Assembly: GCA_028345965.1 (NCBI GenBank)
Contig: JAOMEP010000004.1
Location: forward strand, 1 to 64,000
DNA: 64,000 nucleotides
Direction of reading: 5' to 3'
Source: Candidatus Nitrosopelagicus sp.
Lineage (GTDB): Archaea > Thermoproteota > Nitrososphaeria > Nitrososphaerales > Nitrosopumilaceae
A program made the translations under genes and the position numbers. The notes beneath the pieces were generated by a model. The model worked only from the letters and a program-made list of their open reading frames with translations. It was not told where the DNA came from and did not search any database. How positions within the stretch are numbered: the first letter of the stretch is position 1; each line of letters starts with the position of its first letter. Below, piece after piece: positions 1 to 64,000 of the stretch.

Positions 1-518
1 AAATCTGATTTTTCTTCTGGTTCTGATAATATCTTGTTAAAAATTGATTCAGGTGTTAATTTGATACTGTCTTCTTCTTCAACTTTAACAACATATGATG
101 GTCTGTTGATAATTCTATCTCCAATCAAAATATGTCCATGTGATATTGCCTGTCTTGCTTGATATGGTGTTTTGAAGAAAAACTTTTTGAAAACAATTGT
201 CTGTAATCTTCTAGCCAACAAATTTTCAATTTCTAAGTTTAGAACATCATCCAATGTTGCAGTTTTCTCTACTAATCCTATACGTGATAATGAATGCATT
301 AAGATTGGTTCTTCTTTTTCTCTAACTTCCTGTCTTACGGCAAGTAATGAACGTGCTTGATGTCTTAATCTTGATAATTCTGTTCTTGATTTCCAAAGTT
401 CTCTTTTTGTTTTTAATCCAAAAGTACCAACTGTTTTTAACTCTTCCATTTTCAATTCAAAATTAAATGGTCTCTTTGGCTTCTTCCAAACTCTTCTGAA
501 ATTTTTAGTATCTCCCAT
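1..518 (-). CDS. rps4: 30S ribosomal protein S4 (3' part truncated by window edge)
   Basis: Reverse strand from ATG at 518 reads MGDTKNFRRVWKKPKRPFNFE...RRLQTIVFKKFFFKTPYQARQAISHGHILIGDRIINRPSYVV; S4 domain; sits beside rps13. Confidence 0.93.
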   Translation of the reverse strand, partial: MGDTKNFRRVWKKPKRPFNFELKMEELKTVGTFGLKTKRELWKSRTELSRLRHQARSLLAVRQEVREKEEPILMHSLSRIGLVEKTATLDDVLNLEIENLLARRLQTIVFKKFFFKTPYQARQAISHGHILIGDRIINRPSYVVKVEEEDSIKLTPESIFNKILSEPEEKSD

Positions 519-525
519 TTTTTAT

Positions 526-1125
526 CTACTCCTTTTTCTCTGCAGCTGCTGGTTTTGCATCGGCTGCTGGTTTTGCATCGGCTGCTGGTGCTGCTGCATC
601 GGCTGCTGGTGCTGCTGCACCTTCTTCTACTGCAGCTCCGCCACCTGCTGGTGCTCCTGCTCCTCCTTTAGGTAGAACTTTGCCACCTTTTGCAACTCCA
701 ACTGCGCCACCTTTACGGCCTGTACATCTAGTACGTTGACCTCTAACTTTTAATCCATACATGTGCCTGTAACCTCTCCAACTGAAAAGATTCTTTTCTC
801 TTTCTATATCATTTCTAATGTTAAATGCAATATCTGATGTAACAAAATGCAAATCATCACCTGTTAGAATATCTTGTCTTCTATTCAAAAACCAAGTTGG
901 GAAATCTGCTGCTTTAGGATTTTCTATAATTTTTTCAATTGAAGATATTTGTTCAGTAGTAAGATTACCGATTTTTTGGTGAGGAGAAATTTTTAAAACT
1001 TGAAGCATTGAATTTGCGAACATATACCCAATTCCTTTAATCTGACTAAGACCAATTAGCATATTCAATTCACCATGAATATCATTTCCCAATATTCTTA
1101 CCAGATTTTCGTATTGTTCGCTCAA
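526..1125 (-). CDS. rps13: 30S ribosomal protein S13 with Ala/Pro/Lys-rich C-terminal tail
   Basis: ORF 199 aa; S13 motifs ([38 protein letters not shown]); low-complexity tail [30 protein letters not shown]. Confidence 0.95.
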
Positions 1126-1216
1126 GTAGCAAGATTTTCTATAGCCCCATTAAAAACCATGCTCTATTTTGTGCCTATTTTTGAATAATTCTAATCGAAT
1201 GGTATTATAACTCAAA

Positions 1217-1546
1217 ATGATGAATTTGGATATGAATGAGTCAGATGATCATACTCAGAAAATTTTAGATGCTGTTTTTGATGAAAATATCTCTGAGATC
1301 TTAGCTGAAATGGAATCTTCTCCAAAAAAATGTGAATTCTTGACTGAAAAGTTTGAGATCACTTCTAATGACTTGGATGAAAAATTATCTTTTCTTATAC
1401 AACATGAATTTGTTGGAAAGGTTGGATCTGATTCTGAAGCTGAATATTCTGTAGATTCTGATAAACTTGCAAAATTAATGGAAACTGCACATAATTTTGA
1501 AAATGTTGATGCAGGTCTGGCAAAAATGGATGGGTATCTTAACTAA
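1217..1546 (+). CDS. hypothetical protein, possible winged-helix type
   Basis: ORF 109 aa, acidic, single domain. Confidence 0.6.
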   Translation: MMNLDMNESDDHTQKILDAVFDENISEILAEMESSPKKCEFLTEKFEITSNDLDEKLSFLIQHEFVGKVGSDSEAEYSVDSDKLAKLMETAHNFENVDAGLAKMDGYLN

Positions 1547-2045
1547 ATTTATTTTTTCTCTGTCTAATTATCATAAATCCTATTACCGCAACTCCGATCA
1601 TTCCTAACACAATAACAATAAACCCTGCAATTGAAATTGTAACTCCTGTTGAATCTGGTAAATGTCCAATTCCTCCAACTAATGGTATCTCTTCTGATTC
1701 TTCAGTGCTAATGATTAATGTATAAGTTCCTGCTTCATCAATTTCAAAATTATCTTCAAATGAATTTCTGTTAATTGATACATCTCTAATCTCATCTTGA
1801 GATGGATCTATGACACTAGCTGAAATATCATATTCTTTTCCTTCTATGGTCTGAACTGCATAAACACCTTGTGTATTGATTTCTGGATCTAGATCCGCTT
1901 TAATTTCTAATTGGGTTAGTGAATTTATTTTTCCTTCTTCTATAACTAAATCCCCTGTAATCGTTTGTGAACCATAAATCAGTAACATTGCTCCAATTGC
2001 TATCATAATTCCAACAATTACCAAATATTTTGTCAAATTTGACAT
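1539..2045 (-). CDS. hypothetical membrane-anchored protein (N- and C-terminal TM segments)
   Basis: ORF 168 aa; hydrophobic N-terminus (YLVIVGIMIAIGAMLLIYG) and C-terminus (VTISIAGFIVIVLGMIGVAVIGFMII). Confidence 0.7.
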   Translation of the reverse strand: MSNLTKYLVIVGIMIAIGAMLLIYGSQTITGDLVIEEGKINSLTQLEIKADLDPEINTQGVYAVQTIEGKEYDISASVIDPSQDEIRDVSINRNSFEDNFEIDEAGTYTLIISTEESEEIPLVGGIGHLPDSTGVTISIAGFIVIVLGMIGVAVIGFMIIRQRKNKFS

Positions 2046-2116
2046 GAATGATTTTCATTTTTCATGGATAAATCTGTATTTGTTATGAGTGTAAAATTTA
2101 GTTATGGCTAAAAAAG

Positions 2117-2130
2117 TTAGCCTAGGCTAA
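2117..2130. promoter_or_regulatory. Perfect 14-bp palindromic operator TTAGCCTAGGCTAA abutting a TATA box
   Basis: TTAGCCTAGGCTAA equals its reverse complement; followed directly by ATTTTATATATATAC and the multicopper oxidase ATG at 2163. Confidence 0.7.
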
Positions 2131-2162
2131 ATTTTATATATATACTAAATTACAATGAAAAT

Positions 2163-3230
2163 ATGCAAAGTACGATCCAATCTGCTAAAATGTTCTATAT
2201 TCTTATAGCCATAGTAGCTGTTTCAAGTTTGTATTTTGTAGTACCTGGTGTAATCATTGCCGAAGAAGCTCCTAGAACTTTTCTCACTCATACTGGATTA
2301 GTTATACAAACAACTGGTGATGTAATTGATCCTATTGGATATGATGGTGAAGCCTTAGATTTCAACCCTGATAAATTTATGAAAGAATTTGATTATGGGG
2401 ATGTAACTGTTTTAGATGATGGAACCATTCTTCGTGAATATTACATCACCGCAAGAGATGATCAAATCATGGAAGTATCTCCAGGTGTGTTTTACAATGT
2501 GTGGACATTCAATGATTCGGTACCTGGACCAACTATTCGTGCAACAGAAGGAGACTTGGTAAGAATTCATTTCACAAATGAAGGTTCAAAACCTCACAGT
2601 TTACATTTCCACGGAATTCACAAAGCCGAGATGGATGGTGTATTTGAAAGCATAGGAACTGGCGGTAAATTTACTTATGAATTCTATGCAGAACCTGTAG
2701 GTTTACACCTCTATCATTGTCATGTTCATCCGGTTGAGGAACATATCAATCATGGTCTTTATGGTGCCTATATCGTAGATCCAAAAGAACCTCGTGAACC
2801 TGCTGATGAATTTGTATTTGTTTTGAACGGTTTTGATACTGATTTCGATGGCGAAAATAATTTCTATGCTGCAAACACAATTCCATTTTATTATCAACAT
2901 CACCCAATTGAAATTAATACAAATCAAAACATACGTGCATACGTTGTAAATATTTTAGAGTTTGATGCAGTAAATAATTTCCATTTACATGGAACTTTAT
3001 TCCACCATTATCCTGCTGGCACTGACACTGTACCATCTGGTTATAATGATATGCTAACAATGTCTCAAGGTGATAGACAAATTTTGGAGTTCAATTACAA
3101 ATATCCTGGATTGTATATGTTCCATGCACATAACACAGAATTTTCAGAAAAAGGTTGGGTCAGTTCATTTATTGTAAAAGAAAATACTGGTAATTTTGAT
3201 ACACAAGTAGAGTATGATGACATCATCTAA
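2163..3230 (+). CDS. two-domain multicopper oxidase (secreted)
   Basis: Cu-ligand motifs HSLHFHGIH, GLHLYHCHVHP, NNFHLHGTLFHHYPAG, GLYMFHAHNTEFSEKGW; N-terminal hydrophobic segment. Confidence 0.9.
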   Translation: MQSTIQSAKMFYILIAIVAVSSLYFVVPGVIIAEEAPRTFLTHTGLVIQTTGDVIDPIGYDGEALDFNPDKFMKEFDYGDVTVLDDGTILREYYITARDDQIMEVSPGVFYNVWTFNDSVPGPTIRATEGDLVRIHFTNEGSKPHSLHFHGIHKAEMDGVFESIGTGGKFTYEFYAEPVGLHLYHCHVHPVEEHINHGLYGAYIVDPKEPREPADEFVFVLNGFDTDFDGENNFYAANTIPFYYQHHPIEINTNQNIRAYVVNILEFDAVNNFHLHGTLFHHYPAGTDTVPSGYNDMLTMSQGDRQILEFNYKYPGLYMFHAHNTEFSEKGWVSSFIVKENTGNFDTQVEYDDII

Positions 3231-4380
3231 ACCTGTACTTGCAATTAGTGCTATTGCACCAATTGTATTGTTAGTTATTATGGTTGCATTTCTTTTAGGT
3301 CCTGCATCATCCTTTTTACAATTTGGTGTTGTACTTCCTGAAGTATCAATTGAAAAAATTGAATTTATTGAAAATGAAATACAAGCCACTGTAAGAAATA
3401 CTGGTCCAATTGATGTGGATGTTGTATTAGCAGATGTAAATGATCGAATTCAACCTGCAGCAATAGAACCTGACACTTCATTAAAACGGTTTGAAACTGC
3501 ACTTGTAAGAATTCCTTTTGATTGGAATGAAGGTCAACCTTATGAAATTGGTGTCACAATTAGTGATGGAACAAGGTTTGCTAAGGGAATTGACGCCGCA
3601 TTTCCTGCACTTGAGCCAAACGTAGATTTGTTTGTATTTTTAGGAATGATTGGATTTTTGATAGGCGTAGTCCCAATAATGATTGGTCTTTTGTGGTATC
3701 CATTTATCAAGAAATTAGGGAAAAACACGTTTAATTTCTTTTTGGCATTCACTATGGGGCTGTTAGTATTTCTCGGAATTGATGCAGTAATTGAAGCTAC
3801 TGAAATATCTGAAAATCATCTTTCATCAATTTTTAATGGCGAACTTCTAATTGCAACAGTAGTAATCTTATCATTTCTGGCTTTGTATGGAATAGGTAAA
3901 CAATTAACCAAAAAAACAGAGTTCTCAAAACTATCTCAAGGATTAGCAATATCTCTCATGATTGCTATTGGTATTGGATTTCATAATTTAGGTGAGGGAT
4001 TGGCTGTAGGTGCGGCTATCGCTCTTGGAGAGGTGGCTTTGAGTACTTTTTTGATTGTTGGATTTGCTACTCATAATACAACTGAAGGATTGGCAATTGC
4101 AGCCCCATTAACTAAATCAAAAGCCAAAATATTCAAAATGATTGGTCTTGGACTGATTGCTGGTGTTCCAGCAATTTTTGGTTGTTGGGTTGGTGGTTTC
4201 TCATTTTCACCGTTATTCACTTTGATTTTTCTTGCAATCGGTGCTGGTGCAATTTTCCAAGTTGTATTATCGATTTTCCAATATATGAAAGAAAAATCTG
4301 ACATATTATCAAATTCTTCACTATTTGCAGGAGTATCTGCAGGACTGATTGTTATGTACTTGACTAGTGTAATAATATAA
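3214..4380 (+). CDS. ZIP-family metal permease with N-terminal extracytoplasmic domain
   Basis: ORF 388 aa; ZIP motif IGIGFHNLGEGLAVGAAIALG and FATHNTTEGLAIAAPL; overlaps the end of the multicopper oxidase ORF. Confidence 0.85.
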   Translation: MMTSSKPVLAISAIAPIVLLVIMVAFLLGPASSFLQFGVVLPEVSIEKIEFIENEIQATVRNTGPIDVDVVLADVNDRIQPAAIEPDTSLKRFETALVRIPFDWNEGQPYEIGVTISDGTRFAKGIDAAFPALEPNVDLFVFLGMIGFLIGVVPIMIGLLWYPFIKKLGKNTFNFFLAFTMGLLVFLGIDAVIEATEISENHLSSIFNGELLIATVVILSFLALYGIGKQLTKKTEFSKLSQGLAISLMIAIGIGFHNLGEGLAVGAAIALGEVALSTFLIVGFATHNTTEGLAIAAPLTKSKAKIFKMIGLGLIAGVPAIFGCWVGGFSFSPLFTLIFLAIGAGAIFQVVLSIFQYMKEKSDILSNSSLFAGVSAGLIVMYLTSVII

Positions 4381-4498
4381 TCGATAAATTGTACTTAATT
4401 CATTGAAAATCTAATACCTATTATATAAAATCTATTTTTATGAATAAAAATTATCTAGTTTTTGTCAAATTTTTTATCAATAATTAATAAATACCACT

Positions 4499-5482
4499 TT
4501 GCAACAGAAATTTCAAATGAAGATAGTCATATCGAGTGCTGTTTTGTTACTGATGTTCTCAATTCTATCCTTTGGCATGCCAACCTTTGCAAACGCGCAA
4601 TCTACTGAAGCTCCATTAACAGTATCTACTGATTATCCTGGTTATGCCGAAAATGGTGAAATAATAATTTCGGGTAAAGTTAAAGAATCATCCTTATCTG
4701 AATATCCTACTCCTATTACTCTGATGGTTGTATCTCCTGACGGTAATATAGTGAAAATTGATCAATTAGTTCTTAATTCAAATAATGAATTTTCAACAAC
4801 ATTAGTCGCAGGCGGTCCACTTTGGAAAGCTGGTGGTGACTATACTGTCAAAGCAAATTATGGTGCACAGAAGGGCGAAACCACTTTCAATTATGCTGGT
4901 GGTAGTGGCTCAATTGCTGCACCACCTCCACCACCTGAACCAACACCTGTACCAGAACCAGTTATTGAAGAACCAGTAGCAGTTATTGAAGAACCAGTAG
5001 CAATTATCGAACCAGAACCAGAACCAGAACCAGAACCACAAGCACTATGTGGTGAAGGAACTGTAATGCAAGATGGTAAATGTGTTGCAGAACAAAAGGA
5101 AGGTGGCGGATGTCTAATCGCAACTGCAGCATTTGGTTCTGAAATGGCACCACAAGTTCAATTCTTAAGAGAAATTAGAGATAACACCGTAATGACAACA
5201 CAATCCGGTACAGCATTCATGACCGGTTTCAACCAATTCTACTACTCTTTCTCACCAGCAGTTGCTGATTACGAAAGAGAAAACCCAGCATTCAAAGAAG
5301 TAGTCAAAGTAACACTAACTCCAATGTTAACATCACTAACACTACTCAACTATGTTGAAGTTGACACTGAAGAAGAAATGTTAGGATACGGAATCAGTAT
5401 AATCCTACTTAATATCGGAATGTACTTTGTAGCACCGGCAGCAGCAATCATTGCAATAAAGAACAGACTAAATCGCAATTAA
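4499..5482 (+). CDS. secreted protein with Pro/Glu linker and C-terminal CFI-box-type domain
   Basis: Signal peptide; beta-rich N-terminal module; PEPVIEEPVAVIEEPVAIIEPEPEPEPEP linker; GGGCLIATAAFGSEMAPQVQFLREIRDN and a C-terminal TM. Confidence 0.8.
   Translation: MQQKFQMKIVISSAVLLLMFSILSFGMPTFANAQSTEAPLTVSTDYPGYAENGEIIISGKVKESSLSEYPTPITLMVVSPDGNIVKIDQLVLNSNNEFSTTLVAGGPLWKAGGDYTVKANYGAQKGETTFNYAGGSGSIAAPPPPPEPTPVPEPVIEEPVAVIEEPVAIIEPEPEPEPEPQALCGEGTVMQDGKCVAEQKEGGGCLIATAAFGSEMAPQVQFLREIRDNTVMTTQSGTAFMTGFNQFYYSFSPAVADYERENPAFKEVVKVTLTPMLTSLTLLNYVEVDTEEEMLGYGISIILLNIGMYFVAPAAAIIAIKNRLNRN
4961..5038 (+). repeat. in-frame tandem repeats: 21-nt gttattgaagaaccagtagca x2, then ccagaa hexamers
   Basis: Direct reading of 4961-4981 and 4982-5002, then ccagaaccagaaccagaaccagaa. 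Confidence 0.85.
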
Positions 5483-5499
5483 GTTATATATTCAAAGGA

Positions 5500-5835
5500 T
5501 TGAGTATCGTTATGAACATTGAATATGAAGAGTTTAACAATACAGAAGATTTGTTGTTATATCTCTCATCTGTTGCACCCCCAATGAAAAACTTCATGCC
5601 AATTAATTCTTACAAAGGATTCATTTGCTCTTTTATTCCATTAAGTCAATCTGGTGGTGATCTATTTCTAATGTTATATGCAAAAGGTGAACTTGAAACT
5701 GGAATTCATGAATTTGATATTAAAACTCGTTCAGTTACTAAAGTTGAAGCAATTGAACGTGCAGACAAGACATACTTTATTGTAATGACACCAAAAAGAA
5801 ATACAATTGCTGATAAAGCAATTGAAAACATGTAA
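5500..5835 (+). CDS. conserved hypothetical protein
   Basis: ORF 111 aa, good coding appearance. Confidence 0.65.
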   Translation: MSIVMNIEYEEFNNTEDLLLYLSSVAPPMKNFMPINSYKGFICSFIPLSQSGGDLFLMLYAKGELETGIHEFDIKTRSVTKVEAIERADKTYFIVMTPKRNTIADKAIENM

Positions 5836-5836
5836 T

Positions 5837-6028
5837 CTAATTTCTTTTTTTAAATTTTCCCAACTTTATCAATCCAATTAAAATACACAGAATACTAATT
5901 AGCATTCCAACTATTCCAAACAAATAATGTCCCATAATGAATCCTGCAATTATTGTAATTACAAATAATGCCGATCCAAAAATAAATGAAATAATTATTA
6001 CGAGTAAATTTGCTTTATCTAATTCCAT
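5837..6028 (-). CDS. small membrane protein
   Basis: ORF 63 aa with two hydrophobic segments. Confidence 0.55.
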   Translation of the reverse strand: MELDKANLLVIIISFIFGSALFVITIIAGFIMGHYLFGIVGMLISILCILIGLIKLGKFKKRN

Positions 6029-6038
6029 GAGAAAACTT

Positions 6039-7616
6039 CTAGAGTTTCTTTGTAATCATTTTTTGTGAAGAAACTGATCTACTTCTAGAATATTTCTCAA
6101 TTATTTCCTCTGGTGTTCTTCCATTGAATAGATCTTTACACAATCCTCTCAAATACCTCATAATTGCCCATGTTCCTGCTTTGAGTATTCCGTACATGAA
6201 AATCTTCATTGGTGGACCATATGTTTTATTTCTCAATATGATGGGAATAATATCATTAATTACGCGTAAGTTATTTTCCCAACATCTCCAGAACAATGTA
6301 AATTGTGCTTCATTCAAGTTTCCGAAATGCATTGAATTTTTCTCACTAAAGTCTTGGTAAAGAAGTGGTGCAACCAATCCTCTAAAGTTCATTGTTCTAA
6401 AGTCATTCATCATATCAATTGTAAATTGACTGTCATCAGGTGTCTCATCAGGCCATCCGATAATTATTGTTGCAGCTGGGAACCAATGATTATCATTTAG
6501 AATTTTTGCTCCTTCTCTAACAACACTTCCCCATTCTTCTGTAGCGAATGGTCTTGTTTTAACACCTAGGTGTTTCTTAACCATTGATGGTGATACTGTT
6601 TCAATACCTAAATTGGTTGCAAGCCATCTGCCTGTTTCATGTTGCCTATTAACATCTGCAATGTTTCTCATTAATTGAGGATCTGCAGCAACTGCTGAAA
6701 ATGTCATATGTGTTGTACCGATAAAGTTTGCACCCATGCCTTTGAGACCTTTCCATAAATCTGTGATTGCATCTCTATTTGGAATGAAATCTTTGTTATC
6801 ACATCCATAAAGTAACATTTCATCAGAATGAAGCCAAACTGAGTCAAATCCATAGTCTAAGTTAATTTTTGCTTCTCTTTGTAATCGCTCTATCGATAGG
6901 TCTTTTTTAGAACGTTTGTTGACATCACAAAAATCACAGCCTCTTCCACAACCTCTCATTGCTTCAATGAGAGAATTAACAGTTGGTTTTGTAATTTCTG
7001 GAATATTTTGTATATTCTTAACAAAACAATGCATTAATTCTGGTGCATCACCTTTTTCTAAATCGTGAAATAAATCTAGTGCAAGTTCATCAGCTTCGCC
7101 AACTACCACTGTATCAATTCCGTGCACTTTCATTCTATCTGATTTTGCTAATTCCCATGCACCATTTCCTCCAACTACAACTTTAAAATCATATTTCTTT
7201 TTTAATTGAATAATCTCTGCACACATTTTTTTAAACTTCATTGCAACATATGATAATTTTTCTGGAGCCATTGTTGTTGTAACTGGAGCCATTCCTAAAG
7301 GATCCATCACATTAATTCCCACAATTTTGGTATCTGGTCCTATTGATTTTGATAAATGCTCTGGATTTGCAACAAGAATATCTTTTTTATCATATCCTTG
7401 ATGTAATGCACTCTCGACTCTTCTTAGTCCAACTTGCGCAACTTTTGCTTCACCTGTGATTGGGTCGGTTTCAACCGCTGGACAGAATACTTTATCAAAA
7501 ACCCATTCTGGAAGAACTTCGTATGGACCACATGCTATGAATCCGTATAGGAAATTACCTCTATAATTTGTCATTAAACTTCTATCTGCTGTTAATACGA
7601 TTCTTTTGCCAGACAA
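6039..7616 (-). CDS. B12-binding-domain/radical SAM protein
   Basis: ORF 525 aa; CGRGCDFCDV radical SAM cysteine motif; N-terminal Rossmann-like region. Confidence 0.8.
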   Translation of the reverse strand: MSGKRIVLTADRSLMTNYRGNFLYGFIACGPYEVLPEWVFDKVFCPAVETDPITGEAKVAQVGLRRVESALHQGYDKKDILVANPEHLSKSIGPDTKIVGINVMDPLGMAPVTTTMAPEKLSYVAMKFKKMCAEIIQLKKKYDFKVVVGGNGAWELAKSDRMKVHGIDTVVVGEADELALDLFHDLEKGDAPELMHCFVKNIQNIPEITKPTVNSLIEAMRGCGRGCDFCDVNKRSKKDLSIERLQREAKINLDYGFDSVWLHSDEMLLYGCDNKDFIPNRDAITDLWKGLKGMGANFIGTTHMTFSAVAADPQLMRNIADVNRQHETGRWLATNLGIETVSPSMVKKHLGVKTRPFATEEWGSVVREGAKILNDNHWFPAATIIIGWPDETPDDSQFTIDMMNDFRTMNFRGLVAPLLYQDFSEKNSMHFGNLNEAQFTLFWRCWENNLRVINDIIPIILRNKTYGPPMKIFMYGILKAGTWAIMRYLRGLCKDLFNGRTPEEIIEKYSRSRSVSSQKMITKKL

Positions 7617-7686
7617 CTCTAACCTTTCCCTCTACCTATGATATATATCGTTTACGAGATTTTCTAAGACCAAATCAGATAATTCT

Positions 7687-8457
7687 TTATTTTTTATTGA
7701 TTTGATTTACAATTTTTGCAGCGGCTGCACCTGCTCCAATTCCATTATCAATATTCACCACTGTTAATCCTAATGAACAACTTTGTAACATTGCTGCAAG
7801 AGCTGCAATTCCCTTTTCACCATAACCATACCCAATTGATGTTGGAACTCCTATTATTGGAACATTTACTGTAGATGAAACTACTGATGCTAATGCACCT
7901 TCCATTCCTGCAACAACAATTATTGCATCTACTCCTGCTTTAACAAATTCCTTCAAAACAGGGAATATCCTGTGTAGTCCTGCGATTCCTACATCATAAC
8001 TAGTTATACAACTACACCCCATTGACTCACACATCAATCTTGATTCTTCTGCAATCCCAATATCTGATGTACCTGCAGTGATAATTCCAATTTTTCCTTT
8101 TGTTTTTTTTAATGGTTTTTTATAAACTAAAATTGTTGTACAATTTTGTCCTACACTTACTTTCAAATCATTTTTTTTACAATAATTACATATATCTTGA
8201 AAATTTTTCTTTGGAATTCTTGAAACAACTATTGAGTTTGTTTTTTTTAGTACATTTTTTATAATTTTTTTTACTTCGGAATTTTCTTTTCTTTCTGCAA
8301 ATACTACTTCTGGAACTCCTTTCCTAGCTTCCCTTCCAAGATCAATTTTAGCAAAATTTTCAATTTCTTCTATTGAATATAGTGATAATTGTTTTTTTGC
8401 TTCATTTACAGATATTTTCCCATTTTTTACTGAATCTAAAATATCTGAAACATTCAT
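7687..8457 (-). CDS. larB: nickel pincer cofactor biosynthesis protein LarB
   Basis: 256 aa; GREARKGVPEVVFAERK; IGIITAGTSDIGIAEESR; DVGIAGLHRIF; VVAGMEGALASVV (AIR carboxylase-like). Confidence 0.92.
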   Translation of the reverse strand: MNVSDILDSVKNGKISVNEAKKQLSLYSIEEIENFAKIDLGREARKGVPEVVFAERKENSEVKKIIKNVLKKTNSIVVSRIPKKNFQDICNYCKKNDLKVSVGQNCTTILVYKKPLKKTKGKIGIITAGTSDIGIAEESRLMCESMGCSCITSYDVGIAGLHRIFPVLKEFVKAGVDAIIVVAGMEGALASVVSSTVNVPIIGVPTSIGYGYGEKGIAALAAMLQSCSLGLTVVNIDNGIGAGAAAAKIVNQINKK

Positions 8458-8491
8458 GGTATTCTAAAATCTACTTACTTTAAAAAATTAT

Positions 8492-9406
8492 TTAAAATTC
8501 AACACCTGATAATGCATTTTTGACACTATCGATGCCTTTGTTAAACCACTGTTTTTCTTCATCGTTTAATTCTAATTCAACTATTTTTTCAACACCGTTC
8601 TTTCCAATCACTGCTGGAACCCCTATTGAGACATCTTTTTGTCCATATTCTCCGTCCAGATTAGTTGAGACTGGAATCACTTGTTTCTTATCTTGCACTA
8701 CTGATTCTATCATTGCTGAAATTGCATTTCCAGGCGCATGAACTGTTGCTCCCTTTAATTTGATTACTTCTGCGGCAACATTTTTTGTTGCAGTAAAAAT
8801 TTCATCAAGTTTATTTTTTTCAAGTATTGTTGGTAATGGAATTCCTGAAACTGTTGCAAATCTTGTTAGTGGTAGCATGTTTTCACCATGTTCTCCAATC
8901 ACTAATGCTTTTGTTGATTCACGAGAATATCCTGTTGCTTCATGTATGAATTGTTTGAATCTTGACAAGTCTAACATTCCTCCCATTCCGAAAACTCTAC
9001 TTCTATCAAATCCTGAAGTTTTGTATGCAATTTGTGCCATTGGGTCTAGTGGATTTGTTACTGGAATAATCATTGCATCGTCTGCAAATTTCTTAATATT
9101 TCCAACAACATCTTTCACAACTCCTGCATTAATTTTTAATAAATCCATTCTTGTCATACCTGGTTTTCTTCCCGCACCTGCAACTACGACGACAATTTTT
9201 GAACCTCTCATATCTTCATAATTGTTTGAACCCTTTACGTTAACGTCAATTCCTTGTTCAGATAACATATGGTTTAGATCCATTGCTTCGCCCTGTGGCA
9301 ATCCTTCTGCAATATCTAAGAGTAAAATCTCATCATCTAGTTTTCTTAATGCTGAAAATAGTGCTGCATCTCCGCCTACTTTGCCTGCACCAATTATGGT
9401 AATCAT
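8492..9406 (-). CDS. mdh: malate dehydrogenase (LDH/MDH family)
   Basis: [35 protein letters not shown]...[39 protein letters not shown]...[10 protein letters not shown]. Confidence 0.93.
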
Positions 9407-9470
9407 GAATGAATTTCAAAATATTGAATAATTAAATCTATGTTGAACGTATATTTGCAAACAGATTTTT

Positions 9471-10709
9471 ATGCATTTTTATCATTTTATCGACATGGTG
9501 CTTTTCATAGATTGTCAAGTTGCTGGGATTTCAGGTGATATGATATTATCGTCATTAGTGGATCTTGGTGCAAATAAATCAAAAATTATCGAGGGAGTTA
9601 AAAAATCTGCAGATCTCTTAGATGGGACAACAATTAAGAAATTAGATTTTATTAAAGTTCAAAAAAATGGTAAATCTGCTACACAATTAATTTTAGAAAT
9701 CGATGAAAATACACATGAAAGAAAGGGCACTGATATGAAAAAATGTATTGAATCAGCTTCTGAGAAATTGGAATTATCAAATTTTGCAAAAGAATTTGCG
9801 ACAAAATCAATTGACACATTGATAATTGCAGAATCAAATGTTCATGGTGAATCTGAATCCTCAGTTCATTTTCATGAAGCAGCAAGTGTTGATACTATCG
9901 TTGATATCATTGGAACTTCTATTGCATTAGATGATCTAAATTTGTTTAATGAAGAAATATCGTGTTCACCTGTTGCAATAGGTGGTGGAACTATTTCATT
10001 TTCTCATGGAACAACATCAAATCCTGCATATGCGATAACTGAAATTTTTAAAAATTCAGGAATAATTGTTAAAGGTGGTCCTGTGAATGAAGAATTAACA
10101 ACTCCAACAGGTGCTAGTATTTTGGTTAATCTAGTTTCTTCATGTAATGAATTTTTTGTAGATATGAGTATAGATTCTGTTGGTTATGGATCTGGCACAA
10201 AAGATTTTGATACATTTTCAAATGTTCTGAAATTAATTCAAGGTAAATCTAATGAAACTCTTACAAAAGATACTGTACAAATTTTAGAAACAAATCTTGA
10301 TGATGTTTCTGGTGAAGTTATTGCAAATACAATAGAAAAATTAATGGAAAATGGAGCAAAAGATGTAACCGTTAGTCATGCAATTACAAAAAAAGGTAGA
10401 CCCTCACAATTAGTATCTGTAATTTGTCATTCAAATAATACAAATTCATTATTAAAAATACTCATTAATGAAACTAGAACCTTAGGTGTACGAATTAGAA
10501 ATTCACAAAGATATGTGGTACCAAGAAAAATTCTTGAATCTGAAGTTACACTTGAAAGTCAAAATTTCACTATACATTATAAAATATCTGATTCTGAGCA
10601 CTTCAAATTAGAATATGATGATGTAAAATCCATATCAAATCAATTGAGCCTATCTTTTAATAAAACAGAAGAATTGTTAAGAGAACAGATTAAGAAAAAA
10701 AATGACTGA
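9471..10709 (+). CDS. larC: nickel pincer cofactor biosynthesis protein LarC (single uninterrupted ORF)
   Basis: FIDCQVAGISGDMILSSLVDLG; VHFHEAASVDTIVDIIG; LTTPTGASIL; LETNLDDVSGEVIAN. Likely start at internal ATG (MVLFIDC). Confidence 0.92.
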   Translation: MHFYHFIDMVLFIDCQVAGISGDMILSSLVDLGANKSKIIEGVKKSADLLDGTTIKKLDFIKVQKNGKSATQLILEIDENTHERKGTDMKKCIESASEKLELSNFAKEFATKSIDTLIIAESNVHGESESSVHFHEAASVDTIVDIIGTSIALDDLNLFNEEISCSPVAIGGGTISFSHGTTSNPAYAITEIFKNSGIIVKGGPVNEELTTPTGASILVNLVSSCNEFFVDMSIDSVGYGSGTKDFDTFSNVLKLIQGKSNETLTKDTVQILETNLDDVSGEVIANTIEKLMENGAKDVTVSHAITKKGRPSQLVSVICHSNNTNSLLKILINETRTLGVRIRNSQRYVVPRKILESEVTLESQNFTIHYKISDSEHFKLEYDDVKSISNQLSLSFNKTEELLREQIKKKND

Positions 10710-11505
10710 TTTGAATCAACTATTGAACTGGTTTGCTGATAAAGATAGGGTGCTAGTTTCATTATCTGGTGGTGTGGATAGTGCTCTTGTAGCATATGCT
10801 GCAAATAAAAAATTAGGTAAAAATGCAATAGCTGTCACTGCTGATTACAAAACTTTATCTTCTGAAGAACTAGATTCTGCAAAATTAGTAGCTAGTGAAA
10901 TTGGAATCACTCATCATTTAATTGAATATAGTGAATTGGAAAATGAAAATTTTGTTCAAAATGATAACAAAAGATGTTTCTATTGTCGTGAAGAATTATC
11001 TAAGGAATTGATAAAATTATCTAATTCTCTTGGAATCAAAATAATTGTTGATGGAACACAAAGTGATGATATGGGGGATTATAGACCTGGAATTGATGCG
11101 TTACATGGAAATGGAATACGTAGTCCTTTGTTAGAAATGAATTTTACAAAAGAACTTGTAAGAAAAACTGCTAAACATGTTGGTATTTCAATATATGATA
11201 AGCCATCAAATTCTTGTCTTGCTTCAAGAATTCCTTGGGGTCAAAGAGTTACTGCTGAAAAATTGATACGAATTGAATTAGCTGAAAAAATAGTTAAACA
11301 AAAAACTGGAATTCAACAAGTTCGAGTAAGAGATATTGATGGATTGGCAAGAATTGAAGTTCAACCTGATAAACTTGTTCTGTTAGATGATGTTCAGATG
11401 AAAAATGAAATCTTTTCAAAACTAAAAATAATTGGTTTTTCCGATGTTGAAATAAATCCTAACGGATATGTTTCTGGAAATTTGAATGTTATTCTTGAAA
11501 CTTAA
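10702..11505 (+). CDS. larE: ATP-dependent sulfur transferase LarE
   Basis: PP-loop VSLSGGVDSALVAYAA; RCFYCREEL; SNSCLASRIPWGQRVT; overlaps end of larC. Confidence 0.92.
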   Translation: MTDLNQLLNWFADKDRVLVSLSGGVDSALVAYAANKKLGKNAIAVTADYKTLSSEELDSAKLVASEIGITHHLIEYSELENENFVQNDNKRCFYCREELSKELIKLSNSLGIKIIVDGTQSDDMGDYRPGIDALHGNGIRSPLLEMNFTKELVRKTAKHVGISIYDKPSNSCLASRIPWGQRVTAEKLIRIELAEKIVKQKTGIQQVRVRDIDGLARIEVQPDKLVLLDDVQMKNEIFSKLKIIGFSDVEINPNGYVSGNLNVILET

Positions 11506-12335
11506 ATTTTTGGCATAATGCTTAGTCTTGACTTTGCAGAGACTGCAATTATTGAAACAATTGCTACTGCTAAGACAATCATGGCAATACTGCCAAATTC
11601 TGGAATAACATGTGTGCCTATAATCTCTATTTTTGTATCGCCATTTTTGACTGGTATGTCTATTGAACGAAATTTGTTTTCTGTACTCACATTTTTAAAA
11701 TCTGTTTGTACTGGAATCTCTGAGTTTCCTTCATACATCAAAACTATGAAGTCTATATCTTGTCCTTTATTATTTATTGAATCAATACTATCTCTTGGTA
11801 AATTGATATTCAGATTTCCATCTGAACTAGTTGAAATATTAATTTCTAATGAAAGATTTTTTTGATTCAAATCCATAGATGAAATAATTCCTCCTTTCAT
11901 TGTATATTGGACATCAAACGTACCTCCTTCTCCAATTTTCACCTCATAATTTGATGTAAATTCTCCTGATGTGTTTTTAAAAAATTCTATATTTAATTCT
12001 GTAGATGAACCTCCATAATCTGCATTGATCATAACGGTTCCTTCGTTTTGCCATTGTGGTCCTGCTGCTGTAAATGTATCTGTAAACTTTCCATCTTGTG
12101 AAACTTTAACTTGTGATACTTGTAACAAATTTTTATCAAAAAATATCTGTAAAGTTACTGGCATTCCTGGAATAACTTTCTCAATCGTACCTGTGATTGT
12201 AATCACATCTCCTTCTTGGTATGCTGTATTGTCTGATGTTAAACTAATTTTTTGTGCTCCAAGCATCTCTTCTCCAAACGCAATAGGCATAGTTAGCATA
12301 ACTGATAAAATGAAAAATAAACTAATTTTTTGCAC
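11502..12335 (-). CDS. secreted PEFG-CTERM protein
   Basis: Signal peptide; C-terminus VIPEFGSIAMIVLAVAIVSIIAVSAKSRLSIMPKI. Confidence 0.85.
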   Translation of the reverse strand: MQKISLFFILSVMLTMPIAFGEEMLGAQKISLTSDNTAYQEGDVITITGTIEKVIPGMPVTLQIFFDKNLLQVSQVKVSQDGKFTDTFTAAGPQWQNEGTVMINADYGGSSTELNIEFFKNTSGEFTSNYEVKIGEGGTFDVQYTMKGGIISSMDLNQKNLSLEINISTSSDGNLNINLPRDSIDSINNKGQDIDFIVLMYEGNSEIPVQTDFKNVSTENKFRSIDIPVKNGDTKIEIIGTHVIPEFGSIAMIVLAVAIVSIIAVSAKSRLSIMPKI

Positions 12336-12402
12336 TACTCAAGTTTAATTGCATTCTATATTTCTCTTACTAAAAAATAAAAAAAGGAAAAAAGATGAGA
12401 AT

Positions 12403-13257
12403 TTAGATTCTTGGCATAATGCTTAGTCTTGACTTTGCAGAGACTGCAATTATTGAAACAATTGCTACTGCTAAGACAATCATGGCAATAGTACCAAATT
12501 CTGGAACAACATGTGTGCCTACAATTTCGATATCGGTTGTTGTTGAATCAAATGGAATCATTAGTTGATTTCCCATTTGATATGCGTCATCACTTTCTTC
12601 ACCGTTAACTAGAACGAAGAATGAACCATCGTTAAATGGTGTAATGATATCTTCTGAAAGTGTAATGGTTAATTCACCATTATCATCTGCCATGTGGATT
12701 GAGACTAGTAAAGAATCATCACCTGTTGCAGTAATACTTTCAACCATTCCTCCACTGATGTTATAGTCGAGTTGTTTGGTTAAGTCAGCTGCTTCATGAT
12801 GTCCTTCTTCATGACCACTGTGGCTTGGAGCTTGTTTTACAAGTCCACCTTCTAAGGTTACAACAATTACATCGTTGATGCCTGCATCACCGTATGTTGC
12901 TTTAATTTTGTATTCGCCGTCATATTTCATCAAAGGACTTGCAGTGTTGACACTAAGTGAGAAACTTCCATCTGAAGAAGGAGTAAGTTGTTCTATTGTT
13001 ACTACTCCTGTAGATCCTGTTACAATTACTGTTACAGGTGTTCCATCTCTAATGTTTCCAACTTGACCATTTATCTCGATTGTAGAGTTATGATCAAAGT
13101 TTACACCATTGGACTCTATTGATAGAGGTATTGGTGAGTCTCCGTATTGAGCTCCCATTGCATCTCCACCGTGATGGTCTGCAAATGCCTGTGATGCGGC
13201 TCCCATACTTCCTACTGCCATAACGGCCATCAAAAGTACGATAGATTGAACGTTCAT
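12403..13257 (-). CDS. secreted PEFG-CTERM protein with His-rich segments
   Basis: Signal peptide; ADHHGGDAMG and HSGHEEGHHEAADL; C-terminus VVPEFGTIAMIVLAVAIVSIIAVSAKSRLSIMPRI. Confidence 0.85.
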   Translation of the reverse strand: MNVQSIVLLMAVMAVGSMGAASQAFADHHGGDAMGAQYGDSPIPLSIESNGVNFDHNSTIEINGQVGNIRDGTPVTVIVTGSTGVVTIEQLTPSSDGSFSLSVNTASPLMKYDGEYKIKATYGDAGINDVIVVTLEGGLVKQAPSHSGHEEGHHEAADLTKQLDYNISGGMVESITATGDDSLLVSIHMADDNGELTITLSEDIITPFNDGSFFVLVNGEESDDAYQMGNQLMIPFDSTTTDIEIVGTHVVPEFGTIAMIVLAVAIVSIIAVSAKSRLSIMPRI

Positions 13258-13314
13258 CTTGAAAATTGTTTTTTTTGCTGATTATTTATGTATATTCGAA
13301 CTTTTATCTCTGAA

Positions 13315-14289
13315 CTACATTTTTCCAATGAAAATTTGCTTATTCTTTGCTGAAATTAAGATAATTGAAGAAATTGCTACTACAAGAACCAATGCTGCTA
13401 TGGTACCAAATTCTGGAATAACAAATGTTCCTATAATCTCAATTTCTTCAGAACCATATGAGAATGGAATTGTTAAAGTCCAAAATTCACCTATTGATGA
13501 TGCAACGTGATTAGTTTCATCTCCGTCAACTAGAACAAAGAATCCATTTTCATCCGTATCAATCACTTCTTTTGGTAATGTTATAGTTAGTTCTCCATCA
13601 CAATCTGTTTTAATTTCTATGATCATTGATTTCATTTCGGTATCTGGTGTCATTCCAAGAATTTCTGCACAAGTTAATTCATAGTTTAACACGTTATCTT
13701 CTATTGTAATTGTCTGTGACATGTTTTCATTTTCTTCCATTGCAAATTCAGGAGTAGTTTGTACTCCTGCAGACATCATTCCTCCATATTCAAATTCAAC
13801 TTGTATAGAGTTTTCACCATAATTTACCATTATTGTATACGTTCCGGTTTCTTTCCAAAGTCCACCTATTGATGTTGAAATAGTTTTAGAAAAACTTCCA
13901 TCAGCATCAACAGCAATTTGATCTACATCAACCATATTTCCAACTGGACTGACAACTCGAATCAATGCCTCAACTCCTTCTAATTTAATATCTACAAGTC
14001 CAAAAACCTCAACTGGCTCTCCAGCTGCATAAGATTCCTTTTCTGTCATAACTGTCAATACTTGATTTGATTGAGCAAATGATTCTACACCCAAAAATGG
14101 TAATAATATCAAACTAGCAACTACAAGAATGGAAACCTCTTTTGATTTCAACAATTCTAGAACCTTTAGATCATATTTAACCGGTTTGTGTAAAAAAAAC
14201 CAATTAGAATAGAAAATTTTTGAAATTTTTGAAAAATTTCTAATTAAATATATATTGCGCTCATAGAGAATTTGTTCAGTTTGTATCAA
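13315..14289 (-). CDS. secreted PEFG-CTERM protein
   Basis: C-terminus VIPEFGTIAALVLVVAISSIILISAKNKQIFIGKM. True start may be internal, before the hydrophobic signal segment. Confidence 0.8.
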   Translation of the reverse strand: MIQTEQILYERNIYLIRNFSKISKIFYSNWFFLHKPVKYDLKVLELLKSKEVSILVVASLILLPFLGVESFAQSNQVLTVMTEKESYAAGEPVEVFGLVDIKLEGVEALIRVVSPVGNMVDVDQIAVDADGSFSKTISTSIGGLWKETGTYTIMVNYGENSIQVEFEYGGMMSAGVQTTPEFAMEENENMSQTITIEDNVLNYELTCAEILGMTPDTEMKSMIIEIKTDCDGELTITLPKEVIDTDENGFFVLVDGDETNHVASSIGEFWTLTIPFSYGSEEIEIIGTFVIPEFGTIAALVLVVAISSIILISAKNKQIFIGKM

Positions 14290-14334
14290 TCTTTCTTTTC
14301 TATAACTAATGTTATGCGTGGAGGATTGAATTAG

Positions 14335-14586
14335 ATGGCAACCAAGAAAGTCCCTGTTTTAGTCCCAGATCATGTTTATGTCCCAAAACATGAAATTATG
14401 AATAAAAAAGATGCTCAAAAAGTTTTAGATGAATTCAATTGTAAACCCACAGAATTACCGTTAATTTTTGTAACAGATCCTGCAATTCTTGGACTTGGAG
14501 TAAAACCAGGTGACATGATTAGAATTACAAGAAAAAGTGGAACTGCTGGTGAAAGTACCTATTACAGATATGTGGTGGAAACTTAA
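14335..14586 (+). CDS. rpoH: DNA-directed RNA polymerase subunit H
   Basis: LVPDHVYVPKHEIMNKKDAQKVLDEFNCKPTELPLIFVTDPAI; precedes rpoB. Confidence 0.95.
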   Translation: MATKKVPVLVPDHVYVPKHEIMNKKDAQKVLDEFNCKPTELPLIFVTDPAILGLGVKPGDMIRITRKSGTAGESTYYRYVVET

Positions 14587-17500
14587 TGGCAGAAAATTAT
14601 AACCAACGTTGGCCTGTCATCCAAGACATACTTCGAAGAGAAGGTATTGCGCGACAACATCTTACTTCTTTCGATGAATTTTTAGATAATGGATTACAAA
14701 GTATCATTCAAGAAGTAGGACAAATCGAAATTGAAAACGCAGAATATCCTTACAAAATACAACTTGGAAAAATTAAACTTCAACAACCACGAATGATGGA
14801 ACTGGACGGTTCTATCACTCATGTAACTCCTGCAGAAGCAAGATTAAGAAATATTTCATATGTTGCACCAATTATGATGGAAGCAAGTGTAATTGAAGAT
14901 GGTAAAACTCTTGAAACACGTTTTGTTCATATTGGTGATATGCCAGTTATGGTAAAATCACATGCATGTATTCTAAATACATTCACTGATCAAAAATTAA
15001 TTGATCATCAAGAAGATCCGCGTGATCCTGGTGGATACTTTATCATTAATGGTTCTGAAAGAGTTGTAGTTGGACTAGAAGATCTTTCTTACAATAAAAT
15101 TATTGTTGATGCAGAAAAAGTTGGAGGAAAAATAGTTCACAAGGCTAAAGTTTATTCTTCTATCATTGGATATCGTGCAAAATTAGAACTAATCATGAAA
15201 GATGATGGAATGATTGTTGCAAAAATTCCTGGTTCTCCTGTAGATATTCCAGTTGTAACCTTGATGCGTGCACTTGGTTTAGAATCTGATAAAGATATTG
15301 CAGGTGCAGTATCACTTGTTGATGAAATACAAGATCACTTAGAAGGTTCATTTGAAAAAGCTGGTGATGTTCCAACTTCAAAAGATGCAATTGTTTACAT
15401 CAGTAAAAGAATCGCACCAGGAATGTTGGAAGAATTTCAAATTAAAAGAGCTGAAACACTTCTTGATTGGGGTTTGTTACCTCATTTAGGTAAACATCCT
15501 GAAAACAGAAAAGAAAAGGCTCACTTTATGGGTGAAGCAGCATGTAAATTATTAGAACTGAAGTTAGGATGGATTGAACCTGATGACAAAGATCATTATG
15601 GAAACAAAGTCATTAAATTTGCTGGTCAAATGCTTGCTGACTTGTTTAGGACTGCATTCCGTAATTTAGTTCGAGATATGAAATATCAATTGGAGCGCTC
15701 TGGTCAAAAACGTGGAATTAATGCAGTTGCTGCTGCCATAAGACCAGGAATTGTTTCTGATAAATTAAACAATGCAATTGCTACTGGAAACTGGGGTAGA
15801 GGACGTGTAGGTGTTACACAATTACTTGACCGAACAAATTATCTTTCAACTATTAGTCATTTGAGAAGAGTACAATCTCCTCTAAGTAGGACTCAGCCAA
15901 ACTTTGAAGCAAGGGATTTACATTCTACACACTTTGGTAGAATCTGTCCAAGTGAAACACCTGAAGGATCAAACTGTGGATTAGTAAAGAACTTAGCATT
16001 ATCTGCAATTATCTCTCAAAATGTCCCATCTGAAGAAATTGTTGAAAAATTATTTGACATTGGCGTATCCGATTTAGTATCCACATCAAATGATGTCAAG
16101 AAAGATGGTACTAGAATATTTGTTGATGGAAAATTAATTGGATTCCATAAAGATGGACAAGGCTTAGTAGAGCAAATGCGTGACTTTAGAAGAAGTTCAA
16201 AGATTCATCCACATGTTGGAATCTCTATACATAAACCTGAAGAACAAGGTGCAACTCAAAGACTATACGTTAACTGTAATGCTGGTCGTGTACTAAGACC
16301 ACTTGTAATCATTAAAGATGGTAAAACTCTACTTTCACAAGATATTCTTGAGAAAATATCTAAGAAATTAATTTCCTGGAATGATCTTGTAAGAATGGGT
16401 GTTATTGAATTACTAGATGCAAATGAAGAAGAAAATTGCTATGTAACATTTGATGATAAAAATACAAAAAAATTCACACATATGGAAATTTTCCCATCTG
16501 CAATTCTTGGTGCAGGTGCATCAATAATTCCTTATCCTGAACATAATCAATCACCAAGAAATACTTACGAATCTGCAATGGCAAAACAAAGTCTTGGATT
16601 TTCAACCCCTATGATGAATACCAGTACATATGTGCGTCAACATTTCATGTTATACCCTCAAACTCCAATTGTTTCAACACGTGCAATGAACTTACTTGGA
16701 ATGGAAGAAAGACCTGCAGGGGTGAATTGTACTGTTGCAGTATTACCATTTGATGGATACAACATTGAAGACGCAATTGTGTTAAATCGTTCATCTGTAG
16801 ACAGAGGATTATTCAGAACTTTCTTTTACAGAATTTATGATACTGAAGCCAAACAATATCCTGGTGGAATGAGAGATAACTTTGAAGTTCCAAATGCAGA
16901 TGATAATGTTAGAGGTTACAAGGGTGAAAAAGCATACAGAATGCTAGAAGATGATGGAATCGTAGCAACCGAATCTGGTGTTGATGGTGGTGATATTTTA
17001 ATTGGAAAAACTAGTCCTCCAAGATTTATGGAAGAGTATAAAGAATTTGAAACAAGTGGCCCATACAGACGTGATACATCAGTTGGTGTAAGACCTTCTG
17101 AACACGGTGTTGTTGATACTGTTGTAATGACTCAATCTAATGAAGGTGGAAAAATGTACAAAATACGTGTCCGTGATATGAGAATTCCAGAAATTGGTGA
17201 TAAATTTGCATCAAGACATGGACAAAAAGGTGTACTTGGAATTTTGGCAAAACAAGAAGATCTTCCATACACTGAACAAGGAATTCAACCTGATGTTTTG
17301 ATTAATCCACATGCATTCCCATCTAGAATGACTGTAGGAATGATGATGGAGTCTGTATGTGGAAAAGCCGCAGCACTTAGAGGTAAACAATTTGACGGTT
17401 CTGCATTTGTTGGAGAAAAAATGGATGTAGTGAAAGAAATTCTTGATAGGGAAGGTTTCAAGTATTCTGGTAAAGAAAAAATGTATGATGGTAGAACTGG

Positions 17501-17933
17501 CAAGTCATTTGAAGTAGAGACATTTATCGGAGTTGTATATTATCAAAAGCTTCATCACATGGTTTCTGATAAGATACATGCTAGAGCAAGAGGTCAAGTT
17601 CAAATGCTTACAAAACAACCAACTGAAGGTCGTGCTCGCGGTGGTGGTTTAAGATTTGGTGAAATGGAACGTGATTGTTTAATTGCATATGGTGCATCAA
17701 TGCTTCTAAAAGATAGGTTGTTGGATGAATCTGATAAAACTGATATTTTATTATGTGAAAAATGTGGATTAACTGGTTATCATGATGCACGAAAAAGAAA
17801 ATTTGTATGTGCTCAATGTGGTGAAAATGCACCTATATCATCTGTTTCAGTTGCATATGCTTTCAAACTACTCTTACAGGAAATTCTCAGTCTCAATATT
17901 GCACCACGACTGAAATTAAAGGAGAGAGTATAA
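14586..17933 (+). CDS. rpoB: DNA-directed RNA polymerase subunit B (unsplit)
   Basis: 1115 aa; GDKFASRHGQKGVLGI; GGLRFGEMERDCLIAYGAS; C-terminal zinc ribbon CEKCGLTGY...CAQCG. Confidence 0.98.
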   Translation: MAENYNQRWPVIQDILRREGIARQHLTSFDEFLDNGLQSIIQEVGQIEIENAEYPYKIQLGKIKLQQPRMMELDGSITHVTPAEARLRNISYVAPIMMEASVIEDGKTLETRFVHIGDMPVMVKSHACILNTFTDQKLIDHQEDPRDPGGYFIINGSERVVVGLEDLSYNKIIVDAEKVGGKIVHKAKVYSSIIGYRAKLELIMKDDGMIVAKIPGSPVDIPVVTLMRALGLESDKDIAGAVSLVDEIQDHLEGSFEKAGDVPTSKDAIVYISKRIAPGMLEEFQIKRAETLLDWGLLPHLGKHPENRKEKAHFMGEAACKLLELKLGWIEPDDKDHYGNKVIKFAGQMLADLFRTAFRNLVRDMKYQLERSGQKRGINAVAAAIRPGIVSDKLNNAIATGNWGRGRVGVTQLLDRTNYLSTISHLRRVQSPLSRTQPNFEARDLHSTHFGRICPSETPEGSNCGLVKNLALSAIISQNVPSEEIVEKLFDIGVSDLVSTSNDVKKDGTRIFVDGKLIGFHKDGQGLVEQMRDFRRSSKIHPHVGISIHKPEEQGATQRLYVNCNAGRVLRPLVIIKDGKTLLSQDILEKISKKLISWNDLVRMGVIELLDANEEENCYVTFDDKNTKKFTHMEIFPSAILGAGASIIPYPEHNQSPRNTYESAMAKQSLGFSTPMMNTSTYVRQHFMLYPQTPIVSTRAMNLLGMEERPAGVNCTVAVLPFDGYNIEDAIVLNRSSVDRGLFRTFFYRIYDTEAKQYPGGMRDNFEVPNADDNVRGYKGEKAYRMLEDDGIVATESGVDGGDILIGKTSPPRFMEEYKEFETSGPYRRDTSVGVRPSEHGVVDTVVMTQSNEGGKMYKIRVRDMRIPEIGDKFASRHGQKGVLGILAKQEDLPYTEQGIQPDVLINPHAFPSRMTVGMMMESVCGKAAALRGKQFDGSAFVGEKMDVVKEILDREGFKYSGKEKMYDGRTGKSFEVETFIGVVYYQKLHHMVSDKIHARARGQVQMLTKQPTEGRARGGGLRFGEMERDCLIAYGASMLLKDRLLDESDKTDILLCEKCGLTGYHDARKRKFVCAQCGENAPISSVSVAYAFKLLLQEILSLNIAPRLKLKERV

Positions 17934-20900
17934 TGTCTGTCACATCTACAAAATCAATTGAAGGAATCACATTTGCAGTCTGGTCTCCTCAAGAAATTAG
18001 AAAATATTCTGTTGTTGAAATTACACAACCTGAAACATATGATGAAGATGGTATGGCTGTACAAGGTGGTTTAATGGATGGTAGACTTGGTGTCTTAGAA
18101 CCGGGGCAAAAATGTCTCACTGATGGTAATACTGCTGCTAGAAGTCCTGGACATTTTGGTCATATTGAATTGGCAGAACCTGTTTTGCATATTGCATTTG
18201 TTGATAATATCTACAAATTATTACAATCTACATGCCGTACTTGTGGAAGAATCAAGATGTCGCCTGATGATATCAAAGAATTTTCTAAGATCAAGGAACG
18301 TCAAGCATCTTATACTGTTCTATCCCAAAAAAGAATCCCAGATCAAATTCAAGAAAAGGCTAAAAAACAAAAGGACTGTCCTCACTGTGGAAAGTCACAA
18401 TATGAATTAATTTTTACAAAACCAACAACCTTTGTAGAAAAAACAGAAATTGGTGAAAACAGATTACTTCCTATCACAATCAGAGAGAGACTATCAACAA
18501 TTCCTGATGCAGATCTTTCATTATTAGGATATGATCCTAAAACTGCACGTCCAGAATGGTTTGTTTTACAAGCATTACCAGTTCCACCTGTGACTGTTAG
18601 ACCTTCAATTATTCTAGAAACTGGAATTCGTTCTGAAGACGATCTTACGCATAAATTAGTTGATATCATTCGTGTAAATCAAAGACTTAAAGAAAGTAAA
18701 GAAGCTGGAACTCCTCCACTTATTGTACAAGATCTAGTTGATTTATTACAATATCATGTTACAACTTATTTTGATAATGAGGTTAGTGGAATACCACAAG
18801 CACACCATCGTTCTGGACGTCCACTCAAAACATTAACTCAGAGATTAAAAGGAAAAGAAGGACGATTTAGAGGTTCATTATCTGGAAAACGTGTTGACTT
18901 TTCAAGTAGAACCGTTATCTCCCCAGATCCAAATCTGGATCTATCGGAAGTTGGTGTACCTGAAACTGTAGCAAAAAAATTAACGATTCCTGAAATTGTA
19001 ACTGATTGGAACATCGAAAAATTAAAAAAATTAGTAATCAATGGACCATCAACTTTCCCTGGTGTAAACTACATTACTCGTCCTGATGGCGTAAAAATTA
19101 GACTAGATTTTGTTGAAGATCGTTCATTAATTGCTGACTCATTAGAAATTGGATTCTTAGTTGAAAGACACCTGATGGATGGAGACATTGTTCTATTCAA
19201 TAGACAACCATCACTTCATCAGATGTCAATTATGGCACATTATGTCCGTGTATTACCTGGAAAAACTTTCAGATTACATCCATCTGTCTGTCCTCCATAC
19301 AACGCTGATTTTGATGGTGATGAGATGAATCTTCATGTACCTCAAAGTGAAGAGGCACGCTCTGAAGCAATTTTACTAATGAGAGTCCAAGATCAATTAA
19401 TTTCTCCAAGATTTGGAGGTCCAATCATTGGTGGTCTTCGTGACTTTATCACTGGTGCATACCTTCTAACAAAAGATGGAACAACCCTATCCAGTCAAGA
19501 GTTTGCAAATCTTGCAATGCTTGGAGGATTTACAGGACAACTGCCAGAACCTGAAAATAAAAAAGAAAATATTTACACTGGAAAACAACTATTCTCCATA
19601 TTTCTTCCTGAAGATTTCAATTATGTAATGACATCAAAATGGTCTAAAGGTACTAAAGGAAAAGAAAAAGATGTTGTAATCAAAAATGGTCAATTAATCA
19701 GTGGTGTAATTGATAAATCATCAATTGGTGCTGAAGAGCCAGAAAGTGTGTTGCATAGAATTGCTAAAGATTACGGCAATGAAAAAGCAAAAATTTTCTT
19801 AAACTCTGAATTAATTGTTATCAAACAATTCATCACTCATTATGGATTTAGTTATGGATATGGTGACTTGGAAGTTCCTGAAAAAGATCGTGAAGGAATC
19901 AGTTCTGATATCAATCAAACATATGATGAAGTTCTTGATTTGATTAGTCAAGAAAAGAAAGGAACCTTAAAGGCAACTAGAGGAATGACCACACAAGAAA
20001 CTCTTGAGGCATATATTGTAAATAATTTAGGCAAGCTAAGAGATAGAGCTGCCACTGCTGCAAATCTTTCATTAGATGATAATAATGCAGGTAAAATTAT
20101 GGCAACAACTGGTGCAAGAGGTTCATCATTGAATGTGGGCCAAATGGCAGGTGCTTTGGGTCAACAGGCACGAAGAGGAAATCGTCTCAATAAAGGATAC
20201 AATAATAGAGTTTTAACTCATTTTGAAGAACATGAAAATGATCCTGATGCACACGGATTTGTAAAATCAAATTATCGTGACGGTCTATCCACTCTAGAAT
20301 TTTTCTTCCATGCTATGGGTGGTAGGGAAGGTCTCGTAGATACTGCTGTAAGAACACAACAAAGTGGATACATGCAGAGAAGACTGATCAACGCATTGGA
20401 ACACATTAAACTTGAATATGATGGAACAGTTAGAGATCCACACGGCCATATCATTCAATTTTTGTATGGTGAAGATGGAATTGATGTAGCAAAAAGTGAT
20501 CATGGTGAAGCATTTAACGTTGATAGATTAATTGAATCTGAAAGTATTGTAGACTCTGGTAAGGCTGCAACCAAAGATGAAATTGCACCAATTGTCAAAA
20601 AATACACCAGTGCATTTAATCCCCGTTTATCAAGCGCTGTAAGTAAATCATTGGAAACTTCCAAATTAAGTAAAGCTGGTGTTGAGAAAGTAGCTAAGAA
20701 AGGATTATCATTATATAATAACGCGCAAGCAGAACCGGGTCAAGCTGTAGGAATTGTAACTGCACAATCAATCGGTGAACCTGGAACTCAGATGACTTTA
20801 AGAACATTCCACTTTGCAGGAATTGCAGAAAGAAACGTTACCTTAGGTCTTCCAAGATTAATTGAATTGGTAGATGCAAGAAAGAAACCAGTCACTCCAA

Positions 20901-21739
20901 CAATGGATATTTACTTATCTGGTGATGCGAAAACAGATCAAGCAAAAACTGTTGAGGTTGCACGGAATATTTTACAAACTACTGTTAATGATCTCATTCT
21001 TGACGCTGATACCGATTACAAAACAAAAATCACATTAAATATGAATGAAAGAAAATTATCTGACCGTGGATGTACACTAGATGATGTTAAAGCAGCATTG
21101 GAATCTAACAAAAAATTCAAAATGGAAGATAATGGAATCAATTCGGTTGTTCTTAATTTAGTTGATGAGGAGGCTGATGCTCCTGCTGTTATTGTAGTAA
21201 GAAATAAAGTTCTAAAAACAACCGTAAAGGGTGTTCCTGATATTGCACGTGTTACAATTGTTAAAAAGAATGATGAATATGTTATACAAACCACCGGTTC
21301 TAATCTCTCTAAAGTTTTGGAAGTTGAAGGAATTGATAAAAATAATGTTCGAACAAACAATGTTTCTGAAATTGCAGAAACACTTGGAATAGAGGCTGCA
21401 AGAAATGCTCTAATTAATGAATTAAGTAATACACTAGAGGATCAAGGTCTAGAAGTTGACCAGAGATATCTGATGTTGGTATCTGATCTAATGTGTCACC
21501 GTGGTTACATGCAACAAATTGGACGTCATGGAATTGCAGGTACAAAAGACAGTGTATTAGCTCGTGCTGCCTTCGAAATTACTGTGCCAACAATTGCAGG
21601 AGCTGCAAGAACAGGTGAAACAGAACAACTTAGAGGAATTACAGAAAATGTTATCGTAGGAAGCCAAATTCCAATTGGAAGTGGAACTGTAGATTTGTAC
21701 ATGCAAGTTGCAAAGAAACGTGGTTCTGATAAATCCTAA
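17933..21739 (+). CDS. rpoA: DNA-directed RNA polymerase subunit A (A' and A'' in one ORF)
   Basis: 1268 aa contains YNADFDGDEMNLHVPQ (A') and GIVTAQSIGEPGTQMTLRTFHFAG (A''). Confidence 0.98.
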   Translation: MSVTSTKSIEGITFAVWSPQEIRKYSVVEITQPETYDEDGMAVQGGLMDGRLGVLEPGQKCLTDGNTAARSPGHFGHIELAEPVLHIAFVDNIYKLLQSTCRTCGRIKMSPDDIKEFSKIKERQASYTVLSQKRIPDQIQEKAKKQKDCPHCGKSQYELIFTKPTTFVEKTEIGENRLLPITIRERLSTIPDADLSLLGYDPKTARPEWFVLQALPVPPVTVRPSIILETGIRSEDDLTHKLVDIIRVNQRLKESKEAGTPPLIVQDLVDLLQYHVTTYFDNEVSGIPQAHHRSGRPLKTLTQRLKGKEGRFRGSLSGKRVDFSSRTVISPDPNLDLSEVGVPETVAKKLTIPEIVTDWNIEKLKKLVINGPSTFPGVNYITRPDGVKIRLDFVEDRSLIADSLEIGFLVERHLMDGDIVLFNRQPSLHQMSIMAHYVRVLPGKTFRLHPSVCPPYNADFDGDEMNLHVPQSEEARSEAILLMRVQDQLISPRFGGPIIGGLRDFITGAYLLTKDGTTLSSQEFANLAMLGGFTGQLPEPENKKENIYTGKQLFSIFLPEDFNYVMTSKWSKGTKGKEKDVVIKNGQLISGVIDKSSIGAEEPESVLHRIAKDYGNEKAKIFLNSELIVIKQFITHYGFSYGYGDLEVPEKDREGISSDINQTYDEVLDLISQEKKGTLKATRGMTTQETLEAYIVNNLGKLRDRAATAANLSLDDNNAGKIMATTGARGSSLNVGQMAGALGQQARRGNRLNKGYNNRVLTHFEEHENDPDAHGFVKSNYRDGLSTLEFFFHAMGGREGLVDTAVRTQQSGYMQRRLINALEHIKLEYDGTVRDPHGHIIQFLYGEDGIDVAKSDHGEAFNVDRLIESESIVDSGKAATKDEIAPIVKKYTSAFNPRLSSAVSKSLETSKLSKAGVEKVAKKGLSLYNNAQAEPGQAVGIVTAQSIGEPGTQMTLRTFHFAGIAERNVTLGLPRLIELVDARKKPVTPTMDIYLSGDAKTDQAKTVEVARNILQTTVNDLILDADTDYKTKITLNMNERKLSDRGCTLDDVKAALESNKKFKMEDNGINSVVLNLVDEEADAPAVIVVRNKVLKTTVKGVPDIARVTIVKKNDEYVIQTTGSNLSKVLEVEGIDKNNVRTNNVSEIAETLGIEAARNALINELSNTLEDQGLEVDQRYLMLVSDLMCHRGYMQQIGRHGIAGTKDSVLARAAFEITVPTIAGAARTGETEQLRGITENVIVGSQIPIGSGTVDLYMQVAKKRGSDKS

Positions 21740-21770
21740 AAAATATTAAGCCAGAATTTTCTATAAAATC

Positions 21771-22115
21771 ATGTTAGAAACATGGGTTGATAAAATTAGA
21801 ACAAACGATCCTAAACAAGTAGTATCATTATATCATGATGATGGATTATTACTTGGAACATTTTCTGATATCGAAAGAAAAGGATATGATCTTATTTTAG
21901 ATTACTTTGAAAATTTATTGAAAGCCAAAGTTGATGTTGAAATTGTTTCACAACATAAGCATGAAACTGAAACAATGGTGGTAAATTCGGGTTTCTATAA
22001 TTTCATTGTAGATGGAAAAACCGTAAATGCAAGATTCTCTTTTGTTTTCACAAAAACTGATGATGGTTGGAAAATTTTATCACATCACTCCTCAGTTCTA
22101 CCTGAGAGTCACTAA
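21771..22115 (+). CDS. SnoaL/NTF2-like domain protein
   Basis: ORF 114 aa; VVSLYHDDGLLLGTF...FVFTKTDDGWKILSHHSSVLPE. Confidence 0.75.
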   Translation: MLETWVDKIRTNDPKQVVSLYHDDGLLLGTFSDIERKGYDLILDYFENLLKAKVDVEIVSQHKHETETMVVNSGFYNFIVDGKTVNARFSFVFTKTDDGWKILSHHSSVLPESH

Positions 22116-22147
22116 GACTTTTAATCATAACAAACTTTTGAAAAACA

Positions 22148-22657
22148 TTGGGTAAAAAAGATCCTAGTTACAAAAAACCACAAGATCCCAAAAGTTTTGG
22201 AGCATTTCTTAAAAAGAGAGCTCCAATCTATCTTGGATTAATTGGATTGTTTCTCTTATTTGTATATCCTGCAATTATTGAAAAAGATCTTAATTCAATA
22301 CTTGATGATTCGTTTGAAGGTAATGATAGAATTGCTGTAGATATGGTAAAGTTTTATTCTGGACCAAATAATTCCGGAATCAAGGTTATAGAAATAATCG
22401 AAGAAAAAATTAATGAAAAACATGAAGGCCAGAAAATTTTTGATGATGAAAACACACGTGCAAAATTTTTCGTAGATCCCATTCCATTATTCCTAGAGGC
22501 AAACAATGAATTCACTCATCAGGTAGTTTTCACATTTGATGCTGAAAATAACCAACAATTAGTTTATAGCTGGTTTGTTAATATAGAAAATGGAATAATT
22601 TCTCCAATTGATGATGATACAAAAAATATACAGCAAATCGTAGATTATTCTGATTAA
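22148..22657 (+). CDS. hypothetical membrane-anchored protein
   Basis: ORF 169 aa with one N-terminal TM. Confidence 0.65.
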   Translation: MGKKDPSYKKPQDPKSFGAFLKKRAPIYLGLIGLFLLFVYPAIIEKDLNSILDDSFEGNDRIAVDMVKFYSGPNNSGIKVIEIIEEKINEKHEGQKIFDDENTRAKFFVDPIPLFLEANNEFTHQVVFTFDAENNQQLVYSWFVNIENGIISPIDDDTKNIQQIVDYSD

Positions 22658-22696
22658 TTTCTTTAGGTATTAATTATCAATAATCTTTGTAGATAT

Positions 22697-23053
22697 ATGA
22701 AAACACGTTTAGGCGTATCATTTGAGATTGATTTTGCTCATACTCTTAGAGGTCATCCAAAATGTGGTAAACCTCATGGCCATACATCTAGAATTATAGT
22801 CGAAGTTCAAGGTGATGTGCAAAAAGGTGCTTCATATGAAGAAAACATGGTAATCGAGTTTGATAAAATGAAAAAACTTTGTTGGGAAACAATTGAGCAA
22901 CTTGATCATAGAAATCTTAATGAATTGTTTGATTTTCCAACATCTGAAAATATCGCTGAATGGATATTTGAAAATTTGAAAGATAAAATTCCACTTCACT
23001 CTGTAAAGTTCTTTGAAGGAACAAACAAGTACTGTGAAATTACTTCCGATTGA
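22697..23053 (+). CDS. 6-pyruvoyl-tetrahydropterin synthase / QueD family protein
   Basis: FEIDFAHTLRGHPKCGKPHGHTSRIIVEVQG; LDHRNLNELFDFPTSENIAEWIF. Confidence 0.88.
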   Translation: MKTRLGVSFEIDFAHTLRGHPKCGKPHGHTSRIIVEVQGDVQKGASYEENMVIEFDKMKKLCWETIEQLDHRNLNELFDFPTSENIAEWIFENLKDKIPLHSVKFFEGTNKYCEITSD

Positions 23054-23056
23054 AAA

Positions 23057-24238
23057 CTACTGAATTAAAATCTCTTTAGAAATTGTTTCCGTTAGTGGAA
23101 TTGCTCCTTGAATAGAATTCCACACAAATCTTTCAATTGAATATTTGCCTGGTTCGTGTGGCATCCATGAAACCGACATACCAAGCTCCTGCGATGGCAT
23201 TGTTTCACCGGTTACCCATGATAATGATATTACATTATTATCTTCATTTTTGATTTGTACAATGTAGATAAATTCTTGAGAAAAATCAATTGTATTCTTA
23301 ACTTTGGTAAATAACATTCCAGTTTGTCCTATCTCTAATCTTTCAATTAATTCTCCATTTTGTGATAATATTTCTAATTCATTCATACTTAATCTCTCAG
23401 ATGTAGGTATGTTTGAAATTATAATTTCTTGTGCTAAAATGTCTAAATCATCATTAGTATTGTATGGTTTTGGTAATGTCCTATCTGTATATTTTGCGGT
23501 AATTTTTGAATCTGGTAGTGCATAAAGTCGATTACCACTTGATTGATCATCTTTTGTAATTGATATTATCCCTTCAAAAATTCCTGAATCTTCTGTAGTT
23601 TCTGCAATTTCTAATTTTATTCCTGCGCTATCATTTTCAGAAAATACCTCAATGCTTATTGTATCGATACTTTCTGGGTTTAGGTTCATATCTCTTTCAA
23701 ATAACTTTATTTTTGCGGACTCTTCTGTTACCTCAACTATTCGTAAATCTCCTACATTCCATTCAATTTTTGCAGATTCTGATAAAACTACCCCATCTGC
23801 AAATTCAAATGAAACTGTAATTCCTGAATCCTCTTCATTTTGTAAATATCCTCCATTTGGACCTCCACCCAATGTTCTTGGATTTGTATCGTTTTTTCCA
23901 TCTCCATTAACATCATGAGGAAATCCTGTCAGAATAATCTCTCCTGTAAAAATTCCACTTGAAGGATCTGTTTCGTATAATTTGTACTGTTTTAATTGAT
24001 GATTATTTGTGTAAACATTTACTGAATAATTTGGATCTCCTCCTATACTATCAATTAGATTCATTCCAGTGTTCCAACTTGGAGCGATTATTGTAATTTC
24101 TACCTTTTCAGTCCAGCTGTAAATTGGTTTGTTAAAAAAGATTGGGGCATATGGTTTGTTATAATCTGGAATTTCTTCTGCAAATCCAAATTGTGTTATT
24201 GGAGTTAAAAGTAATACTAGAAAAATTTGTTTTAACAT
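23057..24238 (-). CDS. secreted hypothetical protein
   Basis: ORF 393 aa, signal peptide, beta-rich repeats. Confidence 0.7.
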   Translation of the reverse strand: MLKQIFLVLLLTPITQFGFAEEIPDYNKPYAPIFFNKPIYSWTEKVEITIIAPSWNTGMNLIDSIGGDPNYSVNVYTNNHQLKQYKLYETDPSSGIFTGEIILTGFPHDVNGDGKNDTNPRTLGGGPNGGYLQNEEDSGITVSFEFADGVVLSESAKIEWNVGDLRIVEVTEESAKIKLFERDMNLNPESIDTISIEVFSENDSAGIKLEIAETTEDSGIFEGIISITKDDQSSGNRLYALPDSKITAKYTDRTLPKPYNTNDDLDILAQEIIISNIPTSERLSMNELEILSQNGELIERLEIGQTGMLFTKVKNTIDFSQEFIYIVQIKNEDNNVISLSWVTGETMPSQELGMSVSWMPHEPGKYSIERFVWNSIQGAIPLTETISKEILIQ

Positions 24239-24285
24239 ATTGTTGATATGCTTTAATATTATTTATACAAGAATAATCGTCTAAA

Positions 24286-24435
24286 TTGAAAAATTCTGAA
24301 TTACGGAGATTAATTTCTGATTACACTTTACTAAAAATTAAATCAAAAAAGCATGATGTAAATAAAAAATTAAAAGAAATAGAGCATAGATATTTTCATG
24401 AAACTGGCAGAAATATTTTTGATGATATTGATTAG
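24286..24435 (+). CDS. small hypothetical protein (TTG start), not in ORF track
   Basis: Reads LKNSELRRLISDYTLLKIKSKKHDVNKKLKEIEHRYFHETGRNIFDDID*; TATA-like ttatttata upstream. Start coordinate by hand. Confidence 0.4.
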   Translation: MKNSELRRLISDYTLLKIKSKKHDVNKKLKEIEHRYFHETGRNIFDDID

Positions 24436-24575
24436 GTTAAATCGCCATCTTTGAGTTTTTTAAGCTCCAAAATCCTAAAACATTCTTCAATTTCTTCAGG
24501 TAGATGATCATTAATTGGACGTTCGCAATTTTTACAAATTGTTCCTTCCATGTCTGAATTTGGTTTTGCCATCAT
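24432..24575 (-). CDS. small zinc-knuckle-like protein (47 aa), not in ORF track
   Basis: Reverse strand: MMAKPNSDMEGTICKNCERPINDHLPEEIEECFRILELKKLKDGDLT*. Confidence 0.55.
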   Translation of the reverse strand: MMAKPNSDMEGTICKNCERPINDHLPEEIEECFRILELKKLKDGDLT

Positions 24576-24577
24576 AA

Positions 24578-24760
24578 TTATCGCCAGTCCTTAGTGTTTG
24601 TTGTACATTTAGGGCATTTAACTCCGTTTGTAACAGTACCACATTTGTTACACTTTGCTGAATATCCGATCATGTCATCTTTCCCAGTTTTTGTATATTT
24701 GAAAATTAGTATAAATGCAGCTAAAATTCCAATTGCTGCTCCTGCTACCCATAACAACAT
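24578..24760 (-). CDS. membrane-anchored zinc-ribbon protein
   Basis: 60 aa; N-terminal TM, CNKCGTVTNGVKCPKC. Confidence 0.65.
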   Translation of the reverse strand: MLLWVAGAAIGILAAFILIFKYTKTGKDDMIGYSAKCNKCGTVTNGVKCPKCTTNTKDWR

Positions 24761-24801
24761 AATATTGTGTGGACCTTATTCAATTAAAAACTAACTATAG
24801 T

Positions 24802-24924
24802 CTAGAATTTTCTTGAGTCGCCCTCGAGTAAACCTGGACCTATATGCAGCTTGTCTATGTGACTAGATAGTTCTTCTTTGTCCTGAAATTTTGATTCACA
24901 ATAGGGACATGAATGTTCTTCCAT
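24802..24924 (-). CDS. 40-aa C2H2 zinc-finger miniprotein, not in ORF track
   Basis: Reverse strand: MEEHSCPYCESKFQDKEELSSHIDKLHIGPGLLEGDSRKF*; CxxC-x12-HxxxxH. Confidence 0.6.
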   Translation of the reverse strand: MEEHSCPYCESKFQDKEELSSHIDKLHIGPGLLEGDSRKF

Positions 24925-24985
24925 ACTATACAATATGTTTCACCGAATAAAAGGTTGATGTAATTGATATTTGTTTAAATTTATT

Positions 24986-25687
24986 CTATCTTTTTGGTAT
25001 GTCGTCTTCAGAACTAAATCTTGATTCTACCGCTTCGGCTTTTACCGATAATTCATTTGTATCTCCAAGTTTTTGATAGGTTAATTTTTCCAATGTTTCT
25101 ATAATTGTCCTTGCTGCTCTATATTGAGGAATTCTAGGTTCTAATAATTCTCCATAGAGTCCAATTCCATTAATTCCATTCAATTTTGCATAACCTAAAA
25201 TCAATCCATTAAAACCTGTAATTACTGATTCAGTTGGAGTAGTTTCTATTCCTAATTTTCTAACTAATTTCAATATGTCTTGTGATGTGGTTGTAACGTA
25301 TGTTGTAGGACTTTTTCCAAAAGATCGTGATGTGTGATAACCTCCTACGGTATAGATGAATTTTGCATCATATCTTTTTGCAACGTTAATGACATCTTGA
25401 CATAACTCATTTAGTTCTTCATTTTCTTGAGGTTGACCTCTGCCTCCCCCAAATACAATTATATCTTTACTGAATCGGTACTCCCATTTCTCTTCAGGAA
25501 TCTCGATGTATCCTCCTTTATCGTATACATATGGTGGTCTAGATGATGTTGCATGTCGAAATGATGCTGTGCCTAAACTTTTGTTGATGTGATTTACAAC
25601 TATACTTCCAACATTTCCCATATCTTGCATTGCTGCTATGATTAGTGGCTTGTTAACATCCGGTATTCTGGAATCTTCAAAATGCAT
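24986..25687 (-). CDS. PAC2 family (proteasome assembly chaperone-like) protein
   Basis: PLIIAAMQDMGNVGSIVVNHINKSLGT; YTVGGYHTSRSFGKSP; GFNGLILGYAKLNGINGIGLYGE. Confidence 0.85.
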   Translation of the reverse strand: MHFEDSRIPDVNKPLIIAAMQDMGNVGSIVVNHINKSLGTASFRHATSSRPPYVYDKGGYIEIPEEKWEYRFSKDIIVFGGGRGQPQENEELNELCQDVINVAKRYDAKFIYTVGGYHTSRSFGKSPTTYVTTTSQDILKLVRKLGIETTPTESVITGFNGLILGYAKLNGINGIGLYGELLEPRIPQYRAARTIIETLEKLTYQKLGDTNELSVKAEAVESRFSSEDDIPKR

Positions 25688-25796
25688 ACCTCTTGATAAA
25701 ATTTCTTGTTTAAAACATGTTTGGTATCAAAAATCTAAATTGTTAGCACTATTTCAAAAATATGGCACTAGTTAAATATCATTATCGATTACGTCG

Positions 25797-25896
25797 TGTA
25801 TAGTTAAGATTGTCCGAAGGTTCATCACCTATGAACTGTCACCGGAGTACTAACGTTTCCGGTCTCAAGTTCATACTACACATCCAATATCTTTTT
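25797..25896 (+). ncRNA. candidate independent structured ncRNA (~100 nt)
   Basis: GC-rich relative to surroundings; hairpins GTTCAT-CACCT-ATGAAC and ACCGGA-N11-TCCGGT; possible closing pairing GTGTA/TACAC; TATA-like gttaaatatc ~25 nt upstream; T-run cttttttc at 3' end. Confidence 0.5.
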
Positions 25897-26043
25897 TCGG
25901 TATTTGATTAATAGGCAAGTTTTACAAAGACAGTCTCTATCATCAATTTCATTTTTAGATAATTTTGGAAAATCTGCACACCAACATGTAATGTCATTGT
26001 CACATGAAAAACTATCTCCACATTCAGCACATTTTTTATTCAT
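25876..26043 (-). CDS. cysteine-rich CWC-type small protein (55 aa), not in ORF track
   Basis: Reverse strand: MNKKCAECGDSFSCDNDITCWCADFPKLSKNEIDDRDCLCKTCLLIKYRKKILDV*; TAATG overlap with the upstream vWA gene. Confidence 0.8.
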   Translation of the reverse strand: MNKKCAECGDSFSCDNDITCWCADFPKLSKNEIDDRDCLCKTCLLIKYRKKILDV

Positions 26044-27611
26044 TAGTTATCTGACAGTATACTTAAGACCCTATTAGGAATATCTGGTAACCTACTTACT
26101 GCTAAGACCTTATCATAACCTAAATATTTCAAATTATTTGCTATTGATGTTGCACTAAATGTGTCTCTACCTACTCCAATCGCTGTCATTTTAATTCCTA
26201 ATGTTTTGTATGACTTTAGTATTAGTTTTACTGCATTTGGATCTGCTGGTTCTCCATCAGATAATGTCAAAAAAATGTCTGGTTTTTTTGATGTCAAAAC
26301 TGGAAGCATTCTATCGTACACTTCTGCTAGAGGTGTTCCTCCGTTGGCAGAAATTTGTGCTAATCTTTTGGCTGCTGAATTATTCCACTTCATTTCTGAT
26401 GGTTTAATCAACCAACAAACTACCTGTCTATCTACTGTATTGAATGCATACACTGAAAAATTTACCTTTAAGAAGGCTAATACCTCACAAAGCCCAATTG
26501 TTGCTTTTTTGTACTCTATTTGTTGATCAGACATACTTGAAGAATGATCAAGTAAAATTACAATTCTTGATTTTATTGATTTTTTTACATCTGTGATGAA
26601 TGGTTTATGAAATCCTTCAAGATACGTTTCTTCATCAAACTCTTCACCTGAATCCACATGCTCTTCTTTCCATCCTGTTTTCCATTCACGAAATCTATTT
26701 TTTAAATTACTTATCAAATCTTGATCATAAATTTTTGTTTCATCTATATTTGTTGGATTTGGAATCTGAATTCCAATAGTTTCAGGCATTAATCCTTTAT
26801 TTTCATTTTTCTTAGTTTCATCTTTGATTAAATCAAATTCTTTTGCAATTTCCAGTCCTGCCATTGCTCTGTTTGGATCTATTTTTCCTAATTCTGATTC
26901 AAGATTTTTAGTAATTTTTTGTACGGCTTTTTCAAAATCTTGTGGTGTAACCATCATTCCCGGTCCCTTCATTGGTACTGATAGTGGAATTGTAATTAAT
27001 GGATCAATATCTAATATGGTTAAAATTTTTGGAATATGTTTTTCTATCCACTCTGTTCCATAATTATTTTTTAATGACTCTTCTAGAATCTCCTTTGCAA
27101 ATTCTGTGGCTTTTACTATGCGGTCAAAGTGACTTGGTTGCATCTCTCCTTTTATATCGCCAAACAAAAAATATTGGTAAAATCCTTCAACAATTTTTGA
27201 TTTTCCTAAAAGATCACCTAAAGATGGTCTGTAAACCCACTGCCAAGCATAATTAAAAATTAACTCTTCATCCATTCCTTGCCAAACTTTTCTTCCAACT
27301 AATTCGATTCTACGTCTTTCAATTGAATTTAATAAAAATCCAAACGCATGATCATTAGATAAAATTTTTTCACAATTTTTTATCTTCATACTTTCATACC
27401 ATGCAGCAGTTCTAAATTGTCTATATTTTGAAAACTCATCTCCATTGTAATCTATTACTGGGGTAAGAATCACTTTGTTTTCTTTCATTCTAGTTTCATT
27501 AACTTTCTTTGGTGACATAGTCACAATGATTTTGTCATTTTCAGACCATCGTCTTATTAAAAATGTAGAAATTTCAATTAATGTATCATTTCTTAATGCA
27601 ACTGATGACAT
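26043..27611 (-). CDS. vWA-domain protein (CoxE/CobT-like)
   Basis: MIDAS motif VILLDHSSSMSD; TLSDGEPAD; 522 aa; next to a MoxR-type ATPase. Confidence 0.85.
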   Translation of the reverse strand: MSSVALRNDTLIEISTFLIRRWSENDKIIVTMSPKKVNETRMKENKVILTPVIDYNGDEFSKYRQFRTAAWYESMKIKNCEKILSNDHAFGFLLNSIERRRIELVGRKVWQGMDEELIFNYAWQWVYRPSLGDLLGKSKIVEGFYQYFLFGDIKGEMQPSHFDRIVKATEFAKEILEESLKNNYGTEWIEKHIPKILTILDIDPLITIPLSVPMKGPGMMVTPQDFEKAVQKITKNLESELGKIDPNRAMAGLEIAKEFDLIKDETKKNENKGLMPETIGIQIPNPTNIDETKIYDQDLISNLKNRFREWKTGWKEEHVDSGEEFDEETYLEGFHKPFITDVKKSIKSRIVILLDHSSSMSDQQIEYKKATIGLCEVLAFLKVNFSVYAFNTVDRQVVCWLIKPSEMKWNNSAAKRLAQISANGGTPLAEVYDRMLPVLTSKKPDIFLTLSDGEPADPNAVKLILKSYKTLGIKMTAIGVGRDTFSATSIANNLKYLGYDKVLAVSRLPDIPNRVLSILSDN

Positions 27612-28414
27612 TAGCTCTCATACATGGATGTAATAATGTCATTAACTTTTTGTAATTCAATATTTCCCCATTGTGCATAGACATTTCCAAAAACTATTTC
27701 TGCTGCTTTCTTTGGTGACATGTCTCCATCAATCAACTTTGCATATGCTATAGTTTCCCTAAGTGATGGTGAATAGTATAATTCCTCAACTGATGCTGCT
27801 TGCCTCAATGTGTTTGCAAGTTTAATTCCTCTTTGTAATGCTCCATCATCTGCTTCTGGAACATGTTTTTTCACAATTTCAAGTTCTTTTTCTTCAGGTG
27901 GATAGTCCATTCTTAATCTGATAGGAAATCTACTCAATAGTTGTGGTGGTAATTCTTTTGTTCCAACATGGTTTAATGGATTAATTGTTGCTATCACAAA
28001 CCATGATTTGTCTGCTGTTACAACTTCTCCACTGGATTCTTTCAGAACTACTTGTCTTCTGTCATCTAATGCTTCATCTAATCTTAACAGAACATCAGCC
28101 TCAGCTGCGTTAATCTCATCTAGATATAGCATGTCTCCTTCTTTCATTGATTTTATCAATATTCCTTCATTAAATTCGATATTTCCTTCTGAAAGGCTCT
28201 TTGAACCGACAAGATGACTTTCTCTAGTTCTCAAACTAAAATTAATTGATTCTAATTGCATTGATTGTTTCTTTGCAAATTCTCTAACTAGTGTTGTTTT
28301 ACCGGTGCCTTTTGGACCTATTACGAGGACAAAAATTCCTTGTTCATGAGCTTTCTCTAAAATTTCAAACGCATTACTCCAATCTAGATATTCTGGAGTA
28401 CTATCTTCCATCAA
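27611..28414 (-). CDS. MoxR-type AAA+ ATPase
   Basis: Walker A VIGPKGTGKTTLVREFAKK; Walker B MLYLDEINAAEADVLLRLDEAL. Confidence 0.9.
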   Translation of the reverse strand: MMEDSTPEYLDWSNAFEILEKAHEQGIFVLVIGPKGTGKTTLVREFAKKQSMQLESINFSLRTRESHLVGSKSLSEGNIEFNEGILIKSMKEGDMLYLDEINAAEADVLLRLDEALDDRRQVVLKESSGEVVTADKSWFVIATINPLNHVGTKELPPQLLSRFPIRLRMDYPPEEKELEIVKKHVPEADDGALQRGIKLANTLRQAASVEELYYSPSLRETIAYAKLIDGDMSPKKAAEIVFGNVYAQWGNIELQKVNDIITSMYES

Positions 28415-28454
28415 AGTATAATTGTTTGATCTTGTACTTTATTTAAGACTAGAT

Positions 28455-29918
28455 CTATGGAGCGAATGATGCTATCTTGCCAAATGATTCATCTAATGTT
28501 TTGTGCAACTTTTTATTCCAATCATCAAATCCTGATGGATCTTTTGGATAGTTATTGTAGTGTTCAACAAGCCATTGATTTTGACCTGATGTATACTTGA
28601 GACCACTTGCAACTGTTTTGTTCATTGCACCTCTGATTATCATTCCTAGTTTTCCAAGACCTGAAAAGTCCGGATGTTCTCCTTTACTTATTGATTCAAC
28701 GTCCAAATTACCTAGGAAATGTTTCATTCCATAACTAATCTGTTCATTTGTCATTGTTTGTACTAATCTTCTGAATAATTCTAAACCAGCTGTTTTGTAA
28801 CCATACTCTTTAATGAAATCAATATTGTATTGCCACAAACTTGCTTCTGAAACATCATTAGCCTCGATAGACTGTGTAACATTATTTCCAATAATTGTTC
28901 CTGCAATAAGTGCTGGTCCAATTCCTCCTGCATCTATTGGTTTAGGCATCCATGCTGAATCTCCAACTAACATGTATCCTCCTGAAACCATGCAATCATT
29001 TTGCCTTCGAACTGAAACTGAAGAAATCCCTGAATTGTTATGTTGATCCATTTCATCTTCTGAAAGTTTTGGATTTCCAAGAACTGGATTTCTTTCTAGA
29101 TACTCTTTCATCAATGAACCAACATTATCTTTTTTTCCTAATCTATTGTTTCGTTTATCTAAGTGTGTTTTTTCAACACCTAATCCGATGTTTACTTTAT
29201 TGTCAGCTTTTGGAAAAACCCATCCGTATCCACCCGGTGCAATATCTTGATCTAAATGAATTATACAATAATCTGGATCAAATTCTGATAAGTCTTCTTT
29301 ACCTGGTTCAAAATACATGATGTGCCTTCCAGTGGTTTCTACATCTGTTCTGTCTATTTCTCTTTCAACTTTTGTAGAATTTTGCAATCCATTTCTTAAT
29401 TTTGATGTTATTCCCATTGCATCAACTACCAATTTTGCAGTTTTTTTGTATGGTTGTTTTGTTTTATTATCTGTTCCTTGTATACCGACAACTTGTTGTC
29501 CGTCATAGATTAATCCTGAAAGAGAAACTTCGAACTCAAATTCAACTCCCATTTTTCTTGTCCTTGCATTTTGAATTTCTGGAAGTTTTTGTCTATTTAG
29601 CATATATCCTGCCCCATCAAATGGGATAGCTGTTTCTTTATCTGGTGAAAATGCCATGACTCCTTTTACATCATGTTCAATTTCTGGTCGTGTCCACGGA
29701 ATCTTGATTCTTTCAGTCATGAAGTCTACTGCTTCTTTTGAACAGGCATCTCCGCATGTCCAACCTGCACCACCTTTTCTACCTGGTAAGGTTTCTGGAT
29801 TTCGATCTACTGAAAGAATTCTTAAATTTTGTTTTGAATAATATGAAATTGCTTGTGCTGCAATTGTACCTGTTAATCCTCCACCTGCAACAATTACGTC
29901 ATAATCTGTTTCCAACAA
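28455..29918 (-). CDS. geranylgeranyl reductase-family FAD-dependent oxidoreductase
   Basis: DVIVAGGGLTGTIAAQAI; GDACSKEAVDF; YMLVGDSAWMPKPIDAGGIGPALIAG. Confidence 0.88.
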   Translation of the reverse strand: MLETDYDVIVAGGGLTGTIAAQAISYYSKQNLRILSVDRNPETLPGRKGGAGWTCGDACSKEAVDFMTERIKIPWTRPEIEHDVKGVMAFSPDKETAIPFDGAGYMLNRQKLPEIQNARTRKMGVEFEFEVSLSGLIYDGQQVVGIQGTDNKTKQPYKKTAKLVVDAMGITSKLRNGLQNSTKVEREIDRTDVETTGRHIMYFEPGKEDLSEFDPDYCIIHLDQDIAPGGYGWVFPKADNKVNIGLGVEKTHLDKRNNRLGKKDNVGSLMKEYLERNPVLGNPKLSEDEMDQHNNSGISSVSVRRQNDCMVSGGYMLVGDSAWMPKPIDAGGIGPALIAGTIIGNNVTQSIEANDVSEASLWQYNIDFIKEYGYKTAGLELFRRLVQTMTNEQISYGMKHFLGNLDVESISKGEHPDFSGLGKLGMIIRGAMNKTVASGLKYTSGQNQWLVEHYNNYPKDPSGFDDWNKKLHKTLDESFGKIASFAP

Positions 29919-29960
29919 AACATTGTCTATATCATGAATATTTAAAACATCATAATTGGG

Positions 29961-30022
29961 TCGGTTCGTCGCGGCGTCATCAGCGCTTGGCGCTCAGACT
30001 GGAGCGGCTTTTATTTCCTCAT
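29961..30022 (-). ncRNA. candidate C/D box-like guide sRNA with GCGC-CAA-GCGC-capped D'/C' motif
   Basis: Reverse strand: ATGAGGA (C-like) -N18- CTGA (D') -GCGCCAAGCGC- TGATGA (C') -N12- CCGA (D-like); GC-rich island between two minus-strand genes. Strand is not certain. Confidence 0.5.
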
Positions 30023-30066
30023 TCCCTTCTTGAATTGCTTGTAAATATTATTAAATGATCTATGGA

Positions 30067-30483
30067 TCACATTTTCATTAATTCTTGATAAATTTTCTTT
30101 GTCTCATTTTTAATATAAACTGGAGTACTGATGTTAATTTTGATTGTATCTTCTTTTGATATTGTTAAAATTCCTGAAATTAGATTTTGTTTACTTATGC
30201 GTAAACTAAGACCTGAAGATGTCACAAAATTTTCAACATCGTCAAAAATCTCTTGAAATTCATCTCTTTTCATTTTTGAAAAAAACAAACTTACAAAATT
30301 ATGAGCAGGCTTTCTTTTCAATTTTGATGAGATTAACAATATGGGGTTGTTAAAATGACCTGGAATTTGTTCAATTACAAAATCTTTTTGTTCTATACTA
30401 AAATTTTTTTCTAATTCTTCTATGACTTTATTCTCATCCTCTGTGGCATGAAGAATTAAATTAATTTTTACTTCTAATTGCAT
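30067..30483 (-). CDS. RNA-binding domain protein (archaeal exosome-associated/UPF type)
   Basis: ORF 138 aa; VKINLILHATEDENKVIEELEKNF...PGHFNNPILLISSKLKRK; next to rps3ae. Confidence 0.7.
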   Translation of the reverse strand: MQLEVKINLILHATEDENKVIEELEKNFSIEQKDFVIEQIPGHFNNPILLISSKLKRKPAHNFVSLFFSKMKRDEFQEIFDDVENFVTSSGLSLRISKQNLISGILTISKEDTIKINISTPVYIKNETKKIYQELMKM

Positions 30484-30498
30484 CTCTAAAACATCAGT

Positions 30499-31134
30499 TT
30501 AGTCTGCTTTTGGTTTTTTGGTTTTTGCTTCAAGCAAGACTGTTTGTGCTGATGCTGTCTTGATTAGTTTAACTTTCTCTAATCCAACATGTCTTAATTT
30601 TATCACTTTTTTTGCAGCAGCCATGATGTCAGAATTTATTTTACCATAACATGTTGCTTGAACAAATCCATCAATATCCATAGTTGGTACTGTTTTCTCT
30701 ATCACATCTTTTGCAATTAGGCGTAATTGACGCTGTCTTGATGTGTTTAATTGTCTGTGTGTTAAAGCAATCATTTTGATTCTAAAAACATAGTTATCTT
30801 TTGTTTCAATATCGATATTGAAGTTGACTTTAGAAGAACCTTTTCGAACTAAACTTCTTAGAAATTCTTTTGAATATTCATATCTCTTGAAAACTGTCTT
30901 GGCTTTGGTATCTTTGACCTCATCAATTTGGAAAATTATTTTGTATTGATGTTGTGAAGGATCGCCTTTGAGTATGTCCCATAATGTAACTTCTAAAATT
31001 CTACCTTTGGCATTTTCGTCATCTGTAATCGGAACATATCCGATATTGACATTGTTAAATGAATCTGGAGCTACAACGTTAACCCATTTCTTTTCTTTCC
31101 ACTTATCCTTGATCTTACGAGCTTTTCTTGCCAA
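30499..31134 (-). CDS. rps3ae: 30S ribosomal protein S3Ae
   Basis: KDKWKEKKWVNVVAPDSFNNVNIGYVP; RQLRLIAKDVIEKTVPTMDIDGFVQATCYGKINSDI. Confidence 0.93.
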   Translation of the reverse strand: MARKARKIKDKWKEKKWVNVVAPDSFNNVNIGYVPITDDENAKGRILEVTLWDILKGDPSQHQYKIIFQIDEVKDTKAKTVFKRYEYSKEFLRSLVRKGSSKVNFNIDIETKDNYVFRIKMIALTHRQLNTSRQRQLRLIAKDVIEKTVPTMDIDGFVQATCYGKINSDIMAAAKKVIKLRHVGLEKVKLIKTASAQTVLLEAKTKKPKAD

Positions 31135-31175
31135 TTATCTTGGACGACTATTTTCTGAATATAAACTGTTCTAGA

Positions 31176-32438
31176 TTATATCATCTTATCGCCAAAATAT
31201 TTTTGTAAAACTTTTGGAATTTCCACATGTCCATCTTTGGTTTGATTATTTTCTAAAATTGCAACCATTGTTCTTTCTATTGCTATCAAAGTACTATTCA
31301 AAGTATGTATGTACTTTGTATCTTCGTTACTTTTATCTCTAAATCTTATCTTTAATCTTCTTGATTGATAATCGGCACAATTAGAACACGATACGATTTC
31401 TCTAAATGCATTTTGACCTGCCATCCACGCTTCGATATCGTATGTCTTTGCTGAAACCTTGCCCATGTCTCCACTTGATAATAACATCAGTCTATACGGG
31501 ATCTCTAATTGTTGATAAAATTCTTCGGTATTTTTTATCATTTTTTCATGTTCTTCCCATGATTCTTCTGGTCTGCAGAAAATGAATTGCTCAATTTTTT
31601 CAAATTGGTGAACTCGGAAAATTCCTTTCTGATCTTTTCCATGTGCACCTGCCTCTTTTCTAAAACATGGACTAATTGATGCATACCTTAATGGAATTTT
31701 AGAACCTTCTAAAATCTCATCATAATACATGGAAGCAATTGCATGTTCTGATGTTCCAATTAAAAATAAATCCTCATCTTGTACTTTATAGATTACCTCT
31801 TCAAAATCCTCTGCTATCACTGCTCCTTCCATAGATTGTCTGTTTATCATGTATGGGGGCTGAATTAAATTATAATTTTTACTTGAAACAAAATCCAACG
31901 CAAACGCAGTTAGTGATTGTCCTAATTTCACTAATCCGTCTTTTAAATAATAAAATCTGGCTCCAGCTGTTTTTGATGCTCTTTCTAAATCTACAATATC
32001 TAATTCTAATCCTAAATCTATGTGATCTTTTACTTCAAAATCAAATTTTGGTATTTTGCCCCATGTTCTAATTTGTTTGTTAAAAGTTTCGTCTGCTCCT
32101 TTTGGAACTGAATCATGTATCAAATTTGGTATTGAAAAAGACAAATTATGATAATCTCCATCCACTGTTTTCCGTGAATTCTCTAATTCATCTAATTTCT
32201 TTGATATTTCTCCCATCTCTTTCAATAACTCTGATGCATCATTTCCTACTTTTTTTTCACTTCCGATTTTAACTGACATTTGATTTCTTTTTTGCTTTAA
32301 TTCATCTGATTGCATCATCATTTCTTTTCGTGTTTTATTCAATTCTAGCATTTTTTCAAAATCAAATTCAACTGCTCTATCTTTTAACATCTGCTTAATT
32401 CGATCAGGTTCATCTCTGATTATTTTTGGATCTAACAT
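31176..32438 (-). CDS. serS: seryl-tRNA synthetase
   Basis: 420 aa; MLDPKIIRDEPDRIKQMLKDR; FRKEAGAHGKDQKGIFRVHQFEKIEQF; HTLNSTLIAIERTMVAILEN. Confidence 0.96.
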   Translation of the reverse strand: MLDPKIIRDEPDRIKQMLKDRAVEFDFEKMLELNKTRKEMMMQSDELKQKRNQMSVKIGSEKKVGNDASELLKEMGEISKKLDELENSRKTVDGDYHNLSFSIPNLIHDSVPKGADETFNKQIRTWGKIPKFDFEVKDHIDLGLELDIVDLERASKTAGARFYYLKDGLVKLGQSLTAFALDFVSSKNYNLIQPPYMINRQSMEGAVIAEDFEEVIYKVQDEDLFLIGTSEHAIASMYYDEILEGSKIPLRYASISPCFRKEAGAHGKDQKGIFRVHQFEKIEQFIFCRPEESWEEHEKMIKNTEEFYQQLEIPYRLMLLSSGDMGKVSAKTYDIEAWMAGQNAFREIVSCSNCADYQSRRLKIRFRDKSNEDTKYIHTLNSTLIAIERTMVAILENNQTKDGHVEIPKVLQKYFGDKMI

Positions 32439-32689
32439 TATTTTATTACCTCCATGGAAAGATTTACGTGTTCTAATACTTCGTCAACGGTGGAAATCAA
32501 TTTTCGTAAATCCCCTTCATTTGAAAAATAAAACACAAGTTGATTTTTCTTTTCATTAATTGTTAAACTTAATCCTTGAGGAAAATCAACATTATCTGGC
32601 TCTAATGCCTTTTCAATAACTTTGGCCTTCTCTTTAGAAATATCATTGATTACTATTTCTATTTGGCATTTTGGTAACATTGCTTTCAA
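32438..32689 (-). CDS. KEOPS complex subunit Pcc1
   Basis: 83 aa; EKALEPDNVDFPQGLSLTINEKKNQLVFYFSNEGDLRKLISTVDEVLEHV. Confidence 0.82.
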   Translation of the reverse strand: MKAMLPKCQIEIVINDISKEKAKVIEKALEPDNVDFPQGLSLTINEKKNQLVFYFSNEGDLRKLISTVDEVLEHVNLSMEVIK

Positions 32690-34064
32690 GATAATCTAAA
32701 AATTCATCTAATTTGTCTTTAGTTATTTTTGCTCCTGCAGCAGCTTCGTGGCCTCCTCCAATTCCGTCAAATTGTTCCGCACCTCCTCTCATTAGTTGAC
32801 TGAGATTTATGGAATTTTTACAACTTGCAGATTTACGTGATGAAAACTTGATTGTTCCTTCTGATCCATCTGTTCTTAAAATTACTATTTTTCCTGAATT
32901 TTTTGGTGATCCTGCAATTAATGATGAAATAGTACCTGTCATTGTTTCTGGAACTAATCCTTCTGCATTCACCATGACACAATCTTCCATATTATTTGTC
33001 CTCCATCTCTCATTTGATAAAACGTTCATGTAATCTCTAATCATACTTCTATATTCTGACAAAATCTTCTCGCCTTCTTGTAACATTGTATTTCTATCTC
33101 CCATACAGATTGCAATTCCAACTCCTGATTTGTTGATGCGCCCACATGAATTCAACATTGTGGAGAACTCTCTTCCATCTCTTAGAAAACTCCTTTTTTC
33201 CTCACTTGGAAATGTGTATGTGTATCCAATCAGTTCTTCCATCACTTGAGTGGCATTTTCTCCTTGGACAAATTTACTTATTGATTCAATAATTGCCTGT
33301 TTTTCATCTTGTGTTAAATCTGCCGGAACTCTCCATCTTGCTCCGTCCTTAAGCGGAATCTTTGCATTTGTTAACATCGCAATGCATGCATCTCGATTCC
33401 ATGTTAATCCTTCAATAAATGGCTGAGACGTAAAAGCAATTGCATCTGGGAGTGATCTTGTTTCTCTACCTACTAATAACAAATCTAAATCTACATTCAC
33501 TAATCCTAATTTTTTTGCGGTTTCCACAATCTCTAAATTTTTTCCAGTGAATGCTTTTCTCTCACCTTGATCTTGTCTGTCTCCTAACGCTGATACTACT
33601 GCAACTCTTGACAAATCTTCATTTTCTCTATTTAATGCATTTGATGCTAGATATGCCATTCCTCCCGCACAAATTTCAACTCCCCCATCCATTCCAAACT
33701 TCCATGCGTTTATCACACGTTCGTTATCTTTCTCATCTTCTGAAATTTCATGATGATCTAACATGAGCCAGTTATCTGATAATTTTTCATCTAGTAATTT
33801 TCCGAATCCTCCTCCCAGATCGGTAATCACGTGTAAATCTCTAGTCTCTTTTTGCATTTTATTCACTAGATTTTCACTAAATTCGTTAGTTGTTCTTACA
33901 GTACATTTTGCTCCATGTCTGATTAATGCTTTTGAAATTATCGAGCCTGATGTTATTCCATCACAATCTATGTGAGTTGTAACTAGAATGTTCTTTCTTG
34001 TTTTAATTGCATCTGAAATACGATCTGAAAAATTAGATAATGATTCTTCTAAAACTTTCCCCAT
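32643..34064 (-). CDS. DHH-family phosphoesterase (archaeal RecJ-like)
   Basis: ILVTTHIDCDGITSGSI; MLDHHEIS; C-terminal GIGGGHEAAAGAKI (DHHA1). Confidence 0.88.
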   Translation of the reverse strand: MGKVLEESLSNFSDRISDAIKTRKNILVTTHIDCDGITSGSIISKALIRHGAKCTVRTTNEFSENLVNKMQKETRDLHVITDLGGGFGKLLDEKLSDNWLMLDHHEISEDEKDNERVINAWKFGMDGGVEICAGGMAYLASNALNRENEDLSRVAVVSALGDRQDQGERKAFTGKNLEIVETAKKLGLVNVDLDLLLVGRETRSLPDAIAFTSQPFIEGLTWNRDACIAMLTNAKIPLKDGARWRVPADLTQDEKQAIIESISKFVQGENATQVMEELIGYTYTFPSEEKRSFLRDGREFSTMLNSCGRINKSGVGIAICMGDRNTMLQEGEKILSEYRSMIRDYMNVLSNERWRTNNMEDCVMVNAEGLVPETMTGTISSLIAGSPKNSGKIVILRTDGSEGTIKFSSRKSASCKNSINLSQLMRGGAEQFDGIGGGHEAAAGAKITKDKLDEFLDYLESNVTKMPNRNSNQ

Positions 34065-34513
34065 TACTCTAGCTGTGCTACTACAGACTTATATTTCCAT
34101 TTTTGATCTATGTCGCCATTTTTTTTATAATGAGTTGATAGTCTGTGAACTTTTGCCTCAACTAATTCTAAGGCTCTAACGTTTCTACTATCTGATTTAT
34201 TCTCTTTGAGATGTTTTTGTAGGTTGACTGCCTTCATCACAATATTGTTCAAATCTTCTGGAATGTCGGGCATCAATTTGTTTTCTTTCAATACATCTGT
34301 GATGCTTTTGTTAATGATTGGTTTAACCAAGGGAATTGCATGTTGGTCTCTTAATTTTAATCCAATTTGACTAGAAGTCATTCCTTCTTTTGCATATTTG
34401 ATAATTAGTGCTTCAATTTCCGCATTAGTTTGTTTGACCCATTCTGGTTTCTTTGGATCGATAGGTCTGATTGAATGTGACTTTCCATGATTATGTGTGT
34501 GTAGTCTTCCCAT
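34064..34513 (-). CDS. rps15: 30S ribosomal protein S15
   Basis: MGRLHTHNHGKSHSIRPIDPKKPEWVKQTNAEIEALIIKYAKEGMTSSQIGLKLRDQHAIP. Confidence 0.96.
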   Translation of the reverse strand: MGRLHTHNHGKSHSIRPIDPKKPEWVKQTNAEIEALIIKYAKEGMTSSQIGLKLRDQHAIPLVKPIINKSITDVLKENKLMPDIPEDLNNIVMKAVNLQKHLKENKSDSRNVRALELVEAKVHRLSTHYKKNGDIDQKWKYKSVVAQLE

Positions 34514-34594
34514 TTTTTTGCCTAAATTACGTACGAAATTAAATGTATCTGGCTGAATTATTGAAAAAAGTTAAATAATAACGATAGTCAGCAA

Positions 34595-34945
34595 TTGCAG
34601 ATACAAATGAACAAATCAATAGTATTAGGCACACTTCTCGTAGGTGTTTTCTCATTGCCATTAATGTTGGCTGGTCCAGCATTTGCTCAATACATGGGCA
34701 GTGGTGGTGACGGTGGTCAAGACGGTGGACATCCATCAATGTCTTTAGAGGCTACCTTAGAACTCGCAAAGAGAAAAGTTGACTATGCAGCAGATAATCC
34801 CGGTGCAGGATCTGGCACTCCATACATGGATGCTAACGGTGTATTAGGTGCATCTGCAATTGCAGCCGCAATCTTTGGTGGTATCGCAGGTGCTTTCTTC
34901 ATAAGAGGAAGATCCGGAAAATACGCCAAACCAGGAACAGGATAA
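34595..34945 (+). CDS. small secreted/membrane protein; candidate archaeal AMO accessory subunit (AmoY/AmoZ type)
   Basis: 116 aa; signal peptide, then TM segment GASAIAAAIFGGIAGAFFIRG; ~1.5 kb from amoB; paired with the next gene. Confidence 0.6.
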   Translation: MQIQMNKSIVLGTLLVGVFSLPLMLAGPAFAQYMGSGGDGGQDGGHPSMSLEATLELAKRKVDYAADNPGAGSGTPYMDANGVLGASAIAAAIFGGIAGAFFIRGRSGKYAKPGTG

Positions 34946-35048
34946 TCTCCTTCCTTACTTCTTATTTTATTCCTAAATCATAGCATTGGCTGATCTCGGC
35001 TTATCATAATCAAAAAAAATCTTTATATCGACCTCTGAATTCAAAATA

Positions 35049-35321
35049 TTGATGATTCCTGTATTCGGAACAATCTTGAGTATATTGTCTAGTCTGACCG
35101 GACAACTCGGTCCTAACTATGACCCACTATTCTTCGATGTTATGGTATACATCTTTGGAACAATCATGTTCACAATATTCCTACTCGCACTGATTGCGTA
35201 CTGGGTACGTATTCACGGATGGGGATACAAAGATAATCGTGAAAGATGGGTCGATGAACTTGACAAACACTTTGAGAATGAGGGCATCGGTTTAATTCCT
35301 GATAACGGAAAATACTGGTAA
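35049..35321 (+). CDS. small membrane protein; candidate archaeal AMO accessory subunit (AmoY/AmoZ type)
   Basis: 90 aa; TM VMVYIFGTIMFTIFLLALIAYW; HGWGYKDNRERWVDELDKHFENEGIGLIPDNGKYW; TATA-like tctttatatcg upstream. Confidence 0.6.
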   Translation: MMIPVFGTILSILSSLTGQLGPNYDPLFFDVMVYIFGTIMFTIFLLALIAYWVRIHGWGYKDNRERWVDELDKHFENEGIGLIPDNGKYW

Positions 35322-35431
35322 ATTCAATCTCTTTCTTTTCTATTTTATACATCTCTAGTGTTAACTTAGTTGAAAATTTTTGAAGATTCTCTTGGATTGA
35401 ATTTTTTATATTTTTCTGACTAGAAATTTTT

Positions 35432-35953
35432 CTAAAGATCTGGAGGCATGAAATCTGCATCCTTTGATGTATCGTAGTCTTTTGAAGTAAATTCTGCTCT
35501 GTATGTATATCCATCTTGTAATAACTCATTGATAAAACGAGGTGATTCTTTACCGTTAACTATTATCTTTGATTTACTCTGTTCCATGTCTCTCATAGGG
35601 AATTCCCATGACCATAGGAAATGACCTATCTCGAATGGATATTCTTCTGTCCATTCTGCATATATTGTTCCATCATCGGTAAGGGTGTAAAGCGATCTTT
35701 GACAACCATCTTCAAATCCGATATTTGCAGGAATCTCTGCTCTTTGTTTATCGATATACAATTCTAATTTTGCTGAAATCACATATTGTGTATCTCTATC
35801 ATTTATGCAAACTTTTAGAGGATTATCCAGATTCATCTGACCTTGAATTAAACTACTTCCTACTCCTACCGAGATTGCAATGATTGCCGTCATTCCTAAA
35901 AATTTTAATGTCTTTCTTCGCTTTGTAGGATCTCCCATTCCTGGCCAATTCAT
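35432..35953 (-). CDS. hypothetical membrane-anchored extracytoplasmic protein
   Basis: ORF 173 aa; N-terminal TM. Confidence 0.7.
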   Translation of the reverse strand: MNWPGMGDPTKRRKTLKFLGMTAIIAISVGVGSSLIQGQMNLDNPLKVCINDRDTQYVISAKLELYIDKQRAEIPANIGFEDGCQRSLYTLTDDGTIYAEWTEEYPFEIGHFLWSWEFPMRDMEQSKSKIIVNGKESPRFINELLQDGYTYRAEFTSKDYDTSKDADFMPPDL

Positions 35954-35987
35954 AGGAGAACTGAACTAGTTTGGAATAAAGTCTTTT

Positions 35988-36314
35988 CTAAGCCTCTGCT
36001 AAATCATCGATTATTTCTAAAGTATCGAATTGATCTTGATGGTCTGCTATGAAAAATGTAATTGGTGTCGAGTCCACTTCAACCCATTCTGATTCACCTT
36101 CAAATGGTAGCAAATCTTCTACTGCTAGATTATTGGGGCCTGTAAATCTGACTAAGACTTTTTGTTTCTTTTTTAATTTTAATGGAAGTTTGAGAACTTT
36201 ACCTCTTCTCTCATCTTGTATGTTGATTGTATAGTTGTCTCCGCGAAATTCAACTTTACCTTTGAAGTAACTTTCATGAATATTCAGATGATCAATTTTG
36301 AATATGTGGACCAT
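35988..36314 (-). CDS. conserved hypothetical protein
   Basis: ORF 108 aa upstream of amoB. Confidence 0.65.
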   Translation of the reverse strand: MVHIFKIDHLNIHESYFKGKVEFRGDNYTINIQDERRGKVLKLPLKLKKKQKVLVRFTGPNNLAVEDLLPFEGESEWVEVDSTPITFFIADHQDQFDTLEIIDDLAEA

Positions 36315-36469
36315 AATCGGTATAATCTTTTCGAAGATAAAAGTAAATTGTAATTTTTACTCATGAGTAAAAATTAATCTATACTTAATTTTTTTATAAA
36401 TAGTTAAGTGAATAGAATTTTGTGTATGAACTTGCATTTGTAATTCAATAAAAGGAAAAAAGAGTGAGT

Positions 36470-37036
36470 TTAGATTACTTGCCAAGGACGTGTTGCAAAT
36501 GTGATTACATAACCAACTGCAATGATAATTGATTGATATGCGATGTTGGTGTATGGAATTGGTTTCATAATAGGTTCCCCTTCTACAACGACTGTCTGTC
36601 CTGGTCCAAGTCCAGGTCCGACGTGCTCAATGTTCAATTGAGTGTGGACGTGATAAACTCCTGGTTCAAGAGCACGAGCTGAGATTTCATAATCTACAAC
36701 ATCATTACCTGGAATGTCAAAGACATTACCTGGTGGATCTCTTGCTAGAATCTCCCATCTGTTACCTGCGTTAGTTGACTCTGAAAATATTGATGACCAT
36801 GCACGCATGTCTGAATCAATCAAACTTACGAATGCACCGCTCAAAGTCAAAACTTCACCGGTTTGGAGGGATTGTCTGTTGAATGTCTCATCCTCAATTC
36901 GAATGAAACGACTTTGCAATTGTGCTTGTACACCGTGTCCTTCAGCAGTTTGAATCATTGTTGCTACATTAGGTCCAAAGACTCCTACTACGAAAACGGC
37001 TGCAAGTGCAAATGCCATAACTTTTCTATCTACCAT
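36470..37036 (-). CDS. amoB: archaeal ammonia monooxygenase subunit B
   Basis: 188 aa; MVDRKVMAFALAAVFVVGVFGPNVATMIQTAEGHGVQAQLQSRFIRIEDETFNRQSLQTGEVLTLSG. Confidence 0.96.
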   Translation of the reverse strand: MVDRKVMAFALAAVFVVGVFGPNVATMIQTAEGHGVQAQLQSRFIRIEDETFNRQSLQTGEVLTLSGAFVSLIDSDMRAWSSIFSESTNAGNRWEILARDPPGNVFDIPGNDVVDYEISARALEPGVYHVHTQLNIEHVGPGLGPGQTVVVEGEPIMKPIPYTNIAYQSIIIAVGYVITFATRPWQVI

Positions 37037-37125
37037 TGTTATCCCTTAATTGTAAACGACAGAAATGAGGAATTTAAGTTTTAGTACAATAATCGATCCA
37101 CGCCATTTTCCTCATGAATTAGGTC

Positions 37126-37151
37126 AATGTTAATCATTAATGTTAATCATT
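37126..37151. repeat. 13-nt tandem direct repeat AATGTTAATCATT x2 in the amoB/amoC divergent intergenic region
   Basis: Exact copies at 37126-37138 and 37139-37151; each half-site AATG...CATT is itself an inverted repeat. Confidence 0.85.
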
Positions 37152-37304
37152 AAATCTATGAAAAAAAACAATGAAAAAATTGCATTTTATCAAGTAATTA
37201 ATGAAGAATTCATAAAATTTGAATAAGAAAAATCAATTTTTATTGCAAAATCTGACAGATCATGAACCTCGTGGCTTATATTCCAAAAAGCACGTATAGT
37301 ATCT

Positions 37305-37868
37305 ATGGCACAAATGCCGGCATTACTCCCAAAAGAAGTCGAAATCCAGAGATTGAAAAAAATCTGGTTAGTAGTCATCGCTATGGGATCAACAGCCGCA
37401 TCCGTAGAAGTCGACAACTTTGTCGATGGTTCACTCCATCAGACTTCTATTAGAGATTCAGCATTCACTCCAGCACACTGGTGGTTATACTCTCACTTTG
37501 TAGCACTACCACTAGGTTGGGGATTTGCAGCTATCTATGATAGAAAAGTCCCAGTATTGAGAGGACCAAACAACTCTATGAACACAGGTCTAAAGATGAC
37601 AATCTTAGGTTATCTGGCAACCATGTTTACTATTGGTGTTAACGAGATGTGGCACTTTTGGTTCGTCGAAGAAATCTTCGCAGTTCCAAACCATTGGATG
37701 TTTAACATGGGTGTCGTCGTAGCCTTCATGGGTGCTCTAGCTTACGTAGTTAGGGTCTATGCAAGACTCGTCGAATTAGGTGCAGAAACACCTGGTGAAA
37801 ACCCATATGTTGCAGAAATGTACAAAATGGCCCTTGAGGGTAAATTGTACAGCAGATCCATACCATAA
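37305..37868 (+). CDS. amoC: archaeal ammonia monooxygenase subunit C
   Basis: 187 aa; MAQMPALLPKEVEIQRLKKIWLVVIAMGSTAASVEVDNFVDGSLHQTSIRDSAFTPAHWWLYSHF. Confidence 0.97.
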   Translation: MAQMPALLPKEVEIQRLKKIWLVVIAMGSTAASVEVDNFVDGSLHQTSIRDSAFTPAHWWLYSHFVALPLGWGFAAIYDRKVPVLRGPNNSMNTGLKMTILGYLATMFTIGVNEMWHFWFVEEIFAVPNHWMFNMGVVVAFMGALAYVVRVYARLVELGAETPGENPYVAEMYKMALEGKLYSRSIP

Positions 37869-37870
37869 TC

Positions 37871-37897
37871 AAGTACAAATTCGTACTTTGTTTTTTT
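37871..37897 (+). terminator. hairpin plus T-run terminator of amoC
   Basis: AAGTAC-AAATTC-GTACTT followed by TTGTTTTTTT. Confidence 0.65.
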
Positions 37898-37979
37898 AAT
37901 TCTCTTACCTAGTGGTAGATCGGTTTATGTTCAGAATCTAGGAAAGACTTTAATAGATTCTGTCGACTGGTAATTCTAT

Positions 37980-38342
37980 ATGACACTTCCAAAAGGATTT
38001 GGTTCAGGTGGCGGCGGCGGAGCAGGCTCTGCTGACGTCGAGAAAATGATTGGCCGTCGTGTAGAAAACATGACTGGAATGATCACTGCATCATTTATTG
38101 CAGCATGGCTATCAACATTTGGTGGTACTGCAGCAGGATATTTCGTATATCCTTGGGCATATCCAACACCAAGCGGACATTATGCATTTATCGTCCTGAC
38201 CATTATAGAAGCAATTGGTTACCTCTTCTGTGTCAAAGTTATGGAAGAAGGAACAACTAAGAAAAGTAACGGTATAGTTGGCGGAGTATTAGCAGGAGTT
38301 ACTGTCGGTACAATCGCAATCGTTATGTTCGTAGGTAAATAA
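37980..38342 (+). CDS. amoX: AMO cluster protein AmoX
   Basis: 120 aa membrane protein between amoC and amoA; MTLPKGFGSGGGGGAGSADVEKMIGRRVENMTGMITASFIAAWLSTFGG. Confidence 0.92.
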   Translation: MTLPKGFGSGGGGGAGSADVEKMIGRRVENMTGMITASFIAAWLSTFGGTAAGYFVYPWAYPTPSGHYAFIVLTIIEAIGYLFCVKVMEEGTTKKSNGIVGGVLAGVTVGTIAIVMFVGK

Positions 38343-38348
38343 TCAACC

Positions 38349-38366
38349 AGTCCTATAGGACTTTTT
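38349..38366 (+). terminator. hairpin plus T-run terminator of amoX
   Basis: AGTCC-TATA-GGACT followed by TTTTT. Confidence 0.65.
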
Positions 38367-38452
38367 CCTTTTTATCTCTCTAGTCACGGTTACGTGTGCA
38401 CGATCTCGTGAATTTACCAAATTTTTATATACTAACCACCAGAAATATTTTC

Positions 38453-39103
38453 ATGGTCTGGCTTAGACGATGTACTCACTACTTATTCATAGTAGTAGTC
38501 GCAGTCAACTCAACTTTGCTAACAATCAACGCAGGGGACTACATCTTCTATACTGATTGGGCCTGGACATCGTTTGTAGTATTCTCAATATCACAAACTC
38601 TTATGCTCACTGTAGGTGCGTGTTACTATCTCACCTTTACTGGAGTACCAGGAACCGCAACGTATTATGCACTAATTATGACAGTCTACACTTGGATTGC
38701 AAAAGGTGCATGGTTCGCATTAGGTTACCCATATGACTTCATCGTTACACCAGTTTGGCTACCATCAGCAATGCTGTTGGACTTAGCGTACTGGGCAACA
38801 AAGAAGAATAAGCACTCTCTGATACTGTTCGGCGGAGTCTTAGTTGGAATGTCATTGCCACTATTCAACATGGTCAATTTGATCACTGTGGCTGACCCAC
38901 TAGAGACTGCATTCAAGTATCCAAGACCAACGTTACCACCATACATGACCCCAATAGAACCGCAGGTAGGTAAATTCTACAACAGCCCAGTTGCACTTGG
39001 TGCCGGTGCTGGAGCAGTATTAGCCTGTACATTTGCGGCTTTAGGTTGTAAACTTACAACATGGACATACAGATGGATGGCCGCTTGGTCAAAGTGGGAT
39101 TAG
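38453..39103 (+). CDS. amoA: archaeal ammonia monooxygenase subunit A
   Basis: MVWLRRCTHYLFIVVVAVNSTLLTINAGDYIFYTDWAWTSFVVFSISQTLMLTVGACYYLTFTGVPGTATYYALIMTVYTWIAKGAWFALGYPYDFIVTPVW; 216 aa from ATG 38453; TATA tttttatatac ~25 nt upstream. The ORF-track start at 38396 is upstream of the TATA. Confidence 0.98.
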   Translation: MVWLRRCTHYLFIVVVAVNSTLLTINAGDYIFYTDWAWTSFVVFSISQTLMLTVGACYYLTFTGVPGTATYYALIMTVYTWIAKGAWFALGYPYDFIVTPVWLPSAMLLDLAYWATKKNKHSLILFGGVLVGMSLPLFNMVNLITVADPLETAFKYPRPTLPPYMTPIEPQVGKFYNSPVALGAGAGAVLACTFAALGCKLTTWTYRWMAAWSKWD

Positions 39104-39280
39104 AAAAACCCATTCCTTTTTCATTTTATTGAATATCATTTAGGCTGTGCCTTATTCTACGAATTTGCTCAAAAACGAAATTTGTATTTAACCTATTTCC
39201 AGTAAATCAACTAATTCTTCACACTTGGTGATCATAGATTCACTCGGCTAGAGAAAACCTGATTATGAAAGTAATTAGTC

Positions 39281-40144
39281 TTGGCTCAACAATACCATCA
39301 AATTACTATAACCGAACCAAAACCATTTGTAAAATGGGTTGGAGGAAAAAGACAACTTATGAAAGTATTGGAAGATAATTTTCCAAAACAATTTGGTACT
39401 TACCATGAACCATTTTTGGGTGGTGGAGCTGTCATGTTTAACCTATTATCAAAAGAACCAAAACTATCCTGTAATGTATCTGATTTCAACTCTGATTTAA
39501 TATTGGCATATGTTACGATTCGTGATAAACTTGGCAAATTAATCGAATCTTTAGAAAATCACTCAAAGAACTATCATAAAGATTCTGTAGAATATTATTA
39601 TGAAATACGAAAGCAAGAACCAAAACAACAAATTGAAAAAGTATCAAGATTAATTTTTCTCAATAGAACTTGTTTTAATGGATTATATCGTGTTAACAAA
39701 AAAGGTCAATTCAATGTGCCTCTTGGTCGATACACAAATCCAAATATTATCAATAAAGAAAATTTGACAGCTGTAAGTAAAGTTCTACATTCTGAAAAAA
39801 TCGAAATTTCTTGTAGGGGTTTTGAGGCGGTTTTGGGTGATATTAAGAAAGGTGATCTGGTTTATTTTGATCCTCCATATCAGCCAATTAGCAGTACTGC
39901 AAATTTCACTAGTTACACTCATCGAGATTTCACAGAAAAAGACCTTGAGAAATTAGTTGATTTAGCAAATCATCTTAACTCTAAAGGTTGCCATGTGTTG
40001 CTGTCAAATTCAAATTCAAAAATTGTTAAAGATTTGTTCTCAGAAAATCACTGGTCCATATCTGAAATTGCTGCAAATAGGGCAATCAATTCAGATTCAA
40101 AAAAGCGTACAGGACATAAGGAAATTATTATAAAAAATTATTAA
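39281..40144 (+). CDS. Dam-family DNA adenine-N6 methyltransferase
   Basis: PFVKWVGGKRQLM; YHEPFLGGGAVMFNLL; DLVYFDPPYQPIS; TTG start. Confidence 0.9.
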   Translation: MAQQYHQITITEPKPFVKWVGGKRQLMKVLEDNFPKQFGTYHEPFLGGGAVMFNLLSKEPKLSCNVSDFNSDLILAYVTIRDKLGKLIESLENHSKNYHKDSVEYYYEIRKQEPKQQIEKVSRLIFLNRTCFNGLYRVNKKGQFNVPLGRYTNPNIINKENLTAVSKVLHSEKIEISCRGFEAVLGDIKKGDLVYFDPPYQPISSTANFTSYTHRDFTEKDLEKLVDLANHLNSKGCHVLLSNSNSKIVKDLFSENHWSISEIAANRAINSDSKKRTGHKEIIIKNY

Positions 40145-40217
40145 GCTTCGAGCGGGATCTGAACCCACGACCTTTACATTACCAATGTAACGCTCTACCA
40201 GACTGAGCTATCGAAGC
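40144..40217 (-). tRNA. tRNA-Thr (GGT)
   Basis: Reverse strand GCTTCGATAGCTCAGTCTGGTAGAGCGTTACATTGGTAATGTAAAGGTCGTGGGTTCAGATCCCGCTCGAAGC-T; loop TTGGTAA. Confidence 0.93.
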
Positions 40218-40311
40218 ATGAATTTTTCAATATCTAGAATCCTTATAATTCTTGATTACTTTTATCTCAACATCAACTGTTAAATTTCTCGCAAATTGTT
40301 GTTTTTCTAGT

Positions 40312-40432
40312 GGAGGGGTAGTCAAGCCTGGCCAAAGAAAGCATTATGCTTTTGGACACGCGGGACTTAAGATCATAATAATGGGTGATCCCGTCTCTCA
40401 GGAGTTCGAGGGTTCGAATCCCTCCTCCTCCA
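40312..40432 (+). tRNA. tRNA-Leu (TAA) with two predicted introns (40338-40357 and 40372-40387)
   Basis: Acceptor GGAGGGG/CTCCTCC; anticodon loop CTTAAGA; removing 20 nt + 16 nt leaves an 85-nt class II tRNA with D-stem GTC/GAC, anticodon stem CGGGA/TCCCG and T-arm GAGGGTTCGAATCCCTC. Confidence 0.85.
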
Positions 40433-40434
40433 CT

Positions 40435-40821
40435 TTATCTATTATTTCTGAGACCTTTGGAATTTAATTTCTCATAAATCTCTGGTATTGACCATGCATA
40501 GCCAATACAGTGACAATCTTTTGCCTCACATAATTCACAATACAATTCTCCTCTTTGAAGAACAATTTCTGCAATTCTATTTTGAATATTATTTTTTAGA
40601 ATTACTCTATCATCCTCAATTGACATTAATTCTAATTTTGGTGCATATTTTGCAAATGTCTTATCTTTTAGCATTGAACCTTCTAACATGTATGTAATAT
40701 AGCCGGCGAAACTATTCACGCCTTTCATAGTTAGTTTATCTTTATTTTTTTCGTAAACATCAAAGAACTTTTCATAAACTGTTTCTGAAATTGTTATTGA
40801 TTTGAATCCTGGTTTTGGCAT
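40435..40821 (-). CDS. conserved hypothetical protein with CxxC-x3-CxC-like C-terminus
   Basis: 128 aa; FKSITISETVYEKFFDVYEKNKDKL; YCELCEAKDCHCIG. Confidence 0.65.
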   Translation of the reverse strand: MPKPGFKSITISETVYEKFFDVYEKNKDKLTMKGVNSFAGYITYMLEGSMLKDKTFAKYAPKLELMSIEDDRVILKNNIQNRIAEIVLQRGELYCELCEAKDCHCIGYAWSIPEIYEKLNSKGLRNNR

Positions 40822-40947
40822 TTTACTTTCTCTTACCGTACTTTCAAGTACCGATATATAATGTTTTATCCATCAAATAGTTACCTTATGCGTAAATCAT
40901 TTTTTATTATAATTAGACTTTATACGATAGGTATCTAGTATTTTCAT

Positions 40948-41838
40948 ATGGCTCGTGGTTACGATGAGACTGAAGTAAAATTCCGTTTGATAAAACTTCT
41001 TCATTCATCAAAATCTGGAATATCTGGAGTTGAAATTTCTGAGAAGCTAAAGATTAATCGTGTAACAATGTCCAAATATTTGAATAAATTTGCAGCAGAA
41101 GGTACTATTACACAGCAAAGTGTTGGAAATCTGAACCTATGGTTTGTCGATGACGATATTGAACAATTAAATTTTCCAGACGATTATTTTTTAGCACAAG
41201 AAAAATTTGCTTCATATGTAATTGATTGTACTGAAAAATCTGCTTACAATTTGATAAAAAATTGTATTAATTCTAAAGCAAAAATGGATAAAATTGTCAC
41301 TGAGATAATTCTTCCAACAATTCCTCAAATACAAAAATTGTTTGATGATGGAAAAATTGGAAAATCTGAAGAACAATTAATGACTGGAATAATCTCAAAT
41401 TCTGTTCAAATAATCACTCACCATTCAAGTCATTTTGAATCTGGAAAAAATATAATAATATTATCCGCTGATTCTGAGTCTTCGTTAATTTCTGAATCTG
41501 CAGGGGCTGCATTTCGTTCTCAAAATTGGAACGTATTTTCTATTGGTGATATGTCGTCATCAATTGATGTTTTATTTGATCTTGAACTTAGAAAATTGCT
41601 TTCAAAAACTTGGAAATCAAAAGAGGGTGTGATGATAATTCTCGTATTTTCTCAAACTGAAGAAGGTTTGAAATTCATCTCTGATTCATTTTATTCTGTA
41701 AAGGAAAAATCTGAGAATAATTTGTTTATTGTGTTATCTGGAAAAACCGGGAAAAAAGTCAAAATTAAAGGAGATTTGTCATCTCCAAAACTTGAAGATA
41801 TTCTTCAATGGTCTAATACAAAATATGAAAATCTATAG
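40948..41838 (+). CDS. HTH transcriptional regulator with CarH/MerR-like cobalamin-binding-type C-terminal region
   Basis: N-terminal HTH SGVEISEKLKINRVTMSKYLNKFAAEGTI; helical cap (IPQIQKLFDDGKIGKSEEQLMTGIISNSVQ), then Rossmann-like IIILSADSESSLISESAGAAFRSQNWNVFSIGDMSSSIDVL. Confidence 0.6.
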   Translation: MARGYDETEVKFRLIKLLHSSKSGISGVEISEKLKINRVTMSKYLNKFAAEGTITQQSVGNLNLWFVDDDIEQLNFPDDYFLAQEKFASYVIDCTEKSAYNLIKNCINSKAKMDKIVTEIILPTIPQIQKLFDDGKIGKSEEQLMTGIISNSVQIITHHSSHFESGKNIIILSADSESSLISESAGAAFRSQNWNVFSIGDMSSSIDVLFDLELRKLLSKTWKSKEGVMIILVFSQTEEGLKFISDSFYSVKEKSENNLFIVLSGKTGKKVKIKGDLSSPKLEDILQWSNTKYENL

Positions 41839-41846
41839 TAAATTAA

Positions 41847-41921
41847 TGGGCCCGATGAGATTCGAACTCATGGCCTTTCGATTATCAGTCGAACGCTCTA
41901 GCCAAGCTGAGCTACGAGCCC
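41847..41921 (-). tRNA. tRNA-Ile (GAT)
   Basis: Reverse strand GGGCTCGTAGCTCAGCTTGGCTAGAGCGTTCGACTGATAATCGAAAGGCCATGAGTTCGAATCTCATCGGGCCCA. Confidence 0.93.
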
Positions 41922-41947
41922 TCGAAAATTTTCGAGGATTTGGTCAT

Positions 41948-42562
41948 TTAAGTTTGCTGTTCTTTCCACTTGATTGAGCATCCAATTGAAGGGTCAAAAT
42001 CTTTTTCAATTTTTTGCCCCTCTAAGAATTTCTGAATATTGTTTATCATCACTTTTTCACTTACTTCTGCTTCTGGGCTCATGGCATCATCAATTCGTCC
42101 ATGAAAAATTAATTTTTTATCTGAGTCAAACAAGAATGGATCTGGTGTACATACTGCTCCATATTTTTTTGCAATTTCTTGGGTCTCATCGACTAGATAG
42201 TCGATCTCTAGTCCTTTCTCTTTAGCAACAGCTTTCATACTATCGAAATCGTCATCTGGATATTTTACGGAATCATTACTGTTAATCCCCACAATTGAAA
42301 TATTATCTTTGAATTTATCCTGTAGTTCTTTAATTGCATCGATTTTTGCTTTTACGAATGGACAATGATTACACATGAAAATTACCAATAATCCTTTTTT
42401 CGAATAATCATTTAGAGAATGCATGTTATCATCAATTCCTTTAAGATTGAATTCTGGTGCACTGTCGCCAGTTTTTAATGAAATAACTGATTCTAACTTA
42501 ACCATAAAAAAATCAATTTCTACAACAAATAAAAAGATTCCAGCTATTCTAAAAGACAACAA
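41948..42562 (-). CDS. thioredoxin-family/redoxin protein
   Basis: GDSAPEFNLKGIDDNMHSLNDYSKKGLLVIFMCNHCPFVKAKI; VDETQEIAKKYGAVCTPDPFLFD. Confidence 0.85.
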   Translation of the reverse strand: MLSFRIAGIFLFVVEIDFFMVKLESVISLKTGDSAPEFNLKGIDDNMHSLNDYSKKGLLVIFMCNHCPFVKAKIDAIKELQDKFKDNISIVGINSNDSVKYPDDDFDSMKAVAKEKGLEIDYLVDETQEIAKKYGAVCTPDPFLFDSDKKLIFHGRIDDAMSPEAEVSEKVMINNIQKFLEGQKIEKDFDPSIGCSIKWKEQQT

Positions 42563-42593
42563 TTAAACTCTCATAATTATTCAAGCAGTTAAT

Positions 42594-42670
42594 GGGCTTG
42601 TAGTTTAGACTGGTAGAATACTCGCCTTGCACGCGAGGGGTCAGGGGTTCAAATCCCCTCGAGTCCACCA
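42594..42670 (+). tRNA. tRNA-Ala (TGC), CCA encoded
   Basis: GGGCTTGTAGTTTAGACTGGTAGAATACTCGCCTTGCACGCGAGGGGTCAGGGGTTCAAATCCCCTCGAGTCCACCA; loop CTTGCAC. Confidence 0.94.
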
Positions 42671-42745
42671 TTTTTTATTAATCGATCATTTTCGAATATC
42701 GAACATGAAGGTGGATTTAAATATCATTGATATGAGAAATTTACT

Positions 42746-42853
42746 ATGGCAGGTTATGAAGCCTCAATAGCAGTTTGGATTCCACTAATTGTTGGTCTAG
42801 CACCGGGACTAGTTTACTGGTTCGCAATTACTGGAATGAAGAAAAGAAGATAA
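42746..42853 (+). CDS. 35-aa single-TM miniprotein, not in ORF track
   Basis: MAGYEASIAVWIPLIVGLAPGLVYWFAITGMKKRR*. Confidence 0.6.
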   Translation: MAGYEASIAVWIPLIVGLAPGLVYWFAITGMKKRR

Positions 42854-42966
42854 TCTTCTATCAAATCTTTTTACTTATTTTATTTTTCTTTAATTCAATA
42901 TTTTTAGATAAATCTTGATCTTTTACAAAATCCGAGAGTTTATGTTAAACAAAACCATCCCTATAC

Positions 42967-43434
42967 GTGATGTTTAACATAACTGCATTAGGTGGTACTT
43001 TTGATATCATTCATGTCGGTCATATCGAATTAATCCAAAAAGCAGTATCTATTTCTGACAAAATAATAATTGGTATAACATCTGATGCCTTTATTTCAAA
43101 GAATGGTAAAAAGATCATAAATAATTTTGAACAGAGATCTGAAAATCTAGAAAAAATAATTCATGAAAAATTCCCTGATTGTTCTTTTGAGATTGCAAAA
43201 TTAGATGATGATTTTGGTCCTGCAGTAATTCAAGGAGATGTTGATGCTCTCGTAGTAAGTGAAGAAACCTGCAAAAAAGGTGATATTTTGAATGCTTTAC
43301 GCAAAGAACAAAAACTTGGTCCTGTTGAAATCATCATTGTTCCTATGAAAATGGCATCTGATGGAAATAGAATCTCATCTACGCGTATACGAAATTCTGA
43401 AATTGATAGTTCTGGAAATACCTTAGTTGACTAA
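42967..43434 (+). CDS. coaD: phosphopantetheine adenylyltransferase, archaeal type
   Basis: ALGGTFDIIHVGHIELIQKAVSISDKIIIGITSDAFISKNGKK; RISSTRIRNSEID. Confidence 0.88.
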   Translation: MMFNITALGGTFDIIHVGHIELIQKAVSISDKIIIGITSDAFISKNGKKIINNFEQRSENLEKIIHEKFPDCSFEIAKLDDDFGPAVIQGDVDALVVSEETCKKGDILNALRKEQKLGPVEIIIVPMKMASDGNRISSTRIRNSEIDSSGNTLVD

Positions 43435-43483
43435 TCACTGTTCATAAATTGAGTAATCGTGATAAAACAAAAATTTTCGATAT

Positions 43484-43819
43484 TTGATAATGTCAATAAT
43501 TCACCCATTATTACAAAAATTACAGAATGATGTCCAGCAATTACAAAAAGGACTACAACCAGATCATCTATCTTTTTGGTATCAGAAAATTATCACTGAT
43601 ACAAAAGAAATGGCTCCTCCATGGCTACAAGATAAAATCAATGTAAAACAAGATCCAATTTTACCAATGAAATTCAATCTTGATATTTCCAAAAGAGCAG
43701 TTCGATACTTTGTTATTGCAGTTGAAAATAATTTGCCACAAATGCCTTATTCCACTCAGCTTTATTTCTTGAAGGTTCAGGAAATATTAGGTTTTGAAAT
43801 GGATAAATCATTAGTTTAG
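43484..43819 (+). CDS. conserved hypothetical protein
   Basis: ORF 111 aa. Confidence 0.6.
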   Translation: MIMSIIHPLLQKLQNDVQQLQKGLQPDHLSFWYQKIITDTKEMAPPWLQDKINVKQDPILPMKFNLDISKRAVRYFVIAVENNLPQMPYSTQLYFLKVQEILGFEMDKSLV

Positions 43820-44104
43820 ATTTTCTTTAACAATTTCTACAAATTCCTCATTTGTTGAGGTATCAATAATTTTGGCTTTTTTTTCAATAACTGATTGCAT
43901 GAAATCTGTAAATCTAGAAACTTGTTCTTTATCTTTTAACACTAAACTGTGTACGGATTTGTCTTTTATAGAAATTACAACCTCTGTTTCAAAAACATCA
44001 ATTATTTCTGTAATGAAGGTTTCATTTCCTTCTTTCACAAAAATTAAGCTAGCTAACTTTAATGCTTCATACTTGTCTTGTGTGACAATCTCTACTTTAT
44101 TCAT
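43811..44104 (-). CDS. conserved hypothetical protein
   Basis: ORF 97 aa overlapping the trpS end. Confidence 0.6.
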   Translation of the reverse strand: MNKVEIVTQDKYEALKLASLIFVKEGNETFITEIIDVFETEVVISIKDKSVHSLVLKDKEQVSRFTDFMQSVIEKKAKIIDTSTNEEFVEIVKENLN

Positions 44105-45209
44105 CTGATAGTAGGAATTTTGATAAATTCTTTTTTGCCTCTTCTCGTTTTTGTTGATGTATTTTCAAAAATGAATTAATTTTTTCAATTAAAATTGATT
44201 TCAATTCTCCAGTTAGCATTTTACCTGATTTATAATCTTCATAAATTTTCTTTAATTTTTCATCATTTGGTTCAAAGAATATTCTTAGATATTGAAAAGA
44301 GACATCGATATCTGGATTTCCACCCAGTTCTCTATGTTTTTCAATATCCACTTGTCCACCTGAAAATCCATATTTGTTAATCTTCTTTTTTACTACTTCT
44401 GGAGAATCTGTTGTATAGATAGTACTTTTTTCATCTGATGCTGACATTTTTCCACCAGGTCCTGTTAGAGATGGAATCATAATGTTATGTATTAAAGCTG
44501 GTTTTGGTTTGTTTATTTTTGGTGCAACATCTCTGGTAATTCTGAAATGAGGATCTTGATCTACTCCAAGTGGAATTAACACTGGTAAATCTTCAATGAA
44601 ACATGGTGCTGATTGTAATGATGTATAGAAAATCATTCCAACATTAGTATCATTTGTAAAACCAAATACGGCTTTTGTATTTGAAAAATTAATTTTCTTT
44701 GCAACTTGAGCTGCAATAGGATATAATTTTTTGATATTTCTAGTATTGATTATTATTTTTGTTTTCTCTGGATTAAATCCAAGTGCAATAAAGTCTAAGG
44801 CATTTTCTAATGCAAATTTACCAGTATCTTCCAACGTCAAGTCCGATTTTGTATAAAATTTCTCATCATCTGTTAATTGAAAGTAGATATTCACATCAAA
44901 TTTTTCCTGTAACCATTTTGCAAAAACCCATGGAACCAAGTGACCAATGTGGGTATTACCTGATGGACCACGTCCTGTATACAAGAAGAACTTTTTTCCT
45001 TTTTCAAAATTTTCTAAAATAACATTTAGATCTCTATGAGAAAAGAAAATCCCTCGTCTTAACATGAAATGATCTTCTCCTGCAATCTGCTTTATTTTTG
45101 ATAGAATTTCCGGTGAAATTTTTTGAGTTCCAAATTGTTTAGTTAATTTATCATAATCTATGTCTCCTTCCACGTTCCATGGAGTTACGACAAATTCATC
45201 TGATGACAT
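44097..45209 (-). CDS. trpS: tryptophanyl-tRNA synthetase
   Basis: FFLYTGRGPSGNTHIGHLVPWVFAKWLQEKF; GPGGKMSASDEKSTIYTTD. Confidence 0.95.
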   Translation of the reverse strand: MSSDEFVVTPWNVEGDIDYDKLTKQFGTQKISPEILSKIKQIAGEDHFMLRRGIFFSHRDLNVILENFEKGKKFFLYTGRGPSGNTHIGHLVPWVFAKWLQEKFDVNIYFQLTDDEKFYTKSDLTLEDTGKFALENALDFIALGFNPEKTKIIINTRNIKKLYPIAAQVAKKINFSNTKAVFGFTNDTNVGMIFYTSLQSAPCFIEDLPVLIPLGVDQDPHFRITRDVAPKINKPKPALIHNIMIPSLTGPGGKMSASDEKSTIYTTDSPEVVKKKINKYGFSGGQVDIEKHRELGGNPDIDVSFQYLRIFFEPNDEKLKKIYEDYKSGKMLTGELKSILIEKINSFLKIHQQKREEAKKNLSKFLLSDE

Positions 45210-45245
45210 TCAAGTTTGACTTAGGTTAAGCTTTAAAAAGTCTTT

Positions 45246-46658
45246 TTGGGACGTTGTACTGTGTCACAAGTTTTTCATGATATAGAAAAAAAAATTTTAG
45301 AAACACTACAACAAGTTCCAAATCAAACTCCTGAGCAATTATCAACAAATACTGAACTTTCAATTGATCAAGTTCGTAGAGGAATTGAATGGTTACGATT
45401 GAAGGACTTGGCAATAGTGGATGAATCTCAAAAGATAACTTTCTCCTTAGGTCCAAATGGACTTGATTCTCTAAAAAATGGATTACCTGAACGAAAGCTC
45501 ATCAATATGCTCAAAGATGAACCTAAAACATTTGATCAAATTCGTTCTGCATTATCTGGTGCAGGATTTAATGTGGCAATTGCAAATGCTAAAAAAAACG
45601 GTTGGATAAAAATCGAAAAAAATAATTCTGAGTCTTTAGTATCAATCAAAGAAAAACCAATAGAGACGCCTGAAGAAAAACTTCTTTCATTCATAGGAGA
45701 AAAAACTATCTCACAAGAACAAGTTTCTAATCCTTTAGCTATGAAAATTTTACTTTCTAGACCAAATTACATTATAGAAACTTCGGAAAAAACGAAAACC
45801 ATATCATTAACCGACGCTGCACTTTCTCTTGATACTAGTGCATCTTCTAGTGGAGCAATTGATGTTGAAGCCGATGTACCTTCTATCTTTGCAGCCAGAA
45901 CTCATCCATTACAAGACACTATTGATGAAATACGTGAAATCTTTGTCAATCTTGGTTTCTCTGAAATATTAGGAAACATGACACAATCGAGTTTCTGGAA
46001 TTTTGATGCTTTGTTTACTCCTCAAGATCATCCTGCGAGAGAACTTCAAGATACTTTCTATCTAGAAAATCTAGAATCAAAAAATCCCGCTACTTCATCT
46101 CAAATAAAAAATGTATCTTCATCTCATAATAAAAACTGGAAATATGACTGGAAATTATCTGAATCACAAAAAATGGTTTTACGAACACATACTACATGTG
46201 TCACTATAAAGCATCTTGCAGAACAAAAACCTGAAAATGCAAGAATATTTTCATTAGGCCGAGTATTTAGAAATGAAAAAGTTAGTTACAAACATCTTGT
46301 TGAATTTAATCAAATTGAAGGAATTGTTATTGGAAACAATACTACTTTACGAGATTTAATGGGAATACAAAAAGAATTTTATAAAAAATTAGGGTTAACA
46401 AAAGTAAAATTTTGGCCAACATTTTTTCCATACACTGAACCATCTTTACAAACAATGGTGTACAATGAAAAATTAGGAAAATGGATTGAACTTTTTGGTA
46501 TGGGAATTTTTAGACCCGAAGTAACAAAGCCACTTGGTATTGACAAACCTGTTTTAGCTTGGGGAGGAGGAATTGAAAGAATTGCAATGCTAAAGTACGA
46601 ACTAGATGATGTCAGAGAATTTTACAACAATAATCTAAGTTGGTTGAGGGGTGCATAA
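45246..46658 (+). CDS. pheS: phenylalanyl-tRNA synthetase alpha subunit
   Basis: THTTCVTIKHLAEQKPENARIFSLGRVFRNEKVSYKHLVEFNQIEGIVIG; GMGIFRPEVTKPLGI. Confidence 0.96.
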   Translation: MGRCTVSQVFHDIEKKILETLQQVPNQTPEQLSTNTELSIDQVRRGIEWLRLKDLAIVDESQKITFSLGPNGLDSLKNGLPERKLINMLKDEPKTFDQIRSALSGAGFNVAIANAKKNGWIKIEKNNSESLVSIKEKPIETPEEKLLSFIGEKTISQEQVSNPLAMKILLSRPNYIIETSEKTKTISLTDAALSLDTSASSSGAIDVEADVPSIFAARTHPLQDTIDEIREIFVNLGFSEILGNMTQSSFWNFDALFTPQDHPARELQDTFYLENLESKNPATSSQIKNVSSSHNKNWKYDWKLSESQKMVLRTHTTCVTIKHLAEQKPENARIFSLGRVFRNEKVSYKHLVEFNQIEGIVIGNNTTLRDLMGIQKEFYKKLGLTKVKFWPTFFPYTEPSLQTMVYNEKLGKWIELFGMGIFRPEVTKPLGIDKPVLAWGGGIERIAMLKYELDDVREFYNNNLSWLRGA

Positions 46659-48302
46659 TTGCCTGTTGTTGAATTAAACATAAATCGAATTAGAAAATTA
46701 GTTTCTGGAAATGTTACGCGTAAACAAATTCTTGATGTGTTACCATTTCTTGGTTTAGATATTGAATCTGAAGAAGGAGATGAAATTAGAATCGAATATA
46801 GCCCAAATAGACCTGATTACTCTACAGATTATGGAATTGCGACTGGTTTACAAGGTCTATTAGGAATAAAAAAAGGAATTCAAAAAACTCCCATCAAGAA
46901 AAAAGGAAATTATTCAATTAAGGTTGATTCAACTGTAACAAAAATTCGACCATATGTAACCGGAATTATCGCAAGTAATGGAAAATTAGATGACGTTGCA
47001 ATCAAACAATTGATGAACATGCAAGAAGATCTGCATGATGGAATAGGAAGGAAAAGAAAAAAATCATCTATTGGATTACATGATGCTGATAAGATCTCTT
47101 TTCCTCTAACATACACAACCGTCTCACGAGATCATAAATTCATTCCATTAAACGGTAGTACTGAACAAACAATTGATGAAATTTTAGCCAATACTGAGGT
47201 AGGACAAAATTATGGTTCAGTAATTGAAAATGCCAAAAATGTACCTATAATTTTTGATTCAGACCAAAACACCATCTCTTTTCCTCCGATAATTAATTCT
47301 GGATTAACAACTGTCACATCAAACACCAAAAATATTCTAATTGAAGTAACCGGAATTGATAAGGAGGCAGCCGAAGACATGCTTTCTGTAGTGATATCAA
47401 TTTTACAAACTGCTGGATTTGAATTTAATGAATTAAAAATAACTGGAAACAAAAATTCTACTCCTCAACTAAAGGAGAAAACCATGATCTATGACCCAAA
47501 ATTCACTTCTGAAATAATTGGAATAGAAATGAGCCCATCAAATATGGTGACATGTCTAAAAAAATGTAGATTAGATGCTTCAGTAAAAGGTAAAAAAATT
47601 ACTTGCATTATTCCTAGATACAGATTTGATATATTCAGTCCCATGGATTTGACAGAAGAAATTGCACTTGGATATGGAATTGCAAACATTGAACCAAAAT
47701 TATCGCCATCTACAACAATTGGTCAAAAAAATGATGTAACAATTAAAACAAAATTAATTAGTCAAACTGCGGTTGGTCTTGGATTCCTTGAAGCAATGAA
47801 CTCTAGTCTTACAAGTAAAAAAGTTCTATACGAAATGACAAAAAGAGATTCATCTCAAATTATTTCTGTACTAGATTCAAAAAGTCAAGAGCACACAATT
47901 CTTCGTGATTCGCTCTTACCTAGCTTGTTAGACAATCTTTCAAAAAATATCCATGAGTCATATCCTCAAAAATTATTTGAAACTGGTGTAGTATTTTCTA
48001 AAGGAAAACCTATTGACGAATCAATCAATTTAGCAGTAATAATTGCATACAAGGATACAAGTTATTCTGAAATTAAAGCAATAATGCAGTCTCTTCTTAG
48101 AACTAATTTTAAAATCAATTCAGAAACAAAAACTTCCAAAAATAACGAATTATTTTCAAAAGGTAGACATGCTGATATTTTTGTAAATGAGAGGAAAGTT
48201 GGAGAGATTGGAGAAATTGATTCTAACATATTGGAAAATTTCAGAATCAGAACTTCTGTAGTAGGTTTTGAGATAAAATTATCTGGATTAATATTTGACT
48301 AG
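46659..48302 (+). CDS. pheT: phenylalanyl-tRNA synthetase beta subunit
   Basis: FLGLDIESEEGDEIRIEYSPNRPDYSTDYGIATGLQGLLG; follows pheS directly. Confidence 0.95.
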   Translation: MPVVELNINRIRKLVSGNVTRKQILDVLPFLGLDIESEEGDEIRIEYSPNRPDYSTDYGIATGLQGLLGIKKGIQKTPIKKKGNYSIKVDSTVTKIRPYVTGIIASNGKLDDVAIKQLMNMQEDLHDGIGRKRKKSSIGLHDADKISFPLTYTTVSRDHKFIPLNGSTEQTIDEILANTEVGQNYGSVIENAKNVPIIFDSDQNTISFPPIINSGLTTVTSNTKNILIEVTGIDKEAAEDMLSVVISILQTAGFEFNELKITGNKNSTPQLKEKTMIYDPKFTSEIIGIEMSPSNMVTCLKKCRLDASVKGKKITCIIPRYRFDIFSPMDLTEEIALGYGIANIEPKLSPSTTIGQKNDVTIKTKLISQTAVGLGFLEAMNSSLTSKKVLYEMTKRDSSQIISVLDSKSQEHTILRDSLLPSLLDNLSKNIHESYPQKLFETGVVFSKGKPIDESINLAVIIAYKDTSYSEIKAIMQSLLRTNFKINSETKTSKNNELFSKGRHADIFVNERKVGEIGEIDSNILENFRIRTSVVGFEIKLSGLIFD

Positions 48303-48328
48303 CTGAAATTAGTAATGCCCAAAGAGCA

Positions 48329-48487
48329 CGCATTCAGACGGATTAGGATGACGAGATCGTAATGATTGCAATGATTTCTAATTCACCCAGGTTTGCGACA
48401 TATCGGGCAACCCCGGTTTCAGATCTGAAATGAGGATTTGGCTAAAACCAATGATTTTTTGCGAGTCAGGACCGGGGAACATTTTTT
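48329..48487 (+). ncRNA. candidate two-hairpin H/ACA-like guide sRNA
   Basis: Hairpin 1: upper stem GGATTAG(48340-48346)/CTAATTC(48378-48384), ACA at 48398-48400 13 nt downstream. Hairpin 2: 9-bp basal stem CCCCGGTTT(48411-48419)/GGACCGGGG(48469-48477), then A-ACA (48479-48481) and T6; apical K-turn-like GA-T-TTGG/CCAA-T-GA. Confidence 0.55.
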
Positions 48488-48519
48488 AAAATTTTAAATG
48501 TGGATTTCTAAAAATAATT

Positions 48520-48948
48520 TTGATTGAAATGGTAAATTATTGGCTTGCAAAACAAGAACCAAGTGGACCTAGAGGTTATCACATTCTTGATCTAAAAAAA
48601 GACAAAACAACTGTTTGGGATGGCATCCATAACAATCAAGCACTAAAGTTTATGCGTGATGCAAAAAAAGGTGACGAAATTATCTATTATCATACGGGTG
48701 TCGAAAGACAGGCAGTTGGAATAATGACAATTACTTCTGATCCATATCCTAACCCAAAAGAGGATAACAAACGATTTATTGTTGTAGATGTAAAATTTAA
48801 AAAATTATTCAAAACTCCTATCACACTTGACGAAATGAAACTTCAAAAAAGTTTCAAAAACTGGGAACTATTACGAATAATGAGATTATCTTTTATGCCT
48901 GTTCCTCCAAATATCTGGAAAACTATTTTAAAATTATCTGATAAATAA
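48520..48948 (+). CDS. EVE domain-containing protein
   Basis: NYWLAKQEPSGPRGYHILDLKKDKTTVWDGIHNNQALKFMRDAKKGDEIIYYHTG. Confidence 0.9.
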   Translation: MIEMVNYWLAKQEPSGPRGYHILDLKKDKTTVWDGIHNNQALKFMRDAKKGDEIIYYHTGVERQAVGIMTITSDPYPNPKEDNKRFIVVDVKFKKLFKTPITLDEMKLQKSFKNWELLRIMRLSFMPVPPNIWKTILKLSDK

Positions 48949-48994
48949 TTTTCCCAATAGGATAATTGATATACATGAACCTTGTAGTTTTACT

Positions 48995-49234
48995 ATGGCA
49001 ACAGCATATGTACTCATTAACTGTGAGCTTGGTTCTGAGGAAGCAATTATCGGTCAGTTAAAAAATCTAGAAGGAGTGATAGAAGTTCACGGTACATTCG
49101 GCGCTTACGACATTTTGGCAAAAATTGAATCGTCAACAGTTGAAGCATTACGTGAAACAATTACCTGGAAGATTAGAAAAATAGAAAAGATTAGATCAAC
49201 CCTAACCCTAATGGGCATAGAAGGTCAAACCTAA
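48995..49234 (+). CDS. standalone Lrp/AsnC ligand-binding (RAM) domain protein
   Basis: 79 aa; YVLINCELGSEEAIIGQLKNLEGVIEVHGTFGAYDILAKIES; no HTH. Confidence 0.88.
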   Translation: MATAYVLINCELGSEEAIIGQLKNLEGVIEVHGTFGAYDILAKIESSTVEALRETITWKIRKIEKIRSTLTLMGIEGQT

Positions 49235-49254
49235 TCACTACCCTTTTTGTTAAA

Positions 49255-49821
49255 ATGCTCTTACACTTTATTTTTGTAATAAAAGAAGAGGATCTACCGT
49301 ACCGTAAAGAAGAATTTGAATATGTAAAATCTATGGCAAAATTTTTCCAAAAATGGATTAAAGAAAATTTTTCAATATCGTATGAAATTCAATGTGATGA
49401 AATGATTACAGAACCACGTAGTATACTTCAGAAACTTGATTCTCATACTTTATTGGATGATCATCGTCAACGTGGAAAAGAAATTTATCATTTCTATCTA
49501 ACACATTTTAGACCATTTTGGACTGATTGTACATGTGAGGGATTTCACGCTGAGAATTTTGGAATGGCTCTTTGGCAAAAACCAAAAAATGGTTATGATG
49601 AATTGTTTCTTGCAGAAAAAAATTGTACTACAGTATGTCATGAAATTTTACATGAAATGCTAAGACAGAAAAAACATAAACGTTACATTGAAGATGTCCA
49701 TGATTTACAGACACAACATCTTTTCAATGATTTACCTTTCATTCAATACGATGAAAATTATGAAATTACTGAAGATAAACCAAAATTTCTTTCAATGGAT
49801 ATTTCAACAATAAACTATTAA
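49255..49821 (+). CDS. hypothetical protein with zincin-like HExxH motif
   Basis: 188 aa; TTVCHEILHEMLRQKKHKRYIEDVHDLQTQHLF. Confidence 0.65.
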   Translation: MLLHFIFVIKEEDLPYRKEEFEYVKSMAKFFQKWIKENFSISYEIQCDEMITEPRSILQKLDSHTLLDDHRQRGKEIYHFYLTHFRPFWTDCTCEGFHAENFGMALWQKPKNGYDELFLAEKNCTTVCHEILHEMLRQKKHKRYIEDVHDLQTQHLFNDLPFIQYDENYEITEDKPKFLSMDISTINY

Positions 49822-50450
49822 CATTTTACAACAGAATAAATTCTATTTTCAAAATTTGCAGTTTTGAATTCTAATTTATTTTCTGCATCATCTTTTCTTG
49901 ATTTACTAAGATTTTCCAATTCAATTAATGCATCACTTTTGAAACCAACAGATGAACCATAAATCGCATCAATAAGCTGTGTTCCATGTTCTCCACTTTT
50001 AATATCGTCAGCAATTTCATAAAATTTTGCAACATCTTTTTTGTTGATAGAATTTCCAGTTCCTTTGTTAAACGCAATTGCCATATACATTCCGTTACTT
50101 TTTATTGCAATTGGAACTTTATGATCTTTTCCAGATTTTCCTGGAACGCTTTCATTAATCAAAACCTCACATTTATGATACATGCTTGAAACATATGCAA
50201 AAAATCTATACTGTGCATATTTCCCTTTTTTATCTTCTTCACAATTAACAAAAATTCTATTTAGTAGTTCTAAGGCTGTATCATTCATACTTTGTAATCT
50301 GTCGTCAATTCTTCCTCTCTCTAAAAGCTCAGAGTCTGTATCTTTTGCGACTAATTTTAAAATAAAATCTGGTAAATTATAATTTTTTAATGCTGTAACA
50401 TATGCACCAGCTTGTGACATTCCAAATTTTGGGAAACCTTTCTTAACCAT
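49818..50450 (-). CDS. conserved hypothetical protein
   Basis: ORF 210 aa. Confidence 0.65.
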   Translation of the reverse strand: MVKKGFPKFGMSQAGAYVTALKNYNLPDFILKLVAKDTDSELLERGRIDDRLQSMNDTALELLNRIFVNCEEDKKGKYAQYRFFAYVSSMYHKCEVLINESVPGKSGKDHKVPIAIKSNGMYMAIAFNKGTGNSINKKDVAKFYEIADDIKSGEHGTQLIDAIYGSSVGFKSDALIELENLSKSRKDDAENKLEFKTANFENRIYSVVKC

Positions 50451-50591
50451 GTATATGACATCTCCTAGTTAATTTACATTTTAATGCTAAAAACACAAAG
50501 CAAATATTCTATTTTCTCTTATAACTGTATGTTAAACTTCTAAAAAATCTATCACTGACCGTTTATAAACTGAAAATTCCATTATGAAATA

Positions 50592-52874
50592 TTGTCTAAA
50601 ATTGCGATAGAAACCACACCAGAGATGGTCAAAGAAGTATATGATAAATTAGAAAAAAATATTTCAAAATTTAGAATCACACTAAAAAGACCTCTTACTC
50701 TTACCGAAAAAATTCTTTCTGGACATCTTGAAGATGATTTTTTAGATAAACGCTTAGATGAAAAAAAGAATTATGTATTTCTTCGACCTGATCGTGTAGC
50801 ATTACAAGATGTTACTGGTCAAATGGTAATGTTACAGTTTATGCAAGCTGGTTTGAAATCAGTTACATTGCCGACAACTGTACACTGTGATCATCTAATC
50901 CAAGCGAGAACTGAAGGAAAGTCTGACACAAAATTAGCAATGTATGAAAATAATGAAGTTTACAAATTTCTCGAAACTGCATCTAGCAAATATGGTGCTG
51001 GATTCTGGAATCCAGGTGCTGGGATAATTCATCAAGTTGTTTTAGAAAATTATGCTTTTCCAGGTGGTCTAATGATTGGAACTGATTCTCATACTCCAAA
51101 TGCTGGTGGCTTGGGAATGATAGCTGTTGGCGTTGGTGGTCTTGATGCAGCAGAAACTATGGCTGGTATGCCATGGGAATTACTTTATCCAAAGCGAATT
51201 GGTGTATATCTTAAAGGTCAACTAAGTGGATGGACTGCACCTAAAGATGTTATTCTATACGTTGCAGGAAAACTTTCAGTATCTGGTGGCACAAATTCAA
51301 TTATAGAATATTTTGGTCCTGGTGTGGAATCAATTAGCTGTACTGGTAAAGCAACAATTACGAATATGGGTGCTGAAATTGGTGCAACATGTTCGATATT
51401 TCCTTACGATAAAAGAATGGAGACATATCTGAATTCAACAAATCGAAAAGAGATTGCATTACTTGCTAATGATCATATTACTTTACTTCAAGCTGATCCA
51501 GAAGTAGAAAAAAATCCTGAACAATTTTTTGATAAAGTAATTGAAATTGATCTTTCAACTCTTGAACCGCATGTGGTTGGACCACATACACCTGATCTTG
51601 CAAGACCCATTTCTAAATTATCGGATGAAGTAGATTCAAAAGAGTATATTGATAAAATCTCTGTTGCGTTAATCGGAAGTTGTACGAATTCATCTTATGA
51701 AGATATGTCTAGATCATCAAGTGTTGCTAAACAGGCTGAAAAACATGGAATCAAAGCAAAGATTCCATTATTAGTAACTCCTGGTTCTGAACAAATTCGT
51801 TCTACAATTGAAAGAGATGGACAAATTGATACATTGAAGTCAATTGGTGCAACAGTTCTTGCTAACGCATGTGGTCCATGTATTGGCCAATGGCAAAGAC
51901 CGGAACTTAAAGAAGGACAAAAAAATTCAATTGTTACATCATTTAATCGAAATTTCCCTGGACGTAATGATGGAAAACGTGATACAATGAATTTCATAGC
52001 AAGTCCTGAAATTATAACCGCGCTTGCACTTGGAGGAAGTTTATCATTTAATCCACTAGAGGATTTACTTGAAGGAAAAGATGGTAAAAAAATTAAACTA
52101 TCTCCACCAGAAATTGCTCCTGAAGTACCAGCAAATGGATTTGTAAATACTGAAGGAGTTTATGTTTCTCCATCAGAAAACCCTGAAAATGTTGATGTAA
52201 TGATAGATCCTAAAAGTGATAGATTACAAAAATTAGAACCATTTTCTCCTTGGGATGGAAATGATTTCACTAAATTAAATTTAATATTAAAAGCAAAAGG
52301 AAAATGTACTACTGATCATATTTCTCCTGCAGGTCCTTGGCTTCGTCTTCGCGGTCATCTTGATAACTTGAGTGATAATTTACTGCTAGGCGCTGTAAAT
52401 GCATTCAATGATGAAGTTGGCAAAGCAAAGAGTATTCTTTCAAATAATATTGAAAGTTGTTCAGATATTGCAAGAAGTTACAAAGAAAAAAATATGCGTT
52501 GGGTTATAGTTGGCGATAATAATTATGGTGAAGGTAGCAGCCGTGAACATGCTGCAATGACTCCTAGGTTTTTGGGATGTGCTGTAGTAATTGCAAAATC
52601 TTTCGCACGAATACATGAAACAAATCTAAAAAAACAAGGCATTCTTGCATTAACATTTGAAGACTCTAATGATTATGATAAAATTAAAGAAGATGATAAA
52701 ATTAGTATTTCAGGTTTAACTGATTTTAAACCTGACACATCCTTTGAATGTGAATTACAACACTCGGATGGAAATTCTGAAAAAATTATTCTTAACCATT
52801 CTTACAATTCTTCTCAAATCGAATGGTTCACAGCTGGTTCTGCTTTGAATGTTTTAAAAAATAAAACATCGTAA
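50592..52874 (+). CDS. acn: aconitate hydratase
   Basis: VTLPTTVHCDHLIQA; GLMIGTDSHTPNAGGLGMIAVGVGG; LIGSCTNSSYEDMSRS; GDNNYGEGSSREHAAMTPRFLG. Confidence 0.96.
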   Translation: MSKIAIETTPEMVKEVYDKLEKNISKFRITLKRPLTLTEKILSGHLEDDFLDKRLDEKKNYVFLRPDRVALQDVTGQMVMLQFMQAGLKSVTLPTTVHCDHLIQARTEGKSDTKLAMYENNEVYKFLETASSKYGAGFWNPGAGIIHQVVLENYAFPGGLMIGTDSHTPNAGGLGMIAVGVGGLDAAETMAGMPWELLYPKRIGVYLKGQLSGWTAPKDVILYVAGKLSVSGGTNSIIEYFGPGVESISCTGKATITNMGAEIGATCSIFPYDKRMETYLNSTNRKEIALLANDHITLLQADPEVEKNPEQFFDKVIEIDLSTLEPHVVGPHTPDLARPISKLSDEVDSKEYIDKISVALIGSCTNSSYEDMSRSSSVAKQAEKHGIKAKIPLLVTPGSEQIRSTIERDGQIDTLKSIGATVLANACGPCIGQWQRPELKEGQKNSIVTSFNRNFPGRNDGKRDTMNFIASPEIITALALGGSLSFNPLEDLLEGKDGKKIKLSPPEIAPEVPANGFVNTEGVYVSPSENPENVDVMIDPKSDRLQKLEPFSPWDGNDFTKLNLILKAKGKCTTDHISPAGPWLRLRGHLDNLSDNLLLGAVNAFNDEVGKAKSILSNNIESCSDIARSYKEKNMRWVIVGDNNYGEGSSREHAAMTPRFLGCAVVIAKSFARIHETNLKKQGILALTFEDSNDYDKIKEDDKISISGLTDFKPDTSFECELQHSDGNSEKIILNHSYNSSQIEWFTAGSALNVLKNKTS

Positions 52875-52875
52875 G

Positions 52876-52949
52876 TGGGCCCGATCGGATTTGAACCGAC
52901 GATCGACGGTTTTGGAGACCGTCGCCCTACCAGGCTAGGCTACGAACCC
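52876..52949 (-). tRNA. tRNA-Trp (CCA), no intron
   Basis: Reverse strand GGGTTCGTAGCCTAGCCTGGTAGGGCGACGGTCTCCAAAACCGTCGATCGTCGGTTCAAATCCGATCGGGCCCA; loop CTCCAAA. Confidence 0.93.
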
Positions 52950-52998
52950 ACAAGAATTCAAATATTGAGCGGGAATTTTAACTATTGCTAACGTTTAT

Positions 52999-53559
52999 TT
53001 GCAAATTAGCAATATTTGCAGTAAAATGGTAAAACCTATTCTTCTTGTTGGTGGTGCAATTCCAATAATTTTTGCAATAATAATTGTAGTTCCTTTGGTC
53101 ACCGCACCAGAAATAGCAAGAACTGCAGTAGATCCCTCTGATAAATCAGAAATAGAATTCACCACGCATCATCTTAGAAATGTTTCACCAGGTATAACTG
53201 ATAGAATTACTGCAATTCAAACAGAAATTATTGTAATAAAAAATGATGGCACAGTTACTTACTCTATTACTAAAGATGGAAAAGTTAGCTCACCAAAAAC
53301 AATTAAAATTGATAACTCACAAAGAATCAAACTTGTCGCAATGATTAAAGAAACTGGTTTTTTGTCATTGCCATTTGAATCATTTTCTATAAAAGAAGGA
53401 ATTGAAAACTATCAAAAATTTGGTCTTAAAATTACATTAAATGATGATACTAATCAATTGTATTGGCCTGAACCTAACGCGACAGAAAAAATGATTCCTC
53501 CAATTATTACAATGGTTCAAGAAGAATTGGAATTAATAATGGAGATCATAAGGGAATAA
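52999..53559 (+). CDS. hypothetical membrane-anchored protein
   Basis: ORF 186 aa; N-terminal TM ILLVGGAIPIIFAIIIVVPLV. Confidence 0.65.
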   Translation: MQISNICSKMVKPILLVGGAIPIIFAIIIVVPLVTAPEIARTAVDPSDKSEIEFTTHHLRNVSPGITDRITAIQTEIIVIKNDGTVTYSITKDGKVSSPKTIKIDNSQRIKLVAMIKETGFLSLPFESFSIKEGIENYQKFGLKITLNDDTNQLYWPEPNATEKMIPPIITMVQEELELIMEIIRE

Positions 53560-53583
53560 ATATCGATGAGGCACAGATAGTCT

Positions 53584-54552
53584 ATGATTCCACTTTCTGG
53601 AGATATTCCTGATTCAAAAGGCGCGATATGTGGAAAAATTGATTCTAATTCAGTTGTTCGTGGTACTTCCACACTCAAACGTGGTTTTGCACATATGCTA
53701 AAAAATGGTGTCGTTATGGATGTTACAAATGTTGAACAAGCACAAATAGCCGAAGAAGCTGGTGCAGTATCCGTAATGGTATTGGACAAATTACCTTCTG
53801 ATGTGCGAAAAGCAGGTGGTGTAGCACGAACTGCAAGTATTAGAATTATAGAAGAAATTATGGATAATGTAACAATACCTGTTATGGCAAAATGTAGAAT
53901 TGGTCATATGTATGAAGCAAATGTTCTAGATGAAACTAATGTTGACATGATAGATGAATCTGAAGTTTTAACTCCCGCTGATGAATATCATCACATTTGG
54001 AAATGGGATTTTACTACTCCATTTGTAAATGGTGCCCGCTCTTTAGGTGAAGCATTAAGAAGAGTTGAAGAAGGTGCAGCAATGATTAGAACTAAAGGTG
54101 AACCTGGAACCGGAAACGTTGCAGAAGCAATTTATCATATTAAAAAAGTCAATGAAGAACTACGTACTATCAAAAGTATGTATGATTCAGATGACAAGCA
54201 AGAACTTGTTAAGATGGCTAGAGAATTCAAAGTATCTTATGATTTAGTTGAAGAGACAGCAAAAATTGGAAGATTGCCTGTTGTAAATTTTGCCGCCGGA
54301 GGAATTGCAACTCCTGCAGATGCCGCTTATCTTATGTCATTAGGTTGTGATGGAATATTTGTAGGATCGGGAATATTCAAAGCTGAAGATGCTCAAGAAC
54401 GTGCTCGTGCTGTTGTTTTAGCTACAACCTTCTGGGAAGAACCAGATAAAGTAAAAGAAGCACAAAAAATGATTGATGAAAGACAATCATTACTCGGTTT
54501 GGATGTAAAAAATTTAGATTTGAAAATGCAAGAAAGAGGTAGTACTGTATGA
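53584..54552 (+). CDS. pdxS: pyridoxal 5'-phosphate synthase subunit PdxS
   Basis: [65 protein letters not shown]. Confidence 0.97.
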
Positions 54553-55166
54553 GTAAAATTCAGATTGGCATACTCGCAGTACAAGGCGATGTAACCGAAA
54601 ATTTTTTAGCTACTATGGCTTCCATGAGTGAATTAGGTATTGATGGAACTGTCGTACAAGTTAAAACAATTGAACAAATATCTGAACTTGATGGTTTGAT
54701 AATTCCTGGAGGCGAAAGTACTGTAATTGGTCAAATGTCTCTTGTAAATGGTGGACTAAAAAAAATTAAAGAAAAAATTGAATCTGGAATGCCAGTATTT
54801 GGAATATGTGCTGGAATGATCTTTCTATCAAAAAACTCCAAAGATAAGGTTGTAGGTAAAGTTGAACAACCTCTTTTGGATGTCTTAGATGTAAAAATTG
54901 AAAGAAATTCTTTTGGACGTCAAAAAGATTCCTTTGAAGCAAATATTTCAATGGAACCTGTTGGAATATCTTCTTTTAATGGTGTGTTTATTCGTGCACC
55001 ATCTGTATCCGAAACTGGCTCTGATGTTGAAATATTGGCAAAATTCAATGAAAAAATAGTTGCAGTAAAACAAGGAAATATTCTTGCAACTGCATTTCAT
55101 CCTGAACTTACAAGGGATATTTCATTACACAAATCATTTGTAAAATTAGTTGATAATCTCAATTAG
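54549..55166 (+). CDS. pdxT: pyridoxal 5'-phosphate synthase glutaminase PdxT
   Basis: [52 protein letters not shown]. Confidence 0.95.
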
Positions 55167-57480
55167 ATTCTAGATTATGCATTGCGATTAAATCTTTTTT
55201 AAACTGACTTAATGTTTCTGGAACATCTATTTTTATTGAATCTTTTAATGAAAGTTCTTTCTGTTTCTTTTCATTCCATACTTTTGAATTAAATTCTGAA
55301 AGTAATTGTGTCATTTCTGACATATCATCTACATTTTCTATGTCTGGTAAATTTTCTTTATGTATGCTATCTTGTGAGTATAATGTTTGCCAGAGATGTT
55401 CTGTAATGAATGGTGTAATTGGTGCTAAAAGTTTCAATATTGTGGATAAAACTTTGTGTAATGTAAAAATTGCACCATCTCTTTCTTCATCTGTAAAACC
55501 AATTCCATATGCTCTTGCTTTTGCTATCTCTATATATTGTGCAGCAAAAATATTCCATGTAAATTCTCTAATTGCTGTAGACGGAATAAAGAAATTATAT
55601 TTTGAATATCCTTCTTTACAAACTGAAATTAATTTATTAAGTTCAGATAATATCCATTTGTCTGATTCTGATAATTGACCTGATTTGATTATTGGAAAGC
55701 TAGATAGAAATCTTGAAACATTCCATAATTTACTTAAAAATTTTCTTGTAGATTCAATTTTTTGTTCTGAGCATCTAAAATCATAACCTTGATTTATTTC
55801 ACTTGCGCTCCAAAATCTAAAAGTATCTGCACCTGATTTTTCAATTACCGGTAAAGGATCAATTGCATTACCTTTACTTTTACTCATTTTCATTCCCTTT
55901 TCATCTAATCCGTAACCCATTATCCATGCTTCAGACCATGGTTTTTCTCCAGTTAGTTTCTCACATCGTAATAATGTGTAGTACAACCATGTTCTGACAA
56001 TATCTTTTGCTTGTGGTCTAATTGCAGTAGGATATGTTTTCTTAAAGAATTCTTCATCTCTGTTGAATTTTGTAACAAATAATGGAGATACACTAGAATC
56101 CATCCATGTATCAAATGTTCTTTCTTCTCCTGTAAATTCAGTATTACCACATTTTGCACATTTTTCTGCCGGACATTTATCTTTCCATGGACGATAATAC
56201 TTTCCAGATTCTGGAACAAATGGTTCTGAACATTCGTTACAATGCCAAATTGGTATCTCCGTACCATAGAATCTTCTTCTAGAAATTGGCCAATCAATAG
56301 AGATTGATTCCAACCAATTCATCAAAATTTGTTTGTGCATATTTGGATAGAACTCTATTTCTTCTCCTAATTTCTTCATTTTCTCGAGTGAATCTTTCTG
56401 TTTTAGATAATATTCTTCCATAGGAACAATTTCGATTGGAGTTTTACTTCTTTCAGATAATGGAGTTCTATGTGATATGTCTTCAATTTTTTCCACAAGA
56501 TTTGAATTTTCCAAATCTTCAATAATTTTGGTTCTAGCTTGTTTTGGTTTCAATCCTTGGTATTCTCCGGCTACTTCTGTCATTCTACCATCAAGTCCAA
56601 TTGCAATAACTTCCACTAACTGTAATTCTCTAAACAATGCCACATCATTTTGATCACCATAACTACAAACCATTACTGCACCTGAACCAAATTCAATTTT
56701 TGCAGAATGATGTGGTGTAATTTTTACTTCGTTATTAGTAAGTGGAACAATCAACTCTTTTCCAATTAAATCTGAATATCTTTCATCATTTGGGTTAACT
56801 ATGACTGTTTTACACGCACATAGTAATTCTGGTCTTGTACTTGCTATGATTATTTGTTTCTTAGTTTCTTTAGTGATGAATTTCATGTAAACTAGCTTTG
56901 TTGGAATTTCTTCATACACAATTTCTGCATCTGCAATCGTTGTACCCGAAACCCAATCATAATTATTTGGTCTTGTTGCAAGATAGATTGCTCCTTTCTT
57001 CCAAAGATCAATAAATGTCTCTTGTGTAAATTTTCTATAGTCCTCTGAATCGGTTCGGTAATAGTTTTTAAAATCTCCACTTAATCCTAGACTTTTCATT
57101 ATCTGAATCATCTCCGCTTCTAAATCATCTAATGCATTTTTACATAACTCTAAAAATTTACCTCTTTCTGTTTCTCTCATTCGTATACCGTGTTTTTTTT
57201 CTGTGTACAACTCAACAGGTAAACCGTTTCTATCTATGCCAATTGGGAAATACACATTCTTTCCAGACATTCTTGCGGTTCTTGCAATCATATCTATTTG
57301 TGCATAATGTGATGCTGCTCCTATATGCCATGGTCTTCCTGATGGGTATGGTGGTGGAGTGTCTATTGTATAATTATTATCGCATAATTGAAAGTCATAG
57401 AGTTTTTCTTCTTCCCATTTTTTTAAAATTGCATTTTCAAGTTTTGGGTCCCATGCTTTTTCTGCAATTTTTGGTTCCAT
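55159..57480 (-). CDS. valS: valyl-tRNA synthetase
   Basis: IDTPPPYPSGRPWHIGAASHYAQIDMIARTARMSGKNVYFPIGIDRNGLPVE; GLDEKGMKMSKSKGNAIDPLPVIEKSGADTFRFW. Confidence 0.9.
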   Translation of the reverse strand: MEPKIAEKAWDPKLENAILKKWEEEKLYDFQLCDNNYTIDTPPPYPSGRPWHIGAASHYAQIDMIARTARMSGKNVYFPIGIDRNGLPVELYTEKKHGIRMRETERGKFLELCKNALDDLEAEMIQIMKSLGLSGDFKNYYRTDSEDYRKFTQETFIDLWKKGAIYLATRPNNYDWVSGTTIADAEIVYEEIPTKLVYMKFITKETKKQIIIASTRPELLCACKTVIVNPNDERYSDLIGKELIVPLTNNEVKITPHHSAKIEFGSGAVMVCSYGDQNDVALFRELQLVEVIAIGLDGRMTEVAGEYQGLKPKQARTKIIEDLENSNLVEKIEDISHRTPLSERSKTPIEIVPMEEYYLKQKDSLEKMKKLGEEIEFYPNMHKQILMNWLESISIDWPISRRRFYGTEIPIWHCNECSEPFVPESGKYYRPWKDKCPAEKCAKCGNTEFTGEERTFDTWMDSSVSPLFVTKFNRDEEFFKKTYPTAIRPQAKDIVRTWLYYTLLRCEKLTGEKPWSEAWIMGYGLDEKGMKMSKSKGNAIDPLPVIEKSGADTFRFWSASEINQGYDFRCSEQKIESTRKFLSKLWNVSRFLSSFPIIKSGQLSESDKWILSELNKLISVCKEGYSKYNFFIPSTAIREFTWNIFAAQYIEIAKARAYGIGFTDEERDGAIFTLHKVLSTILKLLAPITPFITEHLWQTLYSQDSIHKENLPDIENVDDMSEMTQLLSEFNSKVWNEKKQKELSLKDSIKIDVPETLSQFKKDLIAMHNLESN

Positions 57481-57524
57481 ATCTAAAATCTGTTCTCTGT
57501 CTATAAATCTCTAAAGTGTTGAAA

Positions 57525-57824
57525 TTACCTAATCTTATCTAAAATTTTTGCAAGACTCATATCATTTTCAGAAATTCCTCCTACGTCATGTGTCATAAGA
57601 TCAATTACGAGTTTATTGTAGACGTTAAACCATTCTGGATGGTGGTTCATCTTTTGAATCTCTACAACTGCTATTGTCATGAATTTCCATGCCTCATCAA
57701 AATCAACAAATTCTATTTCTTTGTGTAATTTTCCATTTAGAATCGTCCATCCGCTCAATTCTTTCATACTCTCTTTAATTTCATTATCTGAAAGTTTTAC
57801 CAATCCCATACTATGGTCTAACAT
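57525..57824 (-). CDS. pterin-4a-carbinolamine dehydratase family protein
   Basis: LSGWTILNGKLHKEIEFVDFDEAWKFMTIAVVEIQKMNHHPEWFNVYNKLVIDLMTHDVGGISENDMSLAKILD. Confidence 0.92.
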   Translation of the reverse strand: MLDHSMGLVKLSDNEIKESMKELSGWTILNGKLHKEIEFVDFDEAWKFMTIAVVEIQKMNHHPEWFNVYNKLVIDLMTHDVGGISENDMSLAKILDKIR

Positions 57825-58607
57825 ATGAACAATAATAAATTATACAATTCAATTCACAAAATTGTGAATCAACTATTAGATGAGATACAACGTGCTATCA
57901 AAACCACTGTTTTAGATAATTCTGTTGGTGTTGCATTTTCAGGTGGTGTTGATAGTACCTTAATTGCAAAATTATTACATGATGGTGGGTATGACATACA
58001 TCTTTTGACTATTGGTTTTCGTGATTCACATGATATTAATTTTGCAAAAGAAGTAAATGAAATTCTAAAATACAAACATGATATTTTAGAAATAGAGTCA
58101 GAATCTTTTCAAAATATTAGTGAAAAAATTAATGGAATAATCAAAACCGATAATCTTTCTTGGAACGAAAATTCAATTGCTTTTTACTATGTTTCAAAAT
58201 TAGCAAAGGATCTAGGAATTTCTACAGTTATAACTGCAAATGGAATTGATGAATTATTTTGTGGTTATAACGCATATCGTGAAGCGATAGGAATTGGTGT
58301 TGATGAAGTAATGAATGTGATGGATAAGAAATTAGAAAATGAGAAGAAAATGATGATTGCAGTAAACAATGTTACATCTAATTTCAATGTAAAAATTTTA
58401 CAACCATTACTAAATGAAGAATTTATTTCATTTGCAAAAACTATTCCTATATCTGAAAAAATAATTGATTCTGATGATTTACAACGGAAACATGCAATAC
58501 GTAAACTTGCTATATCTTGTGGTGTACCTGAAATATCTGCTCATAAACAAAAAAAGGCATTACAGTATGGGTCTAAAATTCACAAACAGCTTTTAAAACT
58601 TAGATAA
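57825..58607 (+). CDS. standalone asparagine-synthase-like PP-loop ATPase domain
   Basis: GVAFSGGVDSTLIAKLLHDGGYDIHLLTIGF; ANGIDELFCGYNAYRE; no glutaminase domain in the 260 aa. Confidence 0.8.
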   Translation: MNNNKLYNSIHKIVNQLLDEIQRAIKTTVLDNSVGVAFSGGVDSTLIAKLLHDGGYDIHLLTIGFRDSHDINFAKEVNEILKYKHDILEIESESFQNISEKINGIIKTDNLSWNENSIAFYYVSKLAKDLGISTVITANGIDELFCGYNAYREAIGIGVDEVMNVMDKKLENEKKMMIAVNNVTSNFNVKILQPLLNEEFISFAKTIPISEKIIDSDDLQRKHAIRKLAISCGVPEISAHKQKKALQYGSKIHKQLLKLR

Positions 58608-59960
58608 TTTTTTTACATCAGATTTTACATGTTTATCTACGTTGTTTATGATAATTTGTGATGCACCAAGGTGTTTTTCAGGAATAAAAATACCTCTAAC
58701 TTCTTTTTCTGTAAGTGATTTTGAAATAGATATATCTTCAATTAATGCATCCATGTAATTCATTTTTTTATCGTGAGCTTCAAACGCAACTCTTTGTACA
58801 TCTCTATATGCTATGAATCTGGGAATACCTTTTTTGATTAATGCTTCTAGAACAAACTCTGCAAAAATTTGACCCTTTGTAATATACAAATTTTCTTGAA
58901 CTTGTTTATCGTTAATTTTTAGATTAGTAATTATTCTAATCATTGTTTCAATCATCTCATCGAGTAAAATAGATGCCATTGGTAAAGTAAATCTTTCATT
59001 AGCTGAATTTGATAAATCTCTTTCATGCCATAATGGAATGTTTTCAAATGATGTGTTAATTTGACTGCGCAAAAGTTTTGACAACGAAGAAATTCTTTCA
59101 CTTTTTATCGGATTTCTTTTTACAGGAACTGCACTGCTACCCATTTGACCTTTCTTGAAATATTCTGATACTTCTCCAATTTCTGTTCTTTGTAGATTTC
59201 TTATTTCAATTGAAATTTTTTCTAATGTTGCTCCTAAAAGCGATAATTGAAAAATATATTCTGCATATCTTTCACGTGGAATAATCTGTGTGGTAACTTT
59301 GGCAGGGAATAAAGATAATTTTTTTGCTACCCGTTCTTGAACTCTTACTGCATCTTTACCCATCAAAGAACCCGTTCCTACAACTCCAAGTGTTTTACAA
59401 ATTAGAATTCGTTTTTTTATCTCATCTAATCTTTCTAGATGTGTTGCCATTTCTGATGCCCAATTGGCGAATTTCAAGCCAAATGAAATTATACTTGCAT
59501 GTTGACCATGAGTTCTACCTACTGCTGGAAGTAGTTTGTATTTGACAGCATTTTTTGATAATAGTAATGCAAGTTTTCCAACCTTTGGTTGAATTATTTT
59601 AATTGCATCTCTCATCTGCATAGAATTACTAGTATCTACAAGATCATTACTTGTTAATCCATAATGTATCCATGGTCTTGATTCTTTTTTACATCTCTCT
59701 GCTAATGATTCTACTAATGCTGCGGTATCATGATCACTTTTTGCTTCTAATTGTTTAATTCGTTTCGCAGTAATCTTTCCTGAATGTGCTGCCTTTGCAA
59801 TATCTTTTGCAATTGACTTTGGAATTAGCTTTATTTCACTTTGGGATAATGCAGCAGCAGCTTCTATCTGTAATTGATAATCGACTTTTTTCTGTTCTCC
59901 AAAAATGTCTAGCATCTCTTTTGTGCCGTATCTTCCACTGTCTATAGGTAAAATTGCCAC
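58593..59960 (-). CDS. purB: adenylosuccinate lyase
   Basis: RYGTKEMLDIFGEQKKVDYQLQIEAAAA; GRTHGQHASIISFGLKFANW; KGQMGSSAVPVKRNPIKSERI. Confidence 0.95.
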   Translation of the reverse strand: MAILPIDSGRYGTKEMLDIFGEQKKVDYQLQIEAAAALSQSEIKLIPKSIAKDIAKAAHSGKITAKRIKQLEAKSDHDTAALVESLAERCKKESRPWIHYGLTSNDLVDTSNSMQMRDAIKIIQPKVGKLALLLSKNAVKYKLLPAVGRTHGQHASIISFGLKFANWASEMATHLERLDEIKKRILICKTLGVVGTGSLMGKDAVRVQERVAKKLSLFPAKVTTQIIPRERYAEYIFQLSLLGATLEKISIEIRNLQRTEIGEVSEYFKKGQMGSSAVPVKRNPIKSERISSLSKLLRSQINTSFENIPLWHERDLSNSANERFTLPMASILLDEMIETMIRIITNLKINDKQVQENLYITKGQIFAEFVLEALIKKGIPRFIAYRDVQRVAFEAHDKKMNYMDALIEDISISKSLTEKEVRGIFIPEKHLGASQIIINNVDKHVKSDVKKLSKF

Positions 59961-60059
59961 TAATTACTATGAATTTTATACAAAAATAAATCTATATCTC
60001 ATTTAAAGAAACTATCATCTTGGAAAATCATCTGTTTTAATAGAATACTCTAAAAAGCA

Positions 60060-61232
60060 GTGGAGATTGTCTCAAATATGAAAAAAGATTTTTTTAAAGA
60101 CTCAAAAATAAAATTTCCAGCTTATGAACCCTGGATCTCCGCTGAAGATAAAAAAATTGTTAACAAAACACTTGAACAAAGCATGCTAACTTTGGGACCT
60201 CAATTAGAAAAATTTGAGGCTGATTTCTGTAAATACTCTAAAGCAAAATATGCAATAGCTGTATCAAATTGTACTGCTGCTTTGCATCTATCGTTAATGG
60301 CATTAGGAATTAAAAATAATGATGAAGTTATTATACCAGATTTAACGTTTGTAGCAGATGCAAATGCAATTATCGCATCTAATGCTAAGCCTGTAATTAC
60401 TGATATAAATAAAGAAAATTTCTTTTTATCCATTTCTGATATCAAGAAAAATATTACAAAAAATACTAAAGCGATAATTCCACTTCATATTTATGGACAA
60501 GTTTGTAATATTGAAGAAATCTTAGATGTTGCTAAAGATAATAATTTAAAAGTTATAGAAGATTGTGCCCATGCAGTAGGAACATTTCATAATTCTAAAC
60601 ATGTTGGAACATTAGGACATACTGGTTGTTTTTCATTTTACCCTACAAAAAACATTACAACCGCTGAAGGTGGTATGGTTATAACTAATTCAAAAAAAAT
60701 TGCTGAAAAAATTAGACAATTACGAAGTCATGGAATGACTAAATCTTTAAAAAATAGATATTCAAGTGAATATCCTTGGATTTTTGATATTGTAGAACCT
60801 GGGTATAATTATCGATTAGACGAAATTCGTTCTGCATTAGGAATATCACAATTAAAAAGAATTTCAAAAATTAACGATCTTCGTTTAAAGGCAACTGCAT
60901 ATTATCATAGGCATCTGAAAAATATTCCTGGAATAATATTGCCCGACATGGTAAAAAATAAAACTCATTCATATCATTTGTATACAATTCGTGTAACTAC
61001 ACCATATGGATTAACGAGAAATCAATTATTCAAAAAGCTAAAAGATAATGGTATTAGAACCACCGTATATTGGATGCCTATACACAAATACAGCGCATAT
61101 CGTAAATTTGTTAAAAAATCAAGTGTTGTTAATACAACAAAAACTTATGATGAAATTTTGGCTCTTCCTTTGTTTCCAAATATAACAAAAATACATCAAG
61201 ATAATGTCATTAAAGTAATAAAATCCTCTTAA
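60060..61232 (+). CDS. DegT/DnrJ/EryC1/StrS sugar aminotransferase
   Basis: VSNCTAALHLSLMALGIKNNDEVIIPDLTFVADANAI; HTGCFSFYPTKNITTAEGGMVI. Confidence 0.92.
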   Translation: MEIVSNMKKDFFKDSKIKFPAYEPWISAEDKKIVNKTLEQSMLTLGPQLEKFEADFCKYSKAKYAIAVSNCTAALHLSLMALGIKNNDEVIIPDLTFVADANAIIASNAKPVITDINKENFFLSISDIKKNITKNTKAIIPLHIYGQVCNIEEILDVAKDNNLKVIEDCAHAVGTFHNSKHVGTLGHTGCFSFYPTKNITTAEGGMVITNSKKIAEKIRQLRSHGMTKSLKNRYSSEYPWIFDIVEPGYNYRLDEIRSALGISQLKRISKINDLRLKATAYYHRHLKNIPGIILPDMVKNKTHSYHLYTIRVTTPYGLTRNQLFKKLKDNGIRTTVYWMPIHKYSAYRKFVKKSSVVNTTKTYDEILALPLFPNITKIHQDNVIKVIKSS

Positions 61233-61286
61233 TATTCTTGAACATTATTAATTGAATTTCTCATATCTAAATAATTTATAAGATTT

Positions 61287-62498
61287 TTATTTTTTCACAA
61301 GTTGTTTGTATACGTCTAGAGTTTCATTTACCATATTTTTAGAATTACATGTTGAATGAACCAAATTGTAACCTGCAAGTCCTAATTTCTCAGATTTATT
61401 TTTATCACCAATTAGTTCTAGTATTGCATTTGATAATTTACTTGAATCATTAGGTTCAACTAAAATACAATTTTTCTCGTGTTGAATAGTATATGGGATT
61501 CCATGAGCTGTGGTACTGATTACTGTTTTTTTGAATGCGAATCCTTCTAGTGGAGTGAGAGGTGACAACTCCCATTTTGATGGTAAGACTAAAAATTCAC
61601 ATGCATTATATGCAGAAAGAACATCTTCCCTAGATGGATTTTTAATTAAAAATATTTTGTTATTTAATTTGAATTCATTAATTTTTCTTTCCATTACTTG
61701 TTCATAACCAAAATCAACTCCCATAATTACAATTTTAATATTAGTCATCACATATTCATTTTTTATTTGAGAAATTGAATCTAGTAGGGTGTCAATACCT
61801 TTTACTGTATGAAATCTGCCTAAAAATAAAATGAATCTTTCCTGAATTTTATATTTTTTAATAAAATCCGTACTTGATGAATTTAATTCATCCAAATCAA
61901 TACCATTTCTTATAGTTGTTATCTTTGACTCATCACAGAATTCCATAAAGATTTTTTTTTCATACTCGTTTGCAACAATAACTCTTGTTGCATTATTTAT
62001 AACAAATTTTATGAGTGGTTTCTGAAATTGTATTAAAAATCGTTTTATCACTGAAGCATTTTTTAGATCTGGATGAGTAGTTAAACCACCTTGATCAGCT
62101 ATAACTAAAGGAATTTTTTTTCTCTTGGATACAAGAGTTGCAATGAATGATTGGAAACTTCTAACACCAATTGTATGGATTAGATCAAACTCGTCATTCA
62201 TCATTTGTTTATACATACCGGGATTTACAAAAAAAAGAAAAGTTGAAAACCAAACGTGAGTCCGTTTGATTGTATACTTACCAATTTTTTCTTTTTTTGA
62301 CAATTTTTTGTTAAATGTAGATGCATTATTGGCGAAATCAAGATCAGAAGTATAAATTGTCATTTCATGACCTTCATCAGATAATCCTTTTGCAATGTGA
62401 ATACTTAAAAATAAAATTCCTCCAAATTGAGTTGCTGGAAGAGATGCTGGACATACTAATGCAATTTTCATGTAATCACTTGATATGAAATCTCTCAT
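61287..62498 (-). CDS. GT4-type glycosyltransferase
   Basis: LVCPASLPATQFGGILFLSIHIAKGLSDEGHEMTIYTSD; RFILFLGRFHTVKGIDTLLDS; LVLPSKWELSPLTPLEGFAFKKTVIST. Confidence 0.9.
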   Translation of the reverse strand: MRDFISSDYMKIALVCPASLPATQFGGILFLSIHIAKGLSDEGHEMTIYTSDLDFANNASTFNKKLSKKEKIGKYTIKRTHVWFSTFLFFVNPGMYKQMMNDEFDLIHTIGVRSFQSFIATLVSKRKKIPLVIADQGGLTTHPDLKNASVIKRFLIQFQKPLIKFVINNATRVIVANEYEKKIFMEFCDESKITTIRNGIDLDELNSSSTDFIKKYKIQERFILFLGRFHTVKGIDTLLDSISQIKNEYVMTNIKIVIMGVDFGYEQVMERKINEFKLNNKIFLIKNPSREDVLSAYNACEFLVLPSKWELSPLTPLEGFAFKKTVISTTAHGIPYTIQHEKNCILVEPNDSSKLSNAILELIGDKNKSEKLGLAGYNLVHSTCNSKNMVNETLDVYKQLVKK

Positions 62499-62916
62499 AG
62501 TTAAAATGATTAATACTAATTCATTAATGAAAAAATGAGTATTTTTGTAGTATTAACTAATTTATGAAAATTCTATATGTTTAACATTGAAGATAGTAAA
62601 ATCTTTGAGACCTAATATTGTTCTAATTTTTTTTATTATGTTTGTAGGAATTTTTTGGTAATTCCTTTTGTACATGCATAATTTGTACCAGATTGGATAA
62701 AAAATACTACAAGATGACGTGCGACAGATGTAATTTAACTATACAAATTTCAAAAATAAAAATTTAGTTTATGTTAATTTTACTAATCCAATTTACCGAG
62801 TCCTAATCTTTCTTTTACAGATCAACATTCTTCTAATCTAGAAGGGGCAAAACTAAAATGACAAATCTAAATTATTTTAATCATGATATTTGTACGAGTA
62901 ATAATTAACCAAAACT

Positions 62917-63687
62917 CTATTTTCTAGCAATTAAAAATCCCATATCATTATGGTGTGGTTTTGTTTCTATTGTAAAACCAGCATTTTTTATTTTATTAAT
63001 TAATTTTTTAGAATATTCAGGTTTTGAATCAGCTAAATGATATTCAATTACAATGTTATCTATCCTCTCAAAATATTCTGATGGCAATGCCTCGATAATT
63101 GAATATTCTGAACCTTCACAATCAAGCTTCAGGAGTTTACAAATCTTTATCTCATTTTGATCAAAAATTTCCTTTAGTGAAATTGAATCCACGGATATTT
63201 TTTTATTTTTTTTAGAAAAAATACTATGTCCTGATTCATCATCATTTAAAAAAATGTCAAGTTTTGATGAATCTGATGATACAGCTAGATTAAATGGTAA
63301 AACATGTTCTAATTGATTTAATTTTAGATTTGAAATGAGACATTCAAAATTATCTTTTATTGGTTCATAACTGAAAATCTTTCCTTTAGTACAAAAATTT
63401 GATACTCGTAAAGAAAATAAACCAATGTGAGCACCAATGTCTATCACTGTATCATTTTCTGTTATTTCATAACTCTCAATATTATATTCATCAATCATCC
63501 AAACATTTGTCAAAGCCATTAAATCGGTTGAATTTGTTCTAATCATAATTTTCATTCCTGATTTTGTTTCAAAAATTGAGAATTCTTTTTTTGATAATTT
63601 AAAATAGATTTTTGGAAAAATTTGCCAATTTTTAAAAATTTTCCTTGATTCTAAAAGTACTTGTAATTTTTCAACAAAATTTGGCAT
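62917..63687 (-). CDS. FkbM-family methyltransferase
   Basis: DTVIDIGAHIGLFSLRVSNFC; ISVDSISLKEIFDQNEIKICKLLKLDCEGSEYSIIEALP. Confidence 0.88.
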   Translation of the reverse strand: MPNFVEKLQVLLESRKIFKNWQIFPKIYFKLSKKEFSIFETKSGMKIMIRTNSTDLMALTNVWMIDEYNIESYEITENDTVIDIGAHIGLFSLRVSNFCTKGKIFSYEPIKDNFECLISNLKLNQLEHVLPFNLAVSSDSSKLDIFLNDDESGHSIFSKKNKKISVDSISLKEIFDQNEIKICKLLKLDCEGSEYSIIEALPSEYFERIDNIVIEYHLADSKPEYSKKLINKIKNAGFTIETKPHHNDMGFLIARK

Positions 63688-63773
63688 TATTATAAAATAT
63701 ACACAATGTCTGAAATATATTTCCGTAGTATAGTGTAAATGAACTTTTAACTAACTAATTTTTGAATTAACTA

Positions 63774-64000
63774 TTGAAAATTCTTGTTACTGGTGGTCTT
63801 GGGTTCATTGGTAGTCATTTAGTTGAATCATTATACAAAAAGAATCATAACATAATGGTTTTAACTAAAACTCTTTCAAAAAAATCTAATATCCCAAAAT
63901 CTGTAAAAAAAATTAATATTAAAAAAATTGATATTACAAATTTCAATAAGGTTGGAAAAATTATTGAAAATTTTAAACCTGACGCTATAATTCATTTAGC
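63774..64000 (+). CDS. NAD-dependent sugar epimerase/dehydratase (truncated by window end)
   Basis: TTG start; LKILVTGGLGFIGSHLVESLYKKNHNIMVL...IDITNFNKVGKIIENFKPDAIIHL. Confidence 0.85.
   Translation, partial: MKILVTGGLGFIGSHLVESLYKKNHNIMVLTKTLSKKSNIPKSVKKINIKKIDITNFNKVGKIIENFKPDAIIHL

Follow-up and report, generated by a model that had tools for sequence, protein, structure and literature searches.

A predicted two-hairpin box H/ACA guide RNA conserved behind pheT in Nitrosopumilaceae, with candidate targets in 23S rRNA

The pheT–EVE gap and its sequence setting

The window, the whole stretch of 64,000 nucleotides from Candidatus Nitrosopelagicus sp. that was analysed, carries on its + strand a gap between pheT, which ends at 48302, and a gene for an EVE-domain protein. 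Reading of the window sequence placed the stretch described in the initial annotation (48329–48487) in this gap, with the RNA locus downstream of pheT and followed by the EVE gene. The block is richer in GC than its surroundings, as had been claimed, the RNA locus having a G+C content of 0.38–0.44 against ~0.29 in the flanks. The EVE-domain gene occupies 48532–48948 and is an inconstant neighbour of the guide RNA; the earlier framing of the locus by both genes stood as to position, but pheT proved to be the constant neighbour. The guide RNA is unannotated, strongly conserved and non-coding. A covariance model matched the window at 48311–48484 (E 3e-48), and the length of the T run that follows the second ACA box differs among relatives.

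48317–48482, + strand: predicted complete two-hairpin H/ACA guide RNA (core), from the conserved block and the covariance model
48482–48487, + strand: T run following the second ACA, perhaps a terminator, from sequence only

Folding energy and covariation

The fold-energy z-scores against shuffled sequence were −0.76 for the whole RNA and −0.2 and −1.5 for the two units. As the fold energy was no better than that of shuffled sequence, a structure drawn by eye could be due to chance and a comparison was needed; 39 relatives were aligned for covariation. The conserved blocks of the alignment are the pockets, the ACA boxes and the K-turn bases, and most stems vary with compensation. Compensatory changes in relatives, which the initial annotation had proposed as a check, were present: 20 of the 35 pairs tested were changed on both sides, 88% of cells were paired and 81 cells were doubly changed, compared with a mean of 30.6 in shuffled controls and 11–40 in slid versions. 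The observed values for pairing and covariation were reached by none of 500 shuffles, and the covariation score was 0.232 against 0.151.

Phylum-wide, unit 1 gave 156 doubly changed cells (shuffled 52.9, slid 15–41) in an alignment that was fitted to the model and is therefore biased toward it. A separate reading of the unit 1 basal stem, with small shifts allowed, found 5 or 6 of 6 positions paired in 45 of 46 matches, and variants in relatives included GCATAC/GTATGC, ACACAT/ATGTGT, ACGCAC/GTGCGT and GCGTGC/GCACGC. For unit 2 the covariation evidence resides in the GA stem and the K-turn bases, the basal stem being uninformative because it is mostly invariant.

Structure of unit 1 and the outer stem

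The features of unit 1 and of the stem that surrounds it are as follows.

48317–48320, + strand: outer stem, 5' strand GCCC, surrounding unit 1; compensatory changes
48330–48335, + strand: 5' strand GCATTC of the unit 1 basal stem, with covariation at 5 of its 6 pairs
48336–48341, + strand: predicted unit 1 5' guide AGACGG, core GACGG; complementary to 23S CCGUC 2590–2594
48342–48351, + strand: unit 1 GA stem, 5' strand with U-GA (ATTAGGA-U-GA, 10 layers); covaries
48373–48382, + strand: unit 1 GA stem, 3' strand with GA-U (GA-U-TTCTAAT); covaries
48383–48390, + strand: predicted unit 1 3' guide TC-ACCCAG, core ACCCAG; complementary to 23S CUGGGU 2579–2584
48391–48396, + strand: unit 1 basal stem, 3' strand GTTTGC; pairs with 48330–48335, with the same covariation
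48398–48400, + strand: unit 1 ACA box, 15 nt from the GA-stem closing pair
48405–48408, + strand: outer stem, 3' strand GGGC; pairs with 48317–48320

The outer GCCC/GGGC stem, which was absent from the initial annotation, encloses unit 1 together with its ACA box, and is compensated as ACCTC/GAGGT in one relative (L040) and as GCCTC/GAGGC in another (L048). The basal stem of unit 1 comprises 6–7 pairs (7–9 bp in the class) and carries, in the lineage of the window, two U-U mismatches; 94% of its cells are paired phylum-wide. The CGCA/TGCG helix that had been suggested as the basal stem forms part of it, with the ACA next. This first box is ACA in 38 of 39 relatives and ATA in one, and is separated from the basal stem by a single G.

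The 5' strand of the GA stem is free of gaps in 36 of 39 relatives. The 7-bp stem GGATTAG/CTAATTC with an ACA 13 nt further on can be read exactly as claimed, the two pocket G's being able to pair (G-C and G-U) to give this stem and spacing; when the two G's are opened, the stem has 10 layers and the spacing is 15 nt, which are the figures given for productive guides of archaea (PMC4652768). A K-turn or K-loop, UGA...UGAU, with 7 pairs, a U-U and two G-A, was also identified that the initial annotation lacked. The pockets themselves were present, although the extent first given for them was not retained, and that of unit 1 was corrected to AGACGG / TCACCCAG. The GACGG core is invariant in alignment A1 and near-invariant out to Bathyarchaeota and Njordarchaeum; the ACCCAG core is likewise near-invariant.

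Six loci (L041–L045 and L047) lack both the long apical loop of unit 1 and a conserved AGAGC that otherwise precedes this unit, hinting at a contact between the two.

Structure of unit 2

Unit 2 lies directly downstream and is composed of the following elements.

48411–48418, + strand: unit 2 basal stem, 5' strand CCCCGGTT; a ninth T at 48419 can pair G-U
48420–48423, + strand: predicted unit 2 5' guide CAGA, conserved AGA; complementary to 23S U1923–U1925
48424–48433, + strand: unit 2 GA stem, 5' strand including the K-turn GA (TCTGAAAT-GA); double changes in 5 of 8 pairs
48434–48435, + strand: unit 2 K-turn C-stem, 5' strand GG; GAGG in 39 of 39
48448–48454, + strand: unit 2 K-turn, C-stem CC, bulge AAU and GA; NNUGA in 39 of 39, CC in 38 of 39
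48455–48462, + strand: unit 2 GA stem, 3' strand TTTTTTGC; 8 nt in 39 of 39
48463–48469, + strand: predicted unit 2 3' guide GA-GTCAG, core GTCAG; complementary to helix 69 C1916–C1920 of 23S
48470–48477, + strand: unit 2 basal stem, 3' strand GACCGGGG; pairs with 48411–48418
48479–48481, + strand: unit 2 ACA box, 16 nt from the GA-stem closing position

The basal stem CCCCGGTTT/GGACCGGGG, followed by A-ACA and the T run, was found as it had been described. It has 8–9 pairs (7–9 bp in the class), of which the first six are invariant and the next two change on both sides in single sequences. The second box is ACA in all 39 relatives and stands one nucleotide (A) behind the stem. The K-turn first proposed for this unit, GA-U-UUGG...CCAA-U-GA, is readable in the window but is not conserved in relatives, and the conserved K-turn is GA-GG...CC-NNU-GA. 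The GA stem was recounted from fixed anchors because MAFFT misaligned it; its distance to the ACA is 16 nt in the window and 14–15 in several other families. The 3' guide core GTCAG is near-invariant across the order and the 5' guide is kept as (A)AGA in most relatives.

Assignment to the box H/ACA class

Both units are hairpins in which an internal-loop pocket separates two stems, with covariation that is strongest in unit 1 and lies mainly in the upper stem of unit 2. Each has the ANA box, usually ACA, that directly follows the basal stem in this class, and the distance from GA stem to ACA, 14–16 nt in the class, is 15 nt in unit 1 (13 if the G pairs are kept) and 16 nt in unit 2. A K-turn or K-loop with a GA stem of ~10 layers is found in both; the layer count and the ACA spacing agree with archaeal H/ACA guides, and the K-turn criterion is from the same source (PMC4652768). 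Genes for Nop10 and Cbf5 occur in the genome of the window and in three relatives. The earlier H/ACA-like, two-hairpin reading was upheld by covariation, near-invariant ACA boxes, K-turns placed as far out as in known archaeal H/ACA RNAs, order-wide conservation and the Cbf5 and Nop10 genes, and the locus almost certainly encodes, as judged from its sequence, a two-hairpin archaeal box H/ACA guide RNA. In a search with Rfam only four tRNAs passed in the window and nothing relevant appeared at the locus even at E 10, so the better match to another known RNA family, which the initial annotation had named as a refutation, was not found there.

Predicted targets in 23S rRNA

The rRNA operons of six relatives were used for the target scans because no 23S gene was found in the draft assembly that contains the window, and the E. 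coli numbering was read off by eye, using the sequences of helix 69 and the peptidyl-transferase region. Matching of the pockets to rRNA, also proposed initially, gave a divided outcome. With the guides of the window alone and canonical 2–3 nt spacing, none of the sites in the rRNA operon of a relative scored above shuffled rRNA, but in scans averaged over divergent orthologs U1921 was the top site for unit 2 (24.1; next 18.6; maximum of 12 shuffles 21.9) and U2585/U2586 for unit 1 (27.9/26.6; shuffled maximum 23.8), the latter requiring a spacer of up to 5 nt. No target with canonical spacing was above chance for unit 1.

In the predicted pairing of unit 2, GUCAG lies on C1916–C1920 and AGA on U1923–U1925, leaving U1921–C1922 unpaired as a 2-nt spacer; the 5' guide of the window lineage matches little beyond AGA. 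For unit 1, ACCCAG lies on CUGGGU 2579–2584 and GACGG on CCGUC 2590–2594 with UUAGA between them, and this target loop of five nucleotides is unusual, the usual spacer between paired target segments being 2–3 nt (PMC4652768). Each of the six operons contains the two bipartite sites once, that of unit 1 at 2579–2594 and that of unit 2 in helix 69; among shuffled sequences the unit 1 site turned up in 0.6% and the unit 2 site in 1.1%, both figures being post hoc. The motifs were picked after the conserved pockets had been seen, the guide boundaries in the ortholog scan were drawn manually, and the guides, being related by descent, are not independent; these statistics are accordingly regarded as support and not as proof. 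Both predicted regions bear pseudouridines in other archaea, guided there by the Pf7, Pab40 and Haloferax HP1–HP2 RNAs (PMC2584109).

These data suggest that unit 2 probably modifies U1921 in helix 69, and a target of unit 1 in the 2579–2594 region, at U2585/U2586, appears similarly likely, with U2586 preferred over U2585 solely by analogy. In the proposed mechanism each hairpin consists of a basal stem, a pocket, a GA stem of ~10 layers with a K-turn or K-loop, and an ACA at 15–16 nt. L7Ae would bind the K-turns, and Cbf5, Nop10 and Gar1 would assemble on each hairpin. The pockets would pair with 23S rRNA and Cbf5 would isomerise the unpaired uridine to pseudouridine, such that GUCAG and AGA of unit 2 would direct modification of U1921 in helix 69, and ACCCAG and GACGG of unit 1, paired within 2579–2594, that of U2586 or U2585.

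Distribution and synteny

At the DNA level, conservation of the gap extends to 48 of 101 relatives, spread over 17 genera of the window's family, with identity falling to ~70%. The covariance model matched 236 of 300 genomes and 53 of the 64 genera of the order, at E values from 1e-50 to ~0.03, nearly always with one copy per genome. The weakest of these matches are mostly in family f8, often with unit 2 only, and some may be due to chance. At four f8 loci (L117, L119, L122 and L135) unit 2 alone was recognised behind pheT. The unit 1 model gave no match in six listed f8 genomes, and the peptidyl-transferase hairpin therefore seems to be lost, moved or strongly diverged there.

At nearly all loci of Nitrosopumilaceae the gene immediately upstream, in the same orientation, is pheT, and it likewise precedes the RNA at the examined loci of families f2, f3, f7, f8 and f14. 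No pheT was found next to L111, L116, L118, L121 and L126, or next to four checked loci outside the order. EVE was not found at several loci that carry the RNA (for example L023, L028, L041, L109 and L112). In the Nitrosocaldus-like family f2 (L112, L123) ~100 bases lie between the two units.

Unit 1 is distributed more widely. Its model matched 117 of 398 phylum genomes, some from families that do not belong to the order, and an exact pattern scan recovered the same unit 1 guides, with paired basal stems, in Bathyarchaeota, Nitrosocaldus and one Njordarchaeum (Asgard) record. One phylum match (L131) was dropped, being weak and having neither unit 1 nor the second ACA box in place. Bacterial matches in the pattern scan look like chance; in five that were inspected, 3–5 of the 6 basal positions paired and a second unit was missing.

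The same unit 1 guides are accompanied by a different second hairpin in one genome of the phylum (L133) and at L142, L158, L175, L184, L197, L203 and L213, which are loci of Bathyarchaeota and Njordarchaeum. In most of these the second hairpin reads GTCAGAGAG...GTTAGTTAC...ACA, and the Bathyarchaeota guides GTCA and GTTAC would fit U1915 of helix 69.

Discussion

A two-unit H/ACA guide acting with Cbf5 on both predicted 23S sites is, on the sequence evidence, a highly probable explanation of the locus as a whole. It is possible, though rather doubtful, that the RNA is of the H/ACA class and that unit 1 modifies another RNA or chaperones the 2579–2594 strand in ribosome assembly. The five-nucleotide spacer, outside the usual 2–3 nt (PMC4652768), and the missing canonical target above chance speak for such a role, but the limits of conservation of GACGG and ACCCAG match the stretches complementary to 2590–2594 and 2579–2584, a known archaeal pseudouridine region. 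It might also be entertained, tentatively, that unit 1 is a non-canonical H/ACA guide presenting a five-nucleotide rRNA loop, U2585–A2589, at the peptidyl-transferase centre; if true, this would be a pairing geometry or a chaperone role unlike that of the guides so far described.

An element acting in cis in the pheT or EVE transcript, such as a leader, an attenuator or a 3'-UTR stability element, would agree with the position of the RNA, which immediately follows pheT, in the same orientation, in the majority of the order's genomes. Such an element is very improbable, however, since EVE was not found at several loci that retain the RNA, the four checked loci outside the order have no pheT beside them, and the conserved part consists of pocket bases accompanied by ACA boxes and K-turns, the hallmarks of H/ACA RNAs. 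Nothing weighty argues for another known family (C/D guide, RNase P RNA, SRP RNA or a tRNA-like molecule), two sub-threshold C/D matches being at chance level; no Rfam gathering score was reached, structure and spacing are those of H/ACA, and this reading is scarcely credible. Chance hairpins in a GC-rich gap, which fold z-scores from near zero to −1.5 would allow, are contradicted by conservation and covariation over the order and the phylum and have a negligible probability.

Returning to the two-unit guide, the nearest parallels are archaeal. In Haloferax volcanii HP1 has been proposed for Ψ2621 (U2586) and HP2 for Ψ1956/1958 (U1915/U1917), the haloarchaeal hairpins are homologous to stems II and III of Pf7, and Pab40 makes Ψ2016, the equivalent of 1915, in helix 69, with an alternative fold proposed for the 2586 site (PMC2584109). 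As in the window RNA, HP1–HP2 are two H/ACA hairpins, the peptidyl-transferase one followed by the helix-69 one, although a long spacer separates them and the hairpins of the window RNA are adjacent. HP2 is assigned to 1915/1917 whereas unit 2 is predicted for U1921, and unit 1, unlike HP1, needs a 5-nt spacer; the likeness of the window RNA to HP1–HP2 is one of layout and target region. Adjacent hairpins are shared with Pf7, Pab40 and Afu-4 (Thermococcales and Archaeoglobus), although Pf7 has three hairpins and the window RNA two. The shared layout with Pf7/Pab40/HP1–HP2 and the Bathyarchaeota hairpin that would fit U1915 suggest that the window RNA works like that group; it may be the counterpart of these guides, compared by layout and target region, with orthology to Pf7/Pab40/Afu-4 unproven because no Rfam family reaches threshold on the window RNA. 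A further guide system that was compared has a GA stem of ~10 layers, a K-turn and an ANA box in common with the window RNA, but most of its members have no basal stem, whereas both window units have one. Among eukaryotes, yeast snR3 is the guide of 25S Ψ2264. U1921 corresponds to 2264 by position (1915 = 2258 and 1917 = 2260; PMC2584109), a correspondence of position only, with no sequence homology claimed.

The RNA described here is a new RNA of the established H/ACA class without an Rfam match, nearly order-wide in distribution, with unit 1 extending well beyond the order. In the literature searched, which covers a minority of subscription papers, no H/ACA guide or small-RNA data were reported for Thaumarchaeota or Nitrosopumilaceae. 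The ammonia-oxidising Nitrosopumilaceae are among the most abundant marine archaea, and here carry an RNA without an Rfam family. This RNA very probably would steer Cbf5 to two 23S uridines, one beside the peptidyl-transferase centre and one in helix 69, targets that were not named in the initial annotation and were suggested by the conserved pocket cores; pseudouridines are predicted at defined positions in two core regions of the large subunit. The presence of unit 1 as far out as Bathyarchaeota and one Asgard record points to an early origin of the peptidyl-transferase guide, whose helix-69 partner would have switched its target uridine from one lineage to another.
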